From the NCBI RefSeq assembly GCF_022347785.1, contig NZ_JAKRGA010000001.1, positions 930,001 through 994,000 of the forward strand: 64,000 bases of DNA, read 5' to 3'. Position 1 is the first letter of the stretch, and every line of letters starts with the position of its first letter. The DNA is from Psychrobium sp. MM17-31 (GTDB lineage Bacteria > Pseudomonadota > Gammaproteobacteria > Enterobacterales > Psychrobiaceae). This document shows positions 1 through 64,000 of the stretch, one piece after another. The translations under genes were made by a program, and so were the position numbers. Under the pieces are notes generated by a model. It saw only the letters and a list, made by a program, of their open reading frames with translations, was not told the DNA's origin and searched no databases.

Positions 1-421
1 TTTCACGTTCGTTATCGACATAGGTTAATGACAATTCAATATCTGCTTGTGGCAGCATGCCAAAACCACGCTGTGGCCATTCGATTAAACACAGGCTGTT
101 GTCAGTAAAGTAATCGCGAATTCCCATAAATTCGAGTTCTTCGGGATCGGCTAGGCGATAAAGATCAAAGTGATAGATTTTCCAATCAGCCACTTCATAA
201 GGCTCAACTAGCGTATAAGTAGGACTCTTAACATTACCTTGATGACCAAGGGCTTGCACAAAACCGCGGGTAAAGGTTGTTTTGCCGGCTCCTAAATCGC
301 CGTGGAGAAAAATAGTCGTAGCACCAGTCATGCACAGGGCTAAATCGCGCCCCATATTAACGGTTTGATCGCTATCAGTTAGGTGAGAGTGGAAGGAATT
401 TAAAATATCTTTGTTATTCAC
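1..421 (-). CDS. tsaE: TsaE, tRNA threonylcarbamoyladenosine biosynthesis ATPase (3' end cut by window)
   Basis: This P-loop ATPase works with TsaB and TsaD to put the threonylcarbamoyl group on A37 of ANN-decoding tRNAs (t6A). The visible 140 residues contain the Walker A motif GDLGAGKTT at residues 41-49, the [10 protein letters not shown] segment and the H-F-D-L-Y-R-L motif typical of the family. E. coli TsaE is about 153 residues, so only the last few residues lie outside the window. The reading frame opens with GTG at 421 ([10 protein letters not shown]); no ATG fits before residue 23, which would leave too little sequence ahead of the P-loop. The gene runs away from the DUF1289 gene, so the 420-566 gap holds both promoters. 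Confidence 0.93.
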
Positions 422-565
422 GTTGTTATTTAGCAATTACAGCAATTGATTTTATTTGCAGCAATATAGCATTGACTAGCGATTTGACACAACTGGCAGC
501 GGTTTTCTAGAATGATTTAACCGATGTTAATCACGCTATTTTACGTGAATTATTAAGAGACATTT

Positions 566-754
566 ATGGATCACAGTGTACGCTCGCCCTGTATTGCCAA
601 CTGCAAACTCGACGATGAAGAAATATGCCAAGGGTGCTTTCGCACGCTTGACGAAATTATTGGCTGGTCTTCGTCAACCAATCAACAAAAACAGGCGATT
701 GTTGATCGCGTTACCCCACTACAAATCTCCGCTCGTGAAGCGAGAAAGCATTAA
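566..754 (+). CDS. DUF1289 family small cysteine protein
   Basis: A 62-residue protein with the DUF1289 pattern: SPCIANC near the N-terminus, then CQGCFRTLDEI with W34. The four cysteines (C9, C13, C21, C24) look like a small metal or Fe-S site. Family members are common in proteobacteria but have no established biochemical role. It is preceded by an AAGAGA Shine-Dalgarno stretch and followed directly by a strong hairpin terminator, so it is probably monocistronic. An overlapping frame beginning at 576 encodes nothing recognisable. Confidence 0.85.
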   Translation: MDHSVRSPCIANCKLDDEEICQGCFRTLDEIIGWSSSTNQQKQAIVDRVTPLQISAREARKH

Positions 755-777
755 TTAACTAAAAAAGAGCAAAAAAA

Positions 778-810
778 AGCACCTAGAAAACCGCCAGGTT
801 TCTAGGTGCT
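778..810 (+). terminator. Rho-independent terminator after the DUF1289 gene
   Basis: A perfect 12-bp stem (AGCACCTAGAAA / TTTCTAGGTGCT) closes an 8-nt loop. It is followed by a T-rich stretch on the + strand and preceded by a run of eight A, so it could work in both directions. Confidence 0.85.
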
Positions 811-1012
811 GAGTTGTTCTTTTGCCAACCTCAAATATTTGAATACAGCTAATCGAATAACACTCACGAGCAAGGCCCGCTTAAAACATGCGTTGATAAT
901 CTAGTAAATCAAGCAAATTAACAAGCATTCAAAATATAATTATTGAAATAAACCAAATTCGTTTACCATAAGCACACTTTTACTGAATATTATCTAATTA
1001 AAGAGTCTTTTT

Positions 1013-1474
1013 ATGAACAAACAATATCAAATCGATAATTTAGATAAAAATATCCTTAATGCACTCAAGAAAAATGCGCGAACGCCCTATGCCGAACTCG
1101 GAAAAAAACTCGCAGTTAGTCCAGCAACGGTTCATGTTCGCATTGAGAAGATGCGCCAAGCAGGGATCATTGCTCGCACCAAGGTCGAGCTCAATGAGAA
1201 AGCACTGGGTTATGATGTGTGTTGTTTTATCGGTATTAACCTAAAGACGGCGGGCGATTACAAACCAACAATTGCCAAGCTCAACGAGATAGAAGAAGTG
1301 TTAGAAGCCTATTACACCACGGGGCATTACAATATTTTTGTGAAGATTATGGCCAAATCAATCGATCATTTACAACGCGTACTCATCGATAAAATCCAAG
1401 CCATTACAGAAATTCAATCAACGGAAACCTTGATTTCCCTCGACAACCCAATTAACAGAGAGGTTAGACCATAA
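1013..1474 (+). CDS. asnC: AsnC, Lrp/AsnC-family transcriptional regulator
   Basis: A 153-residue regulator that matches E. coli AsnC nearly throughout, from the N-terminal IDNLDKNIL start of the winged helix to the YYTTGHYNIF and IQSTETLISLDNP stretches of the C-terminal RAM effector domain. AsnC senses asparagine and controls asparagine synthetase in enterobacteria. The helix-turn-helix lies at about residues 22-48 (ARTPYAELGKKLAVSPATVH). No asnA or asnB gene is adjacent in this window, so the usual divergent target is absent here. The start ATG follows AAAGAG at a normal distance, and a gap of about 200 nt upstream can hold a promoter and operator. Confidence 0.92.
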   Translation: MNKQYQIDNLDKNILNALKKNARTPYAELGKKLAVSPATVHVRIEKMRQAGIIARTKVELNEKALGYDVCCFIGINLKTAGDYKPTIAKLNEIEEVLEAYYTTGHYNIFVKIMAKSIDHLQRVLIDKIQAITEIQSTETLISLDNPINREVRP

Positions 1475-1561
1475 GATCACGCGCCAATACTAGCGTTTTA
1501 AGCAAAACCTGCCATGATGTGAATTCCACGGTAGGACGTTAATCAATTTTAGGACATACTC

Positions 1562-3508
1562 ATGTTTTCCCGATTATTCCGGCTAGCCATTTTCTCTTGT
1601 TCGCTAGCAATGACAACATCGGCACACGCAGCTGACACCATAGAAACACAGCGCCAACAGTTCGATGACGCGCGATTACAGCTCGATAAGCTTTCAGCCC
1701 GAAAAACAGTACCACAATCGTTGCGTAAGCAAATCGATGACCTCAAAGACTATCCACTCTATCCTTATTTGCAGCTATCACTGTTTAAACGCAATCTCGA
1801 AAAACGCTCTGTAAAAGACATAGAAGGCTTTCTTAATACTTATAAAAAGCTGCCGTTTAAGCACAGTTTAAGGGTGCTGGCGTTACGTAAGAAATTTAAA
1901 CGTAAACAATGGCAAGACGTAATTGCCCTTTATCGCCCCGGTGATAAAACCAGCTACCAGTGTATGCAGTTAACCGCTCTCTATAAATCAAAACAGCAGT
2001 CAAAAGCACTATTCCAAGTCGAATCCATTTGGCTCTCGGGTACCTCCTTACCTAAGCAATGTGATTTCATTATCAAACGCTGGCAAAAAGCGGGAAAACA
2101 AACCAGCGCTCTCACGATGCAGCGCATCGAGTTAACGCTTGAAAAGCGTCAAGGGCGCTTAGCCAAATACCTTGCCAAGTCCCTAAATGCTAAAGATAAA
2201 AAAACTTACCTTTACTGGAAAAAGCTCTATAACAAACCGCAAATGGTTTCTAATTCTCACTATTGGAAAAAGCGCGGTCATTTCGCCAATGTCGCAATGA
2301 GAATCGCCATCGAGCGCCTGACTTATCGCGATATTGCTAAAGCGATGACCTTAATCGGTAAGATAAAAAATCATATTGGCTTTACTGAGAAAGTACGTGC
2401 GCAGCTCATTAATAACATCGCACTAAGAGCCATGCTTAAAGACAAAGAATCAGCAGAAACGGCCTTAACGCATATTGATTGGGCATTGCTCAATGCATCG
2501 AAACAAGAGCAAATATTACGGCACCTTGTCGGCGACAGCCAATGGCCATTAATTGCGGCACTTTACAGCAAACACTATCGTCAAAAAGATGCGCCAATAG
2601 AGTGGCAATATTGGTACGCTTCATCCCTAGAAAACATGGGCAATACCCAGCGTGCGAATGCGCTTTATCAAGAAATCGCCAAAAAACGTCGCTATTACGG
2701 TTTTCTCGCCAGTGACAAACTTGGCATTAATTACAGTTTAAATCATCAAGCGCTCAACAAAGATCAACGTATTATCGACGACTTAAATAAAAACGACTAT
2801 TTACAACGCGCCAAAGAATTCTATTTATTAGGTGATGACTTACCCGCACGCCGAGAGTGGTATCAACTCGTTAAGCCACTTTCCGAAGAACAACGTATCG
2901 CCGCCGCTCACATCGCTCATGATTGGCAATGGCACAACCGCGCCATCATTACATTGACGATGACCGAGCAGCGAAATGACCTTAACTTGCGTTTTCCTAT
3001 GCCCCATAAAGGCGACTTTCAAACACAGGCCAAAAAGCAAGACATGACGCTAAGCTGGCCACTTGCCATCGCTCGCCAAGAAAGTGCATTTTTAAAAGAC
3101 GCCACTTCAAGTGCGGGCGCTCGTGGCTTAATGCAATTACTACCTGGCACGGCTAAGTTACAAGCTAAGAAAGACGGTGTGCTTTATTACTCACGCAAGC
3201 AGTTGCATGAACCACAGCTCAATATCAAATTAGGCACAGCCTATTTAAGCGCCATGCTAGCGCGCTTTGACAATAATCTAGCGGTAGCAGCGGCAGCGTA
3301 TAACGCAGGTCCACACCGCGTGAAACATTGGGTAAAAGAGGAGTTAGCGCAAGATCAGTGGGTAGAAACCATTCCTTATCGTGAAACCCGCTCTTACGTT
3401 AAAAACGTTTTAGCGTACGCGGTGATTTATCAGCATCACCTCGCGCAACAACAAAAACTACCAAGTTCAGCAATAGATCCATCACGGATGGGATTGGCGA
3501 ATAAATAA
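1562..3508 (+). CDS. slt: Soluble lytic murein transglycosylase Slt70
   Basis: This periplasmic enzyme cleaves the MurNAc-GlcNAc glycosidic bond of peptidoglycan with formation of 1,6-anhydroMurNAc. The 648-residue product has a signal peptide (about residues 1-24, ending AHA), a long alpha-superhelical U/L domain, and a C-terminal goose-lysozyme-like catalytic domain. The catalytic glutamate is E507 in ARQESAF, followed by GARGLMQLLPGTA and by AAAYNAGPHRV. The length is close to that of E. coli Slt70 (645). The gene stands alone between asnC and a bidirectional terminator. Confidence 0.94.
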   Translation: MFSRLFRLAIFSCSLAMTTSAHAADTIETQRQQFDDARLQLDKLSARKTVPQSLRKQIDDLKDYPLYPYLQLSLFKRNLEKRSVKDIEGFLNTYKKLPFKHSLRVLALRKKFKRKQWQDVIALYRPGDKTSYQCMQLTALYKSKQQSKALFQVESIWLSGTSLPKQCDFIIKRWQKAGKQTSALTMQRIELTLEKRQGRLAKYLAKSLNAKDKKTYLYWKKLYNKPQMVSNSHYWKKRGHFANVAMRIAIERLTYRDIAKAMTLIGKIKNHIGFTEKVRAQLINNIALRAMLKDKESAETALTHIDWALLNASKQEQILRHLVGDSQWPLIAALYSKHYRQKDAPIEWQYWYASSLENMGNTQRANALYQEIAKKRRYYGFLASDKLGINYSLNHQALNKDQRIIDDLNKNDYLQRAKEFYLLGDDLPARREWYQLVKPLSEEQRIAAAHIAHDWQWHNRAIITLTMTEQRNDLNLRFPMPHKGDFQTQAKKQDMTLSWPLAIARQESAFLKDATSSAGARGLMQLLPGTAKLQAKKDGVLYYSRKQLHEPQLNIKLGTAYLSAMLARFDNNLAVAAAAYNAGPHRVKHWVKEELAQDQWVETIPYRETRSYVKNVLAYAVIYQHHLAQQQKLPSSAIDPSRMGLANK

Positions 3509-3510
3509 AA

Positions 3511-3536
3511 AAAGAGGTTGCCGCGGCAACCTCTTT
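3511..3536. terminator. Bidirectional terminator between slt and panP
   Basis: AGAGGTTGCC and GGCAACCTCT form a 10-bp stem with a GC dinucleotide at the centre. A run of A lies on the left and T on the right, so it serves both convergent genes. Confidence 0.9.
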
Positions 3537-3551
3537 TCTCATGTCGATAAA

Positions 3552-5198
3552 TTACTTATCACCTTCAACTAGTGCTCTCAACTGCGCCATAAAGGTATGT
3601 TCGTTTTCATTGTTCGCCAACACTACTTGTTCCGATAAAATATCACTTAGAATTTCATTGCTGGTTAACGGGTTGGCTAACACCACTCGAAATACAATAA
3701 TCGATTGATATTGATAATATGACGGGGTTAATTTAGTACGAGAAACGAATGCCTTACCGTGCCCACGTTGAATTTTTTGCAGGTATTTAGTGAAGCGATT
3801 AAGCAAATCATTAATGGCTACGCGTGATTCTTCTGAGCAAGTTTTCAAATGCTCTTGCACCCAAGCCGGACAATAGCGATAAGTCAGAATATTTAATGTT
3901 GGCTCATTACACAGCTCAAACTCACCGTGAGCTTTAATCATATCGGCAAAGCGATGCGTCTTGTTAATTCCCTCTTCAATCAACAATTCATAACCGCTGC
4001 GACCTAAGATCTTAAGCCCAGAATGCACTAACATTGCCATGCCAGGACGTGAGCCTTCAAGGGTTTTACTACCTAAATCTTTCGAGCCCTTACGAATAAT
4101 GTAGTTTGCGTGGTGTTCGACGCCACTGAGAACATCTGGCGACTTAAATACAACAATACCAGCGCCCATAGGCACATAAAGCTGTTTATGGGCGTCGATA
4201 GTCACAGAGTCTGCTCGTTCAATGCCGGACAATAATGGTGCGTATTTCTTCGAGAACAGCGTTGGTGCGCCCCAAGCGCCGTCAACGTGGAAGTGACAGT
4301 CGTATTGCGCTGCAATATCCGCCATTTCATTGAGAGGATCAACAGTGCCTGTTTCTGTCGTTCCAGCAACGCCAACTAAGGCCAAGATTTTTATCTTGTT
4401 ATCGGTAAGTTGCTGACACTTTTCTTTAAGCGAAGTTAAACAGATTTGATTATTGTCATTGGTCGGTACGGCAACGATATTATCCATCCCAAGTCCCAAA
4501 ACATCAGCTGTTTTCTTTAATGAATAATGGCCGCGTTCACTGACTAAAATCGCAGCGCCGCGATAACCGTAATGTAATAGTGCGCCTAATAAACCTGTTT
4601 TTTGGATGCCAGCAAAGTTTTCTGTTGGCGCAAAAGCATTGTTACGCGCAGCCCATAAAGCGGTAATGTTGGCTACAGTTCCGCCAGAACAAAACGCCCC
4701 TAAGGCATAGTTTTGATCATGCATATAGGTGTCATAAAAACCATCGTCGCTATTATAAACGAGTCGATGCAGCATACCGATGACTTGGCGCTCAAGCGGA
4801 GTAAAGGATTTTGACGTTTCGGTTTTAACAAGATTTTGATTAAGGGCAATCATAATCTTCGACAACGGCAGCATAAAATAAGGCAGTGCCGAGGTCATAT
4901 GGCCAACAAAACTGGGCGAAGCCGTATGAACAGAATGAGCCACCAATTTTTCTAATAAAAAGTCTGCTTGCTGAGAAACGAAAATAGGATCATTAGGGAT
5001 TGATGCATCGGCAAAGTCTTTTTCAACTTCAGCCAAATCTTTTTCAACCGCAACGATATGAGATTGCAGAAAACCCTCTAGGTTTTCCGAGATCTCTTGC
5101 TCAATTCTACTTAACGTCGATTCCTTATCTTCGGGTACAGTAAATACCCGCAGTAGGCTATCTTGAGTAGCGCTAGCTTGACGTGTGGTTAGACTCAT
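3552..5198 (-). CDS. panP: PanP, pyridoxal-phosphate aspartate 1-decarboxylase
   Basis: A group II PLP decarboxylase (548 residues) of the PanP type, which makes beta-alanine from aspartate for pantothenate/CoA synthesis and replaces pyruvoyl-dependent PanD in Vibrio, Shewanella and relatives. The Schiff-base lysine is K338 in IDAHKQLYVPMGAG. Before it come FCSGGTVANITALWAARN and HVDGAWGAPTLFS, which form the cofactor pocket. The full-length alignment to PanP is from memory of the family; a glutamate or DABA decarboxylase activity cannot be excluded by sequence alone. It is monocistronic and starts at ATG 5198 behind AAAAGA. Confidence 0.9.
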   Translation of the reverse strand: MSLTTRQASATQDSLLRVFTVPEDKESTLSRIEQEISENLEGFLQSHIVAVEKDLAEVEKDFADASIPNDPIFVSQQADFLLEKLVAHSVHTASPSFVGHMTSALPYFMLPLSKIMIALNQNLVKTETSKSFTPLERQVIGMLHRLVYNSDDGFYDTYMHDQNYALGAFCSGGTVANITALWAARNNAFAPTENFAGIQKTGLLGALLHYGYRGAAILVSERGHYSLKKTADVLGLGMDNIVAVPTNDNNQICLTSLKEKCQQLTDNKIKILALVGVAGTTETGTVDPLNEMADIAAQYDCHFHVDGAWGAPTLFSKKYAPLLSGIERADSVTIDAHKQLYVPMGAGIVVFKSPDVLSGVEHHANYIIRKGSKDLGSKTLEGSRPGMAMLVHSGLKILGRSGYELLIEEGINKTHRFADMIKAHGEFELCNEPTLNILTYRYCPAWVQEHLKTCSEESRVAINDLLNRFTKYLQKIQRGHGKAFVSRTKLTPSYYQYQSIIVFRVVLANPLTSNEILSDILSEQVVLANNENEHTFMAQLRALVEGDK

Positions 5199-5444
5199 TC
5201 TTTTTTATACTCTAATAATTATACTGCGATTTACGGTCGCAAATTTTCCACAATCTATCACTTACCCCAAATTGTTACCAGCCTGCGATGTTAATCTTTG
5301 AACTCAATCGTCCAAGTCGCCTAAAAAAAACGCAAAAAATTACCGAAATGTCGCAATATCTCCGCTGTTTTTTTAAATCTTGTCTACTATTAACAAATCA
5401 ATCAGACAAGGAATTTACCATTGAACAAACTATCGGAGAATACT

Positions 5445-5783
5445 ATGCCAGAATTAGAGTGTCGTCGTGAAGGTGTTCGTGTAGCTGTTAAGAATGAGGA
5501 TCACATTGAAGCGATCATCTATACAGAGCAAGGTGTACCAGAGTTTTGCGATGAATATGAAATCAATTTAGGGGGCATCAAGGTTAATACGGACTTTAAC
5601 GAAATAAAGAATCGGCGTGTTCGCGTCAGCTTATTCGATAATAAAGAGCAGCGAGTCGAAATAGAAAGTACCATCGTTAGCTCGACAATGCGTAACTCAA
5701 TCATTAAGTTCGACCCCCTCGATCAGCAGCAATACGCCACCTTATGCTCCATGCTAACCTTACAACAGCCAATCGAAGAATAA
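5445..5783 (+). CDS. Small PilZ-like protein, function unknown
   Basis: A 112-residue soluble protein. The start at ATG 5445 is preferred because CGGAGAA lies 5-10 nt upstream; an in-frame TTG at 5421 would add eight residues. It carries R-E-G-V-R near the N-terminus followed about 38 residues later by INLGGIKV. This resembles the RxxxR ... D/NxSxxG signature of c-di-GMP-binding PilZ domains, but the serine is missing and the spacing is short, so binding is doubtful. The predicted fold is mostly beta. It lies alone between divergent panP and a shared terminator with pgi. Confidence 0.55.
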   Translation: MPELECRREGVRVAVKNEDHIEAIIYTEQGVPEFCDEYEINLGGIKVNTDFNEIKNRRVRVSLFDNKEQRVEIESTIVSSTMRNSIIKFDPLDQQQYATLCSMLTLQQPIEE

Positions 5784-5793
5784 TATTTTCTAT

Positions 5794-5835
5794 AAAAAAC
5801 GCCGCCCATTTCAACACGAAATGGGCGGCGTTTTT
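5794..5835. terminator. Bidirectional terminator between the PilZ-like gene and pgi
   Basis: A perfect 11-bp stem (CGCCGCCCATT with AATGGGCGGCG, extendable with the flanking A and T runs) around a CAACACG loop. Both flanks are homopolymeric, so it can end both convergent transcripts. Confidence 0.92.
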
Positions 5836-5854
5836 ATTTTAACAGCTCTCCTCG

Positions 5855-7504
5855 CTACTTGCCGTAACGCATCTCTTTGTAATAGTTAATCAGGTTGGTA
5901 GTTGATGAGTCGTGCTCGCCAACAGTGCCATCTTGCGCTAGCTCATCTTGAATCTTCACCGCTAAACCTTTACCTAATTCAACGCCCCACTGATCAAACG
6001 AACAAATCTGTAAAATAATACCTTGAACGAAGATCTTGTGTTCATACAGCGCAATCAATGCGCCCATGCTTTGTGGGTCGATACGATCAAGCAAAATAGT
6101 ATTAGTAGGTCGGTTACCTTGATGCACCTTATGTGGTGCAAGCTTATCGATATAGGCTTGAGTACGCCCTTTTGCTTTTAAATCTTCGCGAACTTGTTGC
6201 TCATTCACACCACACATTAATGCTTCTGTTTGTGCAAAGAAGTTACTCATTAATGTTTCATGATGTCCTTTCACCGGTGTAGTACTTTCAATTGAACCGA
6301 TAAAGTCTGCTGGAATAACGTTTTTGCTTTGGTGTAAATACTGATAAAACGCATGCTGACCGTTGATACCGACACCGCCCCAAATTGAAGGTACGGTTTG
6401 ATATTCAATATCTTCCCCCGTCCAACTTACCGACTTACCGTTTGACTCCATTTCTGCTTGTTGCAAATAAGCCGCCAGCATGTGCAGAGTTTGATCATAA
6501 GGTAAAATCGCTTGTGACTGGCAACCGAGGAAGGTGGTATTCCACAAGCTGATTAAGGCGAGAATAACAGGCGTGTTTTGCTCTAGTGGCGTATCAATAA
6601 AATGCTGATCCATTTCATGGGCGCCTTCGAGTAATTGCATAAATTTCTCAAAGCCCATATCCAACGCAATCGGTAAACCAATCGCTGACCATAGTGAGAA
6701 ACGACCACCAACCCAATCCCACATCGAGAATAGGTTATCGGGATGAATACCGAAATTAGTGGCGTTTTCTAGATTCGATGTTACCGCCACAAAGTGATGC
6801 TTCACTGCTTCGTCATCAAACGAAGATGAAGTTAACCAAGCGCGAGCCGTTTTGGCGTTAGTAATGGTCTCTGTGGTGGTAAATGTTTTACTCGATACAA
6901 TAAAGAGTACGTTTTCAGGATTCAGTGGACGTAATACTTCGGCAATTTGCGCGCCATCGACATTTGAAATGTAATGGACATCTACCGTGCTATCGTTGTG
7001 ATGTTTAAGTGCTTCAGTCACCATTTGCGGCCCTAGGTTTGAACCGCCGACACCAATATTTACCACATCGGTAATGCGCTTACCGCTGTAACCTTTCCAC
7101 TCGCCTTGACGCACTTTACGCACAAATTCTTCCATTTTTGCCAATTCGGCATTGATGGTTTCGGTAACGTTTTCGCCATCGACGATTAAATCTTTACCGC
7201 TGCGATCGCGAAGTGCTGTGTGCAATACCGCACGTTGTTCGGTTTGATTGATTTTCTCGCCGCTAAGCATACGCTCGCGCCAGCTTTCAACTTCACATTC
7301 TTTGGCTAAATTAATCAGCCCAGCCATGGTTTCGTCGGTAACGAGGTTTTTCGAATAATCAAACAACATGTTTGGAAGTTTGATTGAGAATTTATCAAAG
7401 CGCTGATTATCTGCGGCAAATAAATTATTGAGATGTTTAGATTTCATCTCAACGGCATGTTGAGTAAGAAACTTCCAGCTAGATAGCGCTTGACGATTTT
7501 TCAT
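5855..7504 (-). CDS. pgi: Glucose-6-phosphate isomerase
   Basis: Cytoplasmic glycolytic and gluconeogenic enzyme that interconverts glucose-6-phosphate and fructose-6-phosphate. Family signatures are clear: VNIGVGGSNLGPQM (sugar phosphate loop), SKTFTTTET, GGRFSLWSAIGLP and WGVELGKGLA near the C-terminus with the catalytic lysine. Starting at ATG 7504 (MKNRQALSSWKFL) gives 549 residues, the E. coli length, with AGGAG upstream. An earlier ATG at 7528 would add eight residues and contain that ribosome binding site, so it is less likely. Confidence 0.95.
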   Translation of the reverse strand: MKNRQALSSWKFLTQHAVEMKSKHLNNLFAADNQRFDKFSIKLPNMLFDYSKNLVTDETMAGLINLAKECEVESWRERMLSGEKINQTEQRAVLHTALRDRSGKDLIVDGENVTETINAELAKMEEFVRKVRQGEWKGYSGKRITDVVNIGVGGSNLGPQMVTEALKHHNDSTVDVHYISNVDGAQIAEVLRPLNPENVLFIVSSKTFTTTETITNAKTARAWLTSSSFDDEAVKHHFVAVTSNLENATNFGIHPDNLFSMWDWVGGRFSLWSAIGLPIALDMGFEKFMQLLEGAHEMDQHFIDTPLEQNTPVILALISLWNTTFLGCQSQAILPYDQTLHMLAAYLQQAEMESNGKSVSWTGEDIEYQTVPSIWGGVGINGQHAFYQYLHQSKNVIPADFIGSIESTTPVKGHHETLMSNFFAQTEALMCGVNEQQVREDLKAKGRTQAYIDKLAPHKVHQGNRPTNTILLDRIDPQSMGALIALYEHKIFVQGIILQICSFDQWGVELGKGLAVKIQDELAQDGTVGEHDSSTTNLINYYKEMRYGK

Positions 7505-7669
7505 TGACTTGTATTCTCCTGCAATCATATCAAGGATACGATTTTTGACTGAGCTTATAATTATGATTATGGTAACTTTATAACGAAGATTCCAGCAAAA
7601 AGCTGTGATTTATGTAATAAAATTACCAATTGAATTATCATTGCTTCAAAAGTGCTAGTAGGAATATAG

Positions 7670-8266
7670 ATGCATCAATTTACCATTACATTATTACGCC
7701 ACGGTGAAACAACTGCCCCCAATAATCTTAATGGTAAAACCGATGTATCTCTGTCTGAATTAGGCGAGCAGCAAATGCATGATGCTTTAGCGAATATCGA
7801 AAACCTCTCGCAAGTTATTTCCTCGCCATTAATTCGCTGCGCCAAGGTGGCGCAGGAATATGCTCTGCAATGTGATTTACCCTTCACTATTAATCCCGAA
7901 TTTGCAGAAATAGATTTTGGCGATTGGGATGGACAACCTTTTGGCGAGCTTTATCGTCAGCAGCCAGAGTTGATGGATAAGTTTTGGCGCACACCATGGG
8001 AAGTGACTATTCCCAATGGCGAGCAGCTCGACGCTTTTCAACACCGCATCGACAACGCATGGCAACAGCTAATCAATCAACAGCACAATTCTTTAGTGGT
8101 ATGCCACGGCGGCGTTATTCGGTACCTCATTGCTAAAGTGCTTAATTTGGGGCCAACTAATAATAGCCATATTACGGCGCTAAAAATCGATTATGCGGCG
8201 GTAGTAGAGATTCAAATTACCGTCGATGAGGATAAAAATGTCTACCCTATGCTTTTGTGGCCTTAA
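7670..8266 (+). CDS. cobC: Alpha-ribazole-5'-phosphate phosphatase CobC (histidine phosphatase family)
   Basis: A 198-residue member of the histidine phosphatase superfamily. The phosphoaccepting R10-H11-G12 motif (LLRHGET) is followed by SSPLIRCAKVAQ and the second histidine in VVCHGGVIRY. CobC removes the phosphate from alpha-ribazole phosphate or adenosylcobalamin phosphate at the end of nucleotide-loop assembly. Assignment to CobC rather than another phosphoglycerate mutase-like phosphatase rests on its size and its position just upstream of the cobalamin operon. AGGA precedes the ATG. It sits upstream of the riboswitch and is therefore probably not controlled by it. Confidence 0.8.
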   Translation: MHQFTITLLRHGETTAPNNLNGKTDVSLSELGEQQMHDALANIENLSQVISSPLIRCAKVAQEYALQCDLPFTINPEFAEIDFGDWDGQPFGELYRQQPELMDKFWRTPWEVTIPNGEQLDAFQHRIDNAWQQLINQQHNSLVVCHGGVIRYLIAKVLNLGPTNNSHITALKIDYAAVVEIQITVDEDKNVYPMLLWP

Positions 8267-8310
8267 TTGCCCTTTGCATCAGCGTCAAAAACACCGATAA
8301 TGACGGCACA

Positions 8311-8473
8311 ATACCAATTGTGTTAATTAAGTGATCAATTTTGTAACGTGGATAAATGGATTAGAACAAGGCATTTATTTTGATAAATAGTTCTTCTATT
8401 AATGAAATAAATAACGCAGTTATCATCCATTTAGTCCGTGAAAAATGATTAAAGAGTTAATACAATTGGTATG
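8311..8473. mobile_element. MITE-like element with 27-bp imperfect terminal inverted repeats
   Basis: The left end begins ATACCAATTGTGTTAA and the right end is TTAATACAATTGGTAT, its near-perfect reverse complement. Similarity continues weakly inward (TGATCA versus TGATTA) over about 27 bp. A second, inner inverted pair (TAAATGGAT / ATCCATTTA) makes the roughly 163-bp element foldable along most of its length. It has no coding capacity. The size, end structure and A+T richness fit a non-autonomous miniature transposon. Target duplications are not obvious, and I found no second copy in the window. Its right end touches the cobalamin riboswitch. Confidence 0.65.
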
Positions 8474-8600
8474 TCATTGGGAATGAAGTGAAAATCTTCA
8501 GCTGTACCCGCAACTGTGAAGTTAGTAAAGCTAACTAAGCCAGATACTAATGCGCCATACACAATCCAAATTGAATCTTAAACAAGCGGAGTACTTGGGT
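8468..8600 (+). promoter_or_regulatory. Cobalamin (B12) riboswitch upstream of btuD-btuC-cobTSO-btuF
   Basis: The conserved core is present in order: GGGAAT, GTGAAAATC, GCTG, then the B12 box CCCGCAACTGTGAA, a small variable hairpin (GTTAG/CTAAC) and GCCAGATAC. Such elements turn down cobalamin transport and synthesis genes when adenosylcobalamin is plentiful. The segment to about 8600 (including CAAG...CTTG and GGGTAAGCGATCCCC) is the likely kissing-loop and expression platform. The 5' GGTAT that pairs with ATACT lies inside the terminal repeat of the adjacent MITE-like element. Confidence 0.9.
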
Positions 8601-8655
8601 AAGCGATCCCCTGCCAATTAACATTGAGCAGCTATTGCTTGCGCGCTATTTTTAC

Positions 8656-9510
8656 ATGCCATCCATTATCGACATCAAGCAGCTGTGCTGGCACATCGAC
8701 CACAAAACCATTCTCGATAAAGTAAGTTTAACTATCGACAAGGGTAACTTTGTTGGTGTTATTGGTGTTAATGGCAGCGGCAAAACGAGTCTTTTACGCA
8801 GTATTTATCGGGTATTAAAGCCCACATCCGGACAAGTTCATATTAATGGTGAGGATATTTGGCGACAATCATCCATCGACGTTGCCAAGCAAATTGCGGT
8901 AGTGAGTCAATCAAACACCCCATTGCCCTATCAAGTACGCGATGTTATTGCGATGGGGTTAATTCCTCACAAAAAATTGTTTGAACAAACCAGCGCACAA
9001 GACAAACAGCAAATCAATTTGGCAATCGAGCAGCTCGATTTACAGCATTTAACAACCAATAATTTCGACACCCTATCGGGCGGCGAGCAACAGCGTGTGC
9101 TTATTGCCAGAGCCATGGTGCAACTCGATTATCAAGGTGACTTGCACAACCGTTTATTGGTGATGGACGAGCCCACTAATCATCTGGATATTCACTATCA
9201 AATCGATTTACTCAAACGAGTAAAACAACTTGGCTGCACAGTTTTGGTTTCACTGCACGATCTCAACATGGCAAGCGCCCACTGCGATGAAATCATTTTG
9301 ATCGACAATGGCAAAATTATCGCTAAAGGTACACCCGAAGTCGTGTTAACACCGCAGATAATCAGCGATGTTTATCAAGTGGAAGTCGATGTTATTTCTC
9401 ACCCTCGCCACCAGCGCCCTCATCTGCTTTTTAGTGAACAGAAAGTTAGTGAAAGAAAAGCTGGTGAAAAGAAAGTGAATGAAAAAAGAGGGAGCGCAAG
9501 TAATGACTAA
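8656..9510 (+). CDS. btuD: Cobalamin ABC transporter ATP-binding protein BtuD
   Basis: ATP-binding subunit of a FecCD-type importer (284 residues). Walker A is GVNGSGKTS near residues 37-45, the signature is LSGGEQQR, Walker B is LLVMDEPTNHLD, and the switch histidine lies in VSLHDLNMA. ATG 8656 (MPSIIDIKQL) is preferred; a TTG at 8635 is possible. The C-terminus is an unusual Lys/Glu-rich tail (SEQKVSERKAGEKKVNEK) built from short DNA repeats and looks non-functional. First gene behind the riboswitch; it overlaps the permease gene by 8 nt, so the two are translationally coupled. Confidence 0.9.
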   Translation: MPSIIDIKQLCWHIDHKTILDKVSLTIDKGNFVGVIGVNGSGKTSLLRSIYRVLKPTSGQVHINGEDIWRQSSIDVAKQIAVVSQSNTPLPYQVRDVIAMGLIPHKKLFEQTSAQDKQQINLAIEQLDLQHLTTNNFDTLSGGEQQRVLIARAMVQLDYQGDLHNRLLVMDEPTNHLDIHYQIDLLKRVKQLGCTVLVSLHDLNMASAHCDEIILIDNGKIIAKGTPEVVLTPQIISDVYQVEVDVISHPRHQRPHLLFSEQKVSERKAGEKKVNEKRGSASND

Positions 9511-10504
9511 AACGCTCTCCATCACTATGTTGCTGTTTATCAGCTGCGCATTATCGATTGTCGCAGCCTTAAGCCAAGGGGCGATCGCCATTGACTTTCA
9601 CGATGTAATCGGCTCACTGATTCCTGCATTGGCCAACGGTCCAATTGACCCAATTATTACGCAAATCGTTACCGAGCTGCGATTACCACGTATTTTATTG
9701 GCGCTGTTATCAGGTGCTGGACTTGCCATTGCAGGTGCCACTTTACAACAAGTAACCCGCAATCCGCTGGCGGATCCATTTTTATTTGGTATTTCAGCGG
9801 GCGCGTCCTTCGGTGCCGTTATCGTGTTAACCACCCTAACCAATCTCGCCATTTTATGGTTACCAATTGGCGCCTTTGTCGGTGGTTTACTGTCGGTGGC
9901 CATGGTGTTATTTATTGCAGGACGCAGCAGTTATCAGCAAATCGAGCGTATGCTACTTGCCGGTGTAGCCAGCTCATTTATGTTTAGTGCCGCCACCAGC
10001 GCTATTTTATATCAAAGCGATCCGCAGGCCGCCGCCTCCATTTTATTTTGGACACTTGGCAGTTTTTCCCAAGCACAATGGGATCAATTATTGTGGCCAA
10101 CGCTAGTTATTAGCCTCAGCATCATTGTATTTTTCGCCTATTCTCGCCAAGTACTTGCCATCTCTGGCGGTGATGAAAATGCCACAACCTTGGGCGTTTC
10201 CGTATCGAAAGTCCGATTATTAATGCTAGTGCTAAGTTCGCTTATCTGTGCGGTTATCGTCGCCAATGCCGGTGGCATTGCTTTTGTTGGATTACTGATC
10301 CCTCATGTCGTGCGCCTAACCTTGGGCCAACGCATGTTAAACAATTACTTTATTATTGCCTTACTCGGCGCAACCTTTATGATTTTGGTGGACTTGGCAG
10401 CACGTACGCTGATTCCCAATCAAGAAGTGCCATTGGGAATTATTACCAGCGCCATCGGTAGTATCTTTTTTCTGTTTATTCTTAAACAACGCCGTCAATA
10501 CTAA
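9503..10504 (+). CDS. btuC: Cobalamin ABC transporter permease BtuC (FecCD family)
   Basis: Inner-membrane permease of 333 residues with about ten hydrophobic helices. Family hallmarks are RLPRILLALLSGAGLAIAGA near the N-terminus, NPLADPFLFGISAGAS and the GGIAFVGLLIPHVVRL segment. ATG 9503 is chosen over ATG 9479 because GGGAGCG lies just before it and the shorter protein begins directly with a hydrophobic helix. Sequence alone does not separate B12 from siderophore permeases; the riboswitch and the neighbouring cob genes make cobalamin the likely substrate. Confidence 0.88.
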   Translation: MTKTLSITMLLFISCALSIVAALSQGAIAIDFHDVIGSLIPALANGPIDPIITQIVTELRLPRILLALLSGAGLAIAGATLQQVTRNPLADPFLFGISAGASFGAVIVLTTLTNLAILWLPIGAFVGGLLSVAMVLFIAGRSSYQQIERMLLAGVASSFMFSAATSAILYQSDPQAAASILFWTLGSFSQAQWDQLLWPTLVISLSIIVFFAYSRQVLAISGGDENATTLGVSVSKVRLLMLVLSSLICAVIVANAGGIAFVGLLIPHVVRLTLGQRMLNNYFIIALLGATFMILVDLAARTLIPNQEVPLGIITSAIGSIFFLFILKQRRQY

Positions 10505-10527
10505 TTAAAAAACCAGTGAGAACAGCT

Positions 10528-11568
10528 ATGGACTTTATCGCCCCGCTCAACAAAGCAAAACAACCGCTTATCGAGGCGCGTATTAACAATAAAACCAAGC
10601 CCTTAGGCTCTTTAGGGCAGCTTGAATCACTTGCAATACAACTGGCACTTATACTTGACGCGGACAACCCGCAAATTGAAAAACCAACACAATTGGTATT
10701 TGCAGGCGATCACGGCGTAAGTAAATTAGGTATTTCCATTGCTGGCCCCGAAGTGACGGGACAAATGGTGGCTAACTTTTGTCATGGCGGCGCGGCTATT
10801 AATGCGTTTTGTAGCCAAAACGATATGCAATTGTTCGTGGTCGATTGCGGCACAGTTGTCGAGCAACCTGATCACCCAATGCTTATCAAACAACGTATCG
10901 ATAGCACGACCAAAGCCTTTAATACCGCGCCCGCGATGACAGATGATCAAGCACAGCAAGCTATCGATTTTGGTAAACAAGCGGCAGTAAAAGCGCTAGC
11001 AACAGGTGCCAACGTCATTGGAATTGGTGAAATGGGCATTGGCAACACCACCTCCGCGGCGGCGATTATGCATTTTATTACCAAGCAAGAAATCGACTAT
11101 TGCGTCGGTCAAGGCACCGGTGTCGACAAGCAAACCATCGCCCTTAAAAAACAAATTATCATGAAAGCCGCCAGCCTTCATCGCAATAATTTAGACGATG
11201 CCTTTTCAGTGCTAACACAGGTTGGTGGTTTTGAAATCGCGCAAATGGTAGGAGCAATGTTAGCCATTGCGGAAGCGGGCAAGGTCATTATTGTCGACGG
11301 CTTTATTTCTACTGCTGCAGCATTGGTTGCCAGTCAAATGTCTGAGCATGTGCGGGATTACATGATCTTTAGCCACTGCTCTTATGAACTTGGCCACACC
11401 TTAATGCTCAAAGAGCTCGATGCCGAGCCTGTGTTAGATCTTAACTTGCGCCTCGGTGAAGGCAGCGGCTGCCCATTGGCACTGCCAATTTTGCGCAGTG
11501 CATTGGCATTTTACAACCATATGGCCAGTTTCGAACAAGCCAGTATTAGCGTCGTTCAACCGGAATAA
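10528..11568 (+). CDS. cobT: Nicotinate-nucleotide--dimethylbenzimidazole phosphoribosyltransferase CobT
   Basis: Makes alpha-ribazole phosphate from nicotinate mononucleotide and a benzimidazole base, activating the lower ligand of cobalamin. The 346-residue sequence has the NKTKPLGSLGQLE N-terminal motif, FAGDHGVSKLGIS, GEMGIGNTTSAAA and the C-terminal RLGEGSGCPLALP with the catalytic glutamate. A GTG at 10516 could add four residues, but ATG 10528 matches the family N-terminus. It follows btuC by 23 nt and precedes cobS by 8 nt in the same operon. Confidence 0.95.
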   Translation: MDFIAPLNKAKQPLIEARINNKTKPLGSLGQLESLAIQLALILDADNPQIEKPTQLVFAGDHGVSKLGISIAGPEVTGQMVANFCHGGAAINAFCSQNDMQLFVVDCGTVVEQPDHPMLIKQRIDSTTKAFNTAPAMTDDQAQQAIDFGKQAAVKALATGANVIGIGEMGIGNTTSAAAIMHFITKQEIDYCVGQGTGVDKQTIALKKQIIMKAASLHRNNLDDAFSVLTQVGGFEIAQMVGAMLAIAEAGKVIIVDGFISTAAALVASQMSEHVRDYMIFSHCSYELGHTLMLKELDAEPVLDLNLRLGEGSGCPLALPILRSALAFYNHMASFEQASISVVQPE

Positions 11569-11576
11569 TAACCGCT

Positions 11577-12386
11577 ATGAGTGCCGAGCAGCAATCGACG
11601 AATCCGATTAAACACCAATGGCGTTTATGGTGCATCGCTTTGGGATTTTTTACCCGTATTCCGGTTAAAGAAATTCCTAATTTTCAGCAAGCATGGCTCA
11701 ATCAAGCCAGTCGTTATTACGGGCTGGTAGGGTTATTAGTTGGCGCGATTGCAGCGCTGACATGGTATCTCACCAGCCAATTATGGCCATTAGCGATTAG
11801 CGTGATCTTATCGATGATCGCCAGCGTATTAGTCACAGGCGGTTTTCACGAAGATGGCCTTGCTGATACGTGGGACGGTTTTGGCGGTGGCTGGAGCCTT
11901 GAGCAAAAGCTCACTATTATGAAAGACTCCCGCTTGGGTACGTATGGCGCACTGGCACTTATCTTAGCGGTATTACTCAAGTTTCAATTATTGGTCAGCC
12001 TAACCCAATACAACCTAGATTGGCTCAACCTCAATTTAATTATCGTCGCTTTACTGGTGGGTCATTGTTTAAGCCGAGTCACCGCGGTGAGCCTGATCTT
12101 TGATCAAACCTATGTCCGTGATATAGATTCAAGCAAAGTAAAACCGATGACCGAGTCACAAAGTGCCACCGAAATCATCGTGTTATTGTTAAGTGGACTT
12201 TTGCCACTAGCCCTGCTGCCATGGCAGCTTTCCCTGATGTTAGTAGCGACCTTAATCCTTTGTCGCCAACTTATTGTGCTTTGGTACAACAAACAATTAG
12301 GCGGTTATACCGGCGATCTACTTGGACAAGCACAACAAATCAGCGAATTGGTTATCTATTTAACGCTTTTGGCGTATTACAGTTAG
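11577..12386 (+). CDS. cobS: Adenosylcobinamide-GDP ribazoletransferase CobS (cobalamin synthase)
   Basis: Integral membrane enzyme (269 residues, about six or seven helices) that joins adenosylcobinamide-GDP and alpha-ribazole or its phosphate. The defining metal-binding motif is intact: GGFHEDGLADTWDGFGGG near residues 82-99, followed by IMKDSRLGTYGALAL. The substrate adenosylcobinamide-GDP is normally made by CobU/CobP, whose gene is not in this window. The gene follows cobT with an 8-nt gap. Confidence 0.95.
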   Translation: MSAEQQSTNPIKHQWRLWCIALGFFTRIPVKEIPNFQQAWLNQASRYYGLVGLLVGAIAALTWYLTSQLWPLAISVILSMIASVLVTGGFHEDGLADTWDGFGGGWSLEQKLTIMKDSRLGTYGALALILAVLLKFQLLVSLTQYNLDWLNLNLIIVALLVGHCLSRVTAVSLIFDQTYVRDIDSSKVKPMTESQSATEIIVLLLSGLLPLALLPWQLSLMLVATLILCRQLIVLWYNKQLGGYTGDLLGQAQQISELVIYLTLLAYYS

Positions 12387-12397
12387 AGGAAAATCAC

Positions 12398-13006
12398 ATG
12401 AGTGATAAAGAACAGATTAAAAAAGAAAAACACCAACAGCGCCAACAAAAACTCAAAGAAAGCATTGACGCTAAAGTGGCCAAAGCCACCAAAGAGCAAG
12501 GAGTATTTATGGTCATTACCGGTAACGGTAAAGGCAAAAGTACCGCTGGTTTCGGCACAGTTTTACGCAACGTTGGCCACGGTCAAAAAGCCGCTGTAGT
12601 CCAGTTCATTAAAGGTCAATGGCCTTGTGGTGAACGCAATGTATTAGAAAAACTCGGCGTTAAATTTTGTGTCATGGGCACAGGCTTTACTTGGAATACC
12701 CAAGATCGCGAACTCGATACCCAAGCGGCACAAGCAGCATGGCAAGATGCTAAAGCTATGCTCGCCGACGAATCGTTAGATTTAGTATTACTCGACGAGC
12801 TAACCTATATGGTGAGCTATCACTATATTGATGTTGAAGAAGTGGTAGCAGCCATTAAAAATCGTCCACCGATGCAACACGTCATTATCACAGGCCGCGC
12901 TTGTCACAGAGCACTGCTTGACATTGCAGACACAATCAGTGAAGTAAAACCTACAAGACACGCTTTTGATAACGGCGTTAAAGCGAGGATTGGTTTTGAT
13001 TACTAG
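12398..13006 (+). CDS. cobO: Cob(I)yrinic acid a,c-diamide adenosyltransferase (CobO/BtuR)
   Basis: Transfers the adenosyl group of ATP to the reduced cobalt of corrinoids. The 202-residue protein has the P-loop variant GNGKGKST at residues 42-49, PCGERN, a LDLVLLDELTYMV Walker-B-like segment and a C-terminal TRHAFDNGVKARIGFDY, all as in BtuR/CobO. ATG 12398 follows AGAGGAAAATCAC. The lysine-rich N-terminus (residues 1-32) is helical and unusually charged. Its 3' end overlaps the start of btuF by about 11 nt. Confidence 0.94.
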   Translation: MSDKEQIKKEKHQQRQQKLKESIDAKVAKATKEQGVFMVITGNGKGKSTAGFGTVLRNVGHGQKAAVVQFIKGQWPCGERNVLEKLGVKFCVMGTGFTWNTQDRELDTQAAQAAWQDAKAMLADESLDLVLLDELTYMVSYHYIDVEEVVAAIKNRPPMQHVIITGRACHRALLDIADTISEVKPTRHAFDNGVKARIGFDY

Positions 13007-13838
13007 ATTAAAACAACTATGGCTTATCGCCAGCTTATTTGCCGGGACCACAAGCTGGGCAGTAGCTAACGATAACTATCCACAGCGCATTATTGCCTTA
13101 TCGCCGCACGCCGTTGAAATGCTTTATGCGATTGGCGCTGGTGATAAAATCGTAGCCACTATTTCCCATGCCGACTACCCAGAAGCCGCCAAAGCAATTG
13201 AAGTGATTGGTGATTATCGCGGCATTACCTTAGAAAAGCTCATTAGCTTAAAGCCCGATCTGGTAGTGACTTGGCCGAGCGGCAATAAATTTAATCAAAT
13301 CGAGCAAATTAAAAAACTTGGCTTTAAGGTATTAGCGTCCGATCCCACAACGCTAGATGAAATCGCTAGTGATATTCGCAGCCTAGGTAAAGCCACAGGC
13401 AATCAAACTCAGGCGGAGCAAGTCGCCAACAGGTTCGAGCAAGATTTAGCAAAAATCACCGCCCAATACCAATGGCGCAAGCCCGTTAAAGTGTTTTATC
13501 AATTGTGGTCAAAACCACTGATGACCATTAGCGGCGATAGCTGGATCAGCCAATTTATTTCACGTTGTGGCGGTATTAACGTGTTTAAGAACGCTGATAG
13601 CCCGTATCCGAAGGTCAGTACTGAGAACGTGTTACTGACAGGTGCAGAGGTTATTTTAGTACCAGAAGATAAAAACACCCGCGGCCATGAGCTCTACGAC
13701 TGGCAACATTGGCAATTATTACCCGCTGTAAAGAATGACCACATCTATCATCCTGATGCTAAGGTGCTTCACCGCCCAACAACACGGGTACTCACGCCGA
13801 TGAAAGAGGTGTGTGAGTTTATAGAAAAAGCTAGGTAA
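12996..13838 (+). CDS. btuF: Cobalamin-binding periplasmic protein BtuF
   Basis: Class III substrate-binding protein that delivers cobalamin to BtuC-BtuD. A signal peptide (LITRLKQLWLIASLFAGTTS, cleaved about WA-VAN) is followed by PQRIIALSPHAVEMLYAIGAG and the YRGITLEKLISLKPDLVV hinge region typical of BtuF/FepB folds. I prefer TTG 12996, seven nucleotides after an AGGA, which overlaps cobO by 11 nt. A TTG at 12966 would add ten residues before the signal peptide. The product is then 280 residues, close to E. coli BtuF (266). Last gene of the operon. Confidence 0.87.
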   Translation: MITRLKQLWLIASLFAGTTSWAVANDNYPQRIIALSPHAVEMLYAIGAGDKIVATISHADYPEAAKAIEVIGDYRGITLEKLISLKPDLVVTWPSGNKFNQIEQIKKLGFKVLASDPTTLDEIASDIRSLGKATGNQTQAEQVANRFEQDLAKITAQYQWRKPVKVFYQLWSKPLMTISGDSWISQFISRCGGINVFKNADSPYPKVSTENVLLTGAEVILVPEDKNTRGHELYDWQHWQLLPAVKNDHIYHPDAKVLHRPTTRVLTPMKEVCEFIEKAR

Positions 13839-13908
13839 CAACTTGAAAATTATCATAAATACTCTATGCTTACTTTTTCAAGAAGCTTTAATTTCGCAAG
13901 GAGCATTA

Positions 13909-14307
13909 ATGATGAAAGCAATCGCTGACCATCTCGAACAACAAGGTGAGAACACGCAACTTAAAAACAATACTGTTGAGGTAAAGTTCTCTCTATTTAT
14001 TTCTAAACTAGTCATAAGAAAGGACTTAGCAAGCAATCGCTTAACCTATTCCTATAATCAATTTGGTGATTTTATCGCAATCATCATAATGTCCTTCATA
14101 AGCGGAAATTTCATGACGCAAAATAACTTTCCATTTGCGATGTTATGCGTTGGTTGGTCATTAGCTATGGTTGCAGGATGTATTATTAAAGAATTAAAAG
14201 TATCGGTTATTAAGCAACAAATTAACGCCTTAATTGAAAAGCATCCAGAAATTCTATCTACCAAATTACAGCGCCTTTCACCTTCATCGGTCACAAATTC
14301 AATTTAA
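13909..14307 (+). CDS. Small two-helix membrane protein, unknown
   Basis: Not recognised. ATG 13909 (or 13912) is preferred because AAGGAG lies 5 nt before it; an in-frame TTG at 13843 would add 22 residues. The 132-residue product has a soluble N-terminal part with beta character, a hairpin of two transmembrane helices at about residues 50-95 (DFIAIIIMSFISGNF, FAMLCVGWSLAMVAGCII), and a basic C-terminal tail. It resembles membrane proteins of unknown function from marine gammaproteobacteria. It lies 70 nt after btuF but has its own strong ribosome binding site, and a link to B12 is not supported. Confidence 0.6.
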   Translation: MMKAIADHLEQQGENTQLKNNTVEVKFSLFISKLVIRKDLASNRLTYSYNQFGDFIAIIIMSFISGNFMTQNNFPFAMLCVGWSLAMVAGCIIKELKVSVIKQQINALIEKHPEILSTKLQRLSPSSVTNSI

Positions 14308-14364
14308 CTTCTCCACCATCACCACGTACAATGGCGGCCATCTTCATTCGCAAATACCGCCGTT

Positions 14365-15108
14365 GTGTTCAAACTTAGCCATCGACTTCAAACCCTCGAA
14401 TCACTAGCCAAAAACCAATACAACGCTATTTGGGATTGCTGCTGCGATCACGGCCATCTTGGCATGAGTTTATTGACTAAATTTAGTGACTACGAGGTTG
14501 CTCCAAAAATCCACTTTGTCGATATTGTGCCGCAGCTAATGACTAGTATTGAAAGCAAGCTAACTCGCTTTTATCCGCAGCAGCAGTTTAACTGGCAAGT
14601 GCACTGTCAGGATCTCAATCAGCTGATTTTAGAAAAATGTGAAGAGCAACAACTCGTTGTCATCGCAGGGGTTGGTGGTGTGTTAACGGCCGAGTTCGTC
14701 ACTAATATAATGCAAAATAATACGCAGCAGAAATTAGATTTACTACTATGCCCTGTTAACGATTGTCACCTTTTACGGCAAACCCTTAGCAAACTTGGTT
14801 TGTCGTTAAAATCTGAGCAAGTAATTACTGAAAATAAGCGTTTCTACGAAGTAATCTTGGTGACTAATTCACTTCAATCTACTTTTTCATCACGAGACAT
14901 TGGGCCTATCTCAGTCATTGGTGATGAGATGTGGCATAGCGAATGTGAAATACAACAACACATCAACCAAGCCTATCTCACCAAGGTATTGGCGCACCTC
15001 CAACGCACTCAACTAAATGCTGCGCCAACCGATAGGCGTTATAGCGATATCATCGCTCAATATCAATCACTACAATCGTCTTTTAAGGACAAATTACATG
15101 ACTGCTAA
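14365..15108 (+). CDS. TrmK-like tRNA (adenine-22-N1)-methyltransferase family protein
   Basis: A 247-residue class I SAM-dependent methyltransferase of the COG2384/TrmK type. The SAM-binding region reads AIWDCCCDHGHLGMSLL, followed by HFVDIVPQLMTSIE and a LVVIAGVGGVLTAEFV segment that matches the TrmK motif IAGMGG. It likely methylates N1 of A22 in tRNA, although substrates in gammaproteobacteria are less well established than in Bacillus. The start is GTG 14365. The stop overlaps the Nudix gene by 11 nt, which indicates a coupled pair. Confidence 0.78.
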   Translation: MFKLSHRLQTLESLAKNQYNAIWDCCCDHGHLGMSLLTKFSDYEVAPKIHFVDIVPQLMTSIESKLTRFYPQQQFNWQVHCQDLNQLILEKCEEQQLVVIAGVGGVLTAEFVTNIMQNNTQQKLDLLLCPVNDCHLLRQTLSKLGLSLKSEQVITENKRFYEVILVTNSLQSTFSSRDIGPISVIGDEMWHSECEIQQHINQAYLTKVLAHLQRTQLNAAPTDRRYSDIIAQYQSLQSSFKDKLHDC

Positions 15109-15538
15109 TGTTCGTGTCGGCGTTGCCGCCATCATTATTCATCAGGGAAAAATCTTACTCGGCGAGCGCATTGGTTCCCACGGTGCCAACACTTGGGCAA
15201 CGCCCGGTGGCCACCTCGAGTTTTTCGAGTCAGTCGAGCAATGTGCTAAGCGAGAAGTGTTTGAGGAAACGGGCCTTAACATTCACAGCATTGAACAACT
15301 CGGCTTTACCAATGATATTTTCAGTGACGAAAATAAACACTACATCACCCTTTATGTGATAGCGAAAAGTGATAACAATCACCCGCAAATTATGGAGCCA
15401 AACAAGTGCAAAGGCTGGCAATGGTTTGAATTATCACAACTACCAAAGCCGCTATTCGAACCCATGCATAATTTATTGGCCGACCAAAAACTCATACACG
15501 AGCTGAGGGAACATTTAAAATTTACAAATGATAATTAA
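15098..15538 (+). CDS. Nudix hydrolase
   Basis: A 146-residue hydrolase with a complete Nudix box: GGHLEFFESVEQCAKREV continuing into FEETGLNI (GX5EX7REVXEEXG pattern). It starts at ATG 15098 (MTANVRVGVAAIII) after AAGGAC and overlaps the upstream methyltransferase gene. The closest familiar relatives are MutT-like nucleotide pyrophosphohydrolases of the NUDT15/dCTP-type, but the substrate cannot be assigned. Earlier in-frame starts lie inside the upstream gene and are unlikely. Confidence 0.85.
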   Translation: MTANVRVGVAAIIIHQGKILLGERIGSHGANTWATPGGHLEFFESVEQCAKREVFEETGLNIHSIEQLGFTNDIFSDENKHYITLYVIAKSDNNHPQIMEPNKCKGWQWFELSQLPKPLFEPMHNLLADQKLIHELREHLKFTNDN

Positions 15539-15565
15539 TATCATTTAGTTATTGACCACAATTTA

Positions 15566-15583
15566 GTTACATTATAACATAAC
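15566..15583 (+). promoter_or_regulatory. Probable Zur operator upstream of rpmE2-rpmJ2
   Basis: GTTACATTATAACATAAC is an 18-bp near palindrome built around TTATAA. It fits the gammaproteobacterial Zur consensus (TGTTATA-n-TATAACA type). It lies 40 nt before the type B L31 gene, a classic Zur target that is turned on under zinc starvation. Confidence 0.75.
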
Positions 15584-15622
15584 GAAAATTTCGAGTTATG
15601 TTTGAATTATTGTAGGTAAATT

Positions 15623-15889
15623 ATGAGACCCAATATCCACCCAGAATATCGCAAGGTGTTATTTCACGATGTATCTGTTGATGCTTACTTCTTAGTAGGT
15701 TCGACTATTAAAACTGATAAAGAAAAAGTTTGGGAAGAAGATGGCAATACTTATCCGTATGTCACCTTAGACGTATCAAGCGAATCGCATCCGTTCTATA
15801 CAGGTCAGCAAAAACAAACCAATACCGAAGGTCGAGCTGCAAGCTTTAGCCTACGCTTTGGCAAAATGTTCTCTAAGAAAGGAAAATAG
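15623..15889 (+). CDS. rpmE2: 50S ribosomal protein L31 type B (zinc-independent)
   Basis: An 88-residue alternative L31 ([36 protein letters not shown]). It lacks the CxxC pairs that bind zinc in normal RpmE, so it can replace that protein when zinc is scarce. This releases zinc from ribosomes. It is followed 8 nt later by the gene for a second L36 and preceded by a Zur-like box, which fits the zinc-sparing model. Confidence 0.95.
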
Positions 15890-15897
15890 GTTGAACA

Positions 15898-16023
15898 ATG
15901 AAAGTATTGTCATCACTAAAGTCGGCCAAAAGCCGTCACCCGAAGTGTCAAATCGTTAAACGTCGCGGCAAGCTTTATGTTATTTGTAAAGAAAATCCAC
16001 GACTAAAAGCGCGCCAGCGTTAA
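15898..16023 (+). CDS. rpmJ2: 50S ribosomal protein L36 paralogue YkgO type (zinc-independent)
   Basis: A 41-residue protein beginning [18 protein letters not shown] and containing [20 protein letters not shown]. This is the alternative L36 in which the zinc ligands of RpmJ are incomplete. ATG 15898 is preceded by AAAGGAAAATAGG. The gene is translationally close to rpmE2, exactly the ykgM-ykgO arrangement of enterobacteria. Confidence 0.93.
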
Positions 16024-16118
16024 TTGTCCCCAAGCTCCGAGACCAGCGCCTTGAAGTCGCTTGGGTTAAAATATGCTTATCTCTCTGTTATTTAACCAAG
16101 CTTAGGTTAAATAATCTT

Positions 16119-16147
16119 TACGCTGCTAGCACTATCACCTAGCAGCG
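16119..16147. terminator. Terminator after rpmJ2 and the hydrolase gene
   Basis: ACGCTGCTAG and CTAGCAGCGT form a perfect 10-bp stem around CACTATCAC, followed by TTTTTT on the + strand. A separate 19-bp palindrome (TTAACCAAGCTTAGGTTAA) lies just before it at 16091. Confidence 0.85.
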
Positions 16148-16161
16148 TTTTTTATATCTAG

Positions 16162-17013
16162 CTAGGCACTTTCTTTTAATAAAGCTTCCACCACTTGCCA
16201 CGTTTGCTCGCTATTAATTACGCGTCCGTGACCATGACCTTGCGTAGGATAAAGTCTGATGTGCTCGTGCTGCTTATTCATCGATGCACTGCCAGCAAAA
16301 GGAGCAAATCGATCCTCTTCATCATGAATAATGTGTAGCGGTTGCTCAACCAAACCTATGTGCTGTTCAGACACCGCATCCTTGAACATGATTTGGTGAC
16401 TCCCTTCAATATGTGCGAGCAGGCGTTCAAACAATTTAGGTGAAATACCGCTGTCAAACACACTTTTACGCAATGAATCATAGAACCCAAAGATAGGGGC
16501 GATTAATACTTGTGGAATGTCTTTTGGTAGATTTAACGCCGATACGGTGCCCATTGAATGACTAACGATACAGCGGATATTTTCTTTGCCGTGCAGCGCG
16601 ACAACATCTCGCACGCCTTTAATAAACAATGGTAAGTTTGCAATCTTACCGCTACTTTTTCCGTGTCCATAATGATCAAAGGCGATGGCTTGATAACCCG
16701 CTTGCGCAATCTTTTCCATTAGCGGGAAAAACTGACTCGCACTCCCTGACCAGCCATGGGTTAAAATCACAATATCACCTTGACCAAGACTATATTGCTG
16801 CAGTTGACCAGCGACGCCACTGACTTGTTCTACTTTCATCCCTTCAGGCATCGCCGCTTGTTTACGGCCTTTTGCAGGCGTTAACAGAATCTTCTCCGCC
16901 TGTTTTAACGCAAATTTCGGGGCAGCCTTGTTTAAAACACTAGAAATAGCGCGAATTACATGAAAACCCATCGAGCGTTTTTTACTGTCTGAAAAATAAA
17001 TTTTACTACTCAT
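16162..17013 (-). CDS. Alpha/beta hydrolase
   Basis: A 283-residue alpha/beta-hydrolase fold protein. VILTHGWSGSASQF supplies the oxyanion HG motif, SHSMGT carries the nucleophilic serine (GxSxG variant with S in place of the first G), and TQGHGHGRV near the C-terminus supplies the catalytic histidine. Substrate unknown. It is co-transcribed 15 nt downstream of a TetR regulator, which suggests that its expression responds to a small lipophilic or toxic effector. Confidence 0.85.
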   Translation of the reverse strand: MSSKIYFSDSKKRSMGFHVIRAISSVLNKAAPKFALKQAEKILLTPAKGRKQAAMPEGMKVEQVSGVAGQLQQYSLGQGDIVILTHGWSGSASQFFPLMEKIAQAGYQAIAFDHYGHGKSSGKIANLPLFIKGVRDVVALHGKENIRCIVSHSMGTVSALNLPKDIPQVLIAPIFGFYDSLRKSVFDSGISPKLFERLLAHIEGSHQIMFKDAVSEQHIGLVEQPLHIIHDEEDRFAPFAGSASMNKQHEHIRLYPTQGHGHGRVINSEQTWQVVEALLKESA

Positions 17014-17028
17014 ATGCTAACTCCTCTA

Positions 17029-17616
17029 TTAACTCCGATAGCGAGCAATAAGATCGCTAAGTGCCCGTTTAAACCTGCTGTGCTGATTGTCTTCTACGCC
17101 AACCCACACCATGCTTTGCGTCCCCAAATACAATGAATACAACTCATAAACAAATTGCTGTGAATCAGTGCCTTCTTTAAACTGCTTAGCCGCAATCACT
17201 TGTTCAACGGTGTAATTGAGATGATCGAGCCAAAGTGCCAAATCACGACAAATTTTGTCGTGAACTGCCCCCTCTTGATCGTCAAACTCTACCGCCGCAG
17301 AAATAAAGATGCAGGTCTTAGCCTGACGCTCATACCAATCAAGCCAACAATCACACATGCTCATTAGCCGTGTTAGCGGATCTTCAATCGTCATCGTCGG
17401 CTCAATAATAGTTTTTCGAAACAAACCATGCGCATGACGCAACACTTCCAACTGCAAATTCTCTTTCGATTTAAAATGCGCAAAGAGTCCAGACTTAGAC
17501 ATCCCCGTCGCCACAGCAAGCCCACCAATTGTCAGATCATTGAGACTAGTCTCAGTCGCCATCAGCAGCGCTGTTTCTAAAATCTGTTGCTTTGTTTTTT
17601 TGCCTTTATCAACCAT
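17029..17616 (-). CDS. TetR/AcrR-family transcriptional regulator
   Basis: A 195-residue repressor with an N-terminal helix-turn-helix (KQQILETALLMATE ... IGGLAVATGMSKSGLFAHF ... KENLQLEVL, residues 9-54) and a C-terminal ligand domain. It is the first gene of a two-gene operon with the alpha/beta hydrolase. A perfect 14-bp palindrome about 40 nt upstream of its ATG is the probable autoregulatory operator. Confidence 0.88.
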   Translation of the reverse strand: MVDKGKKTKQQILETALLMATETSLNDLTIGGLAVATGMSKSGLFAHFKSKENLQLEVLRHAHGLFRKTIIEPTMTIEDPLTRLMSMCDCWLDWYERQAKTCIFISAAVEFDDQEGAVHDKICRDLALWLDHLNYTVEQVIAAKQFKEGTDSQQFVYELYSLYLGTQSMVWVGVEDNQHSRFKRALSDLIARYRS

Positions 17617-17656
17617 GTTATTTCATCGTCGTCATTTAACTGCGCAACAAAAATAG

Positions 17657-17670
17657 CACGAACGTTCGTG
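17657..17670 (-). promoter_or_regulatory. Candidate TetR operator
   Basis: CACGAACGTTCGTG is a perfect 14-bp palindrome located 41-54 nt upstream of the tetR-type gene. ACGAACGTTCGT-like sites are common operators for TetR-family proteins of this kind. Confidence 0.6.
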
Positions 17671-17987
17671 TTTTGACAATACGTTTTTTCATGCCATATA
17701 TACTTGTGCTAGCTTTAGCTAGCATTCCCCTGAAAATAAGAATATTTCAATGGATTAAATAAAAATAGAGAGCTAGACGAGTACGAAAATCTCATTCGTA
17801 TATAATGATTTAGGTGGCAAAAGAAGTAAGAGAAATTTATTGCACTCACTCAACGAGTGCTGTTTATGTTCATAGTTGCGCTTGGTATCAAGGTCGTCGT
17901 CGACTAAGAAACAATGCCGCACACATCTACTAGTTACACAGCAACGAATAGATTATGAATGAAAAGAATACAACCAATTCTTTATTT
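17671..17987. other. Intergenic stretch without a convincing gene
   Basis: A+T-rich sequence with a TATAAT near 17798, an inverted repeat TGCTAGC/GCTAGCA near 17708-17724 and GCACTC/GAGTGC near 17843. Short frames with some protein-like composition around 17870-17910 have no start and may be gene debris. Nothing else is supported. Confidence 0.4.
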
Positions 17988-18269
17988 TTATTCTAAAACA
18001 CCTAAGAACCCTAATATAACACCCGAAAATACAATCAAAACCATCATTCGAGTGTTTCTAATACAAGAAGAATAATAATTTTTCTGACGCTCGTTCTGTA
18101 AAGGCAATTGCGTTTTCACTCTACAGAACGATAAGGACTCATTATTTATCAAATAATACAAATCTATTGTTGGCAATTGAGAGTCAATTTCTATTTTTAG
18201 CTTATTCGCCAAAAAATAGCCTCTTATGGAAAAGAAGAACATAGAAAAAAAGAGAAAAAAACCTAACAT
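17988..18269 (-). CDS. Hypothetical small membrane protein
   Basis: Not recognised. The product from ATG 18269 is 93 residues (a TTG at 18296 would give 102). It has two strongly hydrophobic segments, one at the N-terminus (MLGFFLFFSMFFFSI) and one at the C-terminus (MMVLIVFSGVILGFLGV), separated by about 55 polar residues that include two cysteines. The layout is a two-helix inner-membrane protein with a periplasmic or cytoplasmic loop. It stands alone in an A+T-rich 1-kb gap, and codon choice is more A/T-rich than in its neighbours. It may be a recent arrival or not expressed. Confidence 0.45.
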   Translation of the reverse strand: MLGFFLFFSMFFFSIRGYFLANKLKIEIDSQLPTIDLYYLINNESLSFCRVKTQLPLQNERQKNYYSSCIRNTRMMVLIVFSGVILGFLGVLE

Positions 18270-18296
18270 TTTCAGTTCTAAACCTCTAACCAGCAA

Positions 18297-18636
18297 AACC
18301 CATTTAGGAATGTGAATTCTTTATTCAATATTAGTTTGATTACTTCATAGTGCAGGAAAAAGCTACAAGCAGACAGGAAAAACTATCTCATTGTTTTATC
18401 TTTAATTCAATGTCCAATAAACAATATCTCTTATCTATTTACACTAGAGAAACGCTTGATATTAAACTCTACCTACAAAATCTATTACTACAATTAAGCT
18501 AATTACCTTTAATCAGTTCTACTATTTTGGCGTTCGAATAATTCAATACTAAAAACGACTAAACAACGAGCAAACTAGGTAAATTAGATACTCATCACAA
18601 CGGGTTACTTCAAAGAATAGTTTTCTTACAAGCAAC
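18297..18636. other. A+T-rich intergenic stretch, nothing recognised
   Basis: No open frame with coding character, RNA gene or repeat could be supported between the small membrane protein gene and the terminator at 18637. Confidence 0.4.
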
Positions 18637-18665
18637 AAAAAGCCCGCTTGTTTACAAGCGGGCTT
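18637..18665 (-). terminator. Terminator of the btuB-lipoprotein operon
   Basis: AAGCCCGCTTG and CAAGCGGGCTT form an 11-bp stem around a TTTA loop. On the - strand it is followed by TTTTTG, so it ends the transcript of the lipoprotein gene. Confidence 0.9.
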
Positions 18666-18683
18666 GCCCATCGACAGTTTCAA

Positions 18684-19910
18684 CTAGTCTAAAAAGCGAA
18701 TAACACCTGGATTAAGCTCAGTCAGTAGACGGTCGCCTTCTTTTTGGTTAGTCGCCGTGTTGATTACATCAATACCCGGCGTTGATGGGTTAATAGTACT
18801 TACCCATAAGAAGTTAGAATCATCAACGCTAATAAACGAAATTTCTTCGCTACCAGTCTCAGCAATATTGCTCGCGACAATCGCACCAGTTGATGGGTTG
18901 AACTCGTATAAAGCAGAGGTTGTTACCCATTTTCCATCATCGTTAAAACCAGCTTTACTCGCCACAAAATAGCCCTTGCTGGTTGAAACAATTTCACTAG
19001 TCGTAATAAAGGCATCGGTGTTATCAGCAATGTCTGCCGCACTTAATACTGTTGACGTTGAGTAATCTGACGTTTCAATCTTCTCAATCATACTCAAACT
19101 TAAATCGGTATTGCCGAAAACGCTACGCGATGTGACATAAACATCACCAAAGGCCGCTTTAAGGTTGTGTTCAAGCGGGTTTTGGCCAGTTAACTTAATG
19201 CCTTTAACGCCATCATCAGCAGTGTGATTTGTTTCAATTTCTGTGTCAGTCGCTACATCAAATACCGCAACATAAGCAGTGTTTGGTGCCCAAGCGTCAG
19301 ATAAACGCTGCATTGTAATGTAGAGTTTACCGTCAACGACAACACCTGCAGATGGCGAAGGCGTTGTGCTGTTATTTTCTGGAATGTATGAACCAAGATC
19401 CAATTCGCCAATTTTAAAGTCAGCTGCTTCAGTTGCGTTTGGATTAACGATCCATACCTTTGATGAGCCGTAGCGGATCAAATACGCTTTATTGGCATTA
19501 GCAAATACTAAATTGTACGGGTTTGATGATGCAGTTTCGCCCTCATCCTTGGTGCCGTATGAGTAAATCTGCGCATCTGGTGCATCGCTGTTGTACTTTT
19601 CAACGGTATCAATAAAGAAACGGCCAATGTGGTACACGTCTTTACCGTAGCTTGTTAAGGTGTAATCTGATTTATCCTTTACGTAGTAATCGCCCGCAAC
19701 TGATTGATCGTTGAGATCTAAATAAGCCACTTCTGAGCTAGAGTAATCAGGCGCAATTGTTTGTACTACGGCTTTCTTTGGTACAACAGGCACGATATCT
19801 TTTTTAGTATCGCTACTGCCGCCACAACCCGCTAATAAACTAACACTGGCCGCAAGGGCTAACGATAACGCAGTGCGCTTAGCGCTAGCACCCGATTTAA
19901 AATAACTCAT
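18684..19910 (-). CDS. Beta-propeller-like lipoprotein, candidate BtuG-type cobalamin-binding partner
   Basis: A 408-residue lipoprotein: the signal sequence ends in LLAGCGGSS, with the lipidated cysteine near residue 29. The rest is rich in repeated beta segments of about 45-60 residues (for example AYLIRYGSSKVWIVNPN, VVVDGKLYITMQRL, FISVDDSNFLWVS), as in YncE/YVTN-type propellers. It follows the BtuB-like receptor gene by 5 nt behind a cobalamin riboswitch. In Bacteroidota, BtuG is a surface propeller lipoprotein that binds B12 and sits on BtuB. The same role is inferred here from context and fold-like character, not from demonstrated homology. It could instead be periplasmic. Confidence 0.72.
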   Translation of the reverse strand: MSYFKSGASAKRTALSLALAASVSLLAGCGGSSDTKKDIVPVVPKKAVVQTIAPDYSSSEVAYLDLNDQSVAGDYYVKDKSDYTLTSYGKDVYHIGRFFIDTVEKYNSDAPDAQIYSYGTKDEGETASSNPYNLVFANANKAYLIRYGSSKVWIVNPNATEAADFKIGELDLGSYIPENNSTTPSPSAGVVVDGKLYITMQRLSDAWAPNTAYVAVFDVATDTEIETNHTADDGVKGIKLTGQNPLEHNLKAAFGDVYVTSRSVFGNTDLSLSMIEKIETSDYSTSTVLSAADIADNTDAFITTSEIVSTSKGYFVASKAGFNDDGKWVTTSALYEFNPSTGAIVASNIAETGSEEISFISVDDSNFLWVSTINPSTPGIDVINTATNQKEGDRLLTELNPGVIRFLD

Positions 19911-19915
19911 GGTAA

Positions 19916-21883
19916 TTACTCCTCAAAAGAAAACTTAATAAATAGATTGCGCCCCTGTGCAGGACGGTTTGCGAGATCGCGATAGGTTTCATCAAACAGG
20001 TTATTAACCCCGATATTCACGGAAAATGATTGTTGCTGCCAACGCAGGTTAACGTCACTAAGCCAGCGATCACTCGGATTGCCATTACCCTGTGCTTGCT
20101 GCTCAACCTTGTTGGCTAAATTAAAATACAGTCCTTCGCTATATTGGCTCGACGCATCAAGTGACCAATGCTGCGTTAAATCCGCGCTTAATTTGACGCT
20201 GTATTCGCGATGATAAATGCCCGGCAGCTTTTTGTTATTGAAAGCGACAAACTCAGACACGCTGTTGCTGTCGATAAAATTAGCCTGCCCTTGTAACGTA
20301 ATCGCATCGGAAATTTGATAGTCCGCTTGTAATTCAAATCCTGAAATATCAGCGTCATTAACGTTGCCATAACTACCAATACCCGATGAATTAAAGGTCG
20401 CGACTATGGCGTCTGATACCTGCTTTAAATACACAGCGGAGTTCACAGAAAAACGCGCCGCCTGATAATTAGCGCTCAGAGAAACTGCATTAGATTGCTC
20501 AGGCTTAAGGCTGTCATTTCCTTTAAATAATCCGCGGTCACCAAAACGCTCAAACATTGTCGGCATACGGACACCGCGACTAAGTGATGCGCCCCAATCG
20601 ATACTGCGCCAGCTATACTGCACTGCAAGCTCACCAGAAACAAAATCACTATCGTTTTGTTTAACTGCGCCATCACTATTGAGCGCTCTATTACGACTCT
20701 CTTCACGTAACTGACTTATCAACACATGAGCTGACAACGGCTGCTTGTTACTTTTCCAGTCACCGCGACCACCAACAAGCCATTGCTCAACTGTCGCCTT
20801 AACGTCACAAGCGCTAATGCCATTACAGTTAATGGTCTCGCCGTTAACCTGTGTTTTTGATGCAAAGGCTTGACGATTAATATCGATAAATGGCGTTAAC
20901 GTCCACTGCTCTAATTGCCACGTTGGTTTGACTGACAGACTGGCTTTCTCGCTGTCATAAAAGCCATCGCGACGCGCGAGTTGCGGTACATTATCGATAT
21001 AATGCTCATCGCGTTTATCGAAGTAACCTTCCACTTCAAGTTGCGACAACCTCGAATTTACTGGATTATATAAGTAAGTAAGTGCCAACCTCGATTGCTC
21101 TAAATCGATTGACGAATTGTTGTTAGGCACATTAATTTGATAGTGAGGCAATGCTTTATCTTGATTGCTGAATTGACCGTTAAGACGCAGCTGATTTAAA
21201 TCGCCAATCCACAACGCATTGGCCGAAAACGTCGTCTTTTCAAATCCATTATTGCGTAGTGGCTCAACCGTTGGCTCGGTCGGGTTAGCAATTGGTTGCG
21301 GCACTAAATAATCATAATCATTGTCACTTGTGACGTGATTGAGCCCAATCGCCCCTTGAAAACTACCAGCGCGAATATTTTTAAGGGCATTCAGCTCCTG
21401 ATAACCAAAAGAACCAATACCCGCACTCAACCGCAATGTCTTGCGCTCAGGATTGTAAGTATTAATGCGGATCACACCGCCTATTGGCGTTGCCCCACTG
21501 CCAATTGCCTGCTCTTTACTCACTTCAATTGATTGGATGTTTTCGACGGGAAGCTGGTTTAAATCAAAACCGCCAAACTGGCCATCGTTCACCAATTGGC
21601 CATCAATATATAATTGCACTTGCTTGGAGGATGAACCGCGAATAGATACGGCTGCTGGATTGCCAATACCGCTAATTTGCCGAACTTGAATACCATTGAT
21701 TTGATCGAGAATATCATTGAGGTTTTGCGCACTATCCACAAAGTCATCGCGACTTAATACGATATAGTTAGCACTTTGTTTGAGCCGCTCGCCGCTAATA
21801 GCAATACGCTCAATGTCTTGCGCCCATAACGAAGAGGAAGTCAAAATAGCACAACTAGTTATGGAAATAGATTTTAGCGACAT
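19916..21883 (-). CDS. btuB: TonB-dependent receptor, BtuB-like cobalamin transporter
   Basis: A 655-residue outer-membrane receptor, similar in size to BtuB (about 600). Signal peptide residues 1-21 (ending LWA), a TonB-box-like IERIAISGE, and a plug domain with LNDILDQINGIQVRQISG, VSIRGSSSKQVQLYIDGQ and SIEVSKEQAIGSGATPIGG. The beta-barrel ends in a terminal aromatic (IKFSFEE region). Cobalamin as the substrate is inferred from the upstream riboswitch and the short BtuB-like plug. The next gene, 5 nt downstream, encodes a propeller-like lipoprotein. Confidence 0.88.
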   Translation of the reverse strand: MSLKSISITSCAILTSSSLWAQDIERIAISGERLKQSANYIVLSRDDFVDSAQNLNDILDQINGIQVRQISGIGNPAAVSIRGSSSKQVQLYIDGQLVNDGQFGGFDLNQLPVENIQSIEVSKEQAIGSGATPIGGVIRINTYNPERKTLRLSAGIGSFGYQELNALKNIRAGSFQGAIGLNHVTSDNDYDYLVPQPIANPTEPTVEPLRNNGFEKTTFSANALWIGDLNQLRLNGQFSNQDKALPHYQINVPNNNSSIDLEQSRLALTYLYNPVNSRLSQLEVEGYFDKRDEHYIDNVPQLARRDGFYDSEKASLSVKPTWQLEQWTLTPFIDINRQAFASKTQVNGETINCNGISACDVKATVEQWLVGGRGDWKSNKQPLSAHVLISQLREESRNRALNSDGAVKQNDSDFVSGELAVQYSWRSIDWGASLSRGVRMPTMFERFGDRGLFKGNDSLKPEQSNAVSLSANYQAARFSVNSAVYLKQVSDAIVATFNSSGIGSYGNVNDADISGFELQADYQISDAITLQGQANFIDSNSVSEFVAFNNKKLPGIYHREYSVKLSADLTQHWSLDASSQYSEGLYFNLANKVEQQAQGNGNPSDRWLSDVNLRWQQQSFSVNIGVNNLFDETYRDLANRPAQGRNLFIKFSFEE

Positions 21884-21999
21884 AACGCCCTCAACAGCAC
21901 ACAGAGGACATAAGAAAGATACGCGCAGCGAATAAAAGGCGAATGCCCAGCGCGCAGATATTTCTTTCTATCGCCCTCCGCAATAGTATAGATAGATAG

Positions 22000-22150
22000 A
22001 CTAAGGCCGGTATCGGACTGTTATTCAACACATTGAATAAATCACCGTTGCGGGGGCAGCGAAGGAATGTCACCTTACTTCCCGTTTACCCTAAGCCCTC
22101 AACATTACTTAAAATCACCGTATCGCTGAGTCTTAGGCACCTCAATTAAT
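22000..22150 (-). promoter_or_regulatory. Cobalamin riboswitch upstream of the btuB-lipoprotein operon
   Basis: Read on the - strand the element has GAGGTGCCT, GGGTAAACGGGAAG, GGTGACATTCC, GCTGCCCCCGCAACGGTGAT and AGTCCGATACCGGCCT in the canonical order, so all core parts of a cobalamin riboswitch are present. Between it and the start codon lies a long imperfect hairpin (about 21912-21970, AAGAAAGAT ... TTTCTTTCT arms) that probably belongs to the expression platform. Confidence 0.93.
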
Positions 22151-22334
22151 TGCTGCACTTTAAAGGCATTGCTGCTGTTGGTCAACAACTAAATAGACGT
22201 CTATACGTCTTTTTGTGATTCAACATTAGATTAGCCTTTCATAACATATATTTACAATTATTGATGAAAATATTAGATACAATAAATCTAAAAATAATAT
22301 ACTTAGCGGCCAAGTAAAGGACTGCAAAACATTC

Positions 22335-23291
22335 ATGACCACCAGCGCAATACAAGCTATTCGACAAATCGATACTGAAAATATCGAGGCATTAGGTCGG
22401 TTCCACCTCAACAAAAATCGTGATTACACCCAATTTCAACGTGGTAAGTTCAAGGCAAATGCCACTGAAATCACCCTCAACCAAGCGCAAATTCTGCGAG
22501 AAAGTTTCAACCTAGGCACTCGGATCGAAGCGACACCAGCAGATTGCTTTTTGCCTTTTGCAGTGGTTATGCCCCATTCAAGTGATTACCAATTTTGTGG
22601 CCAGCAAGCGCAAGGCAACCCATTTCTTCAAGCCAGTGGCGGAACATGGGAAGTACACTCTCAGCAACGACTCGACTATGTTGCCACTGTATTTTTGCGA
22701 GAGCACTTTATAAAAAGTTATCACTCACTTACTGGAAGAGAACCAAATAGCAATGTCATTAGTAGTAGAATGGCCCAAACATCAAGTCAATTACAATGGC
22801 AATACGCGCGGCAAGTGTTAGAAGTAACCCAGCAACTTTTAGTACAGCCAAGTTTGTTAGCAGACGATAATATTCAACGAATGGTGTGCGCTCACTTATT
22901 GCGATTAACCATAGATATAGTTAATGACTCGCTCGCACTTCCGGAACCGTTAACTCGACACAACAAACGCCAGCAGGGCGTAACTCGCGTCGTTGAATTT
23001 CTTAGAGAAAATGCCCATTTGCTGCCAGATATCACGCAATTGTGTGATATTGCTCAGCTCAGTGAACGGTCATTGCAATATGGTTTTAAGGAAAAGTACG
23101 GCGTAACACCTGTTCAATACTTGCGTTTGATTAGGTTAAATGGCGCTCACAAAGCCCTACTAAATGCCGATAAGAGCACAACAACTGTCGCGCAAATCGC
23201 CTTAAACTGGGGTTTTGTTGAGTTTGGTCGTTTTTCCCGTGATTATAAATCGCTGTTTGAGCAACTCCCCTCTCAAACGCTCATTTCGTGA
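22335..23291 (+). CDS. AraC-family regulator with EutR-like layout
   Basis: A 318-residue regulator. The C-terminal third (about residues 215-315) is an AraC DNA-binding domain with two helix-turn-helix units: ITQLCDIAQLSERSLQYGFK and TVAQIALNWGFVEFGRFSRD. The N-terminal 200 residues have the layout seen in EutR-type regulators, and EutR itself responds to adenosylcobalamin and ethanolamine. It is divergent from the riboswitch-controlled btuB operon. Control by or of B12 is therefore a reasonable inference, not shown. Its 3' end overlaps the convergent HDOD gene by 19 nt. Confidence 0.8.
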   Translation: MTTSAIQAIRQIDTENIEALGRFHLNKNRDYTQFQRGKFKANATEITLNQAQILRESFNLGTRIEATPADCFLPFAVVMPHSSDYQFCGQQAQGNPFLQASGGTWEVHSQQRLDYVATVFLREHFIKSYHSLTGREPNSNVISSRMAQTSSQLQWQYARQVLEVTQQLLVQPSLLADDNIQRMVCAHLLRLTIDIVNDSLALPEPLTRHNKRQQGVTRVVEFLRENAHLLPDITQLCDIAQLSERSLQYGFKEKYGVTPVQYLRLIRLNGAHKALLNADKSTTTVAQIALNWGFVEFGRFSRDYKSLFEQLPSQTLIS

Positions 23292-24343
23292 ATGTAATCT
23301 TTCGCTTGTGACGAATTAACCAAGCTTAGCGCTTTGGCTTTCAATTCTTCGGCATCTTCCAGTTTTGCCTCAAGACGCAAAGCCAGCTTACTAATAATTC
23401 GCGCTTCAAAGATAAAACAACTGACGGGATATTTGCTACTTACCAAAGGAAGCTTATCAGCGCTGCGCAATTTTGTTTGCAACTCTAGCGGGCGTAAAAT
23501 ACTAGCTGGAAGCTGCCAATGTTTGGCAATGGCATAGGTGATACGCTTAGAATGACGACTGAGGATTTGTCTAAACAACTGCGAATCAGGTAAACAATCT
23601 GGATGGGCATGTTTAAAGGCCTCCACCATCATTTGATAAATCACAATGTCGCCTAAGTTACTAATCAAGCCAATCAAATAAGCTTGTTGCGATTGCTCAC
23701 TACAATGAGAGTGATTTATCAGCTCTCGCGCCACAGCGCCAGAGGTTAAGCTGTGTTGCCAAATTTGCTGACCATAATGCTGAAAATAGAGATCGGTTTG
23801 CGGTACCAGTTGGCTCATAAAGCCATCGATAACTCCCTTAGATAGACCATAAGAGCCAAGCTGCATAAAGGCTGACTTAATATCCGTCACTTCCTTGTTT
23901 GAACGATTGTAATAGGATGAATTCGCTAATTTAATTACCTTAGCGGCGATCATCGGCTCATTCTTCAATAGTTCAACCACCACGTCGGCGTTAAACTCAT
24001 TCTTACCTAGATGTGCAACGATAGTACTTAGTGACGCTGGCAATACTGGCAGTGAATCAAGAATTAGCTCAGGCTTTTTTAAAACTTGCTCGACTTTAAT
24101 CGCAATTTGCAATGACAGTTCATCTTGTTGATTATTCTGGCGCACCTTACCAAACAGCACGTCATAGAATTCATCGCGATAATGTTGTTCAGGCGTCGAC
24201 AAATCATCTTGAAAATATTGACTTAAATCGAGACCACGCATTTTTTGCTCCCACGTCACCGACGCGGCGCTTTGCGCATTGCTAGCACTCCCTTTACTCA
24301 CATTATCTTTAGGTAATAAACGTTTAATCAAAGACTTAAACAT
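23273..24343 (-). CDS. HDOD-domain protein
   Basis: A 356-residue cytoplasmic protein. Residues about 95-300 form an HDOD domain, a relative of HD phosphohydrolases that lacks most metal ligands: LDSLPVLPASLSTIVAHL, NEPMIAAKVIKLANSSYYN, LGSYGLSKGVIDGF and YLIGLISNLGDIVIYQMM. HDOD proteins act in signalling, for example in c-di-GMP or motility control, usually as non-enzymatic adaptors. No second output domain is visible; the N-terminal 60 residues are low-complexity and basic. It stands alone, and its target is unknown. Confidence 0.83.
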   Translation of the reverse strand: MFKSLIKRLLPKDNVSKGSASNAQSAASVTWEQKMRGLDLSQYFQDDLSTPEQHYRDEFYDVLFGKVRQNNQQDELSLQIAIKVEQVLKKPELILDSLPVLPASLSTIVAHLGKNEFNADVVVELLKNEPMIAAKVIKLANSSYYNRSNKEVTDIKSAFMQLGSYGLSKGVIDGFMSQLVPQTDLYFQHYGQQIWQHSLTSGAVARELINHSHCSEQSQQAYLIGLISNLGDIVIYQMMVEAFKHAHPDCLPDSQLFRQILSRHSKRITYAIAKHWQLPASILRPLELQTKLRSADKLPLVSSKYPVSCFIFEARIISKLALRLEAKLEDAEELKAKALSLVNSSQAKDYIHEMSV

Positions 24344-24523
24344 GGCTCTTTCCGATGAACTATTACAGTTTTATTAATTTTATAGTTGGCGGAGTCTAAC
24401 AAACTAAATATCACTGAATATGCAAAATCCGCAAAATTGGCAGGAGGTTGTTTTATTGTGATCGCTAAGCTACATTGTGCGCCAAATTCCTCCCAATGCT
24501 AATAACAACAGCCATTAACTATT

Positions 24524-25396
24524 ATGAACGCAATTAACAAACTTCTTATATTCATATTCCTGAGCTTCATTAGCTTAAGCAGCTTTGCACTAGGTCAACT
24601 TGGTCATCAGGTGGTCTGTGATTTGGCCTATAACGAATTACCACAAAACCAACAACAGCAAATCAGCCAATTGCTAACTGCCATGCCTAAAGCGCACCGC
24701 ATCAAACTCAATCGCTATATGAATCAAGATGACGATGCTGCTATCACGTTCGCCAAAAGCTGTGTCTGGGCAGATGCCATTAAGAAGCAAGCCGATTACA
24801 AGCAATTCGAAAAATGGCATTTTATGAACGTGCCGCGCACCGCACAGAACATTACAACGAACGCCTGTAAAAAGGACTGCATCGGTCAAGCCGTTAACAT
24901 TCACCAACAACAAGTTTCAACCGCACAAGATCCTTGGCAAAAACTGCAAGCATTGATGTTCTTAGGCCATTGGCTAGGCGACATCCATCAGCCGCTGCAC
25001 GTTAGTTACGCCAATGATTGGGGTGGTAACAAAATCAAGATTACAAAACGCAGTAATGTGCGCTGTGAAACACTGCACTGGTATTGGGATGACTGCGTAC
25101 TGAGTCGCCAAGCTCGCAGCTTTGAGCAATGGATTAGCCATTTAAGTAGTAATAAATCAGTAACGACTACGCAGTGGCGTCCAGAGCACGTATGGCAATG
25201 GGCAGACGAATCTTATCAAATCGTGACTTCAGCGGACTTTAAATACTGTGTAAAACAAGATGGCAGCTGCCGCAGCCCACGTGATAACAAAGTCACGCTA
25301 CCGGCTGACTATCAAGCACAATTTGCACCTGTTATTAATCAGCGCATGATATTAGCAGGCCAGCGTTTGGCTCAGTTATTAAAACAATCGATGTAA
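24524..25396 (+). CDS. S1/P1-type zinc nuclease, secreted
   Basis: A 290-residue exported nuclease with a signal peptide of about 22 residues (ending SSFA). Zinc-binding residues of the S1/P1 family are visible: GQLGHQVVCDLAY, SCVWADAIKK, WHFMNVPR, LGHWLGDIHQPLHV and NDWGGNKIKI. Six cysteines suggest disulfides. In P1 nuclease the mature protein begins with a Trp whose amino group binds zinc; here the residue after the predicted cleavage site is Leu23. The likely role is degrading extracellular DNA and RNA for phosphate and nitrogen. Confidence 0.88.
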   Translation: MNAINKLLIFIFLSFISLSSFALGQLGHQVVCDLAYNELPQNQQQQISQLLTAMPKAHRIKLNRYMNQDDDAAITFAKSCVWADAIKKQADYKQFEKWHFMNVPRTAQNITTNACKKDCIGQAVNIHQQQVSTAQDPWQKLQALMFLGHWLGDIHQPLHVSYANDWGGNKIKITKRSNVRCETLHWYWDDCVLSRQARSFEQWISHLSSNKSVTTTQWRPEHVWQWADESYQIVTSADFKYCVKQDGSCRSPRDNKVTLPADYQAQFAPVINQRMILAGQRLAQLLKQSM

Positions 25397-25405
25397 TGAG
25401 CTAAT

Positions 25406-25436
25406 AAAAATGGCGCTCGCCTTAATGAGCGCCACT
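25406..25436. terminator. Bidirectional terminator between the nuclease and cusA genes
   Basis: TGGCGCTC and GAGCGCCA form an 8-bp G+C-rich stem around GCCTTAAT, with AAAAA upstream (T run for the - strand). Confidence 0.8.
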
Positions 25437-25441
25437 TACTC

Positions 25442-28400
25442 TTAAGATTTCGCTACAGCGCGTTTTCGCCACAACAAATACACCACAGGCAATACGAATA
25501 GCGTTAACACCATCGCACTAACCATGCCGCCAACCATAGGGGCGGCGATACGGCTCATCACTTCGGATCCTGTTCCCGTACCATAAAGCACTGGCAGCAA
25601 GCCAAGAATAATCGACAGCGCCGTCATCATCACGGGGCGAATGCGTAAGCCAGCGCCTTTGACAACTGCTTGCTGAAGCTGAATCAGTGATGGCGAGCTA
25701 TGCGTTTTGAGCAAGTCGTCATAGGCTTGGTTGAGATATACCAGCATTATCACGCCAATTTCAACAGCCACCCCAGCTAAGGCAATAAAGCCCACTCCAA
25801 CGGCGACTGAGAAGTTGAAATTTTGCAGATAAATTAGCCACACACTACCCACTAAACTTAGCGGCAAGGTGCCCATGATCATCGCCACCATAGTTAGGTT
25901 CTTAAAGTTGAGATAAAGCAGTAATACGATAAGCGCCAAAGTTAGCGGCACCACATAGGCTAGCTTATCTTTCGCCCGCTCCATATACTGAAACTGCCCC
26001 GCCCAACGAATAGAATAACCCGCAGGTAGCACAAGCTCGCTGGCAACCAATTCACGCGCTTGCTCTACATAAGTTCCGACATCGATATTGCTAATATCCA
26101 CATAAACCCAACCGTTAAGGCGCGCATTTTCACTCTTGATCCCCGCAGGGCCATCTTCCACTCTAATATTGGCAACATCGCCAAGACTAATGTATTGCCC
26201 GCGCTTAGTGACAATTGGCATCAGACGCAGCGCCTCAGGTGAATTGCGATAATCTTGCTGATAACGCAGATTCACATTAAAACGCTCTAGCCCCTCTAGC
26301 GTTTGCGTCACGTTCTGACCGCCGATGGCTGTTGCTATTACGGCCTGAACATCACCGATATTTAGGCCATAACGCGCTGCTGCGACACGATCGATATCGA
26401 TTTTAAAATAACGTCCACCTGCCACACGTTCGGCGTATACCGAAGCCGTACCATCGAGCTGACTTAAGATCTGCTCAAGCTGTGTACCTATTTGTTCAAT
26501 TCGTCCCAATGCAGGTCCTGCGATCTTAATACCAACCGGCGTTTTAATACCCGTGGCTAACATATCGATACGTGTTTTAATCGGCATCACCCACGCGTTA
26601 GTTACCCCAGGTAACTTCACCAATTTGTCTAGCTGACGGCGAATTTCTTCGCTAGTCATGCCCTCACGCCACTCACTGCGGGGTTTAAGCTGAATAAAAG
26701 ACTCGATCATAGTAAGCGGCGCAGGATCCGTTGCCGTATCCGCGCGGCCAATCTTACCGAATACCGACTTCACCTCAGGCAATGTCATAATAAGCTTATC
26801 AGTTTGCTGTAATAACTCGCGCGCCTTACCAATAGACAAGCCTGGATACGTCGTAGGCATATACATAATATCCCCCTCATCCAGTGGCGGCATAAACTCG
26901 CTGCCAATCTTGTTTACCGGCCATAGGCCAGCAGCCAGAATAGCTACGGCTGTAATCAAAGTCGTTTTAGGGAATTTCAGGGCACCTTCGAGTAATGGAA
27001 TGTAGGCCTTGGTTAGCACGCGATTAACTGGATTTTTATGCTCGCTTATCACCTTACCTCGAATAAAATAGCCCATTAACACAGGCACTAGCGTTACCGC
27101 TAACGCTGCCGCAGCTGCCATCGCATAAGTTTTAGTGAACGCCAATGGCGCAAACATACGTCCTTCTTGTGCTTCAAGCGTAAACACCGGCAAGAAACTC
27201 ACGGTAATAATCATCAAACTAAAGAATAGCGCGGGCCCCACTTCGGTGGCTGACTTAGTCACCAATTGCCAGCGATTTTCTTTGGTTAATGGCGTTTGCT
27301 CCATGTGCTTATGCATGTTTTCGATCATCACGATAGCGCCGTCAATCATCGCGCCAATAGCGATAGCAATACCGCCAAGCGACATGATATTGGCATTTAG
27401 TCCTTGCAAATGCATCACTACAAACGCCGCTAAGATCCCAACGGGAAGACTGACGATAGCCACCAACGACGAGCGTACGTGAAATAAGAAAATCACACAC
27501 ACCAAGGCAACGACACCAAACTCTTCCAACAGCTTGATCCATAGATTATCGACGGCTTTTTCGATAAGCGCGCTGCGATCATACACAGGCACGATTTCTA
27601 CGCCTTGCGGCAGGCCTTTCTTAAGCTGCTCTAGCTTCTCTTTGACACCGGAAATAGTCTGCTGAGCATTCTCACCGTAACGCATCACCACAATACCACC
27701 GACTGCTTCGCCTTCACCATTTAGCTCAGCAATACCACGGCGCATTTGCGGCCCTTCCACTACATTGGCGACATCGCGAATAAGCAGTGGCGTTCCTTGG
27801 CTATTAAGGCCTAGTGGGATCTGTTTAATATCTTCGATACTCTTCAGATATCCCGTCGCACGCAGCATATATTCGGCTTCCGCCATCTCAATGACCGATG
27901 CGCCAACCTCTTGATTACCTTGTCGAATCGCTGTTGCCACTAGTGATAGCGGAATATTAAAGGCGCGTAACTTCGCGGGATCGATTTGTACCTGATATTG
28001 CTTAACCATGCCGCCTAGCGCAGCCACTTCCGACACGCCAGCCACAGTTTGCAGTTCGTATTTCAAGAAGAAGTCTTGAATTGCTCTAAGCTCACCGAGA
28101 TCGTGTTGACCGCTTTTATCAATTAAGGCGTAAAGATAAACCCAGCCCACGCCTGTCGCATCGGGCCCCAGCTGTGGTTTGGCTCCCGCTGGTAGTTGCG
28201 ATGCAACCTGAGACAAATACTCCAATACTCGCGAACGCGCCCAATACATATCGGTGCCTTCATCGAAAATCACATAGACATAAGAGTCACCGAAAAACGA
28301 AAAACCACGCACAGTTTGCGCTCCCGGCACTGACAGCATCGCCGTGGTCAACGGATAAGTAACTTGATCCTCTACTACCTGTGGCGCTTGTCCCGCATAA

Positions 28401-28555
28401 CTGGTTTTTATAATGACTTGAACATCTGACAAGTCAGGTATGGCATCCACCGGCGTTTTTTGTACGCTGTATAAACCAGCGCCCACCAGCAACAGCGTTG
28501 CCAGCAGCACCATGATACGGTTTTCCACCGACCATTTAATCACTGAATTAATCAT
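25442..28555 (-). CDS. cusA: Heavy-metal RND efflux pump CusA (Cu/Ag exporter)
   Basis: Inner-membrane RND transporter (1037 residues) of the HME family that drives metal export with the proton gradient. Twelve membrane helices are visible, with the diagnostic GGIAIAIGAMIDGAIVMIENMHKHM region of helix 4 carrying the proton-relay Asp and Glu; N-terminal YPLTTAMLSVPGAQTVRGFS and C-terminal GTGTGSEVMSRIAAPMVGGM. The methionines in the periplasmic loops, together with the CusB partner, favour monovalent Cu/Ag over Zn/Co. It overlaps cusB by 8 nt. Confidence 0.93.
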   Translation of the reverse strand: MINSVIKWSVENRIMVLLATLLLVGAGLYSVQKTPVDAIPDLSDVQVIIKTSYAGQAPQVVEDQVTYPLTTAMLSVPGAQTVRGFSFFGDSYVYVIFDEGTDMYWARSRVLEYLSQVASQLPAGAKPQLGPDATGVGWVYLYALIDKSGQHDLGELRAIQDFFLKYELQTVAGVSEVAALGGMVKQYQVQIDPAKLRAFNIPLSLVATAIRQGNQEVGASVIEMAEAEYMLRATGYLKSIEDIKQIPLGLNSQGTPLLIRDVANVVEGPQMRRGIAELNGEGEAVGGIVVMRYGENAQQTISGVKEKLEQLKKGLPQGVEIVPVYDRSALIEKAVDNLWIKLLEEFGVVALVCVIFLFHVRSSLVAIVSLPVGILAAFVVMHLQGLNANIMSLGGIAIAIGAMIDGAIVMIENMHKHMEQTPLTKENRWQLVTKSATEVGPALFFSLMIITVSFLPVFTLEAQEGRMFAPLAFTKTYAMAAAAALAVTLVPVLMGYFIRGKVISEHKNPVNRVLTKAYIPLLEGALKFPKTTLITAVAILAAGLWPVNKIGSEFMPPLDEGDIMYMPTTYPGLSIGKARELLQQTDKLIMTLPEVKSVFGKIGRADTATDPAPLTMIESFIQLKPRSEWREGMTSEEIRRQLDKLVKLPGVTNAWVMPIKTRIDMLATGIKTPVGIKIAGPALGRIEQIGTQLEQILSQLDGTASVYAERVAGGRYFKIDIDRVAAARYGLNIGDVQAVIATAIGGQNVTQTLEGLERFNVNLRYQQDYRNSPEALRLMPIVTKRGQYISLGDVANIRVEDGPAGIKSENARLNGWVYVDISNIDVGTYVEQARELVASELVLPAGYSIRWAGQFQYMERAKDKLAYVVPLTLALIVLLLYLNFKNLTMVAMIMGTLPLSLVGSVWLIYLQNFNFSVAVGVGFIALAGVAVEIGVIMLVYLNQAYDDLLKTHSSPSLIQLQQAVVKGAGLRIRPVMMTALSIILGLLPVLYGTGTGSEVMSRIAAPMVGGMVSAMVLTLFVLPVVYLLWRKRAVAKS

Positions 28556-30023
28556 GGTGATGGTGCTCCATGGCCATCGCTTTCACATCGGTAATGATGT
28601 AATCGCCTTCATCATCTTCCATAATTTCGATTTGCAGCTTTTGACCGGCGCTAAAGTCATCGATATTTAGCGACTCGTCAATATAAAAATTCATGGTCAT
28701 CTCCGGCCAATTCCATTGGGCGATGGCACCATGAGTCACATTAAGCATTTCATGACCAGCCATTACGCGATTAATTGTCGCATCCGCCCATACACGCAGT
28801 GCTTGCGCTTGCTCTTCGTCATTACCTTGATAACGCTTGAGATCAGAGTTGATATTCGACTCTGAATCGATAAGAAACTGCGCTGAAGTGACAACCTCAT
28901 CATCCATGGCAAGCCCTGAGATAACCTGTACCTGTTCACCATTGCTTTGTCCAAGTTCCACCGCAACCGACTTAAAGCGTCCTTCGCCAAGCGCCATGAC
29001 CACACGGTTATTTTTCCCCGTTCTGATTACGGCATTGTTTGGTACCAGAAAGCTCATGTCATCATCCCTAACATGCATCGTTACCTTGGCAAACATATTA
29101 GGACGCAGTAACTCATCGTCGTTTGCAATACGCAAACGCAGACGTAAGGTTCTGCTATCACCGTCTAGCATCGGATAAATCGTGTCCACGCTTCCCTGCC
29201 AAACTTTGGTTGGAAACGCCGCAACGCGAACCTCAGCCATATCGCCGACTTTTAACCAGCTCGCCTGAGACTCAAAGACATCGATATTGGCCCAGACTTC
29301 ACCTAAATCAACAATAGTAAGTAACTGCTTACTCGGCATAATGTAGCTACCTTCACTAACGTTAATAGCTTCGATAACACCAGAGGCTGGCGCTAACATA
29401 GTGATGTGATTTTTCACTTTACCGCCGCGCTTTAGCTGCTCAATCACTCTTTTTGGCACTAATAACGCTTCCAAGCGTTTAGTCGCTGCAATAATCAAAC
29501 GGCGACTTTTTTGCGACTGTGCTAGTAGCAGCTCTTCCTGTGCATTCACCAGATCTGGTGAGTAGAAATCGTAAAGCGGCTGACCTTTTTCTACCTTATC
29601 CCCCATGGTTTTCACATGCAGTTTTTCAACCCAACCTGCAACGCGAGGGTTGATCACCACACGACTCTCGTTATTAAACTCGATAGCTCCTGTCGCATTG
29701 ATGTGCTGCATTAAGGTGCCGTGTTCAACCTTTGCTGTTTTCACACCAAGATTGTTCACTACAACCGGAGAAATACTCACTACGCCAGCATCATCTTCTG
29801 CGGCATCTTCGGCGTACACAGGCACTAACTCCATGCCCATTGGCGAGAGACCCGGCTCGTCACGGCGATAATTAGCATCCATTGGCGCCACCCAATAAAG
29901 CGGCTTGTCGACAGCAGTTTCATCGCTTGCCATATTCTTATCGGAAAACATTGGCATCATAAAAATGCCAAGCACAACGCCGATAACTAAGGTAATAAAA
30001 GGGATAACAAATTTATTCATCAC
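28548..30023 (-). CDS. cusB: CusB periplasmic adaptor with N-terminal metal-binding motif and C-terminal CusF-like domain
   Basis: Membrane-fusion protein (491 residues) linking CusA and CusC. After a membrane anchor (residues 6-26) comes a heavy-metal-binding motif YWVAPMDANYRRDEPGLSPM. The hairpin/lipoyl/barrel adaptor core follows. The last 75 residues resemble CusF, the small Cu(I) chaperone, with AQWNWPEMTMNF containing the Trp/Met ligands, and end with MEHHHHD. Fusion of the CusF domain to the adaptor replaces a free CusF, and no separate cusF gene is seen. Overlaps cusC by 11 nt. Confidence 0.92.
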   Translation of the reverse strand: MMNKFVIPFITLVIGVVLGIFMMPMFSDKNMASDETAVDKPLYWVAPMDANYRRDEPGLSPMGMELVPVYAEDAAEDDAGVVSISPVVVNNLGVKTAKVEHGTLMQHINATGAIEFNNESRVVINPRVAGWVEKLHVKTMGDKVEKGQPLYDFYSPDLVNAQEELLLAQSQKSRRLIIAATKRLEALLVPKRVIEQLKRGGKVKNHITMLAPASGVIEAINVSEGSYIMPSKQLLTIVDLGEVWANIDVFESQASWLKVGDMAEVRVAAFPTKVWQGSVDTIYPMLDGDSRTLRLRLRIANDDELLRPNMFAKVTMHVRDDDMSFLVPNNAVIRTGKNNRVVMALGEGRFKSVAVELGQSNGEQVQVISGLAMDDEVVTSAQFLIDSESNINSDLKRYQGNDEEQAQALRVWADATINRVMAGHEMLNVTHGAIAQWNWPEMTMNFYIDESLNIDDFSAGQKLQIEIMEDDEGDYIITDVKAMAMEHHHHD

Positions 30024-31317
30024 GGCTCTCCTTAATGGCAGCCTGGTTTAGAAAATACTGTAATTGGAAAATAGTGAGCTGACGCTCGATGTCGATATCA
30101 AACGCCTGAATTTGGCGATTAAGCTTGGCAAGGCTGGCGCGTAGAATTGCGGCGAAATCACCCTGCTCATTGTAGTAATCGGTTGTCGCCGCGCTCACGA
30201 GGTTAGTTACCTGAGGTAATAATTGCTGCTGATAGAATTCTTGGCGCTGTGTCAGCAATTGCAGTTTCTTCTGCTGCGCTTGCGCCTTGGCAATCATCGA
30301 CTTTAACAGTAATAAACGCTCGGTTTGATGGCTCACCAACTTGCGCTTAGCCACAGTTACCTTACTGTCGTTTCGCTCCTCGTTGAATAAAGGCACATCG
30401 ACACTAACGCCTACCGAAAGTAAATCCGCACGAGAAGCACCCTGCGGCTCATTACCGCGTAAACCATAACTCGCATTAAACTGCCACTGCAGTTTATAAG
30501 ACTCTTTGGCGATATCGACATTCGTCATTAGCGCTTGGTGCATCTTAATAAAGCTTTGCAGTTTTGGATGCTGATAGAGATGCTCGCTCCACGCCTGACT
30601 AGTCACAGGCAATACATCTGATGTCAGCAGCTGAGCCTTAAAGTCGCGAGCTAATGGCAGGCTAACTAACTCATCTGGTAACCATTCCCTTAGCTGTAAT
30701 TTAGCCAGATGGCTATTAATTTGCAGTTGAGTGATGCGATCATCTAGCGCGGCTAGCTCGACCTGAGCACTCACGATGTCACTTTGCGATACCGCTTTAT
30801 CACCAGACTCGTAGCGACGCTGTGCGTTACTAATAAGTTGCTCTAGCAATTGACGCTCTTGTGACACCAACAGTTGACGTTGCTCGTTGGCATAGGCATC
30901 AAGCCACAACTTTGCCACGGCTAAACGCAACTGAGCGCGGCGATCTTGCGCCAATAGTGGAAACATCTGAAAACGCTGACGCTGCATTTTGGCGCTTAAA
31001 TCTGCACTATCTCCGCGATTTAGCTTCTGCGATACACTCAGCTTAAATTGTGTCATCGCCTCTTGGTTAAAATCAAAGCTATCGCTAGCGAGATTGTTAA
31101 TGCTCATTCCCACCTGTGGATTTGGCAATGCTGATGCGGTAATGGCTTGTGCCAGTACCATATCGCCGTCGGCTTGATTTTTGCGATGCCAGATATCTTG
31201 CGTTACGGCCCCTTCGATAGCGCGCTCTAGCGTCAAATGAGGAATTGCCGCAGCGGCATTAATACTAAGCGCCGTTAACAGGCAGAAAATAGCGCGTTTG
31301 CTATAAGTAAAAAACAT
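30013..31317 (-). CDS. cusC: CusC-type outer-membrane efflux channel (TolC family)
   Basis: A 434-residue TolC-family protein with a signal peptide (ending NAAAA, no lipobox) and two coiled-coil outer-membrane factor repeats: LTLERAIEGAV at the start, QANPQVGM-like ALPNPQVGMSINNL, long helices around residues 130-215 and 330-425. It provides the exit duct for the CusAB pump. It is second in the operon, about 80 nt after the Met/His/Cys-rich exported protein gene and overlapping cusB. Confidence 0.87.
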   Translation of the reverse strand: MFFTYSKRAIFCLLTALSINAAAAIPHLTLERAIEGAVTQDIWHRKNQADGDMVLAQAITASALPNPQVGMSINNLASDSFDFNQEAMTQFKLSVSQKLNRGDSADLSAKMQRQRFQMFPLLAQDRRAQLRLAVAKLWLDAYANEQRQLLVSQERQLLEQLISNAQRRYESGDKAVSQSDIVSAQVELAALDDRITQLQINSHLAKLQLREWLPDELVSLPLARDFKAQLLTSDVLPVTSQAWSEHLYQHPKLQSFIKMHQALMTNVDIAKESYKLQWQFNASYGLRGNEPQGASRADLLSVGVSVDVPLFNEERNDSKVTVAKRKLVSHQTERLLLLKSMIAKAQAQQKKLQLLTQRQEFYQQQLLPQVTNLVSAATTDYYNEQGDFAAILRASLAKLNRQIQAFDIDIERQLTIFQLQYFLNQAAIKESRDE

Positions 31318-31399
31318 GGATTAACTCCAACAAATAATCATAAGCGAAAGAGTTCGCTTAAAATTCAATCAATGAAAAATGGATAGATCTAGATTGTGA

Positions 31400-31768
31400 T
31401 TAGCTGGCTATCGGTGGACGATATAGCGAAGTTATAGAGGTTTGAGGTTGATTGACTAACGCGAAAAACAGCTGATTAGCACTGCTTGCCGTCAATCCTT
31501 GGAATTGAAAATTGAGATAAAGTGGTGATGTCGAACACACGCCGGGGCAACACTCACAATCGCTACTACATTCCATAGTCGCGTTATTATGAGCTGTATT
31601 GTCGTGTTCCATCATTTCCTGACAATGAGCTTGCTGCTCAGGTGTCATGTGCGATGTCATTGACATAGTCATCATCTCCCCTTGACCAAACACCATCGCT
31701 GCCGCTGTTGTTTGCAAAGCGCTCACAACTAACAACATTAAACAGATGAATTTAGAAAAATTAGACAA
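31400..31768 (-). CDS. Exported Met/His/Cys-rich protein, CopL-like, first gene of the cus operon
   Basis: A 122-residue protein with a signal peptide (about residues 1-23) and dense metal ligands: GEMMTMSMTSHM, HCQEMMEHDNTAH and MECSSDCECCPGVC. The rest is a plain segment ending LYRPPIAS. Similar short proteins of the DUF2946/CopL type precede copper-resistance operons. Periplasmic copper binding or trapping is inferred from composition and position, not from a defined domain. It is transcribed ahead of cusCBA, presumably under copper control, but no clear CueR or CusR box was found. Confidence 0.7.
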   Translation of the reverse strand: MSNFSKFICLMLLVVSALQTTAAAMVFGQGEMMTMSMTSHMTPEQQAHCQEMMEHDNTAHNNATMECSSDCECCPGVCSTSPLYLNFQFQGLTASSANQLFFALVNQPQTSITSLYRPPIAS

Positions 31769-31910
31769 TGTTTATACCCAATGACATGATTGAGTAAATG
31801 GTAAAGCAAGCTGCATTCGAATTCAATCATCGCTCACAACAATGGAGCTAAACATTTGTTTGAATTCACGCTAAAATGCACATTCTCTCTTTCAGTCTGT
31901 GGGTAACGCT

Positions 31911-32774
31911 ATGTCGCAAGTACTAAATCAATTATTAGACTTATTGAGTCTAGAAACCATCGAGCAAGGTATCTATCGCGGCAACAGCCAAGATTTAGGC
32001 TTTGGACGCGTCTTTGGTGGGCAAGTAATTGGTCAGGCGCTATTTGCCGCCAAGCAAACTGTTGATAGCAGCTTCTCTCTTAACTCTTTTCACTGTTATT
32101 TTCTGCGCATGGCAGACTCAGCCAAACCCATTGTTTACGATGTAGAAACCATACGTACCGGTCGCTCTATTGCCACGAGACGTACTAAAGCCATTCAAGG
32201 TGGCCAACCGATTTTCTACCTCACTAGTTCGTTCCACGTTGAAGAAGAAGCCTTCGATCACCAAGCCTCAATGCCGCAAGTTGCAGGACCAGATGGTTTA
32301 CAATCAGAAGTAGAACTCGCCCGCATCTTACAAGAGTTTATTCCATCAAAAATCCGTCAACAGTTTACCTGCGACAAGGCCATTGAAATTCGTCCTGTCG
32401 AAGACTTCAATCCAATTAAACCAACGATAGGTAGCTCCAAAGGACACTTTTGGATGAAAGCCAATGGCACCCTGCCAGACGACTTGCGCGTTCATAAATA
32501 CTTACTGGGTTATGCGTCAGACTTCTCATTTTTGCCGGTCGCTGGCCGCCCACATGGCATTTCGTTCATGACACCTAAGCTGCAGATGGCTACTATCGAC
32601 CATTCGATGTGGTTCCACCGTGACTTTAGATTCGATGATTGGTTGTTATACGAAGTAGACAGCCCGTCAGCCAGTGGCGGCCGTGGTTTCGTCACGGGCA
32701 AATTTTTCGATCGTGAAGGCCGACTCGTCGCCTCAACCGCCCAAGAAGGCGTAATGCGCTGGAGTAAAAAATAG
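31911..32774 (+). CDS. tesB: Acyl-CoA thioesterase II TesB
   Basis: Cytosolic thioesterase that hydrolyses medium- to long-chain acyl-CoA. The 287-residue product (E. coli TesB 286) has a double hotdog fold with MSQVLNQLLDLLSLETIEQG, GRVFGGQVIGQALFAA, and the catalytic triad region HKYLLGYASDFSFL (Asp) together with the C-terminal ASTAQEGVMR (Gln). ATG 31911 follows GTGGGTAACGCT; a GTG at 31899 would add four residues. Monocistronic. Confidence 0.95.
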   Translation: MSQVLNQLLDLLSLETIEQGIYRGNSQDLGFGRVFGGQVIGQALFAAKQTVDSSFSLNSFHCYFLRMADSAKPIVYDVETIRTGRSIATRRTKAIQGGQPIFYLTSSFHVEEEAFDHQASMPQVAGPDGLQSEVELARILQEFIPSKIRQQFTCDKAIEIRPVEDFNPIKPTIGSSKGHFWMKANGTLPDDLRVHKYLLGYASDFSFLPVAGRPHGISFMTPKLQMATIDHSMWFHRDFRFDDWLLYEVDSPSASGGRGFVTGKFFDREGRLVASTAQEGVMRWSKK

Positions 32775-32988
32775 TAAAGCTTGAACCACATCAACTTTTA
32801 GAGCATTTACTCAGAAGCAAACAACAAAAGCAACCCGACCATTGGCTAAGCGCAAAATAGCGCTTAGTCGTTACACTTAGTCTTCCTAAAAATCTGATAA
32901 AGATTCAGCAGTTTTTAATTTTCTTTCCTAAGCTATAAAAATGGCGTAATGTGAATTAAAGCACTCGCTTAATTGGAGACAAATTAAT

Positions 32989-34626
32989 ATGAATAACTTA
33001 CGTAAACTCACCATCAAGCAGCGCTTTTCCATTATGGTTGGCATAGTTATTATCGGCCTGTTTTTCCAAAGTGGCTTAAGCCTCTACCATCAATATCAAT
33101 CTCTTAATAATCAGCAACGCGAAAAAGTACAACATCTCGTTGAAAGCGCCCACGCTACCGTGGCGCATTATTACCAGCAATCGCAAGACGGAAAAATGTC
33201 TGAAGTAGACGCAAAAGCCGCCGCATTAAGTGCCATTGAAGCCATGCGTTACGCCGGCAGCGACTACTTTTGGGTTAACGACTTCACGCCAACTATGCTA
33301 ATGCATCCCATTAAGCCCTCGCTCAATGGCAAGAATGTCACGGATATACAAGACAGCGATGGCGTACAGATTTTTGTTGAGATGCTCAAAATCGTGCGTA
33401 GTCAAAAGCAAGGATTCTTACCTTATAAATGGCCAAAGCCTGGTGCCGATGAGCCTGTTGATAAAATATCATTCGTTCAAGAATTTGCACCGTGGCAATG
33501 GATTATCGGCACAGGCGTCTACATAGACGATATTCAAGAAACCTTTGCAGCGCGACGCAATGCTATGTTGCTTAATACATTTATGATTATCGTTATCGTG
33601 ATGGGGTTAAGCTATATGATTGGTACCAGTATTCTTCTTCCGACTAAAGCAGCTAGCGATTTAATGAAAAATATCGCCCAAGGTGAAGGTGACCTTACTA
33701 AACAGCTTAATGCTAATGCCAACGACGAAATTTCCCGTCTGTCTTATTATTTCAATCTTTTCACCGAAAAAATGCGTCAATCACTCAAAGAAGTCGCTGC
33801 TAACTCAGAGCAAGTCATGATGCAGGCAGATATGCTGTCGCAAACAAGCCATCGCAGTAATGAATCTATTCAAGTGCAAAATGACAATGCGACGCAAATA
33901 GCAACAGCCATGGAGCAAATGACCTCAAATATTCGCGAAATTAGCGCCAATGCCGACCAAGCAAATACCGCAGCTAACGACGCAACCACCAATACAGTGC
34001 AAGGCAAACAAGTTGTTGCCGACGCCATTGCGCAAATCGATTCACTGTCTGGCAATATCAATAACGTTAACGATGTTATTTCAAGGCTTGCTACAGAAAC
34101 AGATAGCATTGGCGCCGTACTCGACGTGATTCGCGGTATTGCAGATCAAACCAACTTACTCGCCCTTAATGCCGCCATCGAAGCAGCGCGCGCAGGCGAA
34201 CAGGGTCGTGGCTTTGCCGTTGTAGCAGACGAAGTGCGTACCTTAGCCAGCAGAACTAGCCAGAGCACCGATGAAATCCAAGGCATGATTCAACGCCTAC
34301 AAGCGGGAGCTCAAGAAGCAGTAACTGCAGTAACTGTCAGTAAAGAAACTTCAGATAAAACAGTTGAACAAGCAGCGCAAGCCGAAACTTCTCTCAATGA
34401 AATAGAACGTTTAATTGAGGTGATCTCACAAATGAGTGACTACATTGCAGAGGCCACAGAGCAACAAACTCAAGCCGCAGAAGAAGTGAATAAACGCATT
34501 AGCGACTTATCACAAATGACGGTAGATGCAGCTACAGATACAGAAGAGATTGCCAACGCAAGCCACGATCTTAAACACAGCAGTAGCCAGATGTCTGAAA
34601 TCGTTCGTTTATTCAAGCTCGATTAA
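32989..34626 (+). CDS. Methyl-accepting chemotaxis protein with single Cache domain
   Basis: A 545-residue chemoreceptor. Transmembrane helix 1 (residues about 13-32) is followed by a periplasmic sCache_2 sensor containing [20 protein letters not shown] and a second membrane helix near residue 195. HAMP comes next, and a long signalling coiled coil with the hairpin tip [20 protein letters not shown] and [15 protein letters not shown]. Ligands of sCache_2 receptors are mostly small organic acids; the ligand here is unknown. No CheB/CheR-binding tail. It stands alone with its own terminator. Confidence 0.92.
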
Positions 34627-34658
34627 CTCAGGCGTCTTACACCAATACAACCGTCACC

Positions 34659-34686
34659 AAGCCACCTTTATCTGAGGTGGCTTTTT
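34659..34686 (+). terminator. Terminator after the chemoreceptor gene
   Basis: AAGCCACCT and AGGTGGCTT form a 9-bp stem around TTATCTG, followed by TTTTTC. Confidence 0.88.
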
Positions 34687-34845
34687 CTTATCTTTCAACC
34701 CTCTTTATGTCCAAAAATTATACAAACGATTCAAATTAGGCTAATTGGTAATATCAAATTCGTTATCAGGACTATAGTTTTTTGTTAATCGGTTGTAACA
34801 TCGACCGAACTTAATAAACAAATTAGATTCAAAGGATCAAAATAA

Positions 34846-37392
34846 ATGATAAAGAGTTTTAAGGCGAATTCGCTCTCCGTTGCCATAACACTCGCATTAG
34901 GCACAGTTACAGCAACTGCCAACGCGGCGGAATCAACAAAAGACACAGCAAAAGATGTTGAGAAAATCTCAATCCTCGGCTCTCGCGTTTCAAGTCGCAC
35001 CGAGACCCAATCAACAGCCCCAATCGATATTATCGATGCAGATGCACTAACTAAAGGTGGTTTTACTCAGCTAGGCCAAAGCCTGCAAGCTACCGCGCCA
35101 TCATTTAACTTTTCCCGTACCCAAGTTTCAGACGGCTCAGACTTATTCCGTCCAGCGACTTTACGTGGTTTACAACCAGACCAAACACTAGTGTTAGTCA
35201 ATGGTAAGCGCCGCCACAACCAAGCTATCTTTGGCCTCAATGGCACCGTTGGTGCTGGTGCAGCTGGCACCGACATGAATGCGATTCCAATGACTGCTCT
35301 TGCCGATGTGCAAGTACTGCGTGATGGCGCAGCCGCGCAATATGGTTCAGACGCGATTGCAGGTGTAATTAACCTATCACTTAAAAACACCACTGGCATT
35401 ACAACAGGCTTTATCCAAGCTGGCTCAACCAGCGAAGGTGACGGTGATGACATTACCTTGGGTTTAAATCGCGGATTCGATTTAGGCGATGATGGTGGCT
35501 ACATTAACCTATCGTTAGAAGCCCGTGATTACAGCGGTACTAACCGCGCTCAACGCGACATCGGTGGTTCATCAACCATCGCCAAAGGCACGCTATCCGA
35601 CACTGTTCGTTGGGGCCAAGGTAATGCTGAATCAGAATTCTCTACCGTATTTTACAACGCTATGCTGCCAGTAGGTGAAGCCGAGCTATATTCATTCGGC
35701 GGTGTTTCTACACGTACGGCACTAGGCAATGGTTTTTATCGCAACTTTGATGAAGCAGATCGTAACGTTCCGCAGGCCTACCCAGATGGTTTCTTACCGC
35801 GCATCGACAACGAAGCACGCGACACCTCATTCTCTATCGGCTTACGCGGCGACATTTCGCCAGACTGGGCGTACGACATCTCTGCCGTATACGGTGAAAA
35901 CCGCTACGACTTTGACTCGAAAAACACCATCAACGCATCTTATGCCGCCGAATATCTTGCCAACAATCCTGACGCATCAGATAGCGATATAGCCGCTAAT
36001 GCGGGCCCAACATCAGGCTATTCAGGTGGATTTAGATTCGACCAAACCACGGTTAATGCCGATGTATCAGGCAGTATCGAACTCGACAATGACCTAACGC
36101 TATTCATCGCTTACGGTGCAGAATATCGCAAAGAGAACTACCAAATCGTTGCAGGTGAACTAGCCTCATACGCCTGTGGCGCATCTAACAGCAGCAGTTC
36201 ATTCCCATCAGTTATCGACCCAGATACATTCGCTGGCTGTGGTTTCCAAGCCTATCCAGGACTTCGCCCAGATGCCGCCAACAAACAAAGCCGCGATAGC
36301 TACGCCCTCTACGCCGATATCGAAACGCAACTGTCGGATGAATGGCTAGTAGGCGCAGCAGTGCGCTACGAAGACTTCTCAGACGCTGGCGACGACATCA
36401 TTGGTAAGCTGTCAACTCGTTATGAAATTAACGACGACTTATCAATTCGCGGCGCTATTTCAAGTGGCTTTAGAGCACCATCGCTTCAGCAAAGTGCCTA
36501 CACCGCTTACACCACCAACCTTGGCGCTGGCGGCGTATTATCGCCATCTTTCACAGCCACAGCAGGTGCTGATTTCCCATCTGCACTAGGCATTGACGGC
36601 TTAACACTTGAGAAATCAAACAACCTGAACTTTGGTTTCGTATTTGACGCCACCGACGAAGTAACCATTACCCTAGATGCCTATCACATCGCCATGAAAG
36701 ATCGCATCACTTTGGGTAGTATGCTAACACCTGACGACGTAGCCTTTAGTCCTGCCGCAGTAGCTGCGCTAAACGCCACAGGTGCCGATCAAGCCAACTA
36801 CTTCTCAAACTCGGTTGATCTCACCACCAAAGGTATCGACTTAATCGTTACCTACTCAACCGATGTCGGCGAAGGCAAACTCGACGTCACCTTTGCAGGT
36901 AATGTGAATGATACCGAAATCGACGCGGTAAACACGCCAACTGGCATTCCAAAAACCGTTGCCCTCGATGACTTACAACGCAGCTTCTTAACCGACGGTC
37001 AGCCACACGAACGCGCAACATTAACAGTGGCCTACGGCCAAAACGACTGGAACGCCACAGTACGCGCTAACTACTTCGGCGAAACCGATGTTACTTACTT
37101 CGGTAACGATCACATCGGCCTACCAGACTTTTTATCGCCAACCGGCTCATTCAAGCCAACCAGCGTGGTAGAAGCCGCGGTGTTAGTTGATGTGAATTTC
37201 GATTACACCATCTCAGAAAACCTAACGTTCTCACTGGGCATCAACAACCTGTTTGATAAAACCCCAGACGAACTCGGCGCAGACGAAGCCCTTGATTTCA
37301 TCACCAATCAAGCCTTCCAATATCCAGTTCGCGCCCTCCCATACGGCTTCGACGGCATGAGCTACTACGGCCGCTTAAACTTCAAGTTTTAA
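34846..37392 (+). CDS. Large TonB-dependent receptor, substrate unknown
   Basis: An 848-residue outer-membrane receptor. Signal peptide of about 28 residues (ending ANAA), a TonB-box-like VEKISILGSR, then a plug with FRPATLRGLQPDQTLVLVNG and VQVLRDGAAAQYGSDAIAG, and a long barrel that ends with SYYGRLNFKF. The plug resembles receptors often grouped as iron-complex or catecholate type in Alteromonadales, many of which import unknown ligands. No Fur-like box or linked transport operon is visible. The gene is monocistronic between two terminators. Confidence 0.9.
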   Translation: MIKSFKANSLSVAITLALGTVTATANAAESTKDTAKDVEKISILGSRVSSRTETQSTAPIDIIDADALTKGGFTQLGQSLQATAPSFNFSRTQVSDGSDLFRPATLRGLQPDQTLVLVNGKRRHNQAIFGLNGTVGAGAAGTDMNAIPMTALADVQVLRDGAAAQYGSDAIAGVINLSLKNTTGITTGFIQAGSTSEGDGDDITLGLNRGFDLGDDGGYINLSLEARDYSGTNRAQRDIGGSSTIAKGTLSDTVRWGQGNAESEFSTVFYNAMLPVGEAELYSFGGVSTRTALGNGFYRNFDEADRNVPQAYPDGFLPRIDNEARDTSFSIGLRGDISPDWAYDISAVYGENRYDFDSKNTINASYAAEYLANNPDASDSDIAANAGPTSGYSGGFRFDQTTVNADVSGSIELDNDLTLFIAYGAEYRKENYQIVAGELASYACGASNSSSSFPSVIDPDTFAGCGFQAYPGLRPDAANKQSRDSYALYADIETQLSDEWLVGAAVRYEDFSDAGDDIIGKLSTRYEINDDLSIRGAISSGFRAPSLQQSAYTAYTTNLGAGGVLSPSFTATAGADFPSALGIDGLTLEKSNNLNFGFVFDATDEVTITLDAYHIAMKDRITLGSMLTPDDVAFSPAAVAALNATGADQANYFSNSVDLTTKGIDLIVTYSTDVGEGKLDVTFAGNVNDTEIDAVNTPTGIPKTVALDDLQRSFLTDGQPHERATLTVAYGQNDWNATVRANYFGETDVTYFGNDHIGLPDFLSPTGSFKPTSVVEAAVLVDVNFDYTISENLTFSLGINNLFDKTPDELGADEALDFITNQAFQYPVRALPYGFDGMSYYGRLNFKF

Positions 37393-37411
37393 GCGAGAGT
37401 AAACTCTGCCC

Positions 37412-37455
37412 AATAAAAAGGAGGTCATCAAGCGATGGCCTTTTTTTGTTTCACC
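37412..37455 (+). repeat. Terminator-associated direct repeat, copy 1
   Basis: This copy (GGTCATCAAGCGATGGCC with A-rich left and T-rich right flanks) matches the sequence at 39522-39564 in the same orientation with one substitution in the central 18 bp. Similarity extends on both sides (AATAAAAA on the left, TTTCAC on the right). The pair brackets the four-gene cassette. The hairpin also serves as terminator of the TonB receptor gene. Confidence 0.7.
37421..37447 (+). terminator. Terminator of the TonB receptor gene
   Basis: AGGTCATC and GATGGCCT pair (one G-T) around AAGC, followed by TTTTTTT. Confidence 0.8.
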
Positions 37456-37567
37456 AAATAAATCCTAAAGTATTTAAAAATAAAGTATTTATAATCGTTT
37501 TAAAGTTCAAACTCTAAGAGATTGGTTCTATTTCGTATCAGCGATTTAACAACTCAAGGCAAACAAA

Positions 37568-37987
37568 ATGCTAGAGAAAATACATCAAGAAAACTGGCAA
37601 GAATTAAGTGTATTAACAGGCACAGCAGAGCATGTTCCTGAAGCAGTACTTGGTTTGTTATCCAAGAACTATAAATCATTTGAAGCTGCCTATTGGAAGC
37701 TCGATAATTACGTGATAGTGCAAGGCGATTTATTTAGCTCAGCCGCTGTGCTGCCAAAATATCTTGAAGAAGTCGTCTTACAATGTAAATTTAAAGAAAG
37801 AGTAATTGACCTAATTTGGCAAATTGGCACGGGTTACTCCGAGAATGCCGAGTTACAATCCGCTTGCTTTGACGCAGCCTTTAAGGCTTTTAACTCTCTC
37901 CTCAAACATCCAGATATCACCCACACCAAGTACTGCGAAATGATAAAAACTGAATTAAATGATATGGTTGAAATTAGCGAAAAGTAA
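37568..37987 (+). CDS. Unrecognised helical protein (first gene of the 37.6-39.5 kb cassette)
   Basis: Not recognised. A 139-residue soluble protein, predicted mostly helical, with repeated helix-turn-helix spacing that could be HEAT-like (VPEAVLGLLSKNYKS, AVLPKYLEEVVLQC, AELQSACFDAAFKAF). No signal peptide, membrane segment or enzyme motif. Neighbours are three further unrecognised small genes on the same strand with 90-120-nt gaps, each with an individual start region. Small, singly promoted soluble genes of this kind are often immunity or phage-island products; that is inference only. Confidence 0.55.
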   Translation: MLEKIHQENWQELSVLTGTAEHVPEAVLGLLSKNYKSFEAAYWKLDNYVIVQGDLFSSAAVLPKYLEEVVLQCKFKERVIDLIWQIGTGYSENAELQSACFDAAFKAFNSLLKHPDITHTKYCEMIKTELNDMVEISEK

Positions 37988-38103
37988 GAAGGTTATGCCT
38001 ATTCAAAGGCAATTCTTAACTATCTTCGGACTCCAAATTAACTTGTTTGAATTTATAGAGCGTAAGCTAAAATAGTAAATTGCGTTTCTATAGTATTTTA
38101 AGT

Positions 38104-38613
38104 ATGAATCAATTTTATGTAAAAACTTCTAGTGATTATATTACTAAAAGCGACTTCGAAAAGTTTGATGTCTGGTGCGAATGGGCAAGCTCTGATGAAA
38201 TCAAATATATTAAAAGCCAGCTTAAGTCCCCCGAATTATTCGAAGAGTTATTTTTAAAGCCTTATGAAAAAGGTCTGGACTGCTACTACCCAATACACGA
38301 AGGCAATTCATTACCATATCGAGAGTTTATGCATGTGGCATGTAAAGCCAAGATATTGGAGAACGTTGAGTTAACAGGTTATGTCTCACTCGTCTGTAAT
38401 GAAGTTACTTCACTAACTCTTTGGATTAATAGCTCGGAAGTTCAGCTGCTACGTTCAGACCGATTAATCGCTGATGAAGATAACCCTAAAAATATCTCAT
38501 TTATTGTTGAATATTTTGGTTTAGAACTCTTCGACGAGATTTATTATTCAACAAGTTATAACGACTCGAAGGGAGATTTAATTCAGGGAAGATTACAGCT
38601 AATTGAAACATAA
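38104..38613 (+). CDS. Unrecognised soluble protein (second gene of the cassette)
   Basis: Not recognised. ATG 38104 (MNQFYVKTSSDYITK) gives 169 residues; a TTG at 38080 would add eight. The composition is acidic and aromatic, with mixed alpha/beta character (MNQFYVKTSSDY; LYPIHEG-like CYYPIHEGNSLPY; VSLVCNEVTSLTLWINS). No catalytic motif or export signal. A+T-rich codon use differs from the flanking receptor and pump genes. The pattern is reminiscent of immunity proteins of polymorphic toxin systems, but no toxin is present in the window. Confidence 0.55.
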   Translation: MNQFYVKTSSDYITKSDFEKFDVWCEWASSDEIKYIKSQLKSPELFEELFLKPYEKGLDCYYPIHEGNSLPYREFMHVACKAKILENVELTGYVSLVCNEVTSLTLWINSSEVQLLRSDRLIADEDNPKNISFIVEYFGLELFDEIYYSTSYNDSKGDLIQGRLQLIET

Positions 38614-38703
38614 TAAATAGCTAAATTAATCACTTAAAAACTATAAAATGCGGTGTTTTGCTCACGTAAATAATACTCTGTAAGTTAATTTTAGGAAAAA
38701 TAC

Positions 38704-39051
38704 ATGGATTTTAAATGCGCGGAAGAATTGTTAGAAACATTGGCTTGGATATCGGTGCCACTCGATAAATTGGATAGAGATTTAGCAGAAATAACAGATG
38801 CAGATGAACGAGAATCTTTAAAAAAGCACTTTAGCGCGCTCTTAAAAGCCTTCTACGGTATCCAAGGAGATATTTCAGAGCAATATCGCGATTTAGACCC
38901 AATGTTTGGCGGTTTTGAAAAATACGCTTTATTGAGAAAAAAATATGAAACTGATTCATTTAACGTTGAAATTCCTTCGGAAGAACGAATCAAACAAGCT
39001 ATGATGACCGCTGAAGCGATCAGAAATTTTAGTCAAAACAGCGAAAAATAG
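38704..39051 (+). CDS. Unrecognised small helical protein (third gene of the cassette)
   Basis: Not recognised. A 115-residue, acidic, all-helical protein (LLETLAWISVPLDKL, ERESLKKHFSALLKAF, ERIKQAMMTAEAIRNF). No signal peptide. AGGAAAAATAC precedes ATG 38704, a good ribosome binding site. Codon use is A/T-rich, like its neighbours in the cassette. Confidence 0.55.
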   Translation: MDFKCAEELLETLAWISVPLDKLDRDLAEITDADERESLKKHFSALLKAFYGIQGDISEQYRDLDPMFGGFEKYALLRKKYETDSFNVEIPSEERIKQAMMTAEAIRNFSQNSEK

Positions 39052-39086
39052 TCATCAAACTTGTCAATTAGAATGACTTAAATAAC

Positions 39087-39503
39087 ATGAACACTTTCCT
39101 TATTATTTCAGCCTTAATTATCGCAATAGCGATTTGGACAGCTATCGAGCATTACAGAATGAAAAAGCTCGCTACTAAGCGAGGTAACGCCAATATATGC
39201 GAATACGCGAGATCGTTTGATTTCAGAAATGTTGATACCAAAATAATGCGCGAATTATGGAATGAACTGCAATTATATTTAGGTAAATACAACGGTAAAC
39301 CATTTCCTATTAAAGCCGAAGATACCTTTGAACAAAATTATAAAATAGACTCTGACGATCTTGATGAAATTTATTGGTCAGTCGCAGACAGACTAAATAT
39401 CAGCACAGAACAGCCCGAAAAGAATCCATATTTTGACAAAGTGACTAACGTTAGAAACCTCGTATTATTCTTAAATAATCAGCCTAGACGTAGTAATACG
39501 TAA
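39087..39503 (+). CDS. Unrecognised single-pass membrane protein (fourth gene of the cassette)
   Basis: Not recognised. 138 residues with one N-terminal transmembrane helix (MNTFLIISALIIAIAIWTAI), then a soluble acidic/aromatic domain with DLDEIYWSVADRLNIS and a C-terminal NLVLFLNNQPRR. It resembles membrane-tethered proteins of unknown function. It lies 35 nt downstream of the previous cassette gene, so the two may be co-transcribed. Confidence 0.55.
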   Translation: MNTFLIISALIIAIAIWTAIEHYRMKKLATKRGNANICEYARSFDFRNVDTKIMRELWNELQLYLGKYNGKPFPIKAEDTFEQNYKIDSDDLDEIYWSVADRLNISTEQPEKNPYFDKVTNVRNLVLFLNNQPRRSNT

Positions 39504-39521
39504 CACGTCACAGGGCGAACA

Positions 39522-39564
39522 AATAAAAAAGGCCATCAAGCGATGGCCTCCTTTCACTTTACCG
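39522..39564 (-). repeat. Terminator-associated direct repeat, copy 2
   Basis: Second copy of the 37412-37455 repeat, same orientation on the + strand (GGCCATCAAGCGATGGCC core). Here its hairpin and A run act as the terminator of the - strand DUF4177 gene. Confidence 0.7.
39525..39549 (-). terminator. Terminator of the DUF4177 gene
   Basis: AGGCCATC and GATGGCCT form an 8-bp stem around AAGC; the A run at 39522-39530 becomes the T run on the - strand. Confidence 0.82.
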
Positions 39565-39571
39565 CAAATGC

Positions 39572-39766
39572 CTAGCACTCGCGTTTCATGATTCCCGAAA
39601 ACTCGGTGTCGCCTTCTAATTCTCGAAAGTCGGCGTTTACAAGCTCCCAACCTTGAGCACCTAGCTTATTGAGATAAGCCTCAATATCAGAGCGCTTACG
39701 GCCTTTAAATAAACTCACTGCTGCGACATCCTTTGAGTCGATCATTTTGTATTCAAACTTTTTCAT
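39572..39766 (-). CDS. DUF4177 small protein
   Basis: A 64-residue protein with the DUF4177 pattern: MKKFEYKMI at the start, then a helix (IEAYLNKLGAQ) followed by GWELVNADF and a closing beta strand. Proteins of this type are small ferredoxin-like folds of unknown role. It follows the pump operon in opposite-facing context (same strand, 26 nt downstream of the pump gene stop) but no functional link is supported. AAAACAATG start region is normal. Confidence 0.75.
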   Translation of the reverse strand: MKKFEYKMIDSKDVAAVSLFKGRKRSDIEAYLNKLGAQGWELVNADFRELEGDTEFSGIMKREC

Positions 39767-39792
39767 TGTTTTATTCCCTAGTTACACTGCGG

Positions 39793-42700
39793 TTAAAATT
39801 TATGTTCTTCCTGCTCTTTTTTACTGTGGCTGAGTTTAAACACCACCACAAAAAATACAGGTACGAAAATTACGGCGAGTACGGTTGCTGATAGCATACC
39901 GCCGAATACACCTGTGCCAATGGCGTTTTGACTGCCAGAGCCAGCGCCAGTGGCAATTACTAACGGCGTTACGCCAAGCATGAAGGCCATTGAGGTCATG
40001 ATGATTGGGCGTAAGCGTAGCTTCGCGGCTTGCAGCGTTGCATCCACTAAGCTGTGTCCTTGCAAGTACAATGAGCGGGCGAATTCGACGATTAGAATGG
40101 CGTTTTTAGACGCCAATCCAATGGTAGTTAACAAGCCTACTTGGAAGTAGACATCGTTGGATAACTCACGCGCTAACGCGAAGCTCACTGCCCCCATCAC
40201 ACCAAGTGGCACTACCAGAATTACCGCAAATGGCACGCTCCAACTCTCGTATAGCGCGGCGAGACACAAAAATACCACCAGCATCGACAATGCGTATAAC
40301 AATGGCGCTTGCGCTCCTGATTGTTTTTCTTGCAGTGACATGCCAGACCATTCAAAGCCAAAGCCGGCTGGTAGCTGTTTTACGTGTTCACTCATTGCCG
40401 CCATGGCATCACCAGAGCTTAATCCCGGTGCCGCTTGACCAAATATTTGCGCCGATGGCGCACCGTTGTAGCGCTCTAATTTTGGTGGGCCAAACACCCA
40501 TCGCGCAGTAGCAAAGGCGCTAAATGGCACCATTTCGCCGCGGTTGTTTTTGACATACCAGTATTTGATATCGTCCGGCATCATGCGATATGGCGCGTCA
40601 GCTTGTACGTAAACGCGTTTGACACGACCGCGTTCGATAAAGTCATTAACATAGGTTGGTGCCCATGCGCTTGAGAAAGTGTTGTTCACATCTTCAAGCG
40701 ACAGTCCCAATGCCATGGCTTTTTGCTGATCGATATCGATTTTAAACTGCGGTGTGTCTTCTAAACCGTTTGGACGAACACCAACCAAGCGTGGATCTTG
40801 CGCCGCAAGTCCCAACAATTGATTACGCGCTGCCGTGAGTTTTTCATGGCCGTGTCCCGCGAGATCTTGCAATTGGAAATCAAAACCCGAAGCGGTGCCA
40901 AGTTCCATAATCGACGGCGGCACAAAGGCAAAAGCGAAGGCTTCTTTAATCGTCATAAAGTAGCCCATAGCGCGACCTGCAACAGCGTTAACGTGTTGGT
41001 CGTCGCGGCTTCGTTCGTCCCAATCTTTGAGTTTCACAAACGCCATGCCGTTGTTTTGGCCGTTACCGCTAAAGCTAAAACCAATTACCGAAAACACCGA
41101 GGATACGCTTTCTTTTTCTTGCTCTAAGAAGTATTTCTCTACCTTGTCCATTTCCACCAATGAGCGCTCAGTGGATGCGCCTTGCGGCAACACTACTTGA
41201 GTAAACATGGTGCCTTGATCTTCATCGGGTAAGAACGAAGTTGGCAAACGTTGGAACATCACAACTAACACAGCAACTAAAATGCCGTAGACAACCATGG
41301 TACGGCCGCTGCGCTGCACAACTTTTCCGAGTAACGATTGATAGCCCGTGCTAGAGCGCTCGAACATGCGGTTAAACCACGCGAAGAATCCGCGTTGTGG
41401 TTTTTGATGATGTTCTGGCGATTTTAGCAAGGTGGCACAAAGCGCAGGTGTTAGCGTTAAGGCAACAATCACCGATAGCACCATCGACGATACAACGGTA
41501 ATCGAGAACTGACGATAGATAACCCCAGTCGAGCCACCGAAAAACGCCATAGGTACGAATACCGCCGATAACACCATTGCGATACCGATTAACGCGCTGG
41601 TAATTTGCTGCATCGACTTTTTAGTCGCTTCTTTCGGCGATAGCCCTTCTTCGTGCATAACCCGTTCAACGTTTTCCACCACCACGATGGCATCGTCCAC
41701 CAGCAAGCCGATGGCCAGCACCATACCGAACATGGTGAGGGTGTTAATTGAATAACCAAAGACGGAGAGTACTGCAAAGGTACCGAGTAGTACAACTGGC
41801 ACGGCAATGGTTGGAATGATGGTTGCTCTAAAATTTTGTAAGAACAAGTACATCACCAAGAATACCAACAAGATCGCTTCTAATAGCGTTTGAATTACCG
41901 ATTTTATCGACAACTTAACAAATGGCGTAATGTCATAAGGAAAGACAACTTCCATGCCTTGTGGAAAGTTTGGTTGCAGCTGAGCGATTTTGTCACGCAG
42001 CGCTTGTGCAGTTTCCAATGCATTGGCACCTGCGGCAAGGTTAATACCAAACCCAGTGGCTGGTTGATCGTTATATTCCGCCACTACTTGATAGCTATCA
42101 CCACCAAGTTCAACGCGCGCAACATCTTTAAGTTTGATGGTTGCACCGCTTTCTTCAACACGCAGTAAAATGTTGCCAAACTCTTCTGGCGTCGCCAGTC
42201 CCGTTTGCACGATGATACTGGCATTAATTTGCTGACCTTGCACACTTGGCGCGCCGCCCAATTCACCTGCAGCCACTTGTGAGTTTTGTGCGCGAATCGC
42301 TCGCATCACATCAAGTGCTGATAGCTTATATTGGTTGAGTTTCTCTGGGTTCATCCATACGCGCATGGCGTATTTACTGCCAAAAAATTGCACCTGACCA
42401 ACACCGTTAATACGGCTGATTTGGTCTTGGATATTCGACGCCATGTAATCGCCTATATCGATAGCGTCAAGTTGGTCACTACTGGAGTAAAAGCCAATCA
42501 CCATCAAGAATGCGCTAGACGACTTGGTAACTTGGACGCCGTTTTGCTGCACTTTTTGTGGCAGTAATGGCATGGCAGTTTGCAGTTTGTTTTGCACCTG
42601 TACCTGCGCAATATCGGGATCGGTACCTGCGTTAAAGGTAACTGTAATATTGGCTCCACCCGAGGAATCACTGGTGGATGAAATATATTTTACGTTGTCG

Positions 42701-42915
42701 ATACCGCTGAGGTTTTGTTCGATAACCTGCACCACGGTGTCTTGTACAACTTGGGCTGATGCCCCTGAATAAAATGCACTAATGGTCACCGAAGGCGGTG
42801 CCACATCGGGATATTGTGAAATCGGCAATCTAAATATCGAGAGGATCCCCACCATCATAATCATGATGGCGATAACCCATGCTAATATTGGCCGTTCTAT
42901 AAAGCTTCTTGCCAT
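39793..42915 (-). CDS. Hydrophobic/amphiphilic RND efflux pump (AcrB/MexB type)
   Basis: Inner-membrane multidrug transporter of the HAE1 family (1040 residues). Typical AcrB features are [17 protein letters not shown]..., [45 protein letters not shown] with the two relay aspartates, and [12 protein letters not shown] and [13 protein letters not shown] in the second half. It exports drugs, dyes, bile salts or fatty acids with the MFP partner encoded 3 nt upstream. There is no outer-membrane channel in the operon, so a TolC homologue elsewhere must be used. Confidence 0.93.
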
Positions 42916-42918
42916 GAT

Positions 42919-44064
42919 TTATCCTTGTTTCGCCGCGTCGCTTGTTGGCATTACAGGTGAAACTGTCGCCCCTGGCCCTATTTTTTGTAGGCCAGTAGTT
43001 ATGACTTTGTCACCACTTTCTAGGCCAGATAACGCCAACCAATTTTTGCCAATTGAGCGGCCGATACGAATTTGTTTAATACCAACCTTATTGCCCTCTA
43101 ACAGAACAAAGACATTGGCGTGACCTTGTTTATCAAAAGACACTGCACTTTGCGGCACTAAAATTGAGTTTTCGCGCACCGCTTGCGTAAGATCGATTTG
43201 CGCAAACATGCCCGGTAATAGGTTGTGTTCAGGATTGCTAAATTCAGCGCGCAGTGTCACGGTGTCTGTACTTGGATTAGTGCGCACTTCGTTGAATTTC
43301 AATTCACCAAGGTGCGGGTAATTGTCGTTGTCACCAAACGTCAGCTGCGCGGTTTGTTTAACTTTAGATAGCTCACCACTGGCGAGTCGATTTCGAACAT
43401 CGCGTAGCTCTTTATTGCTTTGCACCATATCAAAGTAGATAGGGTCAAGCTGAGTAATAGTCGCGAGTGTTTGTGCCTGTCCTGCGGTTACCAACGCGCC
43501 GACGGTAACATTAGATTTACTGATTTGGCCGCCAATCGGTGCTTTTACCTTGGTATATTCAATATCAACCTGCGCCTTGTGAATAGCCGCTTTACGCACA
43601 TCTAGCTCAGCTAATACCGCTAAATAATTGGCATTGACTTGATCGTATTGCTGCGCGCTTGCTGCTTTGTCTTTTAGCAGTTGTTTGTAACGAGCCAGCT
43701 CAGCTTTGGCAGATTTTAAGTTAGCTTGAGTGCGCACGAGCTCTGCTTTTGCCGATTGCAAGTTTGCTTGATAAATAGTGTCATCAATTTGATAAAGCGC
43801 TTGTCCCGCACCAACTCTAGAGCCTTCTTCAAACAGACGCTGTTTAACAATGCCTGTCACTTGCGGTCGCACATCGGCAATAGCCGACGCCACAGCGCGC
43901 GCTGGCAGGTGCTGGTTAAAAGCGACATCCGTCGTAGTCACAGTAATAAAATCCACGGCTTGTGGTGGCATTTGAAAAGGCGCAGGTGCTTGTTCGTCGT
44001 TACAAGCCGTTAGTGTAAGGGTTATTGTGCTCGCCATAACCATAGCGAATAATTTCAATTTCAT
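42919..44064 (-). CDS. RND pump periplasmic adaptor (AcrA/MexA type lipoprotein)
   Basis: A membrane-fusion protein of 381 residues. ATG 44064 is chosen because GAGGAATGT lies just before it; a farther start at 44103 would push the lipobox away from the N-terminus. The signal sequence ends LTLTACNDE, so the protein is lipid-anchored. RPQVTGIVKQRLFEEGSRV and PIGGQISKSNVTVGALV are the two halves of the lipoyl-type domain, with the coiled hairpin between. First gene of the pump operon. Confidence 0.93.
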   Translation of the reverse strand: MKLKLFAMVMASTITLTLTACNDEQAPAPFQMPPQAVDFITVTTTDVAFNQHLPARAVASAIADVRPQVTGIVKQRLFEEGSRVGAGQALYQIDDTIYQANLQSAKAELVRTQANLKSAKAELARYKQLLKDKAASAQQYDQVNANYLAVLAELDVRKAAIHKAQVDIEYTKVKAPIGGQISKSNVTVGALVTAGQAQTLATITQLDPIYFDMVQSNKELRDVRNRLASGELSKVKQTAQLTFGDNDNYPHLGELKFNEVRTNPSTDTVTLRAEFSNPEHNLLPGMFAQIDLTQAVRENSILVPQSAVSFDKQGHANVFVLLEGNKVGIKQIRIGRSIGKNWLALSGLESGDKVITTGLQKIGPGATVSPVMPTSDAAKQG

Positions 44065-44103
44065 ACATTCCTCGAAAAACACAAGGTCGCCTGTAATAGG
44101 CAA

Positions 44104-44439
44104 AGAAAGGGGTTAAACCACAAACGCTGATGCGGACGTAAAAGAGAATAGTGACAGCGATCTGTAGTCTTCAAATTTGGTACCTAATCTTCTGATTTTT
44201 TATCACTGCACTGTTTTTTCGAGAAAAGATCACCGAGAAAAAACGTTGCGGAGCATAGCGGAGGGGCGCAGCGATAAGGGCATAATCAAATTTTTAGCGC
44301 AGATAGTGTACGCCCTTTACTAATTTATGTACAACAATTCAACGCATTACGCAGCCAAAAGAGTTGTAACGAAATGCAACCAATCATCAAACAGCCAATT
44401 CATTCAGTTGTTTAAAAACTGACTTTATTGTGGTAAAAA
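44104..44439. other. Intergenic region between divergent pump operon and YVTN gene
   Basis: A 336-bp stretch holding the promoters of both divergent units. No regulator gene, RNA or repeat was recognised. Sequences such as CGGAGCATAGCGGAGGGGCG around 44250 are G+C-rich but form no clear palindrome. Confidence 0.4.
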
Positions 44440-45714
44440 ATGCCAACAATAAAAATTAAAATAATAGGTATCACAGTGCCAATTCGCCCTTTTTTATCCA
44501 TTGCCCTACTTTCAGTTTCTAGCTTTTTCGTCAGTGCAGAATCAACGCCGTCTACAGCCAACAATATGGAAATGCGGGATGTCATTGTGGTTGGTAATAA
44601 CTGGGATGGCACTATTGATATTTATGATCCTCACACTTTTACGCGCATTAAAAAACTTAATGCCGTACCAGATAAGGAAGAAAGACTCGAAGAGATTTAT
44701 TCAGGTGTAATTCGCCGTATTAAATCCACCTTTATTCGTGAGGTGATTGGGGAAGGCAACAATCAGATGGTGGACGATATGTTCCCGTCTAAAGACGGTA
44801 AATATCTGTTTATTTCACGTCCTAGCTTTGCTGATGCCATCGCCTTAGACGTAAATACTGGTGAGATAAAGTGGCGTACGCCAGTTGAAGGCGCGCGCTC
44901 CGATCACGCGGCAATATCACCAGATGGCAAGATATTTTTAGTGTCAGCATCAACGGCGCGAAAGGTTCACGCGATAGATACTGACACCGGAAAAATTGTT
45001 GCTAATTTTGAGTCTGGCGATCAGCCGCACGAGAGTAACTACACCAAAGACGGTACTAAAATCTTACACGCCAGCATCGGTAAAGTATTTGTGCCATTTT
45101 CTTCTGGCTGGCTCGATTGGATGAAAGGCGATCGTTACTTTCAGGTCGTTGATGCTAAAACCTATGAGGTACTCCAGCGCGTCGATATTGGCGAAAAGCT
45201 CGAAGAATTTGGCTTTCCTTGGGTAGATAATGCGGTACGCCCAATGGCTGCTGCGCCTGATGGCCGTTATGTGTATCTGCAGGTATCGTTTTTTCACGGG
45301 TTCTTCGAATACGATCTTCACGAGCAAAAAATCACTCGCAAAATGCACCTACCAGTGCCTGAACTAGTAGCGCAAATGAGCTTGCGTGATTATCAGCTAA
45401 ACTCAGCGCATCACGGTTTGGCAATGAATCACGAAGGTACTAAGCTTTGTGTTGCAGGCACCATGTCAGGCTATGCAGCAATTGTCGATCGCGTTACCTT
45501 TAGTTATAAGATTGCTCAACTCTCAGAACATCCTTTAGGCGCTAAACCTTATTGGGCAACAGAAAGCGCTGACGGCAAGCATTGTTATGTGTCGGTAAGC
45601 CAGCAAGATCGCGTATCGGTGATTTCATTTGAAACAGGAAAAGAGATAGCGAGTTTTGATGTTGGCGATCACCCACAGCGCATTCGCACGGGTAAGTTGA
45701 TAATTAATAAATAA
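44440..45714 (+). CDS. Periplasmic YVTN/YncE-type beta-propeller protein
   Basis: A 424-residue exported protein. The N-terminus is hydrophobic ([19 protein letters not shown], cleaved after about residue 33). Repeated propeller blades follow: [76 protein letters not shown]. Proteins like this are found near quinoprotein or copper enzymes and two-component systems, but no direct role is known. It is followed by a LuxR-type response regulator gene (about 140 nt), and it may belong to that signalling unit. Confidence 0.8.
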
Positions 45715-45853
45715 AAATAATTTCAAAATTTGAAAATGATTGACTACGCTTAGTTTATTCGAAAGCGCAGCTATTGTTAGTTGTTGATTTTGTATACAAA
45801 ACTCACATACAATCTCTGCGCTTTGCTGTCGAACAAGGAAAACGTTGCCAATC

Positions 45854-46483
45854 ATGCTCAAAATTATTCTTATTGATGACCATCAATTGTTTCTCTATGG
45901 CGTATCGCAAATTCTGCCGCTGCATATTCCCAATCTTGAAATTTTCGGCTGCTGTAGTGTCAGCAAAGCACAACAAATTATCGCCGAGCACGGTGATGTG
46001 GATTTGATTTTAGTAGACTTAGACATGCCAGATGTCGGTGGCCTAGCGTTTCTTAGCAAGAATTTTCAATCGGGCGATGTTCACCCCGTCGCGGTATTAT
46101 CTGCCTCACAAGACATCAATATTATTCAACAAGTACTGCAAATCGGTTCATTGGGTTTCATCCCTAAAACACTTGGCAGCGCCGATCTCGTCAATGCAGT
46201 GCAGAGTATTTTAGATGGACATATCTTTGTCCCTGCTGATATCAAGCAGCAAATTGATGCAATCCCTGAAGAAGACGAGCAAGCTTTTGCTGACATCACA
46301 CCGCGTCAACTGGAGGTGTTAGCATTACTTTCGCAAGGATTGAGTAACTGTAAGATTGCTGAATCGATGTTTATTTCAGAGCACACGGTAAAATCTCACG
46401 TCAAACAGCTATTCCAAAAGCTAGAAGCTGACAATCGACTCGCTTGCGTTACCAAAGCCAAAGATCTCGGTCTTTTGCGCTAG
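45854..46483 (+). CDS. LuxR/NarL-family response regulator
   Basis: A 209-residue response regulator: receiver domain residues 1-120 with the acidic pair in LIDDHQLF, phosphoacceptor D55 in ILVDLDMPD, and a C-terminal LuxR HTH (ITPRQLEVLALLSQGLSNCKI ... SEHTVKSHVKQLFQKL). A TTG at 45845 lies closer to the AAGGAA ribosome binding site and could add three residues. The converging gene on the other strand is the remnant of a hybrid sensor kinase that was probably its partner, so this regulator may now be orphaned. Confidence 0.88.
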   Translation: MLKIILIDDHQLFLYGVSQILPLHIPNLEIFGCCSVSKAQQIIAEHGDVDLILVDLDMPDVGGLAFLSKNFQSGDVHPVAVLSASQDINIIQQVLQIGSLGFIPKTLGSADLVNAVQSILDGHIFVPADIKQQIDAIPEEDEQAFADITPRQLEVLALLSQGLSNCKIAESMFISEHTVKSHVKQLFQKLEADNRLACVTKAKDLGLLR

Positions 46484-46497
46484 CCGTTATTGCTACT

Positions 46498-46986
46498 AAG
46501 TCACCTTATTAATTGCCATCCGCAACTTGGCGGGGCGCAATGGTTTGTGGAGCAACATTAAACCACTATTTCTTGCTTCGTTAATGCCAACATCGTCGGC
46601 AAACAATAGGCAATAAAACTAGGAAGATGAACACCTTGTGATCCTATGGTCCCAGCCACCATGCCAATCCAACTCACCATAATGAAAGTTACGAGCTGAG
46701 GGTGTTGTGGCATAACGAACAACCATGCGCCAATCCCCCACCATATGCCAGCAACCAACGACATCGAAATAAAACGGTTTTGCCATTTTTTCAATAGACT
46801 CGGAGTCGTTATATCACTAGTGAGAAATCTATTTTTAATGAGGTGGCGCCCTAGCATCATTAAAACGACAATGGCATACCAACCACTTAATACGATTTGC
46901 TCAACAACGCCCCACAACACATAAACTGTTAAACCACCCACGACAATATTCGCGTAGGAAATTAGATTGTAATTACTGGCCAACAT
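46498..46986 (-). pseudogene. Remnant of a hybrid sensor histidine kinase (N-terminal membrane part joined to receiver-domain end)
   Basis: The frame from ATG 46986 encodes 142 residues of membrane domain (about four helices, e.g. ANIVVGGLTVYVLWGVV, IWWGIGAWLFVM, FIMVSWIGMVAGTIG) and stops at 46558. In the neighbouring frame, from about 46620 to a stop at 46498, the sequence reads INEARNSGLMLLHKPLRPAK then LRMAINKVT. This is the typical C-terminus of a kinase-attached receiver domain. The histidine kinase core and most of the receiver are missing, and the frame changes at the junction, so this is a large internal deletion. The converging LuxR-type regulator would have been its partner. Confidence 0.75.
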
Positions 46987-47223
46987 GGTTAGTTGGTCGT
47001 TTATTTTCCGCTGCTTGGTGGTTAACTTAACTTAACTTAGTTATCCATAACAATATCTTATAAATTAATACTTTAACTTTAAATTCTCGAGTTTATTAAT
47101 GTAGCCATACGCATCAATACAACGAAATAAGCAGGAAATAATAATTATTCTATAATTTAGTTGCAGGCGTAAGTTGCTTACTTTATAGTCTGCTCCCTCA
47201 ACCTCAAAGAAGTATTTAGGATA

Positions 47224-48141
47224 ATGAGTCAATTGGCGCCAAACATTCAACAATTGCTTGCTACATCGCTCGAAAGAACAAATGATTGCGTTGGTATTTT
47301 TGATGCTCAAGACACTCTAATTTACTGCAATGAAGCGATGGCATCGATGTATGCTCAGCCGCTTGATGCCGTAATAGGTCAGTCCTTTTCCAAACTCGTT
47401 GAATACTGTTATCTATACAATAAAGGGTTGGTTATCGAAGCAAACAGTATTCATGAATGGCTGGTATACGCCAACCAAAAACGCCGCCAAAGTCCCTTTC
47501 GCAACTTTGAAATCGATCTCCATGATGGCCGTTGGTTCTTAGCCACAGAGCGCGTTATCGATAACGACTTTATTTTCTTTTACGCCACCGATATAACCGA
47601 GAAGAAGCGCACCGAAAAGCAGCTTCAAGTAGCCTCACAAGAGCTCTTTAAGCTAGCAACAATAGACTCATTAACCGACTGCCATAATCGTCGCTATTTT
47701 TTAGAAATGGCCAATATTGAACTACAGCGTGGCGCAAGAGCAAATTCTGATTGTAGTATTTTGATGATTGATTTAGACAATTTTAAGTCCCTTAACGACA
47801 ACTATGGTCACCAAGGCGGCGATATAACCTTGGCGCAAAGTGCAAAATCGATCAAAGAAAATCTGCGCCCCTACGATATTTTTGGTCGCATTGGTGGTGA
47901 AGAGTTTGCCGTATTGCTGCCCAATACTAGTTTGGACACAGCAAAAGATATCGGTGAGCGCATCCGCCAAACACTAGAAGCACTAACCATCAGCTATCTT
48001 ACTCATCAAATCAACATCACGACTTCTGTTGGCGTTGCCAACAGCGCAAATAGTGAACTTTCGCTTGAGCAATTAATGTCATTTGCCGATAAAAACCTCT
48101 ATCGCGCCAAGCACAGCGGCCGCAATAAAGTTATCGCCTAG
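47224..48141 (+). CDS. Diguanylate cyclase with PAS domain
   Basis: A 305-residue cytoplasmic enzyme that makes c-di-GMP. A PAS-like domain (residues about 12-130; VGIFDAQDTLIYCNEAMASM, then RTEKQLQVASQEL linker) is followed by a GGDEF domain with active-site G224-G225-E226-E227-F228. An RxxD product-inhibition site (RPYD) lies five residues before it. LTDCHNRRYF and LMIDLDNFKSLNDNYGHQ are the usual leading motifs. It converges with an AraC gene (4-nt overlap). Confidence 0.9.
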   Translation: MSQLAPNIQQLLATSLERTNDCVGIFDAQDTLIYCNEAMASMYAQPLDAVIGQSFSKLVEYCYLYNKGLVIEANSIHEWLVYANQKRRQSPFRNFEIDLHDGRWFLATERVIDNDFIFFYATDITEKKRTEKQLQVASQELFKLATIDSLTDCHNRRYFLEMANIELQRGARANSDCSILMIDLDNFKSLNDNYGHQGGDITLAQSAKSIKENLRPYDIFGRIGGEEFAVLLPNTSLDTAKDIGERIRQTLEALTISYLTHQINITTSVGVANSANSELSLEQLMSFADKNLYRAKHSGRNKVIA

Positions 48142-49136
48142 GTACATTTTCTAATAGTGCGAGGCGATGTTTTAAACCAGCGCTGGCAAGCCGCAGTAAA
48201 TGTCGCTTGCTCTTGATAACCCAAAAGCTCAGAAATATGCGAAAACCTTAATTGGGTTTGTGTTAAGTAATGCCACGCCAATTTTGACCTAACCTTATTC
48301 TTGAGCTTGATAAAGCTGGTATTCTCACGTTGTAACAAGCGATGCAATTGTCTTGTATGAAGGCCGAGTATGTGAGCAACATTATCATTAGTACACTGCT
48401 CAATTGCCAACAATGGCTTGACGATTAATTCCACCTTATCGCATAACGTAAGCGAGTGTTCACCTTGTGATTGCAAATAGCCTAGAGATTGCTGCAGTTG
48501 ATTTGATTGCTTGGTCTTGATGGGTAAGTTGAGATCTGACTTACAAATGACGATGCCAGAAAAATTGCGATAACCGGTCACCTCGGCTGAAAAATGTTTG
48601 GCATATGCATAATTATTGGTGGCAATTTTACTGGGTAAATATACCCGTAACGGCGACCAACTTTCCACCGTTAACTCTCGAACGATAGCCACCATCAATC
48701 CGATACTCAGCTCACTCACCTGACTAATATCTGGTAGTGGATCGAGCGCAATTTCAAACGACAATAAGACTTCATCAGAATCCGCAACGGTAGTTTGCGC
48801 AATAGCGATTGCAGGACAATGAACATGCAAAAATTTCGTGACCCAACTTAGTACTTGCGCCAAGGTAGTTCCTGATTGAGCCACCAGCGCTATCGGCCCT
48901 AAAATATCAAAGTGCTGACGCGCCGCTAGTCGTAAACCAAAATCAAAGCAGTCGAGCGATTGCGCACAGCTATTTAACAATTCGATATAATCGCGATATT
49001 GCATAAATTGGCTATCTAGCTGCTGAAAATCGACCTCGATATTAGACTGTGCCAACAATGAGCGCGGACAACCACCTAACTCAGCAATCAGCTGATTGAT
49101 TCCCAGTAACGATGTCGCTCTAATATAATCGCTCAA
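48138..49136 (-). CDS. AraC-family regulator with arabinose-binding-type N-terminal domain
   Basis: A 332-residue regulator of the OruR/ArgR-like group: N-terminal effector domain starting LGINQLIAELGGCPRSLLA and containing LRLAARQHFDILGPIALVAQ, then two C-terminal HTH units ending with ISELLGYQEQATFTAACQRW. It is divergent from the GMC oxidoreductase gene (99-nt gap), which it probably activates in response to a substrate-related molecule. Confidence 0.85.
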   Translation of the reverse strand: MSDYIRATSLLGINQLIAELGGCPRSLLAQSNIEVDFQQLDSQFMQYRDYIELLNSCAQSLDCFDFGLRLAARQHFDILGPIALVAQSGTTLAQVLSWVTKFLHVHCPAIAIAQTTVADSDEVLLSFEIALDPLPDISQVSELSIGLMVAIVRELTVESWSPLRVYLPSKIATNNYAYAKHFSAEVTGYRNFSGIVICKSDLNLPIKTKQSNQLQQSLGYLQSQGEHSLTLCDKVELIVKPLLAIEQCTNDNVAHILGLHTRQLHRLLQRENTSFIKLKNKVRSKLAWHYLTQTQLRFSHISELLGYQEQATFTAACQRWFKTSPRTIRKCT

Positions 49137-49235
49137 TTGATTATCCCCAGTTCAATTGCTATGTCTAAAAATATCAAGTCTTAAACATTTCTTCTATGCA
49201 TGATAATAATTCTATTGATGAAAAGTTATTGAGTT

Positions 49236-50855
49236 ATGAGTGAGAAATTCGATTACGTTATCGTTGGCGCGGGCAGTGCTGGTTGTGTTTTAGCGGCGCG
49301 CCTTAGCGAAGATAAAAACGTTTCTGTTTGCCTAATTGAAGCTGGCGGCAATGACAACAGCGCCTTTGTGCAAATGCCTGCTGGCGTTGCTGCAAGTGTG
49401 CCTTATGGGATAAACAGTTGGCATTATCAGACGGTGCCACAAGCCAATCTCAATAACCGCTGTGGTTTTGTACCGCGTGGTAAAGTATTAGGTGGCAGTA
49501 GCTCAATTAACGCGATGGTTTATATTCGCGGTAACCGTTGGGATTTCGATAACTGGGCGGCGCAAGGCAACCACGGTTGGGATTACTACTCACTACTTCC
49601 CTATTTCATTAAAGCAGAAACCAATCACTCTATTAACAACGAATTTCATGGCAGTAACGGCCCTTTACAAGTCAATGAACTTCAAACGCCAAGTCCAGTA
49701 AATCAGTATTTCTTAAAAGGCTGCGCCGAACAGGGCATTGCGTTAAATAGTGATATTAACGGCGTAAATCAAGAAGGCGCGCGATTGTCGCAAGTTACCC
49801 AACACAACGGCGAGCGATGCAGTGCAGCTAAAGCTTATTTAACGCCGAACTTATCGCGTCCCAATCTAACGGTGATGACCAAAGTTCAAGTCGAAAAACT
49901 TATCGTCACTGATAACACGGTGACAGCGCTGAGAGTTAACCACAAAAATCGCAGGCGCATTATTAACGCGAGCAAAGAAGTAATCGTAAGCGCAGGTGCA
50001 ATTAACTCACCACAGTTATTAATGCTGTCAGGCATTGGCGATAAAGATGCCTTAAAGAAGCTCGGTATAGAACCAACGCTGCATTTACCCGGCGTCGGTC
50101 AAAACCTGCAAGATCATTTGACAGTGGTGCCACTTTATCGCGCGAAAACTAGCGCAGGCACTTTCGGAATTAGCCTGCCTGGTGCTATGCAAATGACTAC
50201 GCAAACCTATCAGTGGTTTAAAAACAGAACAGGCGATTTAACCAGTAATTTCGCTGAGTCCCACGCTTTTTTCAGCATTGATAACGATGCGCCTGCCCCT
50301 GAAATTCAAATGGAGTTTGTTATCGGTTTAGTCGACGATCACAGTCGTAAATTACACTGGGGACACGGTTATAGCGTGCACGCAAGTTTAATGCGTCCGA
50401 AAAGCCGCGGCAGCGTCACGCTTAAGGACAACAATCCAAAATCAGCACCGCTTATTGATCCTAACTATCTCGATCACCCCGATGATCTAACCACTTTGTT
50501 GGCCGGCCTAAAACAAACCTTATCAGTGCTTGAAAGCAGCGCTTTTAACGAGATAAAGGGTGAGATGATTTATCCACTCGATAAAAACAACGATGAGCAA
50601 CTTATCGAGTTTATCCGCAGCACCGCAGATACCGAATATCACCCAGTGGGCACCTGCAAAATGGGCAGCAAAGACGACGAACTGAGCGTGGTTGATAGCG
50701 AGTTAAAAGTACACGGCTTAGCAAACTTACGAGTTGTGGACGCGTCGATTATGCCAACCATCATCACAGGCAATACCAACGCCAGCGTCATTGCTATCGC
50801 CGAAAAAGCGGCGGATTTAATCAAGCTGGAAAGAAGCCAACCAGCTGACCAGTAA
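49236..50855 (+). CDS. GMC-family FAD oxidoreductase (alcohol/choline dehydrogenase-like)
   Basis: A 539-residue flavoenzyme. Dinucleotide-binding motif YVIVGAGSAGCVLAARL at residues 7-23, GMC signature 1 GKVLGGSSSINAMVYIRG, signature 2 SAGAINSPQLLMLSGIG, and the catalytic histidine in EYHPVGTCKMG with a second conserved residue in TGNTNASVIAIAEKA. The family includes choline dehydrogenase BetA and alkanol dehydrogenase AlkJ. No choline transport or betaine aldehyde dehydrogenase gene is adjacent, so an aliphatic or polyethylene-glycol-type alcohol is equally possible. The divergent AraC gene is the likely regulator; the 3' end overlaps the alkB-like gene by 35 bp. Confidence 0.88.
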   Translation: MSEKFDYVIVGAGSAGCVLAARLSEDKNVSVCLIEAGGNDNSAFVQMPAGVAASVPYGINSWHYQTVPQANLNNRCGFVPRGKVLGGSSSINAMVYIRGNRWDFDNWAAQGNHGWDYYSLLPYFIKAETNHSINNEFHGSNGPLQVNELQTPSPVNQYFLKGCAEQGIALNSDINGVNQEGARLSQVTQHNGERCSAAKAYLTPNLSRPNLTVMTKVQVEKLIVTDNTVTALRVNHKNRRRIINASKEVIVSAGAINSPQLLMLSGIGDKDALKKLGIEPTLHLPGVGQNLQDHLTVVPLYRAKTSAGTFGISLPGAMQMTTQTYQWFKNRTGDLTSNFAESHAFFSIDNDAPAPEIQMEFVIGLVDDHSRKLHWGHGYSVHASLMRPKSRGSVTLKDNNPKSAPLIDPNYLDHPDDLTTLLAGLKQTLSVLESSAFNEIKGEMIYPLDKNNDEQLIEFIRSTADTEYHPVGTCKMGSKDDELSVVDSELKVHGLANLRVVDASIMPTIITGNTNASVIAIAEKAADLIKLERSQPADQ

Positions 50856-51453
50856 TGGTTCTGAAGGTAAGATTGATGCGCGGTGTCGTCACCGATTTAG
50901 TTGGCGGCAAGCGATGAAGCCAGTGCGTTTGGGTGACACCTTTCATCATTAACAAACTGCCGTGCTGGAGAAACTGTGACACGGTTTCTTGGGTTTGTTT
51001 ATGTTTAAAGGAAAATTTGCGCTCGGCGCCAAAGCTCATGGATGCAATAGCGCCATTTTTCTTGAGATCTTTTTCGCCATCACTGTGCCACGCCATGCCC
51101 TCACTCCCGTTGTGATAGAGGTTAAGCAGACAGGCATTGTAGGTTTCGTTGGATTCACGCTCTGCAATGCTTTTTAGCTCCCACAGTAGCGGCGAGAAAG
51201 GCTGAGCAATCTTGGTGTTATTGGAATAAGTATAGTGAAATGGCTGCTCTGCCATCCATGCAATTTTACGCGCCGTTTCTATGGTTTTTCCGAACATCGA
51301 CGCGCGATCTGGTTGCCAATCAATTTCAGTGAGTAGTTGCTGATAATAATCATCGGCGCTAGCTTGTGACATTACCGGGCCATAATAATGCACAGTACCA
51401 TCGCGGTGGAGCAAATTGGCAGGCTCGGCAGAGTCACTAAAAAGATCGAACAT
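50821..51453 (-). CDS. AlkB-like Fe(II)/2-oxoglutarate dioxygenase
   Basis: A 210-residue AlkB-family protein that reverses alkylation damage in DNA or RNA by oxidative demethylation. MAWHSDGEKDL supplies the HxD iron ligands, THWLHRLP the distal histidine, and TPRINLTFRTI the 2-oxoglutarate-binding arginines. YNACLLNLYHNG and the ALKBH2/3-like GAERKFSFKHK stretch are typical. Monocistronic on the - strand. The last 35 bp overlap the end of the converging GMC oxidoreductase gene. Confidence 0.9.
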   Translation of the reverse strand: MFDLFSDSAEPANLLHRDGTVHYYGPVMSQASADDYYQQLLTEIDWQPDRASMFGKTIETARKIAWMAEQPFHYTYSNNTKIAQPFSPLLWELKSIAERESNETYNACLLNLYHNGSEGMAWHSDGEKDLKKNGAIASMSFGAERKFSFKHKQTQETVSQFLQHGSLLMMKGVTQTHWLHRLPPTKSVTTPRINLTFRTITGQLVGFFPA

Positions 51454-51541
51454 TACTTTTCGTCAGTCACAAAAAAACATGGCTTCATTTTACCTATCAC
51501 AGTAAAAATTCACCATGTTTTCATTAGCAATTGTTGCTTAG

Positions 51542-52009
51542 TTACATCATCGATTGTAAGTAGTTTGGCAGGCCAATTTTATCAATTAGGCGTAATTGCT
51601 GCTCTAGCCAATAAATATGATCTTGCTCGGTGTCTTCTAACAGTGGCATCAACACGTTACGCGTTTGAAAATCTTGCTTTTGTTCACACAGTGCAACTAC
51701 CTTACGTAAATCTTCTTGCACGCGGTATTCTACATCGAGATCATTTTGCAGCATTTCTGGCACAGTTTTACCAATGGCTAGTGCATCGCGCTTGCTTGCA
51801 TCAGGATGACCTTCTAGGAATAGAATGCGTTCGATAAGCGCTTCTGCGTGTTGTTTTTCATCTTCAAATTCATGAGCAATGCGCGCATGAAGCTTGCTTA
51901 AATCCCAATCTTCGTACATTTTTGCATGGACTAAGTATTGATCCATAGCCGTTAACTCGTGAGTTAACAAACGGTTTAAGCTGTCAATAATCTCTTGATC
52001 GCCTTTCAT
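51542..52009 (-). CDS. bfr: Bacterioferritin, ferroxidase-type subunit
   Basis: A 155-residue Bfr. The dinuclear ferroxidase site is complete by position: E18, E51, H54, E94, E128 and H131. At the heme-ligand position it has Lys52 instead of Met52, so it should not bind the intersubunit heme. The neighbouring gene 9 nt upstream encodes the opposite type, so the two probably form a mixed 24-mer that stores iron. Start MKGDQEIIDS matches the family. Confidence 0.93.
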   Translation of the reverse strand: MKGDQEIIDSLNRLLTHELTAMDQYLVHAKMYEDWDLSKLHARIAHEFEDEKQHAEALIERILFLEGHPDASKRDALAIGKTVPEMLQNDLDVEYRVQEDLRKVVALCEQKQDFQTRNVLMPLLEDTEQDHIYWLEQQLRLIDKIGLPNYLQSMM

Positions 52010-52018
52010 GATAATCTC

Positions 52019-52492
52019 CTATTCACTATCAATCATCGATTGCTGATAGTTTTCAATGCCAATATTTTCGATTAAAGACAACTGCGCCTCTAACCAATCA
52101 ATGTAGTCTTGTTCGTAATCTAAAATTTCCACCAGCAAATCGCGACTGACATAATCGCCAGCGTCTTCGCATTTCTGAATAACTTCGGTGAGTAATTCGT
52201 TTTGATCCATTTGCACGCTGAGATCACATTCGAGCATCTCTAACGTGTGTTCGCCAATTTTTAAACGACCAAGCTGTTGTAGATTCGGTAAGCCTTCGAG
52301 CAACAAAATACGCTCAATAAGCTTATCACTTTGCTTCATGTCTTTAATCGACTTTTTGTAGGCTTTGCTGTTTAGTGCTTCGAGTCCCCAGTTCTTAAAG
52401 ATCCGTGCGTGAAGAAAAAACTGATTTATAGAAGTTAGCTCTGCGGTTAACACCCGATTGAGCTGATTAACGATATCGTTTTGCGGTTTCAT
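52019..52492 (-). CDS. bfr: Bacterioferritin, heme-type subunit lacking ferroxidase ligands
   Basis: A 157-residue Bfr started at ATG 52492, which is preceded by GGAGAAAG; a longer frame starting at 52552 adds 20 unrelated residues. The heme-ligand Met52 is present (KDMKQSD), but the ferroxidase residues are changed: E51 to D, H54 to Q, E94 to Q and the last His to Tyr130. It is first in the operon with the ferroxidase-type subunit downstream. Confidence 0.93.
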   Translation of the reverse strand: MKPQNDIVNQLNRVLTAELTSINQFFLHARIFKNWGLEALNSKAYKKSIKDMKQSDKLIERILLLEGLPNLQQLGRLKIGEHTLEMLECDLSVQMDQNELLTEVIQKCEDAGDYVSRDLLVEILDYEQDYIDWLEAQLSLIENIGIENYQQSMIDSE

Positions 52493-52723
52493 GACTTTCT
52501 CCAATACGCCAATAAATGACTGTCTATTTATTATGCGCACACAAAACAGCAAAAATCAAAATTTTCTTTAAAATCAACACCTTAAAAACAAAAGTAAATC
52601 ACATTGATTCTCACCTTCACAGCTATTAATGTTTTTTGAACAAATCGCTACACGGTTTTTATCACTTTAGATAGAGGCACTTAGGGAGGATAGTCCCAGC
52701 TCTTTGCTTTTGCCTATAGGGAA

Positions 52724-52838
52724 GTAGGTACTTAGACTCTTTCTAAAAAGAAGTGTCTGGAACATATTTTCTGCCATGGCACCGCTGGATTGCCTACACG
52801 GACGTAGGTACATAGATTTTCAGGAGTATAGAATCTTG
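52724..52838. repeat. Mosaic of short intergenic repeat modules beside the minisatellite
   Basis: GTAGGTACTTAGA at about 52726 and GTAGGTACATAGA at about 52805 are near-identical modules. Each leads into a hairpin (AGACTCTTTCT/AAGAAGTGTCT and AGATT/AATCT). Between them, GCCATGGCACCGCTGGATTG repeats part of the 51-bp unit. This looks like decayed or rearranged copies of the neighbouring repeat family. The rest of the 52553-52724 gap holds only the bfr promoter region. Confidence 0.55.
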
Positions 52839-53009
52839 ACCGCTCATCCTGAGCATCCCAGCTCCCTGCCATCCATGGCACCGCTGGATACCGCTCATCC
52901 TGAGCATCCCAGCTCCCTGCCATCCATGGCACCGCTGGATACCGCTCATCCTGAGCATCCCTGCTCCTTGCCATCCATGGCACCGCTGGATACCGCTCAT
53001 CCTGAGCAT
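52839..53009. repeat. 51-bp tandem repeat, three copies plus a partial fourth
   Basis: Unit begins ACCGCTCATCCTGAGCATCC and ends CATGGCACCGCTGGAT. Copies lie at 52839-52889, 52890-52940, 52941-52991, and a partial one at 52992-53009. Copies 1 and 2 are identical, and copy 3 has two or three changes. The unit length is a multiple of three, so open frames run through it on several strands; these repeat a 17-residue peptide and are not believed to be genes. Confidence 0.92.
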
Positions 53010-53012
53010 AAA

Positions 53013-53035
53013 AAAGCCCCGAAATTCGGGGCTTT
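53013..53035 (-). terminator. Terminator of the psp operon
   Basis: AAAGCCCCGAA and TTCGGGGCTTT pair around a single A/T centre; on the - strand it is followed by TTT, so it ends the pspC transcript. Confidence 0.9.
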
Positions 53036-53062
53036 ATGAGTGAGAGCTAACTTTAATTTTGC

Positions 53063-53269
53063 TTATGCTGTGACTTGTTGTCTGGTGGGGAGTAATACCG
53101 CCGCTGTTGCATAAATGGTTAAAGTAATAATTGGGGCAAATAATAAACCGATGACTGTGGTAACTCTTACCCCCATTCGGCTGTAGCCAAAGGCATTAGC
53201 GATACCTGCGCAAACTCCAAATAACTTGCTATGCTTTTTGTCTACAGTAATACGATGCCAAATACTCAT
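53063..53269 (-). CDS. pspC: PspC-domain protein
   Basis: A 68-residue PspC: a cytoplasmic KLFGVCAGIANAFGYSRMGVR N-terminal helix and a transmembrane segment (VIGLLFAPIITLTIYATAAVLL). In enterobacteria PspB-PspC sense inner-membrane stress and recruit PspA. It is last in the psp operon, 9 nt after the 33-residue membrane protein gene. Confidence 0.9.
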   Translation of the reverse strand: MSIWHRITVDKKHSKLFGVCAGIANAFGYSRMGVRVTTVIGLLFAPIITLTIYATAAVLLPTRQQVTA

Positions 53270-53278
53270 AATATGCTC

Positions 53279-53380
53279 CTAAGAAATCTCGTTATTAATG
53301 GCGGATAAGATGCCAGCGCTGATCATGACGCCAACCACTGGCAAGAGATATATCCATAAAACAGCGCTAGACCCAAACAT
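53279..53380 (-). CDS. 33-residue single-helix membrane protein between pspA and pspC
   Basis: ATG 53380 to TAG 53279 encodes MFGSSAVLWIYLLPVVGVMI followed by SAGILSAINNEIS. One transmembrane helix, no other domain. The start lies 2 nt after the pspA stop, and pspC follows 9 nt later, so all three are translationally linked. Position and size suggest a PspB-like or PspD/E-like envelope component, though PspB normally has a cytoplasmic coiled coil that is absent here. Too short for automatic gene calls at a 60-residue cutoff. Confidence 0.72.
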   Translation of the reverse strand: MFGSSAVLWIYLLPVVGVMISAGILSAINNEIS

Positions 53381-53382
53381 GA

Positions 53383-54048
53383 TTAAGACGCCATTTTTTG
53401 TTTCAGTTGCGCAAGCTCATTATCGATAGACTCTTCGCGCTCCATTTGCTTAAACTGCGCTTCGACCGATTGTGCGTCTTTGCCGCCTAGCTCGTAGCTT
53501 TCTACTTCAGATTCCAGGGCTTCGATTTTCTTTTCAAAGTGTTCGAAGCGGATCAAAGCGTCTTCGACTTTATTGCTATTAAGCTGCTTTTTCACTTTCA
53601 AGCGAGTTTGCGCTTGTTGTTTACGTGCTAGTAATGATTGCTGTCTGGTACGCGCTTCAACCATTTTTTGCTCTAGTCGCGATGCATCTGCATCTGTTGT
53701 CGCGAGCGCTTCGTTGTAACGAACTAACTCTTCTTCAAGTGCGTTAACTTGCTCTGCAGATTGTTGCTTTTGCACTAGAGCACTGCGTGCTAAGTCTTCG
53801 CGTCCTTTGCTAAGTGCAAGTTCTGCTTTCGCAGCCCAATCTGTTACATTGTTTTTTGCTTTTGCTAAGCTGGCTTCAAGTGTTTTGCGCTCTGCAATAT
53901 GTTTTGCTGCATTGGCACGAAGCTCTACCAAGGTCTCTTCCATTTCTTGAATAAGCAGTCTGACTAATTTCTTTGGATCTTCTGCTTTGTCTAACATGGT
54001 GTTGATGTTTGCGTTAATGATGTCGCTAAATCTGCTAAAAATACCCAT
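53383..54048 (-). CDS. pspA: Phage shock protein A (PspA)
   Basis: A 221-residue coiled-coil membrane-associated protein of the PspA/ESCRT-III family that supports damaged inner membranes and inhibits PspF. N-terminal amphipathic MGIFSRFSDIINANINTMLD, followed by PKKLVRLLIQEMEETLVELR and long heptad helices to about residue 190. No PspF gene is in view. Second gene of a sigma54-type operon, between the 99-residue exported protein gene and the small membrane protein gene. Confidence 0.95.
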   Translation of the reverse strand: MGIFSRFSDIINANINTMLDKAEDPKKLVRLLIQEMEETLVELRANAAKHIAERKTLEASLAKAKNNVTDWAAKAELALSKGREDLARSALVQKQQSAEQVNALEEELVRYNEALATTDADASRLEQKMVEARTRQQSLLARKQQAQTRLKVKKQLNSNKVEDALIRFEHFEKKIEALESEVESYELGGKDAQSVEAQFKQMEREESIDNELAQLKQKMAS

Positions 54049-54080
54049 AATAATTCTCCACTAGATTAAAAAATAATTCG

Positions 54081-54380
54081 TTACTTAGATGATTCGTCTT
54101 TAGTTTCAGTTTTCGCCACTGTCACTTTAACCTTTGTCTTTGGTGCATTTTCTTCAACACCTAGATTGATTAGCGACTGCTGGATGCTTTGCTCGATATC
54201 CCAGCCGACTTGAGTAACGACTTCGCTAACTTGATGAGAGATAACGTTACCCAATGACGCCATTAGATGTTGCTTAGCTTTATCTGATAATTCTGCCGCA
54301 CCAGCGCTGCTTCCTAAACCAGCGATAACTAATGTTGATGCTAGAGCGATGTTGCGTAATGTGTTATTTAACTTAGCCAT
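54081..54380 (-). CDS. Exported 99-residue protein, first gene of the psp operon
   Basis: A signal peptide (residues 1-28, ending AGAA) followed by an amphipathic helical region (KQHLMASLGNVISHQVSEVV ... IEQSIQQSLINL) and a Lys/Thr-rich C-terminal tail. No family recognised. It starts about 65 nt downstream of a sigma54 promoter, and the next gene is pspA (32-nt gap), so it is induced with the envelope-stress response. A periplasmic role in membrane protection is inferred. Start ATG follows CGGAGTCC. Confidence 0.68.
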   Translation of the reverse strand: MAKLNNTLRNIALASTLVIAGLGSSAGAAELSDKAKQHLMASLGNVISHQVSEVVTQVGWDIEQSIQQSLINLGVEENAPKTKVKVTVAKTETKDESSK

Positions 54381-54445
54381 GATGGACTCCGTGTTTTAAG
54401 GTAATTAATGATTGGCGCTTATTGTGCCGTTTCTTGATTAGCTTA

Positions 54446-54463
54446 TTGCAGACGGTGTGCCAA
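54446..54463 (-). promoter_or_regulatory. Sigma54 promoter of the psp operon
   Basis: On the - strand the sequence TTGGCACACCGTCTGCAA has the invariant GG and GC separated by exactly ten nucleotides and matches TGGCAC-N5-TTGCA with one change. It lies about 65 nt ahead of the first gene. Confidence 0.82.
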
Positions 54464-54623
54464 AGTTTAAATACTATTTAATTACAGTAACTTATGAACA
54501 TTTGAGACGTTATGGAATTTTAAACAGATAACCAAGCAAGGCTATAAAAACCACAAAGTGGTATTTTTAACCAATTTAAAGTTAAACAAAAATCAAACAG
54601 TTTATTTTGAAAGGGGTATAAAA

Positions 54624-54648
54624 AAAGAACGGCCATTGGCCGTTCTTT
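54624..54648 (-). terminator. Terminator of hsp20
   Basis: AAAGAACGGCCA and TGGCCGTTCTTT form a near-complete stem, followed by TTTTT on the - strand. Confidence 0.88.
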
Positions 54649-54676
54649 AGTGAGAGCGATAAAGAGAGAGGGAGTT

Positions 54677-55114
54677 TTATTTTTCCAGTTGCTTATTGCC
54701 AGAGATGGCAATCGAGCGCGGCTTCATAGCCTCTGGAACTTCTCTTTTTAAATCAATATGTAATAAACCATTATTTAAGTCAGCAGCCTGCACAGTTACG
54801 TAATCCGCTAACTGGTATTTGCGTTCAAAGCCACGCTCTGCGATGCCTTGATACAAGAATTTACTCTCTGATTCTTTTTGAGGTTGCTTAGTGCCTTTCA
54901 CAAATAATGTGTTGTGATGGCTAGTAATTTCTAATTCAGATTGGTCAAAACCCGCAACAGCTAATGTAATGCGATATTCATCTTCAGAAAACTGTTCGAT
55001 GTTATATGGAGGGTAACCTTGGTTGTTGCTTTTATTGCCTGTTTCGATCATTGAAGCTAGGCGATCAAAACCAATGGCGCTGCGGTATAGTGGTGATAAG
55101 TCGATAGTACGCAT
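54677..55114 (-). CDS. Small heat-shock protein Hsp20/IbpA
   Basis: A 145-residue alpha-crystallin-type chaperone. DLSPLYRSAIGFDRLASM is the IbpA N-terminus; YPPYNIEQFSEDEYRITLAV opens the crystallin domain, which ends with GLLHIDLKREVPEAMKPRSI. It holds unfolded proteins for refolding by DnaK/ClpB. A sigma32-type promoter about 175 nt upstream and a short thermometer hairpin around the ribosome binding site imply double heat control. The C-terminal IxI-like tail is short (RSIAI). Confidence 0.94.
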   Translation of the reverse strand: MRTIDLSPLYRSAIGFDRLASMIETGNKSNNQGYPPYNIEQFSEDEYRITLAVAGFDQSELEITSHHNTLFVKGTKQPQKESESKFLYQGIAERGFERKYQLADYVTVQAADLNNGLLHIDLKREVPEAMKPRSIAISGNKQLEK

Positions 55115-55117
55115 AAT

Positions 55118-55139
55118 ATATTCTCCTAAGAAGCAATAT
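55118..55139 (-). promoter_or_regulatory. ROSE-like RNA thermometer covering the hsp20 ribosome binding site
   Basis: On the - strand a 22-nt hairpin sits 3 nt upstream of the ATG. Outer pairs are AUAUU with AAUAU. The inner CUUC pairs with GGAG of the Shine-Dalgarno AGGAG, leaving a bulged G and a UUA loop. A bulged G in a UUGCU strand opposite AGGAG is the hallmark of the ROSE element, which melts on heating. Confidence 0.72.
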
Positions 55140-55290
55140 GGTAGCTCTGTGCCGATGTCTACTTTTTATCGGTGGCTACAGTTGTAAATGGCCAGCTTGT
55201 GCTGCACCCGAATGCCAAAACTTGGCGTTGTATTAACATCACTGAGTGACTGTTAATGTCGCAGTGGAACTCTTTCCTGCTGCTAATTAA

Positions 55291-55321
55291 TAGATAAGGA
55301 CGGTACTTTTTATTTCAAGGG
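55291..55321 (-). promoter_or_regulatory. Sigma32 (RpoH) heat-shock promoter of hsp20
   Basis: On the - strand CCCTTGAAA and CCTTATCTA are separated by about 13 nt. This fits the RpoH consensus (CTTGAAA, N13-15, CCCCATNTA) with two changes in the -10. The resulting leader of about 170 nt is long enough for the thermometer. Confidence 0.75.
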
Positions 55322-55332
55322 CATTGAGTAAA

Positions 55333-55731
55333 TTATTTACAACTTTTTGATAATCCATCGAGAATTGCACATTCTTTGCTGTCGTCTCCAGCACAAGAAT
55401 CATGAAGCGATTCAAGCTGTTGCAATACATTGTTGAGAGATTCAATCTTTGATTTTAAGTGGGTAATTTTTTCGTGAGTCATCGCCTTCACATCACGGCT
55501 TACCCGATTTTCATTATTAAAAAGCGCTAATAAGTCTCGCGTTTCTCCGATGCTAAAGCCAGCATTGCGAGCGCCTTGAATGAGTTTGAGTTGCTCTATA
55601 TTGCGCTGATTAAACTGGCGATAGCCGTTATTTGCTCGGCTAAGCGTACCCAACAATCCAATATCGTCGTAATAGCGAATTGTCTTTACCGGCATGGATA
55701 ACAACATGCCCACTTCTGTGATTGTTTTCAT
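55333..55731 (-). CDS. cueR: CueR-type copper-responsive MerR regulator
   Basis: A 132-residue MerR-family activator with the N-terminal winged HTH (ITEVGMLLSMPVKTIRYYDDIGLL), a dimerisation helix, and the Cu(I)-binding loop: C113 and C121 in CAGDDSKECAILDGL match the CueR cysteines. It likely senses Cu(I) and Ag(I) and activates copA by bending its long-spacer promoter. It is downstream of copA (3-nt gap), so it is probably made from the same transcript and autoregulated. Confidence 0.92.
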   Translation of the reverse strand: MKTITEVGMLLSMPVKTIRYYDDIGLLGTLSRANNGYRQFNQRNIEQLKLIQGARNAGFSIGETRDLLALFNNENRVSRDVKAMTHEKITHLKSKIESLNNVLQQLESLHDSCAGDDSKECAILDGLSKSCK

Positions 55732-55734
55732 GGC

Positions 55735-58065
55735 CTATGATTTCCCTGAATATTTTAGGCGCAGCGCATTGGTTAATACAGTAACACTCGACAGAGCCAT
55801 CGCAAGCCCTGCCAACTGAGGTGACAAATATCCCATTGCAGCCGCAGGAATAGCAACCGTATTAAATGCAAAGGCTAAAAATAGGTTTTGCTTTACTGTG
55901 CGCCAAGTCGCTTTGGCGATGTTAATTGCCTTAGCCACCAACAATGGGCTATCTTGCATTAACGTGATTTGCGCGCTTGTTATCGCCACCTGCGTGCCAC
56001 CGCCCATCGCAATGCCTAAATCAGCCTGCGCTAACGCTGGCGCGTCATTTATGCCATCGCCAACCATCGCTATTTTATGGCCACTGTTTTGTATTTGCTG
56101 CAGGTAACTCAATTTTTGCTCCGGCGTTTGCTGTCCTAACCAATTTTTCATATTGAGCTGACTTGCTACTGTTTGCGCCGTGTTTTCGTTATCGCCGCTA
56201 AGTAAGGTAGTCTCAATACTCATTTGATTGAGAGCATTTATCGCTTGCGCACTATCGCCTCTAACGACATCTTCTAATTCAAATTGTGCGATGATTTGAC
56301 TCGAGCTAGCAAACAACACTTCGCTAGCATTAATAGCAAAAAGGGAGTTTACAGTATTGCCATGCTCGGTAAGTAACTGACGATTGCCGAGGAAAAACTG
56401 TTGCTGATCAATCTCTGCAACTAAACCTTTACCTGCAATGGTTTTAAAATCAGTAGCCTGTGCGGTGTTAACATTTGTTAGCCATTGAGCTTGTAAAATA
56501 GCTTGCGCCAATGGATGTTCACTGTGTTCAAGCAGTGCTTTTAGCTCACTATCATATCGCTGATCACTAAAGTAATTCTCAGCTTTTAAAGACGGTTTAC
56601 CTTGAGTCAGCGTACCGGTTTTATCAAAGGCAATGTGCTTGATGTCTCCAGCGATTTGTAGTGCCTTAGGGTCACGGATAACGATGCCCTGCTTCGCCGC
56701 GCGACCAGAGCCAACCACAATCGCCGCTGGCGTAGCCAAGCCCAATGCACAAGGACAAGCAACCACCAATACGGCAACACTATTAATTAGGGCAATTTCA
56801 AAACTAGCACCTAGTGCAAGCCAAATGATAAAGGTAATAGCAGAAATAAGTAATACGGCTGGCACAAACCAGGCAGCAACTTTATCGACTAGCGCTTCAA
56901 TGGGGGCTTTGGTTTGTTGCGCTTGCTCCACCATAGCGATAATTTGACCAAGGTTACTATCGGCTCCCTTCGCAGTGACCGAAAACTCAATCACCTCTCC
57001 CTGATTTACCGCGCCGGCATAGACTTTGTCGCCTGTGTTTTTGACAACTGGCAATGATTCACCAGAGATAAATGCTTCGTTGAATTCACTGCTGCCCTTA
57101 GTGACTACGCCATCTAATGGCACTTTGGCGCCTGCCATGACTCTGACAACATCACCTATATTTACAGCGCTACTTTCTCGAGTGGTAATACCGTTATCAG
57201 TCACAACATTGGCTTGCTGTGGTTGCAGTGCAAGTAAGGATGCCATGGCATCACCAGCGGATCTTTTAGCGCGCTCTTCCAGCCATTTACCAATTGAGAT
57301 AAAGGTAATAATGACAGCGGCCGATTCAAAATAAAGCTGCCCTTCTCGGCCGTGAATAAATAACAAATAGCAACTATAAAAATATGCTGCGCTTGTGCCG
57401 AGCGTCACTAAAGTGTCCATGTTTGCACTTTTGTTTTTTAAGCTTTGCCACGCACCGCGGTAAAATGGCGCGCCAATGACAAATTGCACTATTGATCCCA
57501 ATGCAAATTCAAGCCAGCCGGGCAGTATGATTTTCTGCCCCCACAACATAGCCATCATCGGTGCCAACAATGGCAAGGTCAGCAATATACTCAGCGGCAA
57601 CTGCCATGGGAATTGGTTTGAATGATTTTCTAAGCTGTGACGTTGTTTAAGCTGTGCTTGATAGCCTTGCTGTTTTAATAATTCAATGATGTCACTCTGA
57701 GTTAACAGGTCGGGATTGCGCTCGACAGTGAGTTGATTTAGCGTGCTATTAACACTCACTTCACCAATACCAACAATTGCCTCTAGCTTTTGTTTTGTTT
57801 TATTCGCACAGCCGCCACAGCGCCAACCTTCAATATCATAAGTCTCTTGCACATAATGCAAATGATATCCCGCAGAGCGAATAGCCTTTATCACGTCTTC
57901 TAGCTGACTTTCTGGACACTCGAATGTCGCCTTTTCATTAGCAAAGCTCACTTGTGCATCGACCTTATCTAATGCGTTTAACTTTTTAGTAAGACCCAGC
58001 GCGCAGTTATTACAACGCAAGCCTGAAACGGTGAGTTGATAGGATTGAGTAACGGCAGATGACAT
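55735..58065 (-). CDS. copA: Cu(I)-exporting P1B-type ATPase CopA
   Basis: A 776-residue P-type ATPase that pumps cytosolic Cu(I) outward. Two N-terminal heavy-metal domains carry CxxC (C18-N-N-C21; CGGC in GWRCGGCANK). The core has the transmembrane metal site CPC in VACPCALGLATPAA, the TGE actuator (ISGESLPV), DKTGTLTQ phosphorylation site, HP in SEHPLAQA, and GDGINDAPALAQADLG. Gene order copA-cueR and an upstream CueR box make this the cytosolic copper-detox unit of the cell. Confidence 0.96.
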   Translation of the reverse strand: MSSAVTQSYQLTVSGLRCNNCALGLTKKLNALDKVDAQVSFANEKATFECPESQLEDVIKAIRSAGYHLHYVQETYDIEGWRCGGCANKTKQKLEAIVGIGEVSVNSTLNQLTVERNPDLLTQSDIIELLKQQGYQAQLKQRHSLENHSNQFPWQLPLSILLTLPLLAPMMAMLWGQKIILPGWLEFALGSIVQFVIGAPFYRGAWQSLKNKSANMDTLVTLGTSAAYFYSCYLLFIHGREGQLYFESAAVIITFISIGKWLEERAKRSAGDAMASLLALQPQQANVVTDNGITTRESSAVNIGDVVRVMAGAKVPLDGVVTKGSSEFNEAFISGESLPVVKNTGDKVYAGAVNQGEVIEFSVTAKGADSNLGQIIAMVEQAQQTKAPIEALVDKVAAWFVPAVLLISAITFIIWLALGASFEIALINSVAVLVVACPCALGLATPAAIVVGSGRAAKQGIVIRDPKALQIAGDIKHIAFDKTGTLTQGKPSLKAENYFSDQRYDSELKALLEHSEHPLAQAILQAQWLTNVNTAQATDFKTIAGKGLVAEIDQQQFFLGNRQLLTEHGNTVNSLFAINASEVLFASSSQIIAQFELEDVVRGDSAQAINALNQMSIETTLLSGDNENTAQTVASQLNMKNWLGQQTPEQKLSYLQQIQNSGHKIAMVGDGINDAPALAQADLGIAMGGGTQVAITSAQITLMQDSPLLVAKAINIAKATWRTVKQNLFLAFAFNTVAIPAAAMGYLSPQLAGLAMALSSVTVLTNALRLKYSGKS

Positions 58066-58104
58066 AAAAGCAACCTTAAATATGTGATGGTATTTACAGC
58101 CTAA

Positions 58105-58125
58105 AGATTCCAGTAACTGGAAGGT
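58105..58125 (-). promoter_or_regulatory. CueR box in the copA promoter
   Basis: On the - strand ACCTTCCAGTTACTGGAATCT contains the perfect 15-bp palindrome TTCCAGTAACTGGAA and matches CueR operators (ACCTTCC...GGAAGGT type). It is placed to span an overlong -35/-10 spacer 40-60 nt upstream of copA. Confidence 0.85.
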
Positions 58126-58228
58126 AAAGCATAACCTGCTTTTATTCTGTAAACATCTGATATTTGAAAATAATTGTCGCCATTGCTACAGTGATAATTC
58201 AATTGTTTTTCAGGCGCATGGAGCCACT

Positions 58229-58840
58229 ATGTTTATTTTAATGGGGGAAGCCGAAAAGGTTGAACCAGTTAAGCAAGGGAGTTTTGATTGTCCTAATTGT
58301 CAGGCAAGTCAGCAGTATGCTCATCATCAATCAACCGCTTATTTTACAGTTTTTGGTATTAAAGTCGCCAAACTCAACCCGTTAGAGAATTTTGTGATGT
58401 GTTGTGGTTGCCGTTCGTGTTTTGATCCACAAATCCTGCAGTCTCCTGAAAATTTCAGTACAGCAATAGATCAGCTATTACTCTTTCGCGTGCTAAATTA
58501 CCTACTTAGTGGCTACGGCGATACCATCCATTCCCGCTCGCGGTTGCAAAGTCTTTATCAAGAATTTACCGGCGTTGAAAAATCCAATATCGATATTGAT
58601 GAAGAGCAGGCGCTCATTAATAGTGGCTGCGCACCAACATTACCCTTTCTTACCACGCATAAATACTTACTTAGTTTAGAGAAAAAGCATCAAATAGTGA
58701 TTGCGGCTTATAGTTTTGCCAGTGGCTCTTGTTTAATGGAACACCATGATCGAGTGCGTATTAATACCATAGGATCCTCCCTCGATCTCAGCCTGCCAGA
58801 AATTGAGTACCTGATCGTCAATAGCCATGGCGGCGAATAG
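58229..58840 (+). CDS. Zinc-ribbon protein with TerB-like C-terminal domain
   Basis: A 203-residue protein. The N-terminal 85 residues form a zinc ribbon (CPNC ... CCGCRSC; GIKVAKLNPLENFVMC between), and the C-terminal half from about residue 95 looks like a TerB-type helical domain, with HQIVIAAYSFASGSCLMEHH and a closing LDLSLPEIEYLIV. The name is by pattern only; relatives are annotated as zinc ribbon proteins of unknown function. TerB-like domains are often at the membrane or involved in metal sensing. Confidence 0.68.
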   Translation: MFILMGEAEKVEPVKQGSFDCPNCQASQQYAHHQSTAYFTVFGIKVAKLNPLENFVMCCGCRSCFDPQILQSPENFSTAIDQLLLFRVLNYLLSGYGDTIHSRSRLQSLYQEFTGVEKSNIDIDEEQALINSGCAPTLPFLTTHKYLLSLEKKHQIVIAAYSFASGSCLMEHHDRVRINTIGSSLDLSLPEIEYLIVNSHGGE

Positions 58841-58892
58841 TACTCCTTGCTAAAATGCTGCTTCATTTTGCACAGAATATAGAACATAAGAC

Positions 58893-59192
58893 ATGAACCA
58901 ATTAGATCAAGCAACACAAGACGCCTTAGATGCAGCGACTTTTCGCCGTTTATTAAAACACCTAGACGACAACAAAGACGTTCAAAATATCGATTTAATG
59001 ATTTTGGCGGACTTTTGCCGTAACTGTCTTGGTAAATGGTATAAAACAGTTGCGGATGAGCAAGGTGTAGACGTGAGTGATGAAGAGGCGCGTGAACGCG
59101 TTTACGGCATGCCATATAGCGAGTGGAAAGCCAATCACCAATTGCCAGCCACCCAAGCACAACTTGATGCTTTTAACGCTAAGAAAAAATAA
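58893..59192 (+). CDS. DUF1244 family protein
   Basis: A 99-residue helical protein with the DUF1244 pattern: FRRLLKHLDDN, QNIDLMILADFCRNCLGKWY and MPYSEWKANHQ. Structures of the family show small helical bundles; the function is unknown. The stop and the start of csdE overlap (TAATG at 59190), so they are co-translated, which hints at a link to sulfur transfer or tRNA modification. Confidence 0.85.
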   Translation: MNQLDQATQDALDAATFRRLLKHLDDNKDVQNIDLMILADFCRNCLGKWYKTVADEQGVDVSDEEARERVYGMPYSEWKANHQLPATQAQLDAFNAKKK

Positions 59193-59596
59193 TGAGCTTT
59201 ACCCCGCAACAACAGCAACTTGTTGAGCAATTTGCCGCATTAAAAAGCTGGGAAGATAAATATCGTCATATATTGCGCTTAGGAAAAACACTACCAGCGA
59301 TGGATGATGCACTAAAAGTCGATGAGGTGTTACTCAATGGCTGTGAGAGCAATGTGTGGTTTTATGGTCAAATCGAAGGCGATGAGCTGACATTAACAAT
59401 ATATAGCAACGCAAAGATAGTCCGTGGTCTTATTGCCATTATTTGCCAATCGTTCGGCGGCGTGCCGCCTAGCCAATTAAAATCATTCAATTGCGTAGTA
59501 TTCCTGGAATCTTTGGGATTAATGTCCCACCTAAGTCCTTCTCGCGGTAATGGCATCAGAGCTATTATCGAGAAAATTCAAGACTTAGCGAATTAA
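59192..59596 (+). CDS. csdE: SufE/CsdE-family sulfur acceptor
   Basis: A 134-residue protein of the SufE family. Sulfur is accepted by C51 in LNGCESNVWF from a cysteine desulfurase. WEDKYRHILRLGKTLP is the conserved N-terminal region. Because the next gene, converging on the - strand, is tcdA (csdL), it most resembles CsdE of the CsdA-CsdE-TcdA route. A CsdA or IscS gene is not in this window. Confidence 0.88.
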   Translation: MSFTPQQQQLVEQFAALKSWEDKYRHILRLGKTLPAMDDALKVDEVLLNGCESNVWFYGQIEGDELTLTIYSNAKIVRGLIAIICQSFGGVPPSQLKSFNCVVFLESLGLMSHLSPSRGNGIRAIIEKIQDLAN

Positions 59597-59612
59597 CTCT
59601 TAATGACAGTAT

Positions 59613-60398
59613 CTAAGCAGTTACTGTCGTTAATTTCTTAATCACCCGCGCCACAGCAACGAAACCAAAACTTGCTGTAACAACAGTCGCTGCGCCAAAA
59701 CCACTAGCACAATCCATTTTCATTGGCCCATCAGCTTGCGATTTTTGAGTACACACGCTGCCATCACTCTTTGGGTAAACCAAATGCTCGGTCGAATATA
59801 CACATTCAACTTGAAAGCGACGCTTGGGATTTTTAGAGAAATTGTGAAAACGACGTAATTCACCACGTACTTTTGCCGCGAGAGGGTCTTGCACAGTTTT
59901 GGCAAGATCAGTCACTTGTACTTGTGTTGGATCTTGCTGACCGCCAGCACCGCCTACTGTGATAATCTTGATCTTGTTGCGCTTACAATAAGCAATCAAT
60001 GCCACTTTCGCTTTAATGCTATCAATGGCATCGATCACATAATCCATGTCTTTGGTGATTAATTCAGACAGGTTATCAGCATCGACAAACTCTTCGACGA
60101 CATTAATTTTACACTCGGGATTAATACCGCGAATTCGCTCAGCCATTACTTCGACTTTTGCTTGGCCTACGGTATCGGACAATGCGTGAATTTGGCGATT
60201 GATATTAGTGGTGCAAATATCATCTAAATCGATTAGTGTTATTTCACCAACACCGCTGCGCGCTAAGGCTTCTGCCGCCCAAGAGCCAACGCCACCAATA
60301 CCAACAACACAAACGTGGGACGCTTTTAATTTAGCTACAGCCTCATGACCATAAAGACGTTTGGTACCGCCAAATCGTAAATCGTATTGCTCTGACAT
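59613..60398 (-). CDS. tcdA: tRNA threonylcarbamoyladenosine dehydratase TcdA (CsdL)
   Basis: An E1-like adenylating enzyme (261 residues) that turns t6A37 of tRNA into the cyclic form ct6A. GIGGVGSWAAEALARSGVG at residues 34-52 binds ATP; LIDLDDICTTNINRQIHA and VIDAIDSIKAKVALI are the E1 hallmarks, and GAGGQQDP and the C-terminal GFGAATVVTASFGF complete the family pattern. E. coli uses CsdE (adjacent here) as sulfur partner. TsaE at the other end of the window makes the t6A substrate. Confidence 0.94.
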   Translation of the reverse strand: MSEQYDLRFGGTKRLYGHEAVAKLKASHVCVVGIGGVGSWAAEALARSGVGEITLIDLDDICTTNINRQIHALSDTVGQAKVEVMAERIRGINPECKINVVEEFVDADNLSELITKDMDYVIDAIDSIKAKVALIAYCKRNKIKIITVGGAGGQQDPTQVQVTDLAKTVQDPLAAKVRGELRRFHNFSKNPKRRFQVECVYSTEHLVYPKSDGSVCTQKSQADGPMKMDCASGFGAATVVTASFGFVAVARVIKKLTTVTA

Positions 60399-60466
60399 AA
60401 TCGCATTTCAACATCGCTAAAAAATAATGCGCGATTATCCGTGTTTTAGTGAAAGTTGGCTAGTAC

Positions 60467-60676
60467 TTAGCTCTCAGAACTCGATTGTTTTTGCGACCAC
60501 TGAATAAATTTAATCACCGGATAAGGTGAAATCATCACCCCGCCAATACCCAATGCGCTACTAGCCGCCACCATGCCGCCGACGGTTTGTGTTGTATCTG
60601 TCATTAATAACAGATAAAGCCCAACACCAATCAGTGCTAGGCCAGCGAGGTGTAAATAAAAGAATAAACGTAACAT
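60467..60676 (-). CDS. Small two-helix membrane protein
   Basis: A 69-residue protein with two transmembrane helices (FYLHLAGLALIGVGLYLLLM and GMVAASSALGIGGVMISPYP) and a short charged tail. No family recognised. It lies 2 nt downstream of the aspartoacylase gene on the same strand, so it is probably co-expressed. Confidence 0.65.
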   Translation of the reverse strand: MLRLFFYLHLAGLALIGVGLYLLLMTDTTQTVGGMVAASSALGIGGVMISPYPVIKFIQWSQKQSSSES

Positions 60677-60678
60677 AC

Positions 60679-61569
60679 TTAATCGCTGTAGGTGTGAAGC
60701 GTTATTTTCTCAAGTAATGACATCGCAAGGTTATTGTCGTAATACGCTGCTTCATTAATAAATGAACCGTATAGCGTTTTTTCACCTTCATAACAAATAA
60801 CTTCACCATCAAAAGTAGTGAAGAGCGGCTGTCCCGTCTTAATTTCAGTAAAGTCTTTGTCTTGAATATCTTTGTGGATCATACCATTGCGACTACCGTC
60901 TTCATTGAGAGGGAGCGTAATGGATTCAATAAAGCGATAAGCAGATACGGTCTCTGGCAGTTGTGGCACTTGATTGTTGTTATATAACTCAATGAAATCC
61001 AAAATATGCATGGTCATTTCTTCACTTTGCTCAAACACATCTTGTCGTAAAACCGATTGTGGCACAGGGCCGACTTCAACCATCACACTGTCCATCGCGA
61101 TACTAGACAGAAAATGATGCTCGCTATTCGCCTTGTGGTCCTCATCGCAAGAGACGATTACCTGTGGCATTTTTTGCGTTACATAGGCTGCAAGTTGATT
61201 GTAAAAAGTACCCTTTTTAGTGAGTAGTAAGGTTGGCCCCATGTTAGAGGTTGTGGTGTGTAAATCGATAATAAAATCAACACGAGGATTGCCCTTCGGA
61301 CCTAATAGTTCGTTGATTTCTTTAGCACGGACTTGCTCTTTGCTATTGAGTGAATCGTCTTCTAATTGGGCTTGTTCGAAACAGCGATTTAAGTCGTGGT
61401 CAACATAGCGCTTATTTTCGCTGTAGGCATTTGGGTTGGCAAAAAGCGTTTCAGTGCTAAAACTAGAGCGCTCAATTAACGACAGTTCACGCTGCCATTT
61501 TTTTAGTAAATAAATCCCTGTAAATTCATTGCCGTGGGTACCGCCAACAATCGCCAACTTAGATATCAC
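60679..61569 (-). CDS. Aspartoacylase / AstE-AspA-type zinc carboxypeptidase
   Basis: A 296-residue zinc hydrolase of the aspartoacylase (ASPA/AspA) type. GGTHGNEFTGIYLL carries zinc ligands H12 and E15; DHDLNRCFEQ the substrate-binding Asn-Arg; DLHTTTSNMG the third zinc histidine; and VEVGPV a catalytic Glu. Deacetylates N-acetylaspartate or similar N-acyl amino acids. Many marine gammaproteobacteria have this form. The downstream 69-residue membrane protein gene is likely in the same unit. Confidence 0.85.
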   Translation of the reverse strand: MISKLAIVGGTHGNEFTGIYLLKKWQRELSLIERSSFSTETLFANPNAYSENKRYVDHDLNRCFEQAQLEDDSLNSKEQVRAKEINELLGPKGNPRVDFIIDLHTTTSNMGPTLLLTKKGTFYNQLAAYVTQKMPQVIVSCDEDHKANSEHHFLSSIAMDSVMVEVGPVPQSVLRQDVFEQSEEMTMHILDFIELYNNNQVPQLPETVSAYRFIESITLPLNEDGSRNGMIHKDIQDKDFTEIKTGQPLFTTFDGEVICYEGEKTLYGSFINEAAYYDNNLAMSLLEKITLHTYSD

Positions 61570-61658
61570 TACACTACCTCAATCTCAAAATTAATGTAGC
61601 ACTATCCTACTGCAAATTTTTAATGCTGACTGTTATTTTTTGTCATACTTTAGATAAA

Positions 61659-61690
61659 AAAACCGCAGCTAATTTCTTAACTGCGGTTTT
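61659..61690 (-). terminator. Terminator of the large lipoprotein gene
   Basis: AAAACCGCAG and CTGCGGTTTT form a 10-bp stem around 12 nt; on the - strand it is followed by T residues. Confidence 0.85.
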
Positions 61691-61712
61691 AGTCTAGATT
61701 TTAAAAGTGTTG

Positions 61713-63698
61713 TTACTTGTAACGACGCGTTAAATCTAGTTCTACTGGGCGCTCAACCTTGACACCTTTACCAGCGGCATAAGCTTTTTGAGGTAAAGGA
61801 CCAGTCTTGCTTTCGCTCAGATCTAGTACATCAAACCAACTTAAACCAGGCTTAAGCGTACGTGGTGCAGGAAGTGCAGCATAGATGGCATCACTATCAA
61901 GTTCAGGAAAGATTAAATCAAACACGTATTTCGAACGCGGCATAACCGCAGGATCAGTAATACGACCACGTTGGCCCCAACTTAGAATATAAGATAGTGA
62001 TGAGTCAGTTTGATGGCGCGGACTGGTTACCGCTTCATCACGCTCAATACCGTAACGAGCACTCATCATTGCAGCATCAAATAACGTAGCGACATCTTCT
62101 TGGATACTGCTATAAGCGTATTCCGTTGGAGCATTATCGTGACTGAAAAATCCTGCAACATCATCAGGAGTATAAGCCTTTTGAGCGTCAGTTGGCGCAG
62201 CACCTCGGAAGTTAACCTGACCTAATGCAGCCATTTCTGCACTACTCTTAGGGTGAGCAGCTGTTAACTTATCCGCAATCGTTTGGCCTGAGCGCTTTTG
62301 AAAAGCGTTATATATACTCGTTCCTTCTACTGAATCTAATGTTGAAGACGGGAAAGTATCGTTAGCATGTGCTAATTCGTGATATAGCAAAGAACCTAAA
62401 TCTGGTACTAAATCTTCAACTGTACGAGAAAAACGGTACTCTCTTGGGTAATAGCTACTCGCATAATCATTATCCTTAACATAGCGCCAAGGCATTACAT
62501 ACTTAAGCTCCTGACCAAAAGAGCTACGGTAGTCTGGGGCGACATCGATAACATCTCGTTGCTCTGGGGTAAGCCATAAATCTTCAGGATCAAGGTGAAT
62601 GGCGCCCGTAGCTACCCAGTAATATGATGGACGAATATCATAAGAGATAACTACAGCACTAACGGAGCGAAGCAATTTCTTAAAATCGCCATGCGGGTCT
62701 TGTTCTGTTAAGAATTTACGGAAGTTTTCCGCCATCCAAGGATGCGATGTAATCACACGTGACATAATATCGTCAACTGTAGGATTGGGATGATCTTGAC
62801 CAATTAAATTTATACTAGTTAAAGAGCAAGGTGTTGCAAAGTAGTTTGAATAAATACAATTTTTTAAACCACTTTCCATCGGTACATTTGTAACTGCAGG
62901 GTTTATCTTTGCAACAACAGTGTCATAAATTGAACTGGCAGGAATAGCTTCTATATCTTGAATCAATAAATGAACATTATCTGAAACAACATGACCATCT
63001 GGATGAGTTGCTTTTACAGAAAAAGTTGCAATAGTATCTTCTTTAACACCGGGCGCTCTAAATATTGTTGTATATGGGTTAGTGTTTTTATCGTCAAAAA
63101 TTACAGTAGGACCTGCAGTTTGCTCCCAACTGACATTAGTAAACTCAGCAGCAATTTGATTACCAGATGTAGGACTAGTCACGGTAACAATCTTACCATC
63201 CCCGTCAATAGGAGCAGATAGTTTAAAAGAAACTTTATTACCTTCGCGAGACGCAAAGTCACGACGAGCATTCAAAACATTTGCTTTGGTCGTCGTCGTA
63301 AAACTAACAGTTTCACTAAGCTTCTTGCCATCTACTGTTGTAAAGTCAACCTTAAACTCATAATCACCAGCTTTCTCAACATCAAAAGCTAATACAGCAG
63401 AATTAGCCGCGACTAATTTTAACGCATCACCTTTCGTTTGAGTCCACATTATTTCAGCTAAATCTGACCGCTCGCCATCCACAGTCGCGATTAACGCCAC
63501 TGATTCACCAACAGCTGGAGTTAAATCGCCAGAAATCTTAATCGAAGCACTTGCCGTAGGGGTTGGTGCAGGCGTCGGGCTAGGAGCAGGTGCGGGAGTT
63601 GGTGCTGGCGAAGGAGTAGAGCTACCGCCTCCACCGCCACAGCCAACGAGAACTGCGGAAATTGCAGAAGCCAATATAAGTTTCTTGCTTGTTATCAT
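61713..63698 (-). CDS. Putative zinc metallopeptidase lipoprotein with Ig/PKD-like N-terminal modules
   Basis: A 661-residue lipoprotein: signal sequence ends VLVGCGGGGG, then a proline-rich linker (TPSPAPTPAPAPSPT). Two Ig-like or PKD-like beta domains follow (residues about 55-245). The C-terminal half is unlike any family I recognise, but contains HELAH (residues 440-444, LLYHELAHANDT), an HExxH zinc site, and IQEDVATLFDAAM as a candidate third ligand region downstream. No prodomain. ATG 63698 lies 6 nt after AAGGA; TTG 63704 is possible. A surface or periplasmic peptidase is inferred. Confidence 0.72.
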   Translation of the reverse strand: MITSKKLILASAISAVLVGCGGGGGSSTPSPAPTPAPAPSPTPAPTPTASASIKISGDLTPAVGESVALIATVDGERSDLAEIMWTQTKGDALKLVAANSAVLAFDVEKAGDYEFKVDFTTVDGKKLSETVSFTTTTKANVLNARRDFASREGNKVSFKLSAPIDGDGKIVTVTSPTSGNQIAAEFTNVSWEQTAGPTVIFDDKNTNPYTTIFRAPGVKEDTIATFSVKATHPDGHVVSDNVHLLIQDIEAIPASSIYDTVVAKINPAVTNVPMESGLKNCIYSNYFATPCSLTSINLIGQDHPNPTVDDIMSRVITSHPWMAENFRKFLTEQDPHGDFKKLLRSVSAVVISYDIRPSYYWVATGAIHLDPEDLWLTPEQRDVIDVAPDYRSSFGQELKYVMPWRYVKDNDYASSYYPREYRFSRTVEDLVPDLGSLLYHELAHANDTFPSSTLDSVEGTSIYNAFQKRSGQTIADKLTAAHPKSSAEMAALGQVNFRGAAPTDAQKAYTPDDVAGFFSHDNAPTEYAYSSIQEDVATLFDAAMMSARYGIERDEAVTSPRHQTDSSLSYILSWGQRGRITDPAVMPRSKYVFDLIFPELDSDAIYAALPAPRTLKPGLSWFDVLDLSESKTGPLPQKAYAAGKGVKVERPVELDLTRRYK

Positions 63699-63742
63699 TA
63701 TCAATCCTTTTTCATTACAAGATGATTACATTTTGTAACATA

Positions 63743-64000
63743 TTAATTCATTATGTAAGTTAATGACACCCCTGAATTGATTATGTTTGTCAATGCAACG
63801 ATAAGCCATAACGGCTTGAATACCTTACGAATTGGCTGATAAAAAGGAAGTAAATAAGACTTGAATTCGGGGTTGTGAGTTTTCTTTGCTAACGAAATTG
63901 TTAATAACGTGACTATCATCACAAGCCAAACTTCGATAGAGAGTATTCCTGCCACGACTGTATAGTACAACGCTAAAGTTTCAGGTGGTTGTATACCATC
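63743..64000 (-). CDS. Partial integral membrane protein (5' end outside window)
   Basis: The frame is open to the window edge and ends at 63743, giving 85 C-terminal residues with about two transmembrane helices (VAGILSIEVWLVMIVTLLTI; LWLIVALTNIINSGVSLTYI). No family can be named from this fragment. A TTG at 63970 is an internal codon, not the start. Confidence 0.55.
   Translation of the reverse strand, partial: DGIQPPETLALYYTVVAGILSIEVWLVMIVTLLTISLAKKTHNPEFKSYLLPFYQPIRKVFKPLWLIVALTNIINSGVSLTYIMN

Follow-up and report, generated by a model that had tools for sequence, protein, structure and literature searches.

Uptake of vitamin B12 across the outer membrane of Bacteroides thetaiotaomicron involves BtuB together with the lipoproteins BtuG1, BtuG2 and BtuG3, and these proteins, with the kindred 3DSM protein, have the same three components as the locus described here: a propeller lipoprotein, a B12 receptor and a cobalamin riboswitch. 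The accessible text of PMC10404256 describes the BtuG lipoproteins as surface lids and attributes binding of the positively charged cofactor by BtuG2 to a negatively charged face of the protein. BtuK1 of B. thetaiotaomicron (9s6c), which also binds B12, has a propeller resembling these, and DUF4465, another family that binds B12, is spread over eight clades, according to the part of PMC13398666 available. XusB and XusA of Bacteroides likewise combine a propeller lipoprotein with a TonB receptor but differ in their ligand, since XusB binds siderophores according to the accessible portion of PMC13142918. The BtuB-BtuCDF system of Escherichia coli contains the same B12 receptor, periplasmic and ABC parts but, as described in the available text of PMC6143338 and PMC10404256, no lipoprotein partner.

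Homologues of btuG have been considered exclusive to Bacteroidetes, a view based, in the available text of PMC6143338, on a survey in which BlastP was run at 1e-10 on 313 genomes from the human gut, and the accessible part of PMC10404256 states that lipoprotein-capped TonB transporters in general seem exclusive to this phylum; a third paper takes one of these views too. Bacteroidota flip such lipoproteins using a phylum-specific signal (PMC6143338, in the part available). Our literature searches, whose coverage was mostly without subscription journals and without bioRxiv preprints, returned no such propeller system outside Bacteroidota.

Here, we describe a riboswitch-controlled receptor-lipoprotein operon in the gammaproteobacterium Psychrobium sp. 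MM17-31, located in a 64,000-nucleotide stretch of DNA that was analysed as a whole and is called the window below. We consider it about 70% probable that the 408-residue protein is distantly related to BtuG and acts in the outer membrane as a B12-binding propeller lipoprotein that serves a BtuB-like receptor.

Results

Organization of the receptor-lipoprotein operon

A preliminary description of this DNA had placed a complete cobalamin riboswitch on the minus strand ahead of a BtuB-like receptor gene, followed 5 nt further on by the gene of a 408-residue lipoprotein, and this arrangement is confirmed by covariance-model and reading-frame coordinates:

21988..22134, minus strand: Cobalamin riboswitch aptamer (RF00174; score 50.1 bits, cut-off 31.5; aligned over the whole model, 1-189)
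21884..21987, minus strand: leader from aptamer to start codon, with a long predicted hairpin
19916..21883, minus strand: BtuB-like TonB-dependent receptor (655 aa) containing a Plug and a beta-barrel domain
18684..19910, minus strand: BtuG-like predicted beta-propeller lipoprotein of 408 aa, lipobox LAGC with Cys29
18640..18665, minus strand: terminator-like stem-loop 3' of the lipoprotein gene (11 pairs and a T-rich tail)

The leader hairpin is a possible expression platform; a 281-nt segment that includes it folded with z = -2.87. The gap of 5 nt separates the receptor stop from the start of the lipoprotein frame on the same strand, and the operon probably stops behind the lipoprotein gene, because the terminator-like stem follows it there. 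In a difference from the BtuG systems, no BtuH, BtuJ or BtuK gene lies within the receptor-lipoprotein operon.

A second riboswitch heads probable B12 uptake and salvage genes

The genome search returned two Cobalamin riboswitches, both inside the window and 13 kb apart, and the second precedes genes in the order btuD-btuC-cobT-cobS-cobA-btuF:

8437..8571, plus strand: second Cobalamin riboswitch (36.9 bits)
8635..9510, plus strand: btuD-like ABC ATPase, named by context
9479..10504, plus strand: btuC-like permease, named by context (no model above cut-off)
10516..11568, plus strand: cobT (exceeds cut-off)
11577..12386, plus strand: cobS (exceeds cut-off)
12221..13006, plus strand: cobA/btuR adenosyltransferase (exceeds cut-off; true start probably internal)
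12966..13838, plus strand: btuF-like periplasmic B12-binding protein (2.6e-53; 180.9 against 234 bits, under cut-off)

The names of the three transporter genes combine weaker matches with context; the btuD-like frame scored best with models such as those for heme, F420-0 and corrinoid ABC ATPases, and among the models displayed no score was above cut-off. A role of the divergent AraC/EutR-like gene in regulating ethanolamine use was dropped after EutB was not found in a search whose E. coli positive control matched.

Identity of the receptor

The best NCBIfam match of the window receptor was the BtuB model TIGR01779 (E 1.4e-28), at 99.8 bits against a cut-off of 599.7. Every one of the genome's 20 listed receptors fell short of this cut-off, the window receptor being third by E-value. 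Because its score lies below the cut-off, a role as B12 receptor is argued from the riboswitch, and the label "BtuB-like" reflects context as much as sequence. Comparison of the receptor structure model with solved structures gave Z-scores that do not separate BtuB from YncD or PqqU, and Foldseek ranked the copper transporter OprC first.

The same applies to receptors paired with relatives of the lipoprotein. Of five that were checked against NCBIfam, L026 and L037 scored best with a BtuB model and the other three (L048, L054, L058) with a siderophore-receptor model, none above cut-off, so that a BtuB cut-off was passed by none of the six receptors checked, the window receptor included. The receptor frame of L078 had no Pfam match at 1e-3. 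TonB receptors match one another in general; for this reason, and because their scores lie below cut-off, the B12 link of the relatives' loci rests on the riboswitch and on neighbouring B12 genes.

The lipoprotein has a predicted BtuG-like fold

The preliminary description had called the lipoprotein, with its repeated beta segments, propeller-like, and the predicted model (pLDDT 88) is indeed a beta-propeller. When 979 PDB chains were aligned to it, the 11 best entries by Z were all BtuG (29.8-32.9), with BtuG1 the best match, followed by the first non-BtuG protein at 28.0, XusB at 26.3 and BtuK1 at 25.3. On this predicted model, therefore, the nearest solved fold to the whole propeller is BtuG, yet the structural alignments with BtuG show 10-19% identity and the proteins belong to different phyla; a common propeller fold, moreover, is no proof of ligand.

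At the sequence level, the window lipoprotein was assigned no family in Pfam or NCBIfam, and its single match among PDB sequences was a designed propeller (0.0072) rather than BtuG. Profiles of the gammaproteobacterial family reached BtuG at E 0.009-0.033 and 0.0035-0.013, ranked under propellers that are rich in repeats and differ in function. Nine desulfobacterial relatives were combined into a second kind of profile (A6), which matches the gammaproteobacterial set at E 1.7e-60 over 366 columns. It matched nine PDB sequences with E-values between 4.8e-7 and 5.8e-6, the next match following only at 0.098. Seven of the nine are named BtuG, and 8puj and 8baz were counted as BtuG by alignments resembling those of 8okv and 8bai; the alignment of A6 with BtuG spans a common stretch of the form (S/N)P...KAY...I(V/I)NP. 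BtuG1 was absent among the sequence matches of A6 and of either gammaproteobacterial profile. Sequence kinship with BtuG thus appears weak and is reached only through desulfobacterial intermediates. Weak matches to DUF5074 occurred in 3 of 39 members of the gammaproteobacterial set and in 4 of the 9 desulfobacterial members, and none was found in the Psychrobium genome. NCBIfam searches over the 39 members of alignment A2 (the window and 38 loci) gave three scattered weak matches, the divergent member L047 matched nothing in the PDB, and the desulfobacterial member L124 matched nothing among plasmid records.

Kinship with XusB

A tblastn search of plasmid records with the window protein found two Bacteroidota lipoproteins, from Phocaeicola and Prevotella (2e-7 and 8e-8), which are 57% identical to each other. 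Both are XusB-like, not BtuG, and each lies directly downstream of a TonB receptor; the fetched stretches around the two genes contain no cobalamin riboswitch. The Phocaeicola lipoprotein matches XusB at 8.7e-8 and BtuG weakly, at 0.005, and its receptor matches 9gbc, XusA in complex with XusB, at 8.6e-66. The window family as a profile matches the XusB-like group at 9.8e-24 over 239 columns. A protein from a genome of the same class as Psychrobium (L080), 34% identical to the Phocaeicola lipoprotein, is encoded behind a frame with a TonB receptor barrel (9e-26 in Pfam). It thus looks as if a single family of receptor-paired propellers had branched into BtuG, XusB and the present proteins; by context and fold, the place of the window protein is in the B12-regulated branch.

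Relatives are paired with receptors and riboswitches

A pattern scan blind to the receptor yielded 39 relatives. All 39 loci contain a reading frame matching the window receptor, and in 38 this frame shares the strand of the lipoprotein gene and immediately precedes it; in the exception, L045, the receptor lies downstream on the opposite strand under its own riboswitch. A Cobalamin riboswitch scored above the Rfam cut-off in 29 of the 39 loci, and other B12 uptake or salvage genes were present in 23. The homologues, therefore, do not occur mainly away from B12-regulated receptors, the finding that the preliminary description had named as telling against its reading. Ten loci lack a gathering-level riboswitch (L021, L022, L023, L025, L029, L035, L041, L044, L053, L055), and nine of these are cut or begin near the genes: L035, L044 and L055 are cut inside the receptor gene and L053 shortly ahead of it. 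Sub-threshold cobalamin elements precede btuD where the locus begins, judging by their coordinates, in L022 (29.8 bits), L023 (31.0) and L025 (28.1), the contigs being assumed to be the same, and the genome of L021 has an element of 27.1 bits that is not tied to the L021 locus. The cobalamin riboswitch search had no match in the genomes of L029 and L041; in L041, 466 nt upstream of the receptor frame contain none.

Beyond Alteromonadales, the recorded taxa of the relatives include Marinobacter, Alcanivorax, a Pseudomonadales MAG and Desulfobacterota. In the profile searches of the class, order and phylum samples, scoring was confined to a few first-look candidates from each genome, and matches may therefore have been missed in these counts. 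The class sample gave matches in 23 of 369 genomes; with the Psychrobium genome, G425 (weak, 2.5e-4) and G737 (the XusB-like L080) set aside, all 20 that remained, L078 among them, have an adjacent frame matching the window receptor. The order sample matched in 12 of 394 genomes, two of which were dropped as weak (G218 and G043, about 20 bits), and two more are incomplete, G006 lying partly beyond a contig edge and G169 being a fragment. Among 398 genomes of its own phylum, the Psychrobium genome was the only confident match, beside two at 1.6e-4 and 3.8e-4, and the gene occurs in four of nine genomes of the genus, including this one and one partial. Given these few matches in the phylum sample and the four of nine in the genus, the distribution of the gene is patchy.

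The Desulfobacterales record L051 comes from genome G1097, and in a sample of that genome's phylum 26 of 297 genomes match, one of them weakly. Twenty desulfobacterial regions were fetched, with a receptor frame in 18 and a Cobalamin riboswitch in 15 (10 of 14 and 5 of 6). The riboswitch of L117 heads a second relative rather than the receptor, and L123 carries two genes of the lipoprotein family, both of which have a separate riboswitch, while no receptor was found in its 16.5 kb. No riboswitch was seen in L105, L106, L107, L110 and L121, of which L105, L110 (at a contig edge) and L121 are cut near the genes. The family thus extends far beyond the Alteromonadales, in which the preliminary description had suggested a survey of this synteny, for example to Desulfobacterota.

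Co-variation, charge and lipidation

Distance matrices of receptors and lipoproteins from 35 of the 39 loci and the window (L035, L044, L055 and L057 were excluded because of their length, a contig edge or a permutation) were correlated with r = 0.92, a value reached in none of 999 permutations; this correlation is confounded, common species history explaining part of it. The folding alignment comprised 36 of the 39 loci and the window, without L045, L051 (masked stretch) and L057, and the receptor alignment 34 of the 39 and the window. All 39 proteins of alignment A2 are acidic, with net charges of -8 to -70; acidity is common in proteins of marine bacteria.

A lipobox was found by pattern in 37 of the 39 loci, doubtfully in L050, and is missing in L045 and L051. 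Several more desulfobacterial forms seem to lack one by eye. The residues that follow the cysteine of the window protein, CGGSSDTKKDIV, contain by eye no evident export signal of the Bacteroidota type, although that signal is described as exclusive to Bacteroidetes and its absence elsewhere is uninformative. A search of the genome for Slam (PF04575) gave no match and is equally uninformative, as its control matched nowhere either. Compared with BtuG, then, the lipoproteins described here are without an evident Bacteroidota export signal, and at least two desulfobacterial relatives are not lipidated.

Discussion

Predicted fold, regulation and synteny all support the BtuG-type reading of the preliminary description, which remains a prediction. 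We infer by analogy, with the BtuBG complex as described in the available text of PMC10404256 for a model, that B12 is the ligand of both receptor and lipoprotein, and that the lipoprotein is located at the cell surface, forms a lid-like complex and hands its ligand over. Under this model, low cellular B12 would lead the riboswitch to permit expression of receptor and lipoprotein; the acidic propeller face would bind cobalamin, or other cobamides, above the receptor; the lipoprotein would pass B12 to its operon partner, with import powered by TonB; and BtuF-BtuCD together with CobT, CobS and CobA, under the second riboswitch, would complete uptake and salvage.

Outer-membrane lipoproteins of Gammaproteobacteria face the periplasm by default sorting. 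The lipoprotein could accordingly sit on the inner leaflet of the outer membrane and relay B12 from the receptor to BtuF, forming no lid. We regard this as the main rival, because the Bacteroidota-type export signal is not evident and because L045 and L051 are without a lipobox; these two, and the further desulfobacterial forms that look alike by eye, would be periplasmic unless exported further. We nevertheless judge it unlikely: the nearest solved fold is that of BtuG, a surface lid in the account of PMC10404256 available, and the genome already has a btuF-like gene. The lipoprotein distances also track those of the receptor, although contact in the periplasm would give the same result.

It is improbable, by a good deal more, that the pair serves another ligand, a siderophore or metal complex as for XusB, the B12 riboswitch being incidental. 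The matches of the window protein to the Phocaeicola and Prevotella lipoproteins, the first of which belongs to a pair resembling XusB and XusA, speak for such a ligand, as do the profile match to the XusB-like group and the siderophore-receptor models that were best for three of five paired receptors. As a known system, XusB differs in a Z lower than that of BtuG and in the lack of a cobalamin riboswitch in the two XusB-like stretches examined. A role as folding or stability partner of the receptor, without binding of the vitamin, would predict the tight coupling and co-variation that were found, but we give it very little credence, as the L123 genes have their own riboswitches with no receptor found, the L045 receptor is encoded on the opposite strand with a riboswitch of its own, and the proteins are strongly acidic, as is the binding face of BtuG2 in the text available of PMC10404256.

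The BtuG-type reading bears on a wider question. B12 is scarce in the sea, and little is known of its capture at the surface of marine bacteria. The loci described here argue against the exclusivity of BtuG and of lipoprotein-capped TonB transport to Bacteroidetes; they open it to direct testing and prompt one to ask by what means a lid of this kind would be exported in Pseudomonadota. Tentatively, and with somewhat more doubt than confidence, we propose that lipoprotein-capped TonB transporters may be a cross-phylum module rather than an invention of Bacteroidota, with marine Gammaproteobacteria and Desulfobacterota running lids of the BtuBG type or, for L080, of the XusAB type. If so, either these organisms would possess an unrecognised route that takes the lipoproteins to the cell surface, or the lid partner would function in secreted or periplasmic form.

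Regulatory elements and B12 genes in the window

Besides the gene pair formed by the BtuB-like TonB receptor and the BtuG-like propeller lipoprotein, the window holds three further features.

8437-13838 (+): B12 uptake and salvage cluster btuD-btuC-cobT-cobS-cobA-btuF, headed by a second Cobalamin riboswitch
21884-21987 (-): leader that runs from the aptamer to the receptor start codon, with a long predicted hairpin
22335-23291 (+): divergent AraC-type regulator, distantly matching EutR (6.7e-25, below the cut-off)

The predicted hairpin is a candidate for the expression platform of the riboswitch upstream of the receptor gene. An AraC-type regulator gene is also divergent in L020, a locus from another genome that holds a lipoprotein relative, and no EutB was found in the Psychrobium sp. 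MM17-31 genome.

Variation among lipoprotein relatives

A natural circular permutation of the propeller occurs in an uncultured Oleiphilus MAG (L057:5893-7083), in which profile matching places positions 113-392 of the lipoprotein-family profile first and positions 39-113 at the C-terminus; a rotated copy of this protein gives a single profile match spanning 39-392. This permutation supports a closed ring fold for the propeller.

Two desulfobacterial relatives, L045:5884-7359 and L051:2865-4088, lack a lipobox and have a signal-peptide-like start. Several further desulfobacterial relatives, as judged by eye, resemble these two, and some carry extra domains, such as the PKD domains in L105 and L052. 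The desulfobacterial locus L123 holds two relatives (5161-6932 and 11413-13206), each preceded by its own Cobalamin riboswitch, and no receptor gene was found within the 16.5 kb fetched. In G169, a genome of the order, a fragment (L017:1315-1695) corresponds to the C-terminal end of the lipoprotein, and its short flanks contain no match to the window receptor.

Pairs resembling XusAB

XusAB-like pairs are present at L125:5261-8948 and L126:5209-8957, in records filed as Bacteroidota plasmids, and the one of these two from Phocaeicola is adjoined by a 1558-aa ORF that by eye resembles a nonribosomal peptide synthetase. In L080, from a genome of the window organism's class, a TonB receptor barrel is followed by a propeller lipoprotein resembling XusB, the siderophore-binding protein of Bacteroides. 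This locus is a second lipoprotein-receptor pair outside Bacteroidota, and its ligand probably differs.
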